The notes beneath the pieces are model-generated. The model worked only from the letters and a program-made list of their open reading frames with translations. It had not been told where the DNA came from and ran no database searches. A DNA stretch of 35,306 nt from Sphaerochaetaceae bacterium (GTDB taxonomy: Bacteria > Spirochaetota > Spirochaetia > Sphaerochaetales > Sphaerochaetaceae): NCBI GenBank assembly GCA_024684115.1, contig JAIKXP010000051.1:1-35306 (forward strand), written 5' to 3'. A program made the position numbers and the translations under genes. How positions within the stretch are numbered: position 1 is the stretch's first letter; every line of letters begins with the position of its first letter. Below, piece after piece: positions 1-35,306 of the stretch.

Positions 1-20
1 AGCCGGAGAAAACGACTTTT

Positions 21-36
21 GTTACAGCCCTTTTTG
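21..36 (+). terminator. 3' half of a terminator from an upstream gene
   Basis: GTTACAGCC at 21-29 is followed by CTTTTT. The matching 5' arm would lie before the window. The same stem sequence forms complete terminators at 11784-11822 and 32014-32055, which supports this reading. The rest of 1-103 is AT-rich and holds only the promoter of the next gene. Confidence 0.5.
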
Positions 37-69
37 CTTATATTTTAAAATTTTGTAATAATTTTGATA

Positions 70-97
70 TTACAAGAGGCCCTGTTTCTGTTATAAA
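70..97 (+). promoter_or_regulatory. Promoter of the NUDIX gene, probably leaderless
   Basis: TTACAA at 70-75 and TATAAA at 92-97 are 16 nt apart. The -10 ends only 6 nt before the ATG at 104, and no Shine-Dalgarno sequence is present. Transcription would start at or next to the start codon. Confidence 0.55.
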
Positions 98-103
98 CAG
101 AGT

Positions 104-625
104 ATGGCTAGAATTAATGAAGCGGAAAAGTACTGCACAAAGTGCGGTCATCCCTATGAAATAAGGGAACTTGAAGGGGAAGGACAGGTTCAATACTGCC
201 CTCAGTGCGCTGAATTTCATTTCCCTGTCTTCAATACGGCAGTCAGCATGATTGTCATTAATAAATCAGAAAGTAAGATACTACTCATCAAACAGTATGG
301 AAGAGACAGCTACATTCTTGTAGCCGGATATGTTAACCGCGGGGAAGATGCGGAAGATACAGTCAGACGTGAACTTCTCGAGGAAACGGGACTAAAAGCA
401 GATAAAATCCTTTTTAACAGAAGCAGATACTTTGAAAGAAGCAACACACTCATGCTTAACTGGACCGTCTTTATAGATGAGTCCTCATCTATCCATGTAA
501 ATAAAGAAATAGACTCTTACAGCTGGTTTACTTTTGATGAAGCCAGAAAGAATATAAGGGACAAGTCCCTGGCTCAGGAATTTCTTGTGAAATATCTTGA
601 TTCCATGGAAGGAGAAAACTCATGA
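104..625 (+). CDS. NUDIX hydrolase with N-terminal zinc ribbon (NudC-like)
   Basis: This 173-residue protein begins with a zinc ribbon of two CxxC pairs (C11/C14 and C32/C35). It then has a complete Nudix box at about residues 75-97 that fits GX5EX7REUXEEXGU (REL LEE TGL at the end), so it should be a Mg2+-dependent hydrolase of a nucleoside diphosphate linked to another moiety. The zinc ribbon plus Nudix layout resembles NAD+/NADH diphosphatases, but I do not see the SQPWPFP signature that defines NudC, so the substrate is open. The stop overlaps the next ATG (ATGA, 622-625), which indicates translational coupling to the aldo/keto reductase. The start has no ribosome binding site and sits 6 nt after a -10 box. 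Confidence 0.88.
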   Translation: MARINEAEKYCTKCGHPYEIRELEGEGQVQYCPQCAEFHFPVFNTAVSMIVINKSESKILLIKQYGRDSYILVAGYVNRGEDAEDTVRRELLEETGLKADKILFNRSRYFERSNTLMLNWTVFIDESSSIHVNKEIDSYSWFTFDEARKNIRDKSLAQEFLVKYLDSMEGENS

Positions 626-1608
626 AAACACGCATTTTCGGAAACACAGGAAGAGAAGTAAGTGAAATAGGTCTCGGTACCTGGCAGCTTGGAACAAAAT
701 GGGGTGAACCGTACAACGGAGAGGAAGCCCTGAAAATTCTTAATGAGGCTGATAAGGCTGGAATTACCTTCATTGACACTGCAGATGTGTACAACGGCGG
801 AAGAAGTGAATCTTCTATAGGAGAATTCCTCAAGGGAAAGGACAGGTCCAGGTATTTCATCACAACAAAATGCGGAAGAAAGCTTAAGCCGCATACAGCA
901 GAAATGTATACACCTGAAGCTGTAAGTGAGTTCATCACTGCCAGCCTTGAGAGACTTTCTACACCGTACATTGACCTTATTCTACTCCACTGCCCTCCTT
1001 CTCCTGTTTACAGAAAGAAAGAGATCTTTGATCAGCTTGAAATGGAAAAGAAGAACGGAAGAATCAAGGCTTATGGAGTGAGCATTGAGAAAGTTGAAGA
1101 CGGACTTTACTGCCTGGAAAACTATGGAATAAGTGGAATTGAGGTTGTCTTCAACATGTTCAGGTTAAAGCCGCTTGATGAGCTTCTGCCTCTGGCAAAG
1201 AAAAAGAATGTAGGAATAATTGCAAGAGTTCCGCTTGCAAGCGGATTGCTCACCGGAAAGTTCGACATGAACACACAGTTCGGAGCAAAGGACCACAGAT
1301 TCTTCAACAGAAACGGTGAGTCTTTTGACAAGGGTGAGACCTTCTCCGGTGTTCCTTATGAAACAGGTCTTAAGGCAGTAAGCGAACTTAAAAAGATTCT
1401 TGGAACTGATAATCTTGCACCTTATGCAATCAGATGGGTCCTCATGCATGATGAAGTTTCAGTTGTCATTCCGGGAGCCAGCAAGGCACAGCAGGTAGTT
1501 TCAAATGTAACGGCTGCCGCGCTTAAGGACTTATCTCCTGAACAGATGATTGCTGTTGAAGAGGTTTATAACAGGTATTTAAGGGATGAAATTCATCCGC
1601 AGTGGTAG
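622..1608 (+). CDS. Aldo/keto reductase
   Basis: This 328-residue cytosolic TIM-barrel oxidoreductase should reduce carbonyl compounds with NAD(P)H. The catalytic tetrad is visible: D52 and Y57 in FIDTADVYNGG, K83 in ITTKCG and H123 in LILLHCPP. The C-terminal part (VIPGASKAQQV) resembles the cofactor-phosphate binding loop of the family. Length and motif spacing are normal for family members of about 320-330 residues, of the YghZ/YdhF/general-stress type. The gene overlaps the NUDIX gene by 4 nt and has AGGAG upstream of its ATG, so the two are one operon. The physiological substrate cannot be read from the sequence. Confidence 0.9.
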   Translation: MKTRIFGNTGREVSEIGLGTWQLGTKWGEPYNGEEALKILNEADKAGITFIDTADVYNGGRSESSIGEFLKGKDRSRYFITTKCGRKLKPHTAEMYTPEAVSEFITASLERLSTPYIDLILLHCPPSPVYRKKEIFDQLEMEKKNGRIKAYGVSIEKVEDGLYCLENYGISGIEVVFNMFRLKPLDELLPLAKKKNVGIIARVPLASGLLTGKFDMNTQFGAKDHRFFNRNGESFDKGETFSGVPYETGLKAVSELKKILGTDNLAPYAIRWVLMHDEVSVVIPGASKAQQVVSNVTAAALKDLSPEQMIAVEEVYNRYLRDEIHPQW

Positions 1609-1668
1609 AAATTCTGAAAAGAATTTTCCTATAATCCATAATATATCTATAAAGACGAGTAATTTATA

Positions 1669-3426
1669 ATGGACATTTTTGACGTTTTAACAATGATCGG
1701 AGGCCTGAGTCTGTTCCTTTTCGGAATGAACGTAATGGGCCAGTCACTTAAACGGAGAGCCGGAAACAGTCTTAAAACAATTCTGAGCAAGCTCAGCGAC
1801 AACAAGTTTGTCGGATTTATGACCGGTCTTCTGGTAACTGCAGCCATCCAGAGCTCTTCTGCCACAACTGTCATGATTATAGGTTTTGTGAACTCCGGCC
1901 TTATGACTTTAAGCCAGTCACTAAACCTGATAATGGGTGCAAACGTTGGAACTACGATTACCGCATGGATACTTTCACTTTCTGGAATTTCCGGCGGAAA
2001 CTTCTTCCTACAGATGCTTAAGCCGTCTTCCTTTACTCCTATTCTTGCATTTATCGGTGTAATTTTCCTCCTTACAGGAAAGACAACCAAGAAGAGAGAT
2101 ACAGGAATGATCCTCCTTGGCTTTGCAACCCTCATGTTCGGACTTGAAACCATGTCATCTGCAGTTTCAGCAGTTAAGGACCTTCCGGCATTCAGAAACC
2201 TTATAACAAGCCTTGAGAATCCGGTACTTGGTATTCTGGTCGGTGCTGTACTTACAGCCATAATCCAGTCCAGTTCTGCTTCAGTCGGTGTTCTGCAGTC
2301 CCTCTCCATGACAGGTCTTGTTACTTTTGATGCAGCAATTCCGGTTATCATGGGTATGAACATAGGAGCCTGTGCACCTACCCTTCTTTCTGCAGTAGGA
2401 ACCAACACAAACGCAAAAAGAGCAGCAGGTTACCATCTGGCCTTCAATATTATAGGTACTGTTTTCTGGGTAATTGTATTTGTCATAGTAAAACACGTAC
2501 TTAACCCGCTCTTTCTTACATCTTCAACAACACCGTTTACAATTGCCATCTGTCATACAACATTCAAGATTCTCTGTGTTGCCCTCATGGCTCCGATTAA
2601 CGGACTTGTTGAAAAGTTCATCTGCAGAATCATTAAGGAAAGCGATAAGGAAAAGACAGTTGAACTTGATGAACTTCTGCTCAGGACTCCGGCCCTTGCC
2701 CTCCAGCGCTGTCATGACCTCATGGTTGACATGTCCAGGGCTTCAAAAGACTCGGTAAATGAAGCTCTCTCCCTTATGGACAAGTATTCAGATACCGTAG
2801 CAGAGGAAGTCCAGAATAAGGAAGACCTGACTGACCACTATGAAGATATAATCGGTACTTACCTTGTAAAGCTTTCAAGCTTGAAGATTGCTGAAGAAGA
2901 AAGCCTTGCAGCAGGTGAATATCTTAAGATGCTGGCCGACCTTGAAAGAATTGCAGACCACAGTGCAGCTCTTGCAAAATCATACAGGGAAATGAATGAG
3001 AAAAAGATTTCCTTCTCTGAAAATGCAAGCAAGGAACTCCATGTCATGGCAGATGCACTTAAGGAGATTTCAGAACTTTCCTACAAGTCATTTGCAGAGC
3101 AGGATCTTGATGCAGCATTTAAGGTTGAACCTCTTGAACAGGTTATTGACTATCTTAAGAGGGAAATCAGATCCAGACATATTACGCGTCTTCAGAACGG
3201 AAGGTGCAGCATTGAAGCCGGCTTCATCCTCACTGATATTCTCACAGGAATGGAAAGAGCCAGTGACCACTGCTCCAATATTGCAGGCTGTGTCATAGAT
3301 GCAAGTCAGCACAACCTTAATCTTCATGAAACTCTTAACAAGTACAAGAAGAACAATGCAAGCTTCAAGGAAGCATACGAGAAATACATGAAAAAATATT
3401 CAATTGAAGATATTGAAACTGTATAA
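1669..3426 (+). CDS. Na+/phosphate cotransporter (NptA/PNaS family) with PhoU-like C-terminus
   Basis: This 585-residue inner-membrane protein has an N-terminal transport half (about 1-320) with the two inverted family repeats. Each contains a QSSSA motif (IQSSSATT near residue 64 and IQSSSASV near 204) followed by a GxNxGT/GACAPT-type loop. These are hallmarks of the Na+-dependent phosphate cotransporter family. Residues about 340-570 are soluble and helical and resemble PhoU domains, as in many bacterial NptA-like proteins. Na+-driven phosphate movement is inferred from the family; direction is uncertain because some members may work as low-affinity or efflux systems. The ATG has no Shine-Dalgarno, but TATAAA and TATAAT boxes lie just upstream. 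A terminator follows, so it is probably monocistronic. Confidence 0.88.
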   Translation: MDIFDVLTMIGGLSLFLFGMNVMGQSLKRRAGNSLKTILSKLSDNKFVGFMTGLLVTAAIQSSSATTVMIIGFVNSGLMTLSQSLNLIMGANVGTTITAWILSLSGISGGNFFLQMLKPSSFTPILAFIGVIFLLTGKTTKKRDTGMILLGFATLMFGLETMSSAVSAVKDLPAFRNLITSLENPVLGILVGAVLTAIIQSSSASVGVLQSLSMTGLVTFDAAIPVIMGMNIGACAPTLLSAVGTNTNAKRAAGYHLAFNIIGTVFWVIVFVIVKHVLNPLFLTSSTTPFTIAICHTTFKILCVALMAPINGLVEKFICRIIKESDKEKTVELDELLLRTPALALQRCHDLMVDMSRASKDSVNEALSLMDKYSDTVAEEVQNKEDLTDHYEDIIGTYLVKLSSLKIAEEESLAAGEYLKMLADLERIADHSAALAKSYREMNEKKISFSENASKELHVMADALKEISELSYKSFAEQDLDAAFKVEPLEQVIDYLKREIRSRHITRLQNGRCSIEAGFILTDILTGMERASDHCSNIAGCVIDASQHNLNLHETLNKYKKNNASFKEAYEKYMKKYSIEDIETV

Positions 3427-3444
3427 AGCAACAGTTGTTATAAT

Positions 3445-3479
3445 AATGGCCTTTTGTGTAGCACAGAAGGTCATTTTTT
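3445..3479 (+). terminator. Rho-independent terminator after the Na+/phosphate cotransporter
   Basis: AATGGCCTT (3445-3453) pairs with AAGGTCATT (3467-3475) with one G-U pair, and is followed by a run of T. Confidence 0.75.
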
Positions 3480-3501
3480 GGTTTTATATCGAATTATTTT
3501 C

Positions 3502-3534
3502 TTGTTAGCGTAAAAAAAGTGTGTAATCATTACA
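3502..3534 (+). promoter_or_regulatory. Promoter of the cit operon with overlapping palindrome
   Basis: TTGTTA at 3502-3507 and TAATCA at 3524-3529 are 16 nt apart. A perfect 13-nt palindrome, TGTAATCATTACA (3522-3534), lies on the -10 box and is a good candidate operator for a citrate-responsive or catabolic repressor. No cit regulator gene is present in the window. The promoter call is moderate; the palindrome is directly visible. Confidence 0.5.
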
Positions 3535-3560
3535 AAGGTAGTTCATACAGGAGAAAAAAA

Positions 3561-3863
3561 ATGGAGATTAAAAAACCCGCTATGGCTGGAACTCTCGAGT
3601 CCAGTGATGCTCAGGTTACTGTCGAACCTGGTAACGGTAAGATTGAGCTCTCTCTTGAAAGCAGTGTCATGAATCAGTACGGAAGACAGATTAAAGATAC
3701 TGTTCTTGAGACTCTTGACAGGCTCGGTGTTACAAGTGCCCGCGTAACAATGGTAGACAAAGGAGCTCTTGACTGCACAATCAAAGCAAGAGTCGAATGC
3801 GCTGTCTTCAGAAGCTGTGATGCCTCTGAATCCAACATACCATGGGGAGGTGCAATCAAATGA
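3561..3863 (+). CDS. citD: Citrate lyase acyl carrier protein (gamma subunit)
   Basis: CitD is the 100-residue acyl carrier subunit of citrate lyase (CitDEF). It carries a phosphoribosyl-dephospho-CoA prosthetic group that is acetylated and then exchanged for citrate. The sequence has the conserved AGTLESSD attachment region, with Ser14 as the expected modified residue when translation starts at 3561. I chose this ATG because AGGAG lies just upstream and the product aligns with known CitD N-termini (KKPAMAGTLES). An upstream in-frame ATG at 3519 would add 14 unlikely residues. The stop overlaps the citE start (ATGA). It is the first gene of citDEF plus the citrate carrier. Confidence 0.93.
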   Translation: MEIKKPAMAGTLESSDAQVTVEPGNGKIELSLESSVMNQYGRQIKDTVLETLDRLGVTSARVTMVDKGALDCTIKARVECAVFRSCDASESNIPWGGAIK

Positions 3864-4774
3864 TTCCAAGACCCAGACCAGAAAGATTCAGACTTCGCCG
3901 TACCATGATGTTCATGAATGCCCAGAAACCGGGCCTTATCAAGGACGCTTACATTTACGGCTGTGACAGTATCATGCTTGACCTTGAAGATGCAGTTGCA
4001 GAAAACCAGAAAGATGCTGCACGCTTCTCTCTCTATCATGCACTTAAGACAATTGATTATGGCGATACTGAGGTAATTGTCCGTATTAACGGACTTGATA
4101 CTCCTCACTGGCAGGAAGACATTCGTGTATGTGTAGCTGGCGGTGCAGACGGTATCCGTATTGCAAAGTGTGAGAGTGCAAAAGACGTTCTGACTGTTGA
4201 AGCAGCAGTTGAGAAGGCAGAAGAAGAATTCGGCGTTGAAAAAGGCCGCACCCTTCTTATGGCTGCTCTTGAAAGCCCGAAAGGCATTTTAAATGCATAT
4301 GAAATCTGCGCAGCTTCTTCACGTATGTTCGGCGTTGCAATTTCCGGCGGCGACTTCAGAAAGTGTATGCAGACCACTCCTCAGCGTGACGGTATTGATA
4401 TGGTAACAGCCCGTGGACTCATGCTTATTGCAGCAAGAGCAGCAGGCGTTCAGTGTTTTGACACCGTTTTCACAAATCTTGATGATAATGAAGGCTTTGA
4501 AGCAGAAGTCCGCCAGAACAAGGCAATGGGCTTTGACGGCAAGAGCCTCATCAACCCGAAGCAGATCAGACTTGTCCATCAGCTCTTTGCACCGACAGAG
4601 AAAGAAGTCATTCAGGCTGAAAAGATTGTCCGTGCAGTCAGAGAAAATGCTGCAAAGGGACTTGGTGTATTTACTGTAGACGGAAAGATGATTGATATAG
4701 CATTCCTTCCGGGCGCTGAAAGAACACTCCGTCTTGCACGTGCATGCGGTATGTATGAGGGGGATCTTGTATGA
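3860..4774 (+). CDS. citE: Citrate lyase beta subunit (citryl-ACP lyase)
   Basis: CitE cleaves citryl-ACP to oxaloacetate and acetyl-ACP within the cytosolic citrate lyase complex. The 304-residue product has the HpcH/HpaI-type TIM barrel and clear family motifs: LRRTMMF near the N-terminus, DAYIYGCDSIMLDLEDAV with the metal-binding acidic residues, RINGLDT, and GFDGKSLINPKQI near residue 220. The start at 3860 overlaps the citD stop (ATGA) and follows GGGGAGG at 3843-3849. An in-frame ATG at 3842 lies before that site and is less likely. The gene overlaps citF by 4 nt. Length and motifs are normal, so the subunit should be functional. Confidence 0.95.
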   Translation: MIPRPRPERFRLRRTMMFMNAQKPGLIKDAYIYGCDSIMLDLEDAVAENQKDAARFSLYHALKTIDYGDTEVIVRINGLDTPHWQEDIRVCVAGGADGIRIAKCESAKDVLTVEAAVEKAEEEFGVEKGRTLLMAALESPKGILNAYEICAASSRMFGVAISGGDFRKCMQTTPQRDGIDMVTARGLMLIAARAAGVQCFDTVFTNLDDNEGFEAEVRQNKAMGFDGKSLINPKQIRLVHQLFAPTEKEVIQAEKIVRAVRENAAKGLGVFTVDGKMIDIAFLPGAERTLRLARACGMYEGDLV

Positions 4775-6327
4775 TTAACAAAGTTGGAAGAGATATTCCT
4801 GATTACCTGCTGAAGGACGGCAAGGAAGTTTATCAGGGCAAAAACTATATGGATGGCAAGTATATTCAGAAAGCTTCTCCAAAAACCAGAAGATATGAAA
4901 CTCCGCAGGAAAGCAAGGTAGCCGAATCAATCGTTAAGGCTCTTAAGGACTGCGGCGCAAAGAGCGGAATGACATTCAGCTTCCACCATCATCTTCGTGA
5001 TGGAGACTTTGTTGTAAACATGGTAATGAAGGCAGCTATTGAAGAGCTCGGCCTTGATAACCTTACTATTGCTGCAACAAGTCTTGGAAGTGCCCACGAC
5101 CCTATTGCCGAATATATTGAACAGGGTAAGGTTGTCGGTATTCAGACCAGCGGTATCCGCGGAAAGATGGGTGAAGTTGTTTCAGCAGGTAAGCTTAAGA
5201 CTCCTGCAATCATCCGTTCACATGGTGGCAGACCAAGAGCCATTGAAGGCGGTGAAGTCCATATTGATATTGCATTTATTGCAGCTCCTACCAGCGACTG
5301 TGTAGGTAACTGCCGCGGTATCGGTGGAAAATCAAACTGTGGAAGCATGGGTTATGCCATGACAGATGCAAAGTATGCCGATCATGTTGTCGTCATTACT
5401 GACTGTCTTGTTGACTTCCCTAACATGCCTGCAAGTGTTGAAGCTATAGACGTAGATGCTGTTGTAGTTGTTGATTCAATCGGTAACCCTAAGAAGATTG
5501 CTTCAGCTGCTGCAAGAATCTCACAGAACCCGAGAGACCTCATGATGGCCGAGGATGTAGCAAGAGTTATCGCTTCTACTCCTTACTTCAAGGAAGGCTT
5601 CTCCTTCCAGACAGGTGTCGGCGGACCATCCCTTGCTGCAAACCTCTTCCTTGAGAAATACATGGACGAGAGAAACATCAAGATGGGCTGGGCAATCGGC
5701 GGTATCTGTGGACCGATGGTAGAACTTCTCAAGAAGGGAAAAGTCGGTAAGGTTATTGATGTTCAGGACTTTGACCTTGATGCTGTAAATTCAATCAACC
5801 AGACTCCTAATCATTTCGAGATGAGTGCATCCCAGTATGCAAACCCTGCAAATAAGGGTGCCTTCGTAAACAAGCTCGACTTTGTCGTTCTTGCTGCACT
5901 TGAAATTGATACTGGATTCAACGTTAATGTTCTTACCGGTTCTGACGGTGTTCTTCGTGGAGCTCCGGGCGGACATCCGGATACTGCTGCCGGAAGCAAA
6001 TGCTGTATTATTGTTACTCCTCTCATCAGAGGAAGAATGGCTACAGTCTGTGAGCATGTTGTAACCGTTACAACTCCTGGAGACTGTGTAGACGTTCTCG
6101 TAACAGACTACGGTATTGCTGTTAACCCGCTCAGAAAAGATCTCATTGAGTGCCTCGATAATGCCGGAATCAAGCATGTAACTATTGAAGAGCTCAAGAA
6201 CAAAGCTTACAGTCTTGTAGGCAGACCTGATGATCTTGAGTGGGAAGACAAGGTTGTTGCTGTCCTCGAAGCAAGAGACGGAACCATACTTGACGTTGTA
6301 AAGAAAATCAAGCCTTACAAAATCTGA
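4771..6327 (+). CDS. citF: Citrate lyase alpha subunit (citrate:acetyl-ACP transferase)
   Basis: CitF exchanges the acetyl group on CitD for citrate, forming citryl-ACP and acetate. The 518-residue product matches the family in length and sequence: FSFHHHLRDGDFVVN near residue 70, AATSLGSAHDP, IRSHGGRPRAIEGGEVHID around residue 150, and a glycine-rich GSDGVLRGAPGGHPDTAAGSK near residue 390-410. The last is typical of the CoA-transferase-like fold. It starts inside the last codon of citE (ATGA) after AGGGGGA, so the three subunits are translationally coupled. The gene ends 43 nt before the citrate carrier, with no terminator between. Confidence 0.95.
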   Translation: MINKVGRDIPDYLLKDGKEVYQGKNYMDGKYIQKASPKTRRYETPQESKVAESIVKALKDCGAKSGMTFSFHHHLRDGDFVVNMVMKAAIEELGLDNLTIAATSLGSAHDPIAEYIEQGKVVGIQTSGIRGKMGEVVSAGKLKTPAIIRSHGGRPRAIEGGEVHIDIAFIAAPTSDCVGNCRGIGGKSNCGSMGYAMTDAKYADHVVVITDCLVDFPNMPASVEAIDVDAVVVVDSIGNPKKIASAAARISQNPRDLMMAEDVARVIASTPYFKEGFSFQTGVGGPSLAANLFLEKYMDERNIKMGWAIGGICGPMVELLKKGKVGKVIDVQDFDLDAVNSINQTPNHFEMSASQYANPANKGAFVNKLDFVVLAALEIDTGFNVNVLTGSDGVLRGAPGGHPDTAAGSKCCIIVTPLIRGRMATVCEHVVTVTTPGDCVDVLVTDYGIAVNPLRKDLIECLDNAGIKHVTIEELKNKAYSLVGRPDDLEWEDKVVAVLEARDGTILDVVKKIKPYKI

Positions 6328-6370
6328 TAAAAAAATTTAGTAATTATTTTCTATAGAAGGAGAAAAAATT

Positions 6371-7783
6371 ATGAGTGAAACCCTAGTTGGTATTCTTGGT
6401 CTTCTGACCATAGTTGCCATTGTTGTCACCCTCTTTAAGAGCAAGACACAGCCGGCTATTGCATTTATTGTATTCCCTGCAATTCTCGGTCTCATTCTTG
6501 TTCTCGGCGGCAGATATTCATTTGATGATCTTGCTACCATGATAAAGACTGGTTTCAACAGTACCGGTCCGACTGCAGCTCTGTTCGTATTCAGTGTCCT
6601 GTATTTCGGAGTCATGACAGACGCAGGCATGTTCGATGTTATCATCGGTAAGCTTATGAAGCTTGTCGGAGACAACGTAATCGGTGTATGTCTCGTTACA
6701 GCTATTATTGCTCTTGTTGGACACCTTGATGGTGGCGGCGCTTCAACATTCTGTATTGTTGTTCCTGCTATGCTTCCTGTTTACAAGAGAATGCACATGA
6801 GAAGAACTACCCTTCTCAGAATTGCAGTTCTCTCAATGGGTGTTCTCAACCTCATGCCTTGGGCTGGCCCGACCATGAGAGCTGCTTCAGTTCTCGGCAT
6901 GGAAGCCGGTTCACTCTGGCAGACAATTCTTCCGATCCAGATCTTCGGTATTATTCTTGCTCTTGCTCATGCATTCCTCGCTGGTGTTCAGGAAAAGAAA
7001 CGCGGCGCCGGTCTTCACGGCAAACTTGCTGATATTGAAGGTATTATTGATGTTGAAGAAGCTGTTATTGAGACAAAGGTTGAAACAAGCGAACTTGCAA
7101 GACCAAAACTCTTCTTCTTTAACATCCTTCTCACAATCGGTGTTATTGCTATGCTGATCTGGGACGTTTTCCCAAGCTACGTACCGTTCATGCTCGGTCT
7201 TTCAATTGCTCTCTTTGTTAACTACGGTTTTTCAGCAAAGATGCACAAGAAGCTTATTAACCTCCATGCAGGTCCAGCTCTTATGATGTGTTCAACACTC
7301 ATGGGTGCAGCTGTTCTTATGGGTATTCTTACAACCAGCCTTGGCGCTGACGGCGCAGCCATCGGTAAGAAGGTTATGGTTATTCCTGCAGACGCAACAC
7401 AGTCAGTTGTCCGCTGTCTCGCCGGTATTATTTCAAATATCCTTCCTGCAGCTCTCGGCAAGCATCTTCCTGTTATCATTGGTATCCTTTCTGTACCTCT
7501 CGCACTTGCATTTGATACAGACAGCTACTTCTACGGTATGCTTCCGGTCATGATCGGTATTGGCGAAGCTTTCGGCGTAAATGCTCTTCCAATCGCTGTT
7601 GCAATGGTTGTATGTCGTAACTGTGCTACCTTCATCAGCCCGATGGTTCCTGCTACTCTGCTTGGAACAGGTCTTGCTGAAGTTGATATCAAAGACCATA
7701 TCAAGGCCAGCTTCTTCTACGTATGGGGCTTCTCAATTATCTGTATGATATTTGCAGCCATCGTAGGAATTATGCCTCTCTGA
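6371..7783 (+). CDS. CitMHS-family citrate (divalent metal-citrate) transporter
   Basis: This 470-residue polytopic inner-membrane carrier has the diagnostic segment GHLDGGGASTFCIVVPAML near residue 118-136, followed by PVYKRMHMRR and LNLMPWAGPTMRAAS, which are typical of the CitMHS family (CitM/CitH of Bacillus). Those proteins import citrate complexed with Mg2+ or Ca2+ together with protons. Its position directly after citDEF, with AAGGAG before the ATG and no terminator between, supports citrate uptake as its job. It is not a CitS/CitP-type citrate/malate or citrate/lactate exchanger. Which metal complex is used cannot be told. Two consecutive hairpin terminators follow. Confidence 0.88.
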   Translation: MSETLVGILGLLTIVAIVVTLFKSKTQPAIAFIVFPAILGLILVLGGRYSFDDLATMIKTGFNSTGPTAALFVFSVLYFGVMTDAGMFDVIIGKLMKLVGDNVIGVCLVTAIIALVGHLDGGGASTFCIVVPAMLPVYKRMHMRRTTLLRIAVLSMGVLNLMPWAGPTMRAASVLGMEAGSLWQTILPIQIFGIILALAHAFLAGVQEKKRGAGLHGKLADIEGIIDVEEAVIETKVETSELARPKLFFFNILLTIGVIAMLIWDVFPSYVPFMLGLSIALFVNYGFSAKMHKKLINLHAGPALMMCSTLMGAAVLMGILTTSLGADGAAIGKKVMVIPADATQSVVRCLAGIISNILPAALGKHLPVIIGILSVPLALAFDTDSYFYGMLPVMIGIGEAFGVNALPIAVAMVVCRNCATFISPMVPATLLGTGLAEVDIKDHIKASFFYVWGFSIICMIFAAIVGIMPL

Positions 7784-7838
7784 TTCTTTTAAGAATCATT
7801 TTTCAGGGACTGTCGCAAATGCGGTGGTCCCTGTTTTT
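7781..7838 (+). terminator. Two consecutive terminator hairpins after the citrate carrier
   Basis: TGATTCTT/AAGAATCA (7781-7798) includes the stop codon and is followed by TTTTT. CAGGGAC (7804-7810) pairs with GTCCCTG (7827-7833) and is followed by TTTTTAT. Together they separate citDEF plus carrier from citC. Confidence 0.75.
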
Positions 7839-7867
7839 ATCTATATGCAATTTAAATAACCTTCTGC

Positions 7868-7873
7868 TATAAT
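7868..7873 (+). promoter_or_regulatory. Extended -10 promoter of citC-citXG, probably leaderless
   Basis: TATAAT at 7868-7873 is preceded by TGC, giving an extended -10 (TGnTATAAT). No good -35 is visible. The box ends 6 nt before the citC ATG at 7880, and there is no Shine-Dalgarno. The accessory genes therefore have their own promoter, apart from the lyase subunits. Confidence 0.55.
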
Positions 7874-7879
7874 CCCTAT

Positions 7880-8923
7880 ATGTCCTATTCTCTTGAAACA
7901 ATTGCCCCCTATAACTCTCTTTTCAATAAAAAGATGGATACACTTCTGAAAAATGAAGGCATAAAGCGTGACGGTCATCTTGATTACAGCTGCGGCCTGT
8001 TTGATGATGACTACAATATTGTTGCAACGGGAAGCTGTTACAACAACACCTTAAGGTGTCTTGCCGTCTCCTCCTCCCACAGAGGCGAAGGGCTTATGAA
8101 TGAAGTTGTAAGCCACCTTATGAACCGTCTGTTCGAACAGGGCTACACACACATCTTCCTCTATACGAAGATTTCAAACATAAACATTTTCAAAGACCTG
8201 GGCTTCTATGAGATAGCCCGTGTTGAACCTACCCTTGTTTTCATGGAAAACAGAAGAAACGGATTTGAAAGCTTCCTCAGTTCTCTTGAAAAACCCGAAG
8301 GCAGTTTTTCTTCAGTATGCGGAATTGTTATGAACGCAAATCCTTTTACCCTGGGCCACAGGTATCTTGTTGAGAAAGCAAGTTCTGAAAATGATCTTGT
8401 GCACCTTTTCGTCCTCAGTGAAGAAGCCGGTCCGATTCCTTTCTCAGTCAGAAAGAAACTTGTAGAAGAAGGCACAAAGGACCTTAAAAATGTAATTATC
8501 CACGAATCAGGTCCGTACATGATAAGCTCTGCAACCTTCCCAAGCTATTTCCTTAAGGATGAAGACAGCGCCATTATGACCCATGGCGTTCTTGATATAG
8601 CCATCTTCTCCTCAATTGCCGGATATCTTGGAATAAAAACAAGGTACGCAGGAAGCGAGAAAACAAGCCATGTAACTTCTCTTTACAACCAGATTATGGC
8701 TGAGAAGCTCCCGGAAGCCGGGATTAAATTCGTTGAAGTTCAGAGACTTGAGAAGGACGGCTCAACTGTAAGTGCCAGTACTGTACGTCAGGCCATTCAT
8801 GACGATAGATTTGATGAAGTATTAAACATGCTTCCAGAGTCTACTGCAAGGTACTTCTCCAGTCCCGAATCTGAAACTGTCAGAAACAACATAAAGAACA
8901 TGAAAGACCCGAGGCACTACTGA
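7880..8923 (+). CDS. citC: [Citrate (pro-3S)-lyase] ligase
   Basis: CitC activates citrate lyase by acetylating the prosthetic group thiol of CitD with acetate and ATP. The 347-residue protein has the usual two parts: an N-terminal GNAT-like acetyltransferase domain (about 1-125, with AVSSSHRGEGL) and a C-terminal nucleotidyltransferase domain beginning near residue 147, with NANPFTLGHRYLVE. TLGH corresponds to the (H/T)xGH ATP-binding motif. Length is normal for the family. It starts without a ribosome binding site 6 nt after a -10 box, and its stop overlaps the next start (TGATG). Confidence 0.93.
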   Translation: MSYSLETIAPYNSLFNKKMDTLLKNEGIKRDGHLDYSCGLFDDDYNIVATGSCYNNTLRCLAVSSSHRGEGLMNEVVSHLMNRLFEQGYTHIFLYTKISNINIFKDLGFYEIARVEPTLVFMENRRNGFESFLSSLEKPEGSFSSVCGIVMNANPFTLGHRYLVEKASSENDLVHLFVLSEEAGPIPFSVRKKLVEEGTKDLKNVIIHESGPYMISSATFPSYFLKDEDSAIMTHGVLDIAIFSSIAGYLGIKTRYAGSEKTSHVTSLYNQIMAEKLPEAGIKFVEVQRLEKDGSTVSASTVRQAIHDDRFDEVLNMLPESTARYFSSPESETVRNNIKNMKDPRHY

Positions 8924-10260
8924 TGACTGAAGTAACCCTGCCCCAGGTGCTGGACGCAAGGGAAAGAAGGGCTCAGATACAGAGAGAGCTTCTTTCTTAC
9001 GGCACTGTACTCTCTTTCTGCATGAATATTCCGGGTCCGGTCAAATTTTCTCCGCTTATAGAAAGAACCTTTGAACTTGGCCTCTGTCTTCTTCAAAATG
9101 CTTTAAAGGAAAACTCCATAAGCATAATCAAGAAGGTTGAGATACGCGAAGTTACAGGTCCTGAGTTTATCTGTGCCCTCTCCTGTTCGCCTCAGGTGGC
9201 CAAAAATATCTGCGTGAAGATTGAAGACTCCACATCAGCCGGAAGACTCTTTGACATGGACATACTGGACAGTCAGGGAAACAAACTTGAGCGGGAAAAG
9301 GAAAGAACCTGCCTGGTATGCGGCAAGAGCGGAAGGTACTGCGCTTCAAGAAGACTTCATTCAGTTAAAGAACTGCAGGAAGCCGTAAGAAAAATAATGG
9401 TTAACACATTTATGGAACTGGACAGCCAGACTATCTCTTTTTTAGCCTCCTCTGCTCTTGAGAAAGAAGTAAAAACCACACCCAAGCCGGGACTTGTTGA
9501 CCTCAACAACACAGGCTCCCACAGGGACATGGACATCTCAACCTTCGAAAAAAGCATAGAATCCCTTAGATCCTACTGGGCAGACTGTTTTAAAACAGGT
9601 GTAAGTCACAGAGACAGTGAATGTTTTTCATTATTGAGGGAGCGCGGAAAGGAAGCCGAAAAAGCCATGCTCGAAGCCACCGGAGGGGTAAACACCCACA
9701 AGGGTGCAATATTCCTTCTAGGCACGCTCTGCTGCGCCTGCGGAAGACTCTGGACAGCCTATAGGATGTGCACTGACCCTCTCACCCTTACGGGCGAATG
9801 CTCTAACCTCTACAGACAGACATCAGTTGAAGACTACAAGGCAATTACAGAAAAGAAAGGCCCTCTTACAAGAGGTGAAGAATTCTATTTGAAGTACAAC
9901 CTCAAGGGAGCCAGAGGAGAACTGGAAAACGGCTTTAAGAGTGTTTTAGACACATCCCTTCCTGTCTATGAAAAAGCCTTAAATGAATCTTTCAGTGAAA
10001 ACGATAGTGCAGTATTTGCTCTTCTGTCTTTGATTGCACTGGGAGAAGATACCAACATGATAAGCCGCGGAGGCTATGACAAGGCCATGAAGTATGCGTC
10101 CCTTATTGGTGCCTTAATCAGCTCTGATAGTTACCCGTCAATGGACAGGGTGCATGAAGCAGATGAAGAGTTCATAAAAGAAAATCTTTCTCCCGGCGGC
10201 TGTGCAGACCTGCTTGCCGTAACAATTTTTCTTCACGACTTACGTAGTTTCTATGCATAA
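8923..10260 (+). CDS. citXG: CitX-CitG fusion: apo-citrate lyase holo-ACP synthase and prosthetic-group precursor synthase
   Basis: The 445-residue protein joins two steps of citrate lyase maturation. Residues about 1-165 match CitX, which transfers the phosphoribosyl-dephospho-CoA group to CitD; the stretch GRLFDMDIL, RTCLVCGKSGRYCA and SRRLH near 105-150 is typical. Residues about 166-445 match CitG, which makes triphosphoribosyl-dephospho-CoA from ATP and dephospho-CoA; KTTPKPGLVDLNNTGSH near 185 and GGVNTHKGAIF near 253 are its signatures. CitXG fusions are known in some bacteria. It overlaps citC by 1 nt with GAGG upstream. No terminator is evident in 10261-10373. Confidence 0.92.
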   Translation: MTEVTLPQVLDARERRAQIQRELLSYGTVLSFCMNIPGPVKFSPLIERTFELGLCLLQNALKENSISIIKKVEIREVTGPEFICALSCSPQVAKNICVKIEDSTSAGRLFDMDILDSQGNKLEREKERTCLVCGKSGRYCASRRLHSVKELQEAVRKIMVNTFMELDSQTISFLASSALEKEVKTTPKPGLVDLNNTGSHRDMDISTFEKSIESLRSYWADCFKTGVSHRDSECFSLLRERGKEAEKAMLEATGGVNTHKGAIFLLGTLCCACGRLWTAYRMCTDPLTLTGECSNLYRQTSVEDYKAITEKKGPLTRGEEFYLKYNLKGARGELENGFKSVLDTSLPVYEKALNESFSENDSAVFALLSLIALGEDTNMISRGGYDKAMKYASLIGALISSDSYPSMDRVHEADEEFIKENLSPGGCADLLAVTIFLHDLRSFYA

Positions 10261-10316
10261 TAACATTTTTTATATTTACAGTTTTTAAATAAATATACAA
10301 AATAAACAACAGATTA

Positions 10317-10341
10317 TACCGCTACTACTTCTAATGCGGTA
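10317..10341. repeat. Inverted repeat upstream of the AGCS symporter
   Basis: TACCGC (10317-10322) and GCGGTA (10336-10341) could form a small hairpin or be an operator in the leader of the symporter gene. No T run follows, so it is not a clear terminator. No convincing promoter hexamers could be assigned in 10261-10415. Confidence 0.3.
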
Positions 10342-10415
10342 ATACTCTGAAGTTCTCATCTGTCTGAATATTTATGTCGGAACGTGTCCTCTTCAGGGTC
10401 AATTTGGAGGGCAAG

Positions 10416-11774
10416 ATGCTTCAACTGGTTCAGACAATCAACAGTTACCTTTCAGACTACATTCTTATCGTTCTTCTTGTAGGTACCGGTCTGTTTTTTA
10501 CTTTTAAAACAAAGTTCGTACAGATCAGGTGTTTCAAGGAAGCCTGCAAGAGCTTCTTCTCAAGCATTAATCTTAATGGCGGCAAGAATAAGAGCGGTTT
10601 AAGTTCTTTCCAGGCCCTGGCTACAGCAATTGCAGCCCAGGTCGGTACAGGAAACATTGTCGGAGCCTGCGGAGCCATTCTCATTGGCGGTCCAGGTGCC
10701 ATCTTCTGGATGTGGGTAATTGCCTTCTTCGGCATGGCTACAATCTACGCTGAAGCAGTTCTTGCTCAGGAAACAAGAATCAAGGATCAGGACGGTAAGA
10801 TTCACGGCGGTCCTGTGTACTACATAAAAAGAGCCTTCCCGGGTAAGTTCGGTAAGTTCCTCGCAACATTCTTTGCAGTTGCCAGTATTCTTGCACTTGG
10901 CTTTATGGGAGCCATGGTACAGAGTAACTCCATCAGTGAAACCTTTAAAAACGCAACAGGACTTCCTGTATGGGTAACCGGTGTAGCCATTACCTTCATA
11001 GCCGGTCTTATTCTGATTGGCGGAATCCAGAGAATAGCCTCGGTTACGGAGAAGCTTGTTCCTCTTATGGCAATTCTTTACCTCATTGGAGGTTTAGCAG
11101 TAATCATCGTAAGGATAAAGTATATTCCAGAGACCTTCTCCATGATTTTCAGATATGCATTCAATCCTCAGGCCATGCTTGGCGGAAGTCTTGGATTTGC
11201 ACTTAAGACTGCAATCAGCCAGGGTGTAAAGCGCGGTCTTTTCTCCAATGAAGCCGGTATGGGTTCCACTCCTCATGCTCACGCAATGGCTAACGTCAAG
11301 AAGCCTCATGACCAGGGTGTTGTTGCCATGATGGGTCTTTTCATTGATACCTTTATTGTTCTGACCATGACAGCTCTGGTTGTAATTTCTACACTCTATG
11401 CCGGTAACGGCATACTTGCTTCCGGCGCTGCAGAAGGAGTGAGCAAGACAAACATGGCTCAGCTTGCATTCTCTTCAGTCATGGGAAATACGGTAGGCTC
11501 CATATTCGTAGCCGTCTGTCTTATGTTCTTTGCATTCTCAACCATTCTAAGCTGGAACTTCTTCGGTCGTGTAAATGTAGAGTATCTCTTCGGTAAGAAG
11601 GCTGTAATCTTCTACATCCTCATTGGCCTTGTCTTTACATTCCTCGGTTCAATCCTTTCAAATGACCTGGTATGGGAACTTACAGATATGTTTAACCAGC
11701 TCATGGTTATTCCTAACGTAATTGCCCTCTTTGCCCTTTCAGCTCTTGTCGTGAAGAGTGCAAAGAAGAAATAA
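10416..11774 (+). CDS. Sodium:alanine/glycine symporter (AGCS family)
   Basis: This 452-residue membrane carrier has about eleven hydrophobic segments and the AGCS hallmarks: the early SSFQALATAIAAQVGTGNIVG segment with GTGNIVG, a GGPGAIFWMWV segment, and RGLFSNEAGMGSTPHAHA near residue 280. Family members import alanine, glycine or glutamine with Na+. I place the start at 10416, where GGAGG is 5 nt upstream. An in-frame ATG at 10374 lacks a site and would add 14 residues. It is convergent with the XRE gene and they share a bidirectional terminator. Confidence 0.92.
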   Translation: MLQLVQTINSYLSDYILIVLLVGTGLFFTFKTKFVQIRCFKEACKSFFSSINLNGGKNKSGLSSFQALATAIAAQVGTGNIVGACGAILIGGPGAIFWMWVIAFFGMATIYAEAVLAQETRIKDQDGKIHGGPVYYIKRAFPGKFGKFLATFFAVASILALGFMGAMVQSNSISETFKNATGLPVWVTGVAITFIAGLILIGGIQRIASVTEKLVPLMAILYLIGGLAVIIVRIKYIPETFSMIFRYAFNPQAMLGGSLGFALKTAISQGVKRGLFSNEAGMGSTPHAHAMANVKKPHDQGVVAMMGLFIDTFIVLTMTALVVISTLYAGNGILASGAAEGVSKTNMAQLAFSSVMGNTVGSIFVAVCLMFFAFSTILSWNFFGRVNVEYLFGKKAVIFYILIGLVFTFLGSILSNDLVWELTDMFNQLMVIPNVIALFALSALVVKSAKKK

Positions 11775-11783
11775 GACCACTAA

Positions 11784-11822
11784 AAGCTGTAACAGAAGTC
11801 TTAACTGACTGAGTTACAGCTT
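11784..11822. terminator. Bidirectional terminator between AGCS symporter and XRE gene
   Basis: AAGCTGTAAC (11784-11793) pairs perfectly with GTTACAGCTT (11813-11822) and is followed by TATTTTAAT on the plus strand. It sits between two converging stop codons and can serve both. Its arm shares the 15-mer GCTGTAACAGAAGTC with 31678-31692. Confidence 0.75.
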
Positions 11823-11825
11823 ATT

Positions 11826-12113
11826 TTAATTGGCTGGCACCTCTTTTTCTTTATCTTGTTTATCTGTTTTTTTCTCACCGTTTTTTGAAACAGAATAATC
11901 GGTGAACAGTTCGCTAACCGAGAGATCCAGACAGTCAACTATCTGAATAAGGAGTTCACTTGACGGATAGTACCATCCGTTTTCAACATCTCCAATATAC
12001 TTGAGATCACATGATAATTCAGAAGCAAACTCAGCCTGTGTAAGACCTTTCTTTTTCCTGAAGGTCCTTATGTTGCTTCCAAGAAGAACTTTAATAGAAT
12101 CACGCTTTCTCAT
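11826..12113 (-). CDS. Small XRE-family transcriptional regulator
   Basis: The 95-residue protein is nearly all one helix-turn-helix domain of the Cro/C1 (XRE) type: IRTFRKKKGLTQAEFASELSCDLKYIGDVENGW is the classic helix 1-3 layout, with GLTQAEFA as the turn region. The last 20 residues are charged and probably disordered. No sensor domain is present. It is transcribed alone, convergent with the symporter. Its promoter region carries a perfect 8-bp inverted repeat, which suggests autoregulation. There is no Shine-Dalgarno before the ATG; a -10 box ends 6 nt upstream. The target genes are unknown. Confidence 0.88.
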   Translation of the reverse strand: MRKRDSIKVLLGSNIRTFRKKKGLTQAEFASELSCDLKYIGDVENGWYYPSSELLIQIVDCLDLSVSELFTDYSVSKNGEKKTDKQDKEKEVPAN

Positions 12114-12119
12114 GCTTGA

Positions 12120-12148
12120 ATTCTAGTTTATGAGTATTACAACTAGAA
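12120..12148 (-). promoter_or_regulatory. Promoter and operator of the XRE gene
   Basis: TTCTAGTT (12121-12128) and AACTAGAA (12141-12148) form a perfect inverted repeat with a 12-nt spacer. On the minus strand the -10 TAGAAT (12125-12120) lies in one arm and a poor -35 (TTCTAG) in the other, 17 nt apart. A dimeric HTH protein bound here would block transcription. The -10 ends 6 nt before the ATG. Confidence 0.55.
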
Positions 12149-12320
12149 CCGTGCCAGACACGGAGCTGCCGGCAACCATATAATACATTACGTATATAAT
12201 ATTTACTATCTCAAGTATGCAAATCAATTTCCCTGTATCTCTTCAACAGTTTAAGAAATATGAAAATGAAAACAGCTGAAGATTAATAGGAAGCCATCCC
12301 GTAATAGAATGAGATGAATG
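12149..12320. other. Gene-free AT-rich stretch between XRE and hydrogenase genes
   Basis: No credible ORF is seen here. There is a small GC-rich hairpin CCGTG-N5-CACGG (12150-12164) and an AT-rich imperfect palindrome around 12179-12208 built on ATATAAT and its mirror. These could be promoter or protein-binding elements; nothing firmer can be said. Confidence 0.3.
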
Positions 12321-12367
12321 TAAAAAGAAAACCCCCTTTCCGGATTTACTCCGACAAAAGGGGGTTT
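12321..12367 (-). terminator. Terminator of the hydrogenase operon
   Basis: AAACCCCCTTT (12329-12339) pairs with AAAGGGGGTTT (12357-12367), with an inner CGGA/TCCG pair. On the minus strand it is followed by TTTCTTTTTA. It lies 18 nt after the hydrogenase stop codon. Confidence 0.85.
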
Positions 12368-12384
12368 ATTTATACTATTAAATC

Positions 12385-13932
12385 TTACTCTTCAGGAGTA
12401 TCAAACAGACCTTCTTCAAGACCTGAGAGAATATCCTGATAGTCACTCTGCAGAGCATGGCGGTTTGTAGAAACCTTCATGTGTGCGTTAAGGGAGGTTG
12501 TGGATTTGGCAATAGGCTGGATTGTTCCGGCACCTGCTACACAGCCGCCAGGACAGGCCATACCTTCGAGGAGGAAGCCGTTGTACTTGCCTGCTTTTGC
12601 AAGCATGAGAAGCTTCTTACACTCATCAAGACCCTGAGCGGAAGCAACCTTGACTTCCCTGCCCGGATACATCTCATCTATACAGTTTACAACTGCCTGA
12701 GCAACACCGCCTGCTATACCGAAGCCTCTGCCGTCAGCACTGGCTCCGTGCATGGTATCTTCCGGTTCTATAGCGTCAAAATCAAGATCCTTAGCTTCAA
12801 ACATACCCATGACTTCTTCATAGGTAAGAACAAAATCAACATCTGAACGGATGGTTCTTCTTCCAGCCTCAAGCTTCTTGGCAGCACATGGACCTATGAA
12901 GGCAACCTTGCAGCCCGGATGGTTCTTCTTGATGAGTCTTGCAGTAAGGACCATAGGAGTAAGGGCCATGGAAATATTATCTGACATCTGCGGGAAAAGC
13001 TTCTTGGCCATGGCAGCCCATGCAGGACAGCAGGAAGTAGCCATGAACGGCTTCTCGGCAGGAACTTCCTTAACAAAGTCCTTGGCTTCTTCAATGGTAC
13101 AGAGGTCTGCACCGATTGCAACTTCGATTGCATCTGCAAAACCGAGGGCCTTGAGGGCCGGTCTGAGTTTCTCAGGAGTAAGCTTCGGACCGAACTGACC
13201 TGATACGGAAGGAGCTACTGCTGCGTATACAGGAGCCTCTCCCCTGATGGCCTGAATGACCTGGAAGATCTGGGCCTTGTCTGCAATTGCACCGAACGGA
13301 CAGTTTGCAAGACACATACCGCAGGAAACACACTTATCGTAGTCTATATCTGCTCTGCCGTACTGGTCGGACTTGATTGCGTTCATTCCGCAGGCAGAAG
13401 CGCAAGGTCTCTTAAGTCTCATGATTGCATGGTAAGGACAGACATCTATACACTTACCGCACTTGATACAGAGACTCTCATCAATTACGGACTTACCGTT
13501 TTTGAATGTAATGGCCTTCTTTGGACATGTTTCCTTACACGGATGGGCAAGACAACCCTGACATGAGTCTGTAACTCTGACTACGTTATCAGGACAGGCA
13601 TGACAGGCAAACTTGATTATGTTGATAAGAGGCGGTTCGTAGTACTTCTCACCCTTTACGGCTTCTTCAGCACCCTCGTTGACAGCACCCTGGTCTGTAG
13701 CTGAACGAACGCTCAGTCCCATGGCCAGTCTCATTCTTTCACGGACTATTGCTCTCTCAAGGAATACGCTGTCCCTGTAAATTGAAACTTCACCCGGAAT
13801 GATCTTGTAAGGAATGGACGGCAGCTTGGACAAATCTCCATCCTTGTAGTCATAGGAAAGCTTTGCTATCTCAGCATAAACGCGTTTCCTTATATCATTT
13901 ACGTTTGTGTAAATGCCTCTCATGTTTCCCAT
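12385..13932 (-). CDS. Monomeric [FeFe]-hydrogenase, group-B type
   Basis: The 515-residue iron-sulfur protein carries all three H-cluster signatures: TSCCPAW near residue 298, IGPCAAKK near 345 and EGMACPGGC near 453, so the catalytic 2Fe subcluster ligands are complete. The N-terminal half has a cysteine-rich stretch (CHACPDN, CQGCLAHPCKETCP near 110-135) and ferredoxin-like 4Fe-4S motifs CIKCGKCIDVCP and CVSCGMCLANCP. The domain order and the TSCCPAW variant fit the monomeric group-B clade seen in anaerobic clostridia and spirochaetes, whose partner is probably ferredoxin. It may evolve or oxidise H2. Maturases HydE, HydF and HydG are not in the window. AGAGGG precedes the ATG; the methyltransferase lies 30 nt upstream. 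Confidence 0.93.
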   Translation of the reverse strand: MGNMRGIYTNVNDIRKRVYAEIAKLSYDYKDGDLSKLPSIPYKIIPGEVSIYRDSVFLERAIVRERMRLAMGLSVRSATDQGAVNEGAEEAVKGEKYYEPPLINIIKFACHACPDNVVRVTDSCQGCLAHPCKETCPKKAITFKNGKSVIDESLCIKCGKCIDVCPYHAIMRLKRPCASACGMNAIKSDQYGRADIDYDKCVSCGMCLANCPFGAIADKAQIFQVIQAIRGEAPVYAAVAPSVSGQFGPKLTPEKLRPALKALGFADAIEVAIGADLCTIEEAKDFVKEVPAEKPFMATSCCPAWAAMAKKLFPQMSDNISMALTPMVLTARLIKKNHPGCKVAFIGPCAAKKLEAGRRTIRSDVDFVLTYEEVMGMFEAKDLDFDAIEPEDTMHGASADGRGFGIAGGVAQAVVNCIDEMYPGREVKVASAQGLDECKKLLMLAKAGKYNGFLLEGMACPGGCVAGAGTIQPIAKSTTSLNAHMKVSTNRHALQSDYQDILSGLEEGLFDTPEE

Positions 13933-13962
13933 AATCTTTACCCTCTCGCTTTATAGATTACT

Positions 13963-14727
13963 TTATATTATTTTACTGATTACTGCACGTGTTGCAAGAA
14001 AAGAAGGAATATTCATTTCATGAAGCCTTCCCTCTCCGTTTGTATCTTCATATAAATCCGTCAGAATGAACCCGGCCTTAAGCTGTCCGCCTATCTGTTC
14101 CTCCAGAGTATGGGAGAACTGAATGCCGCAGTCCTCATCAAGAAGCAGTTTCATCTGCTCTTCATTTTTAAGAGGATTAAAGGGAAGACTGTTACAGATC
14201 TTCTCCTCTTCTCCGTCAGTTATGTAGTTTACTCCGTTATCAAGACCGCACAGAAGCACACCGCCGTTGCGCAGCACTCTTGCACACTCCTTGAAGACAG
14301 GCTCAACCTTCTCAATGTAGCAGTTTGAAACAGGATGGAAAATAAGGTCAAAGCTGTTGTCCTCAAAAGGAAGAGGCTTTGTCATATCAGCCCTTACGGC
14401 GTTTATGGAGTAGCCTTCCCTTCGGGCTACCATTAACTCACTTTCTATCTGTCTGGATGAATAGTCAAGGACAGTACATCTGCTGCCTAGGGCAGTGAAT
14501 AAAGGCATCTGCTGAGCACCGCCGCTTGCAAGGCCGAGAATCTTCAGGCCCTTCATGTCAGGAAACCATGAATGTGGGACGCTCTTTACCGGAGTGAGCT
14601 TTACTTCCCACTTTCCGTTAAGGGCTTCGAGATATTCTTCGTGAGTTACAGGTATGCTCCACTCCCACTGTTCGTCTGCCCAGCGGTCAATGGTTCTTGA
14701 GTTGATATCCTGGTAGTTTTCCGTCAT
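13963..14727 (-). CDS. Class I SAM-dependent methyltransferase
   Basis: The 254-residue protein has a Rossmann-type methyltransferase core: motif I ILGLASGGAQQMP near residue 63, CTVLDYSSRQIE (acidic residue that binds the ribose) near 85, RADMTKPLPFEDNSFDLIFHP near 112 and a post-motif ECARVLRNGGVLLCGLDNG. It is most like methyltransferase-11/25 domain enzymes of unknown substrate. It lies 30 nt upstream of the hydrogenase gene on the same strand with no terminator between, so co-transcription is likely; a functional link is not shown. The ATG has no Shine-Dalgarno and sits 6 nt after a -10 box. Confidence 0.82.
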   Translation of the reverse strand: MTENYQDINSRTIDRWADEQWEWSIPVTHEEYLEALNGKWEVKLTPVKSVPHSWFPDMKGLKILGLASGGAQQMPLFTALGSRCTVLDYSSRQIESELMVARREGYSINAVRADMTKPLPFEDNSFDLIFHPVSNCYIEKVEPVFKECARVLRNGGVLLCGLDNGVNYITDGEEEKICNSLPFNPLKNEEQMKLLLDEDCGIQFSHTLEEQIGGQLKAGFILTDLYEDTNGEGRLHEMNIPSFLATRAVISKII

Positions 14728-14733
14728 AGGTTG

Positions 14734-14762
14734 ATTCTACAGGGCAAAAAATAAGGTTGCAA
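14734..14762 (-). promoter_or_regulatory. Promoter of the methyltransferase-hydrogenase operon, probably leaderless
   Basis: On the minus strand TTGCAA (14762-14757) and TAGAAT (14739-14734) are 17 nt apart. The -35 lies inside the arm of the preceding terminator. The -10 ends 6 nt before the ATG at 14727. Confidence 0.6.
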
Positions 14763-14779
14763 CATAAAGCTGCAACCTT
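14745..14779 (-). terminator. Terminator of the amino-acid ABC importer operon
   Basis: On the minus strand AAGGTTGCA (14779-14771) pairs with TGCAACCTT (14761-14753), followed by ATTTTTT. It lies about 20 nt after the permease stop codon. Confidence 0.85.
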
Positions 14780-14798
14780 TGACTTAATATTCAGGAAC

Positions 14799-17066
14799 TC
14801 AGTCCCACTGCTTGATTCCTTCGAGAATCTTTTCTTCGCTTCTGCGCTTCGGATCAATTCTCTTCTGGATGGCCCTTACAATCCTGATAAGGACTTCAGC
14901 AATTATGAAGTACATGATTGCTGTAAGAACCAGGGCAAAGAAGGCTTCATATGTTCTACTTCTTACAAGGTCAGAAATCTTTGTAAGGTCGAGAACAGCA
15001 ATGTAACCTACAACTGATGTTTCCTTGATCAGTGTAACTACTTCGTTGCTGTAGATTGGCAGGAAGTGGTTAGCTGCCTGCGGAAGAAGGATCTTGAAGA
15101 AGCTCTGGCTGTCGGAATAACCGAGGGCTGTTGAAGCTTCATACTGTCCCTTACCGATTGCATTGTAACCGACCCTGAGCATATCAATCATTGAACACAT
15201 GAACATGAGTGAGAAGCCAACTATTGAAACCCAGGTTCCGCTCATTCTCGAACTGCCGAATACAATGTAGTACAGGATCATGAGAAGAAGGACCGTAGGC
15301 ATACCGTGGATGAGCCACATGAAGAAGTTGGTTATCTTATTGGCAACCTTGTTTCCGTGTCTGCAGAGCATGTATACGGCAAAGCCGAGTATTGTTCCGG
15401 CAAGGATGGAAAGAACTGTAATAAGAATTGTAACACCGGCACCGGAGACAAACAGCTTCCATCTGTTTTCCTTTATGAAGGTCTTGTAGAAACTGTTCTG
15501 AATCTTCGTAAAGAAGTTTGTACCCTGAGCCTCTTCACCGAGAATGACAAGGAATACCGGGCATGTATAGTAAACATCTGAAAGTGTACCTGTTTCGTTA
15601 CGCTCTTCGCTTACAACAATATTCATACCGATATCGAACTTACCTGTCTCAACTCCCGGGGCAATAGCCTCAAACGGAATCTCGTTGAAGATAGGAGTAT
15701 AGCCGTACTTTTCACAGAAGCGGCAGATAAACTCAACGTCAAAACCTGCAAGATTTCCGTTACTTACGAATGAGAACGGCTCATAACCGCCTTCAACGGC
15801 AATGTTCAATGTTCCATTTTCACCTGTAAACGTGAAGTCCTTGACTCCCTTTGTATCAGTTTCAGGATCAAAGTCAGCAATCCAGTACTGGTAGAGCTCT
15901 CCGTCATCTCCGAGAAGACCGTTTTCATAGCCTTCCTTGATGAACTCGTTCATTTCCTTGAGAAGTCTCTCCTGCTTGTCGTTGTTACCGATAATATTAC
16001 TTGCGCTTATGTAGCCCGGAATCTCAACGAATGTATCAAGCTCAGGATGGTTGGCCTTATGTACGTAGTAACCAACGCCTTCAACAAGGTAGGCAACAAT
16101 CTTACCGCTCTTGAGGGCCTGAATCATGTCGGTTGGCATGGTATAGTACTGGAACTCTGTATCCGGTACTCTGTCCATGATGAGCTCTTCATAGAGAACA
16201 GCTGTCTGAACACCGATTGGAAGACCGTTGAAGTCCTCAATTGTTTCAAATACGCCTGTGTTCTTCTTTTCACCTTCAAGCACAACAAGGAAGACCGGGC
16301 ATGTGTAGTAAACGTCTGAAAGTGTACCTGTCTCGTTACGCTCTTCGCTTACAACAATATTCATACCTATGTCGAACTTACCTGTCTCAACTCCCGGAGC
16401 AATAGCCTCAAACGGAATCTCATTGAAGATAGGAGTATAGCCGTACTTTTCACAGAAGCGGCAGATAAACTCAACGTCAAAACCTGCAAGATTTCCGTTA
16501 CTTACGAATGAGAACGGCTCATAACCGCCTTCAACGGCAATGTTCAATGTTCCATTCTCGCCTGTAAATGTGAAGTCCTTGACTCCCTTTGTATCAGTTT
16601 CAGGATCAAAGTCAGCAATCCAGTACTGGTAGAGCTCTCCGTCATCTCCGAGAAGACCGTTTTCATAGCCTTCCCTGATGAACTCGTTCATTTCCTTGAG
16701 AAGTCTTTCCTGTCTGTCGTTGTTACCGATAATATTACTTGCACTTATGTAGCCCGGAATCTCAACAAATGTATCAAGCTCCGGATGGTTGGCCTTATGA
16801 ACGTAGTAACCTACTCCTTCAACAAGGTAGGCTGCAATCTTACCGCTCTTGAGGGCCTGAATCATATCGGTTGGCATGGTATAGTACTGGAATTCTGTAT
16901 CCGGTACCTTATCCATCATGAGCTCTTCATAGAGAACAGCTGTCTGAACACCGATCGGAAGACCGTTGAAATCTTCAAGCTTCTTGAATGAAGATGTGTC
17001 AACTGCTGCAAAGACACTGCCGCAGAGAATAACGGCAATTAAAAGAATAAGTACTGTTTTTCTCAT
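14799..17066 (-). CDS. Amino-acid ABC importer: signal peptide, two tandem substrate-binding domains and permease in one chain
   Basis: The 755-residue protein combines the binding protein and permease of a polar amino-acid importer (GlnP/HisM type). Residues 1-20 are a signal peptide ending VFA. Two nearly identical extracytoplasmic units follow at about 30-263 and 276-509. Each starts with a lobe-2-like piece (EDFNGLPIGVQTAVLYEE) and ends with a lobe-1-like piece (GTLNIAVEGGYEPFSF), a permuted order compared with classic binding proteins. From about 520 there is a BPD_transp_1 permease with the EAA loop EASTALGYSDSQSFFKILLP. The start is at 17066: the ATG overlaps the upstream stop (ATGA) and has GGAGG 7 nt before it. 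An ATG at 17084 lies inside the ATPase gene ahead of that site. The ligand is unknown; polar amino acids are likely. Confidence 0.9.
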   Translation of the reverse strand: MRKTVLILLIAVILCGSVFAAVDTSSFKKLEDFNGLPIGVQTAVLYEELMMDKVPDTEFQYYTMPTDMIQALKSGKIAAYLVEGVGYYVHKANHPELDTFVEIPGYISASNIIGNNDRQERLLKEMNEFIREGYENGLLGDDGELYQYWIADFDPETDTKGVKDFTFTGENGTLNIAVEGGYEPFSFVSNGNLAGFDVEFICRFCEKYGYTPIFNEIPFEAIAPGVETGKFDIGMNIVVSEERNETGTLSDVYYTCPVFLVVLEGEKKNTGVFETIEDFNGLPIGVQTAVLYEELIMDRVPDTEFQYYTMPTDMIQALKSGKIVAYLVEGVGYYVHKANHPELDTFVEIPGYISASNIIGNNDKQERLLKEMNEFIKEGYENGLLGDDGELYQYWIADFDPETDTKGVKDFTFTGENGTLNIAVEGGYEPFSFVSNGNLAGFDVEFICRFCEKYGYTPIFNEIPFEAIAPGVETGKFDIGMNIVVSEERNETGTLSDVYYTCPVFLVILGEEAQGTNFFTKIQNSFYKTFIKENRWKLFVSGAGVTILITVLSILAGTILGFAVYMLCRHGNKVANKITNFFMWLIHGMPTVLLLMILYYIVFGSSRMSGTWVSIVGFSLMFMCSMIDMLRVGYNAIGKGQYEASTALGYSDSQSFFKILLPQAANHFLPIYSNEVVTLIKETSVVGYIAVLDLTKISDLVRSRTYEAFFALVLTAIMYFIIAEVLIRIVRAIQKRIDPKRRSEEKILEGIKQWD
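15542..16983 (-). repeat. In-frame tandem duplication, period 738 bp, inside the importer gene
   Basis: Segments of about 705 bp at 15542-16245 and 16280-16983 are almost identical and lie exactly 738 bp (246 codons) apart. I count 7 amino-acid differences over about 234 residues, all conservative, and a long C-terminal stretch without any. The scattered silent differences show the two copies are real and not an assembly echo. Confidence 0.93.
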
Positions 17067-18181
17067 GCCATTTCCTCCGACCACTTGAAGCTCATGTCTA
17101 TCTGATAAAGACAGCCGTCAGGGTCCTTATCAAGTTTCTTTTCTGAAAGTGTTGTCGTGGGTTCTTCAAGCATGAGCAGGAAGAGTTTACTTTCTGAAGT
17201 CTTAGGATCGAATCTTTCGTCACCCTTGTATCTGATGGAAACTGAAAGAACGTCCTGCTTTTCTGAGTACTCAATCTTGACGAGGATGAACGGATTGTCT
17301 GAGTAAGCTGCAATATTATTAATACAGATTTCCTCAATTGCAAGGCTGAGCTTACTGAGTCTTTCGGACTCAATGAGCAGCTTTTCACCGTAAGCCATAA
17401 GTTCTTCGTTCATGACTTCAAAGTCAAACTCAGTACTGTCAATCTTGTAGCTGAGAGTTGTAAGTCTCTGAACAAAGCGTCTTGTGAGCTCTCTTTTCGG
17501 GTTCTCGAAGATCTGTTTCGGAGTACCCTCTTCGTAGATTTCTCCTTCTGCAATAAACAGAACACGGTTAGAAATCTTTCTTGCGAAATCCATTTCGTGA
17601 GTAACAATAACCATTGTTCTTCCTGTCTTGGCAAGAAGCTTGATAACTGACTGTACTTCACCGATCATGGACGGGTCCAGAGCACTGGTCGGCTCGTCGA
17701 AGAGAATGACATCAGGATCCATTGCAAGGGTCCTGGCTATGGCAATTCTCTGCTGCTGACCACCTGACAGTTCGTCAGGGTAAGAGAAAACCTTGGTAAC
17801 AAGACCAACCTGAGTCAACAGATACATAGCCTTCTCATAGGCTTCCTGACGGCTTCTGCCGAGCAGTGTGATCTGAGGATTCATAATGTTCTCGATTACC
17901 GTGAGGTGTCCAAAGAGATTGAAGGACTGGAAAACCATTCCCATCTTCTTTCTCACTTCGTTGAGGTCACAACCTCTTTCTGTGATGTCCTGGCCATCAA
18001 CTATAATCTGACCGCTTGTAGGCTCGGTCAACATGTTGATACATCTGAGCAATGTGGATTTGCCAGTGCCAGAAGGTCCGATGATGCTGATAACATCCCC
18101 GCTGTTGATGGTAACATTAATATCCTTAAGTGGAATTGTGTTATCATCAAACTCTTTTCGCAAATGACGAATTTCTATCAT
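17063..18181 (-). CDS. Amino-acid ABC importer ATPase with GHKL-like C-terminal extension
   Basis: Residues 1-245 are a typical polar amino-acid importer ATPase (GlnQ/HisP type): Walker A GPSGTGKST at 35-43, Q-loop Q85, signature LSGGQQQR at 138-145, Walker B ILFDEP at 159-164 and H-loop H195. The protein is 372 residues, about 125 longer than the family norm. The extra part (about 250-372) has SLAIEEICINNIAAY at 279-293, like the N-box of RsbW-type HATPase_c_2 domains, then beta strands and GDERFDP resembling their second motif. A GLGL-type G2 box is missing, so ATP binding by this part is doubtful. The gene overlaps the permease gene by 4 nt and is preceded by a structured leader. Confidence 0.9.
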   Translation of the reverse strand: MIEIRHLRKEFDDNTIPLKDINVTINSGDVISIIGPSGTGKSTLLRCINMLTEPTSGQIIVDGQDITERGCDLNEVRKKMGMVFQSFNLFGHLTVIENIMNPQITLLGRSRQEAYEKAMYLLTQVGLVTKVFSYPDELSGGQQQRIAIARTLAMDPDVILFDEPTSALDPSMIGEVQSVIKLLAKTGRTMVIVTHEMDFARKISNRVLFIAEGEIYEEGTPKQIFENPKRELTRRFVQRLTTLSYKIDSTEFDFEVMNEELMAYGEKLLIESERLSKLSLAIEEICINNIAAYSDNPFILVKIEYSEKQDVLSVSIRYKGDERFDPKTSESKLFLLMLEEPTTTLSEKKLDKDPDGCLYQIDMSFKWSEEMA

Positions 18182-18308
18182 TCCGCATAACCCTAGGTAA
18201 AATGCAGTTCGTTCTGAAGTCGTCTTACTTGACTAGGGTGGCACCACATGCATTGTTTGCCTTCAGAACTGTGGGGATTGTTGGATATGGCTGGTCCCCG
18301 CACTTTAC
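18182..18308 (-). promoter_or_regulatory. Structured 5' leader, candidate riboswitch of unrecognised class
   Basis: On the minus strand the predicted transcript begins with GTAAAGTGC (18308-18300), which pairs with GCATTTTAC (18205-18197) to close the element. Inside are a hairpin GGGGA/TCCCC (18299-18295 with 18277-18273) and a 9-bp stem GTTCTGAAG/CTTCAGAAC (18269-18261 with 18219-18211). The loop of that stem contains ACCCTAG (18239-18233), exactly complementary to CTAGGGT (18196-18190), which includes the AGGG Shine-Dalgarno 9 nt before the ATG. A pseudoknot would therefore block translation initiation. It does not match lysine, glycine, SAM, TPP, purine, cobalamin or glutamine riboswitch signatures that I know. 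Confidence 0.6.
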
Positions 18309-18314
18309 AGGGCT

Positions 18315-18343
18315 ACCATAATGGCAAAAGGGTTCAGGGTCAA
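18315..18343 (-). promoter_or_regulatory. Promoter of the amino-acid importer operon
   Basis: On the minus strand TTGACC (18343-18338) and TATGGT (18320-18315) are separated by exactly 17 nt. The expected start, about 7 nt downstream, coincides with the first base of the leader's closing stem at 18308. Confidence 0.7.
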
Positions 18344-18354
18344 TACAAATATTT

Positions 18355-18405
18355 AAAAAATCGGTTTTTTTTTCCGATAAAACTCTTTTGTGCAAAAACC
18401 CGATT
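18355..18405 (-). terminator. Terminator after copA
   Basis: On the minus strand AATCGGGTTTTT near 18405-18394 can pair, with one bulge, with AAAAACCGATT ending at 18359, followed by TTTTT. A smaller hairpin ATCGG/CCGAT with an A9 loop is an alternative fold of the same segment. Confidence 0.55.
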
Positions 18406-18443
18406 ATCACCCTATGCCATATGAAAATATATTTAAGTTTTTC

Positions 18444-20957
18444 TTAAGCTTCAGTTACACCTTTTACGGTATAATCAGCGTCTGTTACAGCCTTTGAAAG
18501 AGCTTCTTTTGCAACTGATGGTTCAGCTGTAACTAAAGCACAGTTCTTCTCATGACTGACTTCTGCACTTACAACTCCGTCAACTGCCTCAAGAGCCTTT
18601 TTTACCCTTGCTTCACAGTGCGGACACATCATGCCTTCAATATCCATTCTGTAAACTTTTTCCATATTCTTTTTCTCCTTTTGTTTTATCTTTCTGTCCC
18701 TTGAGGGATCATAGATTCTGCAGAAATTAAGTCTCAGTGCATTAGAAACCACACAGAAACTTGAAAGGCTCATGGCAGCTGCCCCTATCATGGGGTTAAG
18801 TGTCAGTCCAAGAGAAGTATAGAAACCGGCGGCTAAAGGAATACATACAACGTTGTAGAAAAATGCCCAGAACAGGTTCTGGTGAATGTTTCTAAGCGTT
18901 GCACGACTAAGCCTTATGGCAGCACATACATCAAGAAGAGAATTCTTCATGAGAACCACCTCTGCTGCATCTACCGCAACATCAGCTCCAGAGCCTATTG
19001 CAATTCCTATGTCGGCTGAAGTCAGAGCCGGAGCGTCATTAATACCGTCACCTACCATGGCAACTTTTCCCCTGCCCTTAAGCCTTCTGACTACACTTTC
19101 CTTCTGACCCGGAAGAACACCGGCTATTACTTCATCAACTCCCGTCTGAGAGCCAATAGCAGAAGCCGTTTTCTCATTATCTCCTGTGAGCATAACAACA
19201 TGAATTCCCATGTTCTTAAGCTGCTTAACAGCCTCAGCGCTATCCTTCTTGACGGTATCTGCAACAGCAATTATTCCAAGTACTTCCTCATCCTTAACAA
19301 ACATAAGAGGGGTCTTTCCTTCTGAAGCAAATCTGTCAGCCTCTGAAAGAAGGCTCTCTCCTACCTTGAACTTACCTTTTATGAACCTGACGCTTCCGCC
19401 TGTAAGAACGCTGCCGTTAACCCTGGCAGTAAGACCGTTTCCGGGAAGTGCCTTAAAATCCTCAGCTTCATAGATGGCCATGGACTTCTCTTCCGCCTTT
19501 GAGAGCACGGCTCTTGCCAGAGGGTGTTCACTCTTATTCTCAAGGCTTGCAGCATATTTTAAGAGCTCTTCCTCAGTTGTCTTACCGAAAGGCACTGTGT
19601 CTGTGACTACCGGTGTGCCGTTTGTTATGGTTCCGGTCTTGTCCAGTGCTGCAACAGATACCCTTCCGCACTCCTCAAGTGAAGCTGAGGTCTTAAAGAG
19701 AATTCCGTTTTTTGCACCCATGCCGTTACCGACCATAATTGCAACCGGGGTTGCAAGACCCAGGGCACAGGGACAGCTTATGACTAAAACAGAGATTCCG
19801 CGAGCCAGTGCGTAGGAGAATTCCCTGCCCAGAATGAGCCACACAGCGGTAGTAACTATTGCTATGGCAATTACTGCCGGAACAAATATTCCTGAAATCT
19901 TATCGGCAATTCTGGCAATAGGTGCCTTGGTAGCGGCTGCATCACTTACCATCTTAATTATCTGGGAGAGCGTTGTGTCTTCTCCGACCCTTGTAGCACG
20001 GCACTTTATAAATCCGCTCTGATTTATTGTAGCAGCACTTACCCTGTCCCCTTCTTCCTTGTCGCATGGAATGCTTTCTCCTGTAAGTACAGCTTCATTT
20101 ACGGCACTTGAGCCTTCAATGACAACTCCGTCTACAGGAATACTCTCCCCCGGTCTTACAACAAAGATATCTCCGGTGTTTACCTCTGAAACTGGAACCG
20201 TTACCTCTTTTCCGTCCCTTATTACTACAGCGCTCTGGGGAGCCAGTTTCATAAGCCCCTTAAGAGCATCTGTTGTCTTTCCCTTCGATCTGGCTTCAAG
20301 CATCTTACCAACAGTAATCAGGGTCAGAATCATGGCAGCAGACTCAAAGTACAGATCGTGTATGTATGCGTGAGCCTGGGCTGTGTTTCCGGTCTGAACC
20401 GCCTTTGTCATGGCAAAAAGAACAAAGGTACTCCAGAGGAAGGAAGCAGAAGAGCCCATGGCAACCAGGGTGTCCATGTTGGGAGAGAGCCTGAAAAGAC
20501 TCTTGAAGCCGCTTATGAAGAACTTTCTGTTTATAATCATGACAATTGCAGAAAGTATCATCTGAAGCAGGGCCAGAGCCACATAGTTTCCGTCAAACCA
20601 GGACGGAAGCGGAAAGCCCCACATGTTGTGTCCCATTGAGACATACATGAGTAGGATAAGAAATCCAAGTGAAGTTAAAAGCCTCTTCTTAAGGCGTGGA
20701 GTTTCATGGTCTTCAAGAGCCTCGCTGTCAGCAGCCGCCTTATTCTCTTTTTTGGCTTCTCCCTTAAGTGAAGCCCCGTAACCGGCATCTGTTACAGCCT
20801 TGATTATTTCTTCCTTACTTGCAGTGCCTTCAACTCCCATTGAATTGGTCAGAAGACTTACGGAGCAGGAAGTAACTCCCTCTACCTTTGAAACAGCCTT
20901 CTCTACCCTTGCAGAACAGGCTGCACAGCTCATACCCGTAACGTTGTACTGTTCCAT
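18444..20957 (-). CDS. copA: Copper-exporting P1B-type ATPase with N- and C-terminal heavy-metal-binding domains
   Basis: CopA pumps Cu+ out of the cytoplasm using ATP. The 837-residue protein has an N-terminal HMA domain (GMSCAACSAR, residues 8-17), a membrane domain with the CPC metal site in SCPCALGLATP, the TGES actuator loop, the phosphorylation site DKTGT, the SEHP nucleotide-site motif and the hinge GDGINDAP. All key residues are present. Unusually, after the last membrane segments a second complete HMA domain (about 765-837, GMMCPHCEAR) follows a lysine-rich linker; it looks like a fused CopZ chaperone. The ATG lies 3 nt after the csoR stop, with GAGG upstream, so both form a copper-induced operon. 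A terminator candidate follows. Confidence 0.95.
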   Translation of the reverse strand: MEQYNVTGMSCAACSARVEKAVSKVEGVTSCSVSLLTNSMGVEGTASKEEIIKAVTDAGYGASLKGEAKKENKAAADSEALEDHETPRLKKRLLTSLGFLILLMYVSMGHNMWGFPLPSWFDGNYVALALLQMILSAIVMIINRKFFISGFKSLFRLSPNMDTLVAMGSSASFLWSTFVLFAMTKAVQTGNTAQAHAYIHDLYFESAAMILTLITVGKMLEARSKGKTTDALKGLMKLAPQSAVVIRDGKEVTVPVSEVNTGDIFVVRPGESIPVDGVVIEGSSAVNEAVLTGESIPCDKEEGDRVSAATINQSGFIKCRATRVGEDTTLSQIIKMVSDAAATKAPIARIADKISGIFVPAVIAIAIVTTAVWLILGREFSYALARGISVLVISCPCALGLATPVAIMVGNGMGAKNGILFKTSASLEECGRVSVAALDKTGTITNGTPVVTDTVPFGKTTEEELLKYAASLENKSEHPLARAVLSKAEEKSMAIYEAEDFKALPGNGLTARVNGSVLTGGSVRFIKGKFKVGESLLSEADRFASEGKTPLMFVKDEEVLGIIAVADTVKKDSAEAVKQLKNMGIHVVMLTGDNEKTASAIGSQTGVDEVIAGVLPGQKESVVRRLKGRGKVAMVGDGINDAPALTSADIGIAIGSGADVAVDAAEVVLMKNSLLDVCAAIRLSRATLRNIHQNLFWAFFYNVVCIPLAAGFYTSLGLTLNPMIGAAAMSLSSFCVVSNALRLNFCRIYDPSRDRKIKQKEKKNMEKVYRMDIEGMMCPHCEARVKKALEAVDGVVSAEVSHEKNCALVTAEPSVAKEALSKAVTDADYTVKGVTEA
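18663..18681 (-). promoter_or_regulatory. Internal Shine-Dalgarno and ATG for a possible free CopZ
   Basis: Inside copA, on the minus strand, AAAGGAG (18681-18675) lies 9 nt before an in-frame ATG (18665-18663). Initiation there would give a 73-residue protein ending at 18444 that is exactly the C-terminal HMA domain, the size of a normal CopZ copper chaperone. The linker codons before the ATG encode KQKEKKN, which is simply the ribosome binding site read through. Either copA and a former copZ fused by loss of a stop codon, or both products are made. Confidence 0.5.
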
Positions 20958-20960
20958 AAC

Positions 20961-21257
20961 TCACCTCATCATCTTCTGAATGGTCTGAAGAAGCTCATCT
21001 ATGACTTCATCCCTGCCTTCCCTTATGTCATGAGCCACACAGGTGTGCATATGACTTGAAAGCACCTCCTTTCCGAAGGCGTTTACAGCCTGGGAAACGG
21101 CGGAAGTCTGGTTAAGTACATCATTACAGTAGGCGTTGTTTTCAATCATGGACTTAAGTCCCCTGATCTGTCCTTCAATCCTGCTGAGCCTGTTTATAAG
21201 TTTTCTTTTCTGTTCATCATCTCTGACAGTCTTTCTGTCGCAGTTGCAGCAATCCAT
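20961..21257 (-). CDS. csoR: Copper-sensing repressor CsoR
   Basis: The product of 98 residues is an all-helical CsoR/FrmR-family repressor: RKLINRLSRIEGQIRGLKSMIE is the conserved first helix, and the Cu+ ligands follow the C-x-H-x3-C pattern of the family, with Cys in NNAYCNDVLNQ and His/Cys in SSHMHTCVAHD. Cu+ binding should release it from DNA and switch on copA. I start at the ATG at 21257, which has TTGAGG 7-8 nt upstream. A TTG four codons earlier (21269) is possible but would remove that site. A canonical operator sits directly upstream, so the operon is autoregulated. Confidence 0.92.
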   Translation of the reverse strand: MDCCNCDRKTVRDDEQKRKLINRLSRIEGQIRGLKSMIENNAYCNDVLNQTSAVSQAVNAFGKEVLSSHMHTCVAHDIREGRDEVIDELLQTIQKMMR

Positions 21258-21263
21258 AGTAAA

Positions 21264-21293
21264 CCTCAATACCCCCTAGGGGTATATTTGAGG
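21264..21293. promoter_or_regulatory. CsoR operator
   Basis: ATACCCC-CTA-GGGGTAT (21269-21285) is a perfect GC-rich dyad of the type bound by CsoR. It is flanked by a second inverted pair, CCTCAA (21264-21269) and TTGAGG (21288-21293). It covers the predicted transcription start of csoR-copA. Confidence 0.85.
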
Positions 21294-21320
21294 TATACTA
21301 CCTTCCACTTATACAGTCAA
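21292..21320 (-). promoter_or_regulatory. Promoter of csoR-copA
   Basis: On the minus strand TTGACT (21320-21315) and TATACC (21297-21292) are exactly 17 nt apart. The start site, about 7 nt on, lies in the CsoR operator. No terminator is visible between the YihY gene and this promoter. Confidence 0.75.
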
Positions 21321-21326
21321 GATATT

Positions 21327-22193
21327 CTAAGATTTCTGCTCTTTTTTTCTGAATGAATGCTCTTTTAAAAAGTGACTGAGGTATTTGTTGAAACAGGCTC
21401 CTATGTAGATGGAACTGATTATGAATTTGACCCAGAGGGTAAGAATAAAGACAGATGAGAGAGAGCCATAGATGGAAGCGGCCTTGATGAGGGCAACGAT
21501 TACTTCCGAGAAAACACGGGAGATTATCACACAGAGCAGCATGGCAAGAAATGCTCCCGCCAAGTACCTCTCACCTTCAATCCTTCTTCCCGGAAGATAC
21601 ATGTACACAAGGGTCAGTACGGGCAGGCCAAGAACAATCATCATGGTCCTGTTGTGGGTAAGGAAACTGAGAAAATCACTAATGAGCTTAACCGTAGAAT
21701 AGGTGTTAAGGTATGCGTACACTTCTTCTACAAAACTCATGGCAGCTGCAATGAACGGAATAGAAACTATGGCCACAATGGTAAAGAAGAGGCAGACCAG
21801 CCTGTTTACCAATGCAGAGCTCTCCATCCCGTAAAGCTTCATGAGTCCGGCCTGAAGGCAGCTGATTCCCTTGCTGGCCGACCAGAGGGCTGTAAGAATT
21901 GAAAAGGAGAAGATTGTTCTGGAGGCCTGTCCATGAAGAAGCAGGACCAGCTGCTCAACATTTTTCTTAACTGAACTGACATCAGGAAGGAAAATATTCA
22001 GCACCTTGATTATGTTATCGGTAGTAAACCAGGGCAGGCTCTGAACAAACAGAAGAAGGCTCAGAAGAAACGGGAAAACTGCTATAAGAAGGTAAAGTGT
22101 AGTATTACCCGCAAATACAACAAGGTTATTATCCTTATAGAGGATAAATGTACCTTTTATTATTTCCCATACATTTCTGAAAAACTTCTTCAT
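21327..22193 (-). CDS. YihY/BrkB-family inner membrane protein
   Basis: The 288-residue protein has about six hydrophobic segments and family landmarks: an N-terminal amphipathic WEIIKGTFILYKDNNLVVFAGNTTLYLLIAVFPFLLSLL, ALWSASKGISCLQAGLMKLYG near residue 105, and VLTLVYMYLPGRRIEGERYLAGAFLAMLLC near residue 195, with the YxxxP and GAxxA spacing typical of YihY (older name RNase BN). The family's biochemical role is unknown; it is not the ribonuclease. Its start overlaps the upstream stop (ATGA), making it the last gene of the sugar operon. It could serve envelope lipid or polysaccharide handling, but that is a guess. Confidence 0.85.
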   Translation of the reverse strand: MKKFFRNVWEIIKGTFILYKDNNLVVFAGNTTLYLLIAVFPFLLSLLLFVQSLPWFTTDNIIKVLNIFLPDVSSVKKNVEQLVLLLHGQASRTIFSFSILTALWSASKGISCLQAGLMKLYGMESSALVNRLVCLFFTIVAIVSIPFIAAAMSFVEEVYAYLNTYSTVKLISDFLSFLTHNRTMMIVLGLPVLTLVYMYLPGRRIEGERYLAGAFLAMLLCVIISRVFSEVIVALIKAASIYGSLSSVFILTLWVKFIISSIYIGACFNKYLSHFLKEHSFRKKEQKS

Positions 22194-23626
22194 AAATCCT
22201 TTACTGCAAGTTTGACACAGCCGTAGGCTCCGTCATACATTCCCATCTTTTTGTTCTCAGTAATCTGGTCACATATATGAGCTAATATTTCTCTGTCGCA
22301 AAGGATTTTGTCAAGCATGAAAGACATGGAAGCACTGTCAGGACACTCCCAGGTTGAGTCACCGGCTTCACGGCCACGGATAGCTCCGTAAACCTCGTGT
22401 CCGCCAATATGCTTCATGAAGATTTTTGGAACAGGATAGTAGGCAAGCTCGGATGGCTTGGTTACCAGAACATCGGAAACCGGCATGAGAAGGTTTGTAG
22501 CATAAACAGCCTGGAAAATATTCTCGTTGCAGATGCAGTAAACACCGCTTACATCTTCTGTTTCCAGCTTCTTCTTAAGCTCCTTGAGCTCGCTGTAACG
22601 GTCAAAATAGTTAATCGTTTCCATCTTTCCGAGAACTGAGAGCATCTTGTCATAGACGTTTTTATGGTCTCCGAAGTTAATCAGCATGGCAGCCTTGTTT
22701 TTCTTAACATAGGGCAGAAGGTGGCGCACTATCTCCAGGAACTGGTCAAAACCTGCACCCGCTCCTCCGACTGTGAGCAGGAACCTCAGCGGCCTGTTCT
22801 CCAGCGCCCTCTTCTTCCTCATCTCATTGTCATGCTCAAGGTTTACAACCAGCTCGTGGTCAATGAAATGGCCCACCATCTTAAGCTCATCTTCACTCAT
22901 ACCCTTAAGCGGCTTTTTGTCAAAACCGTTGAAGGTCTTGTAGCCCAGGTAGGCAAAAGGCGTCTGAACAGCATGCACCGCTCCCTCTGAGAGGTGAAGT
23001 CCCATGGGCCAGTTATCCGGAATGGCGTTTACAACGTGCTTCATACCGGCATGAACTGCCCCCTGACTCGGCCACACATGTGTGGCAATGTACGGTATAT
23101 TCTTATCTATGTTCTCAAATACAGGAACAAGAAGCTCACTGTTCTTCTGGTCCTTGGCGTTGTAGCTTATCTTCCTGAATCCCTCACAGTTCATAGGCTC
23201 CCAGACAAGGGAGTTGAACAGCCTGCTCTTCTGAGAAATCCTTGAAGCAAGGGAGTACAGGTCATTCTGAGCACGGATCATCTTGCTTCCGGTAGCATCA
23301 AAGCTTGCCAGGTCCAGCCAGTAGGGAGTGTAGCCCAGGGCCCTTGCAGCACTTGCCATGGCAATTGAAATTCTGTAGTGTCCGTAACCCATCCTTATGT
23401 TTCCGACAATCAGGGCCTTTTCATCAAACTTCTGACTCTTTTCGGAAAAGACAATGTTCTTCGCCCCGATAAAATCAAGGTCCGGTATGTCTACAAATCC
23501 CAGGCTGTAGTGCTTCTGTGAATCATCTCCAAACTTCTTTATATAGGAAGCCTTACTCTTCTCTGCCTGTCTTACAACCTTATCAGGCATGCTGTTGCCG
23601 AATATTACTGAACTTTTATCACTCAT
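22190..23626 (-). CDS. GT-B-like glycosyltransferase-related protein, uncharacterised
   Basis: I do not recognise this 478-residue protein firmly. It looks like a GT-B fold glycosyltransferase of the MurG/MGDG-synthase kind. After a 65-residue lead-in comes GNIRMGYGHYRISIAMASAARALGY near residue 74, like the GGGHxxxA entry loop. There is a mid-protein RFLLTVGGAGAGFDQF (about 290) like the start of the second Rossmann domain, and MPVSDVLVTKPSELAYYPVPKIFM near 395 followed by GGHEVYGA, in the place of the sugar-nucleotide loop. No signal peptide or membrane segment is visible. It overlaps the alpha-galactosidase and YihY genes by 4 nt on each side, so it belongs to the same operon; donor and acceptor are unknown. 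Confidence 0.6.
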   Translation of the reverse strand: MSDKSSVIFGNSMPDKVVRQAEKSKASYIKKFGDDSQKHYSLGFVDIPDLDFIGAKNIVFSEKSQKFDEKALIVGNIRMGYGHYRISIAMASAARALGYTPYWLDLASFDATGSKMIRAQNDLYSLASRISQKSRLFNSLVWEPMNCEGFRKISYNAKDQKNSELLVPVFENIDKNIPYIATHVWPSQGAVHAGMKHVVNAIPDNWPMGLHLSEGAVHAVQTPFAYLGYKTFNGFDKKPLKGMSEDELKMVGHFIDHELVVNLEHDNEMRKKRALENRPLRFLLTVGGAGAGFDQFLEIVRHLLPYVKKNKAAMLINFGDHKNVYDKMLSVLGKMETINYFDRYSELKELKKKLETEDVSGVYCICNENIFQAVYATNLLMPVSDVLVTKPSELAYYPVPKIFMKHIGGHEVYGAIRGREAGDSTWECPDSASMSFMLDKILCDREILAHICDQITENKKMGMYDGAYGCVKLAVKDL

Positions 23627-25245
23627 AAGAGAATTCCCTTTTCAACGTCGTATGTTATTTTTCTTGTGCTGTCCTTATATTTACAGCTGATGTTTATTGT
23701 CTTTCCATGTTTTTCAAAGCTCCTTTCGCTTGAGTTGTGGAACATGTCCATACAGAGGCTGAAGAGCTTCTTTTTCTTCTCATCATAAAGAGATACATCA
23801 TCACTTGTCATGTAGAGAGACCCGAAGATTGAGTTTATGGTAATAAGAGCTTCCCTCTGCTGTGGTGTAAGGCTTATGTTGCTGTCCCTCAGGAGCACTA
23901 CATCAGGATCATTTCCGAACAGGGCACCGTCAAAGATGGACCTGTAGACAGTGTTCTGAAGTGTAACCTTTGTAGAGATTCTTTCCCTGTGCATGAAACG
24001 CATGTACCATACATCGTCAAAAGAAAGGGATACATCAGGACCAATCCTCATATAGTCAAAGTACCCGAAGGACGGGAAACAGATGGCACCGCAGCCGAGA
24101 ATAAGAGCATCGCCCGCAAGGGCCCTTAAAAGAGCATAGCTCTTCCTGCAGGCCTGGGCACGGCTCATTCCCGGGGTTTCTTCAATAATGGATGCGTACA
24201 GGAAGTCGAGCTTGAAGAAGTCTATTCCAAGGCCATGCATGAAATCAAAGCACTTCTTCAGGTAGGAAAGGACCTCAGGATTCTGAAGATCCAGGGCGTA
24301 GAAACCGCTCCAGTTGGACCCGCAGCAGGCGTAGTTGCCGTTTCTGTCCTTCCTGATCCACTGCGGGTGTTCCCTGAAGAGCCGGCTCTTTGTCTCAGCC
24401 ACAAAGGGAGCCATCCAGATACCTGCAAGTTTCCCCTTCCCGTGAATGCGATCTATTGTTTTCTTAAGTCCTTCAGGAAACTTCTTCTCATCTACTTCCA
24501 GCCAGTCACCTATGAAGGTCTCATAGCCGTCATCTATCTGAAAGAGGTCAAACCTCTCATCCATGTTCTCAAGGGCGCTGGAAATAATCTCTTCATTTAT
24601 GTTCTGGTAGTGGTTGTACCAGGAGGTGTAGCCGGCTATCTTTTTCTTTTTACTGCAGCAGAAGAAACTTCTGAAAGCCTTCAGGCCCTCTTCATAGTTC
24701 CCGGATGTGTAAAGGTTGAATACGCAGCAGCTCTCCCCTTTTTCAAGCTCTATTCCCTTCACGTCCGAGCGCACACTGAGATTTCCGCTCTGTTTGTCCA
24801 CCTCATAGATTGCAAAGGCGTTTTCGAAGTTTCTGTTGAAAGAAAAGAACCCGTTAACGCCCTTTACATAGAAAACATCATAGCCGTGAACAAGAGATGG
24901 CCTGTAGTCATAGAATACAGAGTCCCCGTAGCGGTCAAAGAAGAATTTTCTGTTTAGAAAACCCGGAATCTTTCTGACATCTTTCTCTTTTGCTCCTTCC
25001 TGAAGGCTTACCTCCCTGGAATCCGTCCAGGACTGGTATCCGTTAAGAAAAAAGACATCTGCCTTCTTTATCTTTAAAATGTTTTCAAGAAGGGCATAAT
25101 CGAGTGTTACTGCGCTTTTAGCGCTGACGCTCATCTCAAGACTGCCCTCAGTCTTCTTAAAAGAGATATCAAGGTTTTCATCCGGCTTATTGATCAGAAC
25201 CGTTCTTCCGTCTGACTTTCTGCGGTACTGTACTCTGTAATCCAT
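23623..25245 (-). CDS. GH36-family alpha-galactosidase
   Basis: The 540-residue enzyme should release alpha-1,6-galactose from melibiose or raffinose-type sugars. The N-terminal part (about 1-200) is the beta-sandwich. The TIM barrel follows with YTSWYNHY, FQIDDGYE, GIWMAPFVAE, the nucleophile region FFKLDFLYA with D347, and RIGPDVSLSFDDVW with D404 as probable acid/base. It is shorter than the 700-residue GH36 enzymes, like the compact cytosolic bacterial forms. There is no signal peptide, so it acts on sugars already imported by the adjacent symporter. Its start overlaps the symporter stop by 1 nt (TAATG), and its stop overlaps the next gene by 4 nt. Another alpha-galactoside substrate, such as a galactolipid headgroup, cannot be excluded. 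Confidence 0.88.
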   Translation of the reverse strand: MDYRVQYRRKSDGRTVLINKPDENLDISFKKTEGSLEMSVSAKSAVTLDYALLENILKIKKADVFFLNGYQSWTDSREVSLQEGAKEKDVRKIPGFLNRKFFFDRYGDSVFYDYRPSLVHGYDVFYVKGVNGFFSFNRNFENAFAIYEVDKQSGNLSVRSDVKGIELEKGESCCVFNLYTSGNYEEGLKAFRSFFCCSKKKKIAGYTSWYNHYQNINEEIISSALENMDERFDLFQIDDGYETFIGDWLEVDEKKFPEGLKKTIDRIHGKGKLAGIWMAPFVAETKSRLFREHPQWIRKDRNGNYACCGSNWSGFYALDLQNPEVLSYLKKCFDFMHGLGIDFFKLDFLYASIIEETPGMSRAQACRKSYALLRALAGDALILGCGAICFPSFGYFDYMRIGPDVSLSFDDVWYMRFMHRERISTKVTLQNTVYRSIFDGALFGNDPDVVLLRDSNISLTPQQREALITINSIFGSLYMTSDDVSLYDEKKKKLFSLCMDMFHNSSERSFEKHGKTINISCKYKDSTRKITYDVEKGILL

Positions 25246-26654
25246 TATTTTACCGCCTCAACATAGGCTGAATCTTCTGCCTTGGCAATGTGCTTAAGAA
25301 CAGACTTTTCATTGTAGAGGCTAAGAATAAGGGCTCCTGCCACACAGAATACAACTGCAACTATGGCAACAATCCTCAGTCCGAAAGCTGAAGCTGTTAT
25401 GTCGTTTGAAGTTACGTCTACGTTGACTCCAAGAATGGCAAGGGAAGTGAATGCAAGCATGGCTACACTCTGACCGAACTTCATGGAGAAGGTTCTGGCA
25501 GCAAAGAACATGCCCTGTCTGTTTTCACCTGTTACAACGGACTCCTCCTCAGCAACGTCAGCTACAATAGCCTGCGGTATGATTCCGAGAAGAGCCATAG
25601 GGAATGCAGAAACAAGAACAATTATGACACCGAATACAATTCCCGGAAGCGGAAGTATTCCGATAAGGGCAGTTACGGTGTAAGCGAGAGCAAGGCCCAG
25701 GAAGCCGCAGATTGTAAGCTTTTTCTTTCCGAACTTTTTGACGAGCTTTCCGACTACCGGATAGAAACAGGCCGAGAGAACTGTCATGGCTCCGAGGAAT
25801 ACCATGGTGTAGAACTCATCAAGCTTCATGGAAACCTTAACGAAGAAAGGAAGACCTGTCTGGAAAAGTGTAAGACCAACCCAGTACATAATGTCTGAAC
25901 CTACAAAGATTCTGAAACCCTTGTTCCTGAAGGTTGATGTAAGACTCTTGAATGTGTTTGTCTTATCAGGCTTTGAATCTACAAAGTCCCTCTCCTTGAG
26001 GTAGAAGGTAGGAAGAAGCATACATACAAGGGCAATTATTGCCAGAACTACAAAGCAGATTCTGTAGCTGTTGTAGTAGCCTGCTGCCCCTCTGAGCATG
26101 CCGGCAAATACAAACGGTGTGTAGGCAAGCATGGTTCCGAAGAAGTATGTAAGGGAGATGGATGTAGAAATATACATTCTCTCCTCCTGGTTTTTTGCGA
26201 ACTCAGAGATAAGAGCGTTGTAAGGTGTGCAGTACATGGTCATGAAGAGGTAGAAGAGAACGAGCATGACTGAAAGCCAGGCTACGTTTGTTCCGCTCAT
26301 GGCGTTTACAGGAGCCATGAAGACCAATACGGTAACAACTGCAAAAGGAATGGCAGCCTTCTTCATGAAAGGAATACGTCTTCCGTTTTTATTAGTACTT
26401 CTGTCGCTTAAAGATGCAATGAGCGGATCCGTTATGGCATCAAAGATACGGCAACCGAAGGTAATGATTCCAAGAACCGTGAATACTCCGAAGACAATAA
26501 GTCCCGGTGGTACAAGCTTTACTATACCTTCTTCAGTAGGAAGATAAAAAGTGACTAGCCAGGCGTTGATTATTCCTCCGAGGAGGCTCCAGCCAAGCTG
26601 ACCGATGGCAAATATCCACATCTGCCTGTGAGTAAGGTGTTTTAACTGTTTCAT
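25245..26654 (-). CDS. GPH-family (MelB-like) sugar:cation symporter
   Basis: The 469-residue protein has about twelve membrane segments and the GPH (glycoside-pentoside-hexuronide) signatures: IFAIGQLGWSLLGGIINAW at the N-terminus, RIFDAITDPLIASLSDRSTNKNGRRIPFM near residue 70 (the conserved DxxxDPxxGxxxDR region with cation-site acids) and a matching second-half loop. It should import an alpha-galactoside such as melibiose with Na+ or H+, given the GH36 gene directly downstream. The start at 26654 has GGGAG about 5 nt upstream. Reading from an ATG at 26762 would add 36 residues and overlap the divergent gene. It is the first gene of the operon. Confidence 0.9.
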   Translation of the reverse strand: MKQLKHLTHRQMWIFAIGQLGWSLLGGIINAWLVTFYLPTEEGIVKLVPPGLIVFGVFTVLGIITFGCRIFDAITDPLIASLSDRSTNKNGRRIPFMKKAAIPFAVVTVLVFMAPVNAMSGTNVAWLSVMLVLFYLFMTMYCTPYNALISEFAKNQEERMYISTSISLTYFFGTMLAYTPFVFAGMLRGAAGYYNSYRICFVVLAIIALVCMLLPTFYLKERDFVDSKPDKTNTFKSLTSTFRNKGFRIFVGSDIMYWVGLTLFQTGLPFFVKVSMKLDEFYTMVFLGAMTVLSACFYPVVGKLVKKFGKKKLTICGFLGLALAYTVTALIGILPLPGIVFGVIIVLVSAFPMALLGIIPQAIVADVAEEESVVTGENRQGMFFAARTFSMKFGQSVAMLAFTSLAILGVNVDVTSNDITASAFGLRIVAIVAVVFCVAGALILSLYNEKSVLKHIAKAEDSAYVEAVK

Positions 26655-26706
26655 GATAACTCCCATATCTATTTTATTCGCATTCTGCTTTATTTCCACC
26701 TTTTTC

Positions 26707-26735
26707 TTTATACATAAAAAATGATAGATTATCAG
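26707..26735 (-). promoter_or_regulatory. Candidate promoter of the sugar operon
   Basis: On the minus strand CTGATA (26735-26730) and TATAAA (26712-26707) are 17 nt apart. It overlaps the divergent thioesterase promoter, so only one polymerase could bind at a time. Confidence 0.4.
26725..26730 (+). promoter_or_regulatory. Candidate extended -10 of the thioesterase gene
   Basis: TGATAGATT gives TGn followed by TAGATT at 26725-26730, ending 7 nt before the ATG at 26738. No Shine-Dalgarno is present, which is consistent with a leaderless message. Confidence 0.4.
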
Positions 26736-26737
26736 GT

Positions 26738-27448
26738 ATGGAAAACCTTCACTCTGAATCAATTAAAGTTAATATAGGTAACAGTGATGCCACGCTGCAT
26801 CTTTCACTTCCGGCCATGATGACCTGTTTTCAGGACATTGCCACAGAGCATGCACAGCTTCTCGGTATAGGTTTCAAGGACATGTCTGATAAAGGCCTTG
26901 TCTGGGTCACAACAAAGACCATGGTAGACATTGAGAAGTCCCCGTCCTTTTTAAGTGACTGCACCGTCTCGACCATGGCTTCAGAGATCAGGAACGGAAG
27001 AGCTTACAGGGAGTACACCATAAGCGTAAGGGACAAGGTATGCGTTAAGGGTAAGTCCGAGTGGACCGCTCTGGATATAAAGACAGGAAGACCCGTGTCA
27101 GCAGAAACTGTCATGCCGGAGCTTGAATATGTAGAGAACAGGGTCTGCCCTTCTGACTTCAGGATGATAGACCATGATTTTTCAAATGCTGAGGTTCTCG
27201 GAGTCTGCAAAGTAAGGTCTACCGACATAGATTTCATAGGGCACATGAACAATATTGCATACGTGAGAAGCTTCCAGAGTCTCTTTACCGTTGAGCAGCT
27301 CAAGAAGAACCCGTTCAGGCACTTTGAGATTTCATACGTCTCTTCATGCTATGAAGGAAATGAAATTGAGTACAGAATCAGGGGAAATGAAGTGTGCGGA
27401 ACTAACCTTAAAACCGGTAAGCCCTGCGTCTTCATTTACTTTCTGTGA
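26738..27448 (+). CDS. Acyl-ACP thioesterase (FatA/FatB-like, double hot-dog)
   Basis: The 236-residue cytosolic enzyme should hydrolyse fatty acyl-ACP to free fatty acid and ACP. It has two hot-dog repeats. The first holds MMTCFQDIATEHAQLLGIGF, the equivalent of the helix region, and GLVWVTTKTMVDIEK. The second begins VRSTDIDFIGHMNNIAYVR near residue 160, matching the D-x-N-x-H-x-NN catalytic region of plant and bacterial TE14-type thioesterases. Length is normal for bacterial members. It is alone on its strand and its 3' end overlaps the MATE gene by 17 bp. Acyl-chain preference cannot be deduced. Confidence 0.88.
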   Translation: MENLHSESIKVNIGNSDATLHLSLPAMMTCFQDIATEHAQLLGIGFKDMSDKGLVWVTTKTMVDIEKSPSFLSDCTVSTMASEIRNGRAYREYTISVRDKVCVKGKSEWTALDIKTGRPVSAETVMPELEYVENRVCPSDFRMIDHDFSNAEVLGVCKVRSTDIDFIGHMNNIAYVRSFQSLFTVEQLKKNPFRHFEISYVSSCYEGNEIEYRIRGNEVCGTNLKTGKPCVFIYFL

Positions 27449-28826
27449 CAATATTTCTAACCCAGACTCTCTTCTTTACCAGTATGTAACCCACCAGACA
27501 CTTAAGCAGTCCCGTCAGCTGTACGCTCAGGAATATAAGAGTTACCGGTGCTTCGGTAAAACGGCTTAAGATAAATGCAGCCGGATAAGATACAGCTATC
27601 ATTGAAAAGCCGTCAAAGAGGAAGGTCACAAAGGTTCTGCCACCGCTGCGAACAGTAAAGTATGTTGCGTTCTTAAAGGCTTCTACCGGAAGGAAGATGG
27701 CCTGAAGGACTATAAGGGAAGAGGCAATGGCTCTTGCTGAATCGTTTGTATTGTATATCTGCGGGAAAAGTCCTGAGAAAAGGAACATGATAAGTCCTAT
27801 GAAGGAACTTATTATGACCGAATAGCCTATGATCCTTCTGTCTGTCTCAACGGCCTCCTCCATCTTTCCGGCTCCGAGAAGTGCTCCGACAATAATTCCT
27901 ACGCTGTTACCGAAGGCAAGGAATACGACCTTGAAGAGATTATTTAGTGTCTCAGCAATATTTACTCCGGCAACTGCATTAAGTCCCCTCAGTGAATAGC
28001 ACTGAGAAATAAGGGACAGTCCAAGTGACCACATGAGCTCGTTTACAAGCAGTATCATGCCCTTGCTGCTGATCCTTGAAATAAGGTTTGCCGGAACCCT
28101 GAGGGTTCTGTAAAGACCTGAAGCAAACGGAAGCTTATCCGTATGTCTGTGTGCCCATACCATTATTACTGAGAGCTCTACATATCTTGAAATTACCGTT
28201 GCCAGGGCAGCTCCCCTAACCCCCATCTCAGGCATGCCGAGATTTCCGAAGATAAAGACCCAGTTGAAGAAAAGGTTAACAAGAACTGCTGCAATTCCAG
28301 CCCTCATGGGAACAACAGTCTGTCCGCACTCCCTCATGGTTGAGGCGTAACACTGGACCAGTGCAAAGCCGGGAAGTGAAAACAGAATTACATTCAGATA
28401 CTCTCTTGCACATGAGAGGGTCAGTGCAAGGTCTCCGCCATCTTCACTTTCGTGCAGATAGAAACCTATGAGCCTGTCTCCGAAAATTTCAAATACAAGA
28501 ACAGCCAGAAGAACAAGGATTATTCCCAGTATGAACTTGAATCTGAAGGTGTTTCTCACTCCCTCCTGGTCATTCTTCCCGTTGTACTGAGACGTAAATA
28601 TTCCGGCTCCTGAGAAACCTCCGAAGATACAGAGGTTGAATATGAATATAAGCTGGGTGACAATGGCTACTCCGCTCATAGGCTCGGTTCCGAGCCTTCC
28701 GACCATTATGTTGTCCAGCAGGTTTACAAAGTTTGTAAATCCGTTCTGAATCATGATCGGTATGGCTATCAACAGTACCTTTTTGAAAAGCTTCCTGTTA
28801 TCTTCTATTGTATTTCTTATATTCAT
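27432..28826 (-). CDS. MATE-family multidrug/Na+ antiporter (first copy)
   Basis: The 464-residue protein has about twelve membrane segments in two related halves, as in MatE proteins of the NorM/DinF superfamily. Recognisable segments are FKKVLLIAIPIMIQNGFTNFVNLLDNIMVGRLG at the N-terminus and GVNIAETLNNLFKVVFLAFGNSVGIIVGALLGAG in the second half. It should export small cationic or lipophilic compounds against Na+ or H+. There is no Shine-Dalgarno; the -10 box ends 8 nt before the ATG. The gene is monocistronic and convergent with the thioesterase gene, sharing 17 bp at the 3' ends with no terminator seen. The second MATE gene at 33952 is clearly different in sequence. Confidence 0.9.
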   Translation of the reverse strand: MNIRNTIEDNRKLFKKVLLIAIPIMIQNGFTNFVNLLDNIMVGRLGTEPMSGVAIVTQLIFIFNLCIFGGFSGAGIFTSQYNGKNDQEGVRNTFRFKFILGIILVLLAVLVFEIFGDRLIGFYLHESEDGGDLALTLSCAREYLNVILFSLPGFALVQCYASTMRECGQTVVPMRAGIAAVLVNLFFNWVFIFGNLGMPEMGVRGAALATVISRYVELSVIMVWAHRHTDKLPFASGLYRTLRVPANLISRISSKGMILLVNELMWSLGLSLISQCYSLRGLNAVAGVNIAETLNNLFKVVFLAFGNSVGIIVGALLGAGKMEEAVETDRRIIGYSVIISSFIGLIMFLFSGLFPQIYNTNDSARAIASSLIVLQAIFLPVEAFKNATYFTVRSGGRTFVTFLFDGFSMIAVSYPAAFILSRFTEAPVTLIFLSVQLTGLLKCLVGYILVKKRVWVRNIVTESK

Positions 28827-28834
28827 AAGTCTTG

Positions 28835-28863
28835 AGTAAAGCTTTATGAAGAATCCGTGTCAA
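28835..28863 (-). promoter_or_regulatory. Promoter of the first MATE gene, near-leaderless
   Basis: On the minus strand TTGACA (28863-28858) and TTTACT (28840-28835) are exactly 17 nt apart. The -10 ends 8 nt before the ATG at 28826. Confidence 0.65.
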
Positions 28864-28871
28864 TAATGGGG

Positions 28872-28900
28872 TTTATGTTTTTCTTAAGAATCTATATAAT
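28872..28900 (+). promoter_or_regulatory. Promoter of thrS
   Basis: TTTATG (28872-28877) and TATAAT (28895-28900) are 17 nt apart. The leader is about 30 nt and contains GGGAG (28923-28927), 8 nt before the ATG. There is no room for a T-box. Confidence 0.6.
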
Positions 28901-28935
28901 ATTACGGATTTAATAATTTTACGGGAGAAAACCCT

Positions 28936-30723
28936 ATGAAGATAATCTACAAAGACGGAACAGTTGCCGAATGTCCGGCAGAAGAAGTCAGTCACGTTAT
29001 TCGTCACTCTGCAGCCCACCTTATGGCTCAGGCCATCCAGAGACTCTACCCTGAAGCAGACTTTGCATACGGTCCTGCTACAGAGAAAGGTTTCTACTAT
29101 GATGTAGACCTTGGAGACAGGAAACTCACAGATGAAGATCTGCATGCAATTGAAGCAGAGATGAAGAAGATTACAAAGGAGCACCTTCCGGTCAGACCTT
29201 TCATTCTTCCGAGAGATGAAGCTGTCAAACTCATGCATGAGCGTCATGCTAAATATAAAGAGGAGCACATTGGAGACCTCCCTGAAGATGCTGTCATAAG
29301 CTTCTACCAGCAGGGTGACTATATTGATATGTGCCTTGGACCTCACGTTACCTATACCAACGCCCTCAAGGCTTTCAAGATTACCCAGCAGGGTGGCGCA
29401 TACTGGAAGAATGATGCCAAAAACAAGATGCTTACCCGTATCAACGGTGTTGCATTTGCAAGCCAGGCAGAACTTGAGCAGTATGAAAAGGAACAGGAAG
29501 AGGCCCGCGCAAGAGACCACAGAAAGATTGGTAAGGAAATGGGTCTGTTCATGTCAGATGACCTTGTAGGAAAAGGTCTTCCCATGTTCCTTCCTAACGG
29601 ATACATCATCTGGCAGGAACTTGAGGACTACATTAAGGGCAAGGAGCGCAAGCTCGGCTATCAGCATGTTATGACTCCATGTGTCGGCTCAGTTAACCTC
29701 TACATTACTTCCGGTCACTGGGCTCACTACAGAAAGAACATGTTCCCTCCAATGGAAGTTGAAGGCGAGAGTTTTGTTTTAAGACCAATGAACTGCCCTC
29801 ACCACATGATGATCTACTCTTCAAGACCTCACAGCTACAGAGAGCTTCCTATCAGACTTGCCGAAGTTGCACATGACTTCAGATTTGAGTCCAGCGGAAC
29901 ACTCAAGGGAATTGAAAGAGGCAGACACTTCTGTCAGAACGACTCCCATATCTTTGTAACTCCTGAGCAGATTGAGCAGGAAGTCAAACAGGTTGTAGGC
30001 CTTATCAATGACGTTTACAAGGACTTCGGTATTACAGACTACCGCTGCGTTCTTTCCCTCAGGGATCCTGCTGATACTGAGAAGTACTACCAGGATGACA
30101 ACATGTGGAACACTGCTGAAGATGCCCTCAGAAGAGTTCTTCAGGACCTTAAGATTGATTTCACTGAAGAAATCGGAGAAGCAGCCTTCTACGGACCTAA
30201 GCTTGATGTTAACGTCAAACCGGCTGTCGGTTCAGAGTACACTCTTTCAACATGTCAGCTTGACTTCTGTCTGCCTATGAAGTTCGACCTCAAGTACATT
30301 GATGCCGAAGGTAAGGAGCAGACACCGGTTGTTATCCACAGAGCAATCCTCGGTTCTCTCGACAGATTCATGGCCTATATTATTGAAGAGACAAAGGGTA
30401 AGTTCCCTGTCTGGCTCGCCCCACTCCAGGTCAAGGTTCTTCCGGTCAGCGAAAAGAACAATGAGTATGCAGCTACAGTCACAAAAGCTCTTGAAGATGC
30501 TGGAGTACGTGTTGTTCTTGATGACAGAAATGAAAAGGTCGGTTACAAGATCCGTGAAGCACAGCAGGTAGACAGAGCTCCATACATGCTCATCCTCGGT
30601 GCAAAGGAAGAAGAAGCCGGTTCTGTAAACGTCAGAAGCAGAGACACAGGCGACCAGGTTTCCATGTCTCTTGATGATTTTGTTGCAAAGGTAACAAAGG
30701 AAATCAAAGAGAAGACCCGCTGA
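28936..30723 (+). CDS. thrS: Threonyl-tRNA synthetase lacking the TGS domain
   Basis: ThrRS charges tRNA-Thr with threonine. The 595-residue protein holds the editing domain (HSAAH at residues 24-28 and CLGPH near 138), then the class II catalytic core with zinc ligand Cys in MNCPHHMMIY near 287, motif 2 in FRFESSGTLKG...RGRHFCQNDSHIF, and motif 3 HRAILGSLDRFMAYIIEE, then the anticodon-binding domain. The usual N-terminal TGS domain of about 60 residues is absent: only some 15 residues (IIYKDGTVAECP) precede the editing domain, so HxxxH lies about 49 residues earlier than in the E. coli enzyme. Short ThrRS forms occur in spirochaetes. A strong terminator follows; thrS is probably transcribed alone. 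Confidence 0.96.
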   Translation: MKIIYKDGTVAECPAEEVSHVIRHSAAHLMAQAIQRLYPEADFAYGPATEKGFYYDVDLGDRKLTDEDLHAIEAEMKKITKEHLPVRPFILPRDEAVKLMHERHAKYKEEHIGDLPEDAVISFYQQGDYIDMCLGPHVTYTNALKAFKITQQGGAYWKNDAKNKMLTRINGVAFASQAELEQYEKEQEEARARDHRKIGKEMGLFMSDDLVGKGLPMFLPNGYIIWQELEDYIKGKERKLGYQHVMTPCVGSVNLYITSGHWAHYRKNMFPPMEVEGESFVLRPMNCPHHMMIYSSRPHSYRELPIRLAEVAHDFRFESSGTLKGIERGRHFCQNDSHIFVTPEQIEQEVKQVVGLINDVYKDFGITDYRCVLSLRDPADTEKYYQDDNMWNTAEDALRRVLQDLKIDFTEEIGEAAFYGPKLDVNVKPAVGSEYTLSTCQLDFCLPMKFDLKYIDAEGKEQTPVVIHRAILGSLDRFMAYIIEETKGKFPVWLAPLQVKVLPVSEKNNEYAATVTKALEDAGVRVVLDDRNEKVGYKIREAQQVDRAPYMLILGAKEEEAGSVNVRSRDTGDQVSMSLDDFVAKVTKEIKEKTR

Positions 30724-30744
30724 GCTTTTTTAAGTTGATTCATG

Positions 30745-30778
30745 AGGACTTATGCAATCGCGTAAGTCCTTTTTTTTT
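30745..30778 (+). terminator. Terminator of thrS
   Basis: AGGACTTA (30745-30752) pairs with TAAGTCCT (30763-30770), followed by a run of eight T. Confidence 0.88.
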
Positions 30779-30849
30779 GCCCTTTCAGATTGTTTTGCAG
30801 ACCCGGGCTCATTTTCCCTGAATGGTCTGCGATTTGGCATCTGATTAAT

Positions 30850-30877
30850 AAAAAAGAGCCCTTCTTTCGAAGAGCTC
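30850..30877 (-). terminator. Terminator of the BI-1/YbhL gene
   Basis: On the minus strand GAGCTCTTC pairs with GAAGGGCTC around a GAAA tetraloop (30877-30856, one G-U pair), followed by TTTTTT at 30855-30850. Confidence 0.88.
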
Positions 30878-30897
30878 GGGTAATCTTAAGATGTACT

Positions 30898-31608
30898 TCA
30901 GCTTCTGTCTGATCTTGAGAAGAGTCTCAGGAGATAGAGGAAGATGTTGATGAAGTCAAGATAAAGTGTAAGGGCACCAAGAATGGAAACCTTTACATAT
31001 GTATCTTCGTCCATGCTGTCTCCGTAAGCATTTGCAAGATTTGAAATCTTCTGTGTGTCATAGGCTGTAAGACCGAGGAAGATGATTACTCCAACTATGC
31101 TTATGATGAAGAACATGGTATCTGTTGCAAAGAACATGGAAACAAAGGTTGCAATGATAAGTCCGAAGAGACCCATGATGAGATAGGTTCCAAGGCGGTT
31201 AAGGTTCTTCTTTGTAACCATTCCGTAAATACTCATGAGTGCAAACATACCGGCAGAAACGAAGAATGCCTGAGCTATGACAGTGCCTGTATAAATGAGG
31301 AATATATAGCTGAGCATGACACCGTTGACAACTGAATAGGCAAGAAATGAACCTATTGCAGCACCGGTGCTCATGGTATCAAGCCTGGATGTAAGATAGA
31401 ATACAATTCCAATTTCTACGGCAAAGAGAATAAAGACTCCAAATCCTGAAGAATAGATTGCTTTATAGATAGCAGGTGTTGTACCTACGAAATAAGCTGC
31501 CAGACCGGTAAGGCTGAGTCCTGCTGCCATCCAAAGATAGACGTTTTTTAGTATTCCGTTAATTCTGAGTACAGGATTTGAAAGTACATCAGATCTGGAT
31601 TTTGACAT
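30898..31608 (-). CDS. Bax inhibitor-1/YbhL-YccA family membrane protein
   Basis: The 236-residue protein has seven predicted membrane segments and the family ending: LGLTAYDTQKISNLAN near residue 180 and GALTLYLDFINIFLYLLRLF at the C-terminus, with the conserved Asp residues that form the pH-sensing pair in BsYetJ. Family members leak Ca2+ or are linked to stress and FtsH control; the role here is inferred only. GGAGG lies 7 nt before the ATG. It is flanked by its own terminator and by the repeat-containing intergenic region upstream, so it is monocistronic. Confidence 0.92.
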   Translation of the reverse strand: MSKSRSDVLSNPVLRINGILKNVYLWMAAGLSLTGLAAYFVGTTPAIYKAIYSSGFGVFILFAVEIGIVFYLTSRLDTMSTGAAIGSFLAYSVVNGVMLSYIFLIYTGTVIAQAFFVSAGMFALMSIYGMVTKKNLNRLGTYLIMGLFGLIIATFVSMFFATDTMFFIISIVGVIIFLGLTAYDTQKISNLANAYGDSMDEDTYVKVSILGALTLYLDFINIFLYLLRLFSRSDRS

Positions 31609-31709
31609 ATTGTTACCTCCAATATTTCTTATCTATAAGATACAAATTTATTACAGCAACAGCAAGTTACAAAAAAGGCTGTAACAGAAGTCAGTCATTC
31701 TATCTGTGT
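31609..31709. promoter_or_regulatory. Upstream region of BI-1 with small hairpin and candidate promoter
   Basis: TTACAGC (31651-31657) and GCTGTAA (31678-31684) form a 7-bp inverted repeat related to the terminators elsewhere in the window. On the minus strand TTGCTG followed 16-17 nt later by TATAGA or TATCTT gives a weak promoter for the BI-1 gene. No ORF is seen. Confidence 0.35.
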
Positions 31710-31986
31710 CCTGTAAGAAAAATGCACCGTCCTGTCTTTATCTTTCAGTGAAACATTTTTTTCCAGGTCAATTGGATGAAGAAATTTAGATAATTGACCT
31801 TACAATTATAAAATGGATGAAGATATAAGGCCTTGCAACCCTTTATGCTGCCTGTAAATACACCTTTTTGCCTTTATCTTTCAGTGAAACATTTTATTCC
31901 ATATCAATTGGATGAAGAATTTTAGATAAATGACCTCAAATAGTTGAAATGGATGAAGCGAAGAGAGTAAGGCTTGCAAAGATTTA
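31710..31986. repeat. Imperfect tandem repeat, two copies of about 136 bp, in a gene-free region
   Basis: Copies run from about 31710 to 31845 and 31851 to 31986. Shared anchors are CTTTATCTTTCAGTGAAAC, ATTGGATGAAG (31771 and 31907) and AAATGGATGAAG (31811 and 31947), each 136 bp apart. Copy 1 contains an inverted pair GGTCAATT/AATTGACC (31767-31798) that is degraded in copy 2. No ORF or Shine-Dalgarno is visible in 31609-32077, so the repeats are non-coding, and their function is unknown. Confidence 0.8.
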
Positions 31987-32000
31987 AGTTGAAATGCAGC

Positions 32001-32055
32001 TTAAAAGAAGAAAGGCTGTAACACCCCGTCGAAATGACAGCTTTTTGTTACAGCC
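32001..32055 (-). terminator. Terminator of the NhaC-family gene
   Basis: On the minus strand GGCTGTAAC (32055-32047) pairs with GTTACAGCC (32022-32014) and is followed by TTTCTTCTTTTAA. It lies 22 nt after the stop codon. Confidence 0.8.
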
Positions 32056-32077
32056 TCTGTTTGCAAACTATTGCTTA

Positions 32078-33571
32078 TTATTTTGAAAACTTCTTTTTCA
32101 GAACAAAGATTGTTGCAATCATAAGTACAATTCCGATTGGAAGTGTAATAAGCCAGTTTGGAATGAATCCTGCAATAATGTAGGTAACTGCTGAAACAGC
32201 TGCAACTGTAAGTGCATATGGAAGCTGTGTTGCAACGTGGACAACGTGGTCACACTGTGCACCGGCTGAAGCCATGATAGTTGTATCTGAAATAGGTGAA
32301 CAGTGGTCACCGCAGACAGCACCTGCCATACAGGCTGAAACACAGACAAGTCCGAGCGGAGTATCTGCCGGGAAGACTGAGATTGTAATAGGAATAAGAA
32401 TTCCGAATGTGCCCCAGCTTGTTCCTGTTGAGAATGAAAGACCTACGGCAATTACGAAGACAATAGCCGGAAGGAAGCTCTGAAGTCCGCCTGCTGATGA
32501 AGCAACAAGACCTGCTACAAACTCTTTGGCTCCGAGTGAATCAGTCATTGCCTTGAGGGTCCATGCGAAGATAAGGATAAGGATGGCCGGAACCATAGCC
32601 TTGAAACCTTCCGGAAGACCCTGCATGGCCTGCTTGTATGAAAGTCTCTTTCTGATGAGGTAGTAAATAATTGTAATTACGAGAGTTACTGTACTACCAA
32701 GCATGAGGCCGACTGAAGCATCTGAGTTGGAGAAAGCTGTTACGAAAGATTCGCCTGAGAAGAATCCGCCAGAGTAAATCATACCGATTACACAGCTTAT
32801 GATGAGAACTACGATAGGAAGAACAAGATCAAGAACAATAGCTCCGTTTGGCTTTGTATCTATGTCTCCGTATACAGCCTTAAGTCCTGAGAAGACATCT
32901 CCGGTCTTGTCTGTAATGTCCTCATACTTCTTCATTGGACCGTATTCGAACTTTGTAATTGCAAGTGTAAGCATCATTACAATAGTAAGAATTGCGTAGA
33001 AGTTGTAAGGAATGGCTCTGATGAAGAGTCCGAATCCACCCTCAGGTACAAAGCCTGAAACTGCAGCTGCCCATGAAGAAACAGGAGCAATGATACAGAT
33101 TGGAGCTGCTGTTGAGTCAATAAGATAGGCAAGCTTTGCTCTTGAGATTTTACCCTTGTCTGTAACCGGTCTCATGACTGAACCGACTGTAAGACAGTTG
33201 AAGTAGTCGTCAATGAAGATAAGTACGCCGAGTGTGATTGTAGCAAGCTGGGCACCGATCTTTGTCTTGATCTTTTTTGAAGCCCACTCGCCGAAAGCTG
33301 CTGAGCCGCCGGCCTTGTTCATAAGGCTGACAAGAGCACCGAGCATGACGAGGAAGACAAGAATACCTACGTTGTAGGAATCTGCAATTGAGCTTACAAA
33401 GCCATCCTCAAGCATGTGAACGAGTGTACCCTCAAAACTGAAACCTGAATAAAGAAGAGCTCCAGAGAGAATACCGATAAAAAGTGATGAGTAGACTTCT
33501 TTTGTAATAAGGGCAAGTCCGATTGCAATTATTGCAGGAAGAAGTGACCATGCGGTCTGGAATACGTTCAT
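32078..33571 (-). CDS. NhaC-family Na+-coupled carrier, probable lysine transporter
   Basis: The 497-residue protein has about twelve membrane segments and NhaC family features: LLPAIIAIGLALITKEVYSSLFIGILSGALL at the start, FIDDYFNCLTVGSVMRPVTDK near 118, and SFSTGTSWGTFGILIPI and CGDHCSPISDTTIMASAGAQCDH near 380-440. Family annotation would be Na+/H+ antiporter, but the transcript leader is a lysine riboswitch. Carriers of this family under lysine riboswitches are taken to be lysine transporters (LysW type), so lysine uptake is the better call. AAGGAG lies 7 nt before the ATG and is part of a regulatory hairpin. It is monocistronic with a terminator of its own. Confidence 0.88.
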   Translation of the reverse strand: MNVFQTAWSLLPAIIAIGLALITKEVYSSLFIGILSGALLYSGFSFEGTLVHMLEDGFVSSIADSYNVGILVFLVMLGALVSLMNKAGGSAAFGEWASKKIKTKIGAQLATITLGVLIFIDDYFNCLTVGSVMRPVTDKGKISRAKLAYLIDSTAAPICIIAPVSSWAAAVSGFVPEGGFGLFIRAIPYNFYAILTIVMMLTLAITKFEYGPMKKYEDITDKTGDVFSGLKAVYGDIDTKPNGAIVLDLVLPIVVLIISCVIGMIYSGGFFSGESFVTAFSNSDASVGLMLGSTVTLVITIIYYLIRKRLSYKQAMQGLPEGFKAMVPAILILIFAWTLKAMTDSLGAKEFVAGLVASSAGGLQSFLPAIVFVIAVGLSFSTGTSWGTFGILIPITISVFPADTPLGLVCVSACMAGAVCGDHCSPISDTTIMASAGAQCDHVVHVATQLPYALTVAAVSAVTYIIAGFIPNWLITLPIGIVLMIATIFVLKKKFSK

Positions 33572-33641
33572 GGGATAACTCCTTTTTTACAAATTCTGAA
33601 CAGAACCATGCTTATCATAGTTCTGTTTCAGGAATTATCCC
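33572..33641 (-). promoter_or_regulatory. Shine-Dalgarno-sequestering hairpin downstream of the lysine riboswitch
   Basis: On the minus strand GGGATAATTCC (33641-33631) pairs over 11 positions, one of them G-U, with GGAGTTATCCC (33582-33572). The latter contains the GGAG of the ribosome binding site and ends next to the ATG. Nested inside is CAGAAC/GTTCTG (33625-33620 with 33606-33601). No U tract follows, so control is probably at translation initiation. Confidence 0.75.
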
Positions 33642-33658
33642 GTATCCTTAACAGGAAT

Positions 33659-33821
33659 ATGACAGCTCTCCGGTCATTTAACCGACAGTATGCAGGATAT
33701 TTTCCAGCATCCCGGAATCTGAAAATACAGGTTTCTCTTCAGACCCTCGGCATCTGCTCCTTTCGCTGTATGCAATTACCTGAAACATAGCAGCTACTAT
33801 TAACAGACGCGCCTCTATCAT
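33659..33821 (-). promoter_or_regulatory. Lysine riboswitch (L box)
   Basis: On the minus strand the closing stem ATGATAG (33821-33815) pairs with CTGTCAT (33665-33659). Conserved core pieces appear in order: GATAGAGGCGCG, AATAGTAG, AAAGGAGCAGATGCCGAGG and CCGGAGAGCTGTC. These correspond to the L-box consensus (AGAGGxGCG, AGTA, GGxGxxxxxGCCGA, GGAGxGCTxTC). Known lysine riboswitches turn genes off when lysine is plentiful. Confidence 0.88.
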
Positions 33822-33842
33822 GATCTATTCAGTCGTGGACAA

Positions 33843-33869
33843 ACTATACCATTTAAAAAATATGGTCAA
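33843..33869 (-). promoter_or_regulatory. Candidate promoter of the lysine riboswitch transcript
   Basis: On the minus strand TTGACC (33869-33864) and TATAGT (33848-33843) are 15 nt apart, shorter than ideal. The start would fall about 15 nt before the riboswitch closing stem. Confidence 0.5.
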
Positions 33870-33914
33870 TATAAATATTTGCATATCCTGCAAATTTATG
33901 CAGAACTTATGAAT

Positions 33915-33943
33915 TTGCCTTAAATTTGAAAAGTAATTATAGT
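33915..33943 (+). promoter_or_regulatory. Promoter of the second MATE gene, near-leaderless
   Basis: TTGCCT (33915-33920) and TATAGT (33938-33943) are exactly 17 nt apart. The -10 ends 8 nt before the ATG at 33952, and no Shine-Dalgarno is present. Confidence 0.65.
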
Positions 33944-33951
33944 TTTACGGA

Positions 33952-35295
33952 ATGGAAAAACATTTTTTTGAAAAAACAAACCCGGTAAAACTCTTTTTCA
34001 TGGCTACAATTCCGGGAGCCATAAGCATGCTCGCTGCCTCTGCGTATCTTCTCATTGACGGAATACTTGTTGGCCGTCTTCTTGGAGAAGAGTGTTTTGC
34101 TGCGCTCAACCTTGCCATGCCTTATGTAAACATATGTTTTGCCATCTCCGACATGATAGGAGTCGGTTCCTCTGTTGTAATTGCGATAGAAATAGGAAAA
34201 AAACAGGAGAAAGAGGCAAACTCTGTCTTCACTGCCTCCATTCTTATAATTGAAATATCTGCAGTGGTTACAGGTGTAATCATGTATCTGCTTGCTCCTG
34301 TTCTTCTGTCCTTTTCAGGAGCTGAAGGAAACCTCTCAAGACTGGCCATAAGGTACCTCAGGATTTTTGCAGTCTGCGGACCTGTAACAACAATAATCTA
34401 TGCAATGGACAACTTTCTCAAGGACTGCGGGAAGATCAGATTCAGCCTTGTTCTCAACCTTATCTTTGCCCTCTCCTGCGGTGTGTTTGAATATATCTTA
34501 ATAAAATACACGGATATGGGACTTGACGGCTCAGCTTACGGCTATACTCTGGGAGCCTTTGTTATCATTCTCATTTTCTTTACTCCGTTTGTTCTCGGTA
34601 AAATGCCGCTTAAGTTTGCTTCCCCGGCATACGGATTCAAGATGGCCTATAGAATCTTTGCTAACGGCTTTTCAATATTCCTTAACTCAATGGCAAGCCA
34701 GATTCCAGCCATTATTATCAATACAATCCTTGTAGGTCTCGGCGGAGCCAGAGCAGTTTCAGTGTATGGAATGCTTCTTATCATAGACAGCGTTGCCCAG
34801 CCTCTCATGTACGGAACAACCGACGCAATCCAGCCGGCGGTAAGCTACAACTGGGGAGCCGGAAATATGGACAGGGTCAGAAAGCTTGAAAAGATTACCT
34901 ATATTGTTCTTGTCATTCTGGGTGCAGTATTTGCCTGCGTCTGTTTCTTCTTCCCCAATGTAATTGCATCTATGTTTGCCGATAATGAAGGGGTTCTGAC
35001 GCTGGCCGTTACAGCCATTCCACTTTTCGGACTCGGGTACCTCATGCGCTGGCTGAGTTTTGCAACAGTGGGTTTCATGCTCTCAATAGAGGCCTCAGGA
35101 GGAGCCATTTTAATTTCTTTCTGTGAAGCCCTCTTCTTCCCGATTCTCTCCCTTGTTCTGCTAAGGGGACTGGGTCTTAACGGCATATGGCTTAACTTTA
35201 CTTCATCCGCGTTTCTTACCGGAATCATGTGCATTTTCTTCACTGCAAAGACGCTGAAATACGTAAAGAGTACAGAATTGAGCAGCAGGGTCTGA
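33952..35295 (+). CDS. MATE-family efflux transporter (second copy)
   Basis: The 447-residue protein has about twelve membrane segments and the MatE layout: KLFFMATIPGAISMLAASAYLLIDGILVGRLLG at the N-terminus, IGVGSSVVIAIEIGKKQEKEAN near residue 65, and SVYGMLLIIDSVAQPLMYGTTDAIQPAVSYNWGAGNMDRV near residue 265-305. The last is typical of the MepA/VmrA-like branch, which exports drugs or metabolites with Na+ or H+. It is only distantly related to the MATE protein at 27432-28826. It is divergent from the lysine-riboswitch gene. The stop is 11 nt before the window end, so a downstream partner cannot be seen. Confidence 0.9.
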   Translation: MEKHFFEKTNPVKLFFMATIPGAISMLAASAYLLIDGILVGRLLGEECFAALNLAMPYVNICFAISDMIGVGSSVVIAIEIGKKQEKEANSVFTASILIIEISAVVTGVIMYLLAPVLLSFSGAEGNLSRLAIRYLRIFAVCGPVTTIIYAMDNFLKDCGKIRFSLVLNLIFALSCGVFEYILIKYTDMGLDGSAYGYTLGAFVIILIFFTPFVLGKMPLKFASPAYGFKMAYRIFANGFSIFLNSMASQIPAIIINTILVGLGGARAVSVYGMLLIIDSVAQPLMYGTTDAIQPAVSYNWGAGNMDRVRKLEKITYIVLVILGAVFACVCFFFPNVIASMFADNEGVLTLAVTAIPLFGLGYLMRWLSFATVGFMLSIEASGGAILISFCEALFFPILSLVLLRGLGLNGIWLNFTSSAFLTGIMCIFFTAKTLKYVKSTELSSRV

Positions 35296-35306
35296 ATATT
35301 GACCAT

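Follow-up and report, generated by a model that had tools for sequence, protein, structure and literature searches.

A conserved structured leader RNA before an amino-acid-type ABC importer of Sphaerochaetaceae: a probable new gene-control element of narrow distribution and a possible riboswitch

Introduction

Translational riboswitches such as preQ1-II, SAM-II and similar elements are compact RNAs with conserved loops, in which one strand of a pseudoknot lies over the Shine-Dalgarno sequence. The leader described here precedes an importer operon on the minus strand of the analysed stretch of DNA (the window, 35,306 nucleotides). It resembles preQ1-II and SAM-II in its putative pseudoknot strand over the Shine-Dalgarno sequence, its compact size and its conserved loops, whereas the order of its three-way junction and its closing helix P1 are different and neither sequence nor covariance-model comparison gave a match. 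In their logic the Shine-Dalgarno-pseudoknot riboswitches are closest to it, and it belongs to no family among those tested.

The genome does use amino-acid riboswitches, since a genuine member of the lysine riboswitch family (RF00168) is found in the window at 33655-33825 on the minus strand (83 bits), upstream of a Na+/H+ antiporter-family gene (32078-33571) that is probably a lysine transporter. The leader under study does not match RF00168; it folds differently and is the smaller of the two. Attenuators that act through a leader peptide in amino-acid operons are also comparable, in that Lys/Arg-rich leader ORFs seem to serve the orthologous gene in sister clades, but the conserved entity in the present leader is RNA structure and not a reading frame. 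Our search of the literature on Sphaerochaeta riboswitches found no paper.

Results and discussion

The operon behind the leader contains the following genes:

17063-18181, minus strand: GlnQ/TcyN-like ABC ATPase with a C-terminal HATPase_c_2-like domain (372 aa, ATG at 18181)
14799-17084, minus strand: fused family 3 substrate-binding/permease protein, the next gene after the ATPase, with a tandem-duplicated and permuted binding unit

The best names obtained for the binding protein were of the cystine, lysine/arginine/ornithine and glutamine types, all under curated cut-offs. In the family 3 binding protein (14799-17084) the half for the second lobe precedes that for the first, which makes the unit circularly permuted; its AlphaFold model was of low confidence (pLDDT 65.8). 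The permuted unit looks tandem-duplicated in those leader-carrying operons that are readable far enough, and single in orthologues without the leader (L056-L073). A Treponema binding protein has been discussed in connection with circular permutation (PMC4990184).

Upstream of the ATPase gene, the leader and its promoter comprise the following elements:

18315-18343, minus strand: promoter TTGACC-17-TATGGT
18191-18308, minus strand: structured leader RNA of about 120 bases, from P1 to the presumed Shine-Dalgarno sequence (covariance-model matches and structure counts)
18300-18308, minus strand: P1 5' strand GTAAAGTGC, eight conserved pairs and one local pair, 100% paired in 14 leaders
18197-18205, minus strand: P1 3' strand GCATTTTAC (structure counts, 14 leaders)
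18295-18299, minus strand: P2 5' strand GGGGA, G-C replaced by A-U in two leaders
18278-18294, minus strand: P2 loop
18273-18277, minus strand: P2 3' strand TCCCC (structure counts, 14 leaders)
18261-18269, minus strand: P3 5' strand GTTCTGAAG
18211-18219, minus strand: P3 3' strand CTTCAGAAC (structure counts, 14 leaders)
18233-18238, minus strand: putative pseudoknot strand CCCTAG
18191-18196, minus strand: CTAGGG, putative pseudoknot partner and presumed Shine-Dalgarno sequence, in every leader

Much of this architecture had been proposed by a first-pass annotation from the single sequence. The minus-strand promoter that it described (TTGACC from 18343, a 17-nt spacer, TATGGT ending at 18315) is present and conserved in the homologous leaders, although chance alone would give about one such match in the region. 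Its spacer contains a conserved CCC-TT signature that occurred, among seven genomes, only at these leaders and is possibly an operator site. Both internal hairpins were found as described: GGGGA/TCCCC (18299-18295/18277-18273) corresponds to P2, kept in all 14 distinct leaders, and the exact 9-bp stem GTTCTGAAG/CTTCAGAAC (18269-18261/18219-18211) to P3, kept in 14 of 14 with covariation. The closing stem (18308-18300/18205-18197) does have its nine base pairs here, but the innermost pair, C18300-G18205, is not conserved, so that P1 is in general a helix of 8 bp. The proposed second register, CAGTTC/GAACTG, which could have allowed the fold to switch, also exists in the window and was rejected, because its pairing is not conserved across the leaders: 63% of its cells can pair, and none of them has changed on both sides. 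The folding energy of the leader as a single sequence was ordinary (z -0.85), and the case for it therefore rests on comparison; P1 and P3 were predicted at high probability in 13 of the 14 leaders.

The leader RNA is new to Rfam. Among 4227 families, no meaningful match was obtained for the window's leader at E values up to 10, nor for the leaders of nine other loci at E values up to 1, in agreement with the earlier statement that the element does not fit the riboswitch consensus patterns considered. Leaders from other genera gave no Rfam family either.

Ten leaders retrieved by a DNA search of relatives were used to build a covariance model, which matched 15 of the 139 genomes of the family. 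One match (L026 in G125, E 0.022) lies inside a coding sequence and was judged to be due to chance. The leader is found in 14 genomes from 3 of the 22 genera, always with one gene, and in 15 copies, 14 of them distinct in sequence, one genome (G002) having two copies. Every genuine leader precedes the same ATPase gene, while the sequence upstream of the leader is varied. Homologues outside the family were not found in samples of 395 genomes of the class and 296 of the phylum, and the leaders of orthologues in other genera gave no match to the covariance model, even with filters off. A pattern search of genome contigs returned 14 spirochaete records and two unrelated matches (L029 and L033), which have neither P3 nor the pseudoknot. 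The named records with the element are Spirochaetales or Sphaerochaetaceae MAGs, most of them labelled rumen. The two copies in G002, each with its ATPase gene, lie on contigs C19 and C22 (L004 and L011); the C22 leader is closely like L014, which comes from a genome of a different genus, and this likeness across genera suggests horizontal transfer.

Comparison of the 14 distinct leaders revealed standard pairs in 99.7% of the pair cells of P1, P2 and P3, against 39-50% when the partners were slid. Double-sided changes (46 cells across the three helices) affected eight of the nine pairs of P3 and one pair each of P1 and P2. For a tree-based null, the observed number of changes was replayed on the leader tree in 200 replicates, a simple custom construction that is distinct from R-scape. 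The variable cells of P3 were 99% paired, above all 200 replicates (null mean 58%, maximum 75%), those of P1 were 100% paired (null mean 78%, 0 of 200 replicates as high), and P2 exceeded all but nine replicates; at the level of single pairs, only one P3 pair lay beyond every null pair. Covariation of the helices, as expected of a riboswitch, was thus strong for P3 and modest for P1 and P2.

The letters of P3 have changed, with a between-genus identity of 34.5% against 47% at the four-fold degenerate codon sites of the ATPase gene. The corresponding identities were 96% for P1, 95% for P2, 83% for the P2 loop, 89% for the P3 loop, and 97 and 100% for the two pseudoknot strands. A stem that keeps its pairing while its letters change, beside near-constant loops, is typical of a structured regulatory RNA, and the conserved structure belongs, as is usual for riboswitches, to the 5' leader of a gene for metabolism or transport. 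The structured leader before an amino-acid importer that the first-pass annotation proposed was borne out by these 14 covarying homologues in front of the same gene. Judged from the aligned sequences, the leader is under structural selection and is almost certainly a conserved structured RNA.

The proposed pairing of ACCCTAG with CTAGGGT (18239-18233/18196-18190) is present, and its core, CCCTAG/CTAGGG, is complementary in all 14 leaders. Covariation had been named as the support to look for at both the stem and the pseudoknot; it was found in the stems, whereas the pseudoknot strands are nearly invariant and, because they hardly vary, were indistinguishable from the tree null. The few deviations are an A-U to G-U change in L024 and, in L023 and L024, the loss of one C between P1 and CTAGGG, where the C that is left can serve only one of the two, P1 or the pseudoknot. 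L025 retains CCCTAG although almost all of the remaining P3 loop is replaced; since the conserved P3-loop sequence is mostly absent there, that part cannot be essential as a binding site. Within CTAGGG, nine bases upstream of the ATG, lies AGGG, the best candidate for a Shine-Dalgarno sequence. A pseudoknot that hides the Shine-Dalgarno sequence is supported by this arrangement, rather than proved.

No terminator was found in the leader, which makes translational control more likely. The leader is probably a gene-control element, new and narrowly distributed, and possibly a riboswitch; a translational OFF riboswitch belonging to an undescribed class is the best reading, and one that we consider reasonably likely. 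Transcription would start at or beside the first base of P1, and the RNA would form a three-way junction of P1, P2 and P3. In the stabilised compact form, the CCCTAG of the P3 loop would pair with CTAGGG just 3' of P1, which would hide the Shine-Dalgarno sequence and reduce translation of the importer; without such stabilisation the Shine-Dalgarno sequence would be free. A small-molecule ligand is our best guess, and the pseudoknot, the OFF direction and the ligand are all inferred; the ligand is perhaps the imported substrate, and possibly a basic amino acid.

Alternatively, a short leader ORF could be translated and the position of the ribosome could open or close the Shine-Dalgarno sequence; this is the main competing explanation, and we regard it as unlikely. 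The candidate ORFs are a GTG/ATG frame from 18303 and ATGCATGTGGTG...CCCTAG within the P3 loop, the latter a small ORF of 7 codons (ATGCATGTGGTGnnnCCCTAG). The long frame, whose first codon is GTG or, in one species, ATG, is free of early stops in 13 of the 14 leaders, but its changes are without codon-position bias (21:18:16), and the conserved coding frame with codon-type substitutions that a leader peptide should display was not found in it. The short frame, MHVVxP-stop, has its stop codon in the putative pseudoknot strand and is complete in 11 of the 14 leaders, but L025 does not have it, L027 has it with a frameshift and L024 lacks its stop, and so it is not common to all members; its 7 codons are too few for the substitution test. 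Moreover, the changes in P3 are compensatory for pairing and not synonymous. Both ORFs were therefore rejected as conserved entities, the long one for want of a coding signal and the short one because it is broken in three leaders. A conserved peptide appears unlikely, though somewhat less so for the short ORF.

Leader-peptide control draws further plausibility from sister clades, where Lys/Arg-codon-rich uORFs (e.g., MIRTKRKKR...) precede the orthologous gene. L061, L072 and L073 share a 38-codon ORF that starts MIR(T/A)KRKKR and whose stop (TGA) overlaps the ATG of the ATPase gene; the changes in its first 20 codons are distributed 3:2:9 by codon position among the three sequences, and it is probably a leader peptide. 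L056, L058 and L065 have in common a small ORF that ends KKVDRGK(L/C)GYN-stop, with changes of 0:1:4 by codon position, again in three sequences. These basic ORFs are hints of control by Lys/Arg supply, in which case the cargo would be a basic amino acid. A stretch of L065, AAAGTGCGGGTACAACTAG, is similar to the beginning of the leader found in the window; none of 200 shuffles did as well, but this was one of many comparisons.

A regulatory protein, perhaps the importer's own ATPase acting through its HATPase-like domain, might instead bind the junction and repress translation. Such autogenous control would fit the single gene context and the narrow distribution, and the ATPase does have an extra C-terminal domain (17066-17449, minus strand) with a weak match to PF13581 (HATPase_c_2; E 1.7e-4, below the Pfam cut-off). 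Against this, PF13581-like domains were matched in 74 of the 139 family genomes and the leader in 14, many genomes thus having the domain and no leader, and the domain search found no known RNA-binding domain; we consider this explanation improbable. Structure without sensing, in which the leader would serve only basal translation or stability or act as a thermosensor, agrees with a fold predicted to be stable on its own and with the lack of a known ligand, but the unpaired loops are conserved far above four-fold codon sites, which simple hairpins and thermosensors rarely show; we consider this reading improbable as well.

Conclusions

The translational OFF riboswitch favoured here can be extended, as a doubtful proposition, to a new class whose ligand would be the substrate of the importer itself, possibly a basic amino acid such as arginine, and which would have arisen next to, or taken the place of, the leader-peptide control that acts on the same gene in related spirochaetes. 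The leader is a comparatively well supported orphan regulatory RNA and small enough for direct testing. The orthologous gene seems to have different types of leader according to genus, a leader peptide in some and a structured RNA here, which provides a natural case for studying the replacement of one control system by another. Should amino-acid sensing be true, the leader would be an addition to the short list of amino-acid riboswitches.
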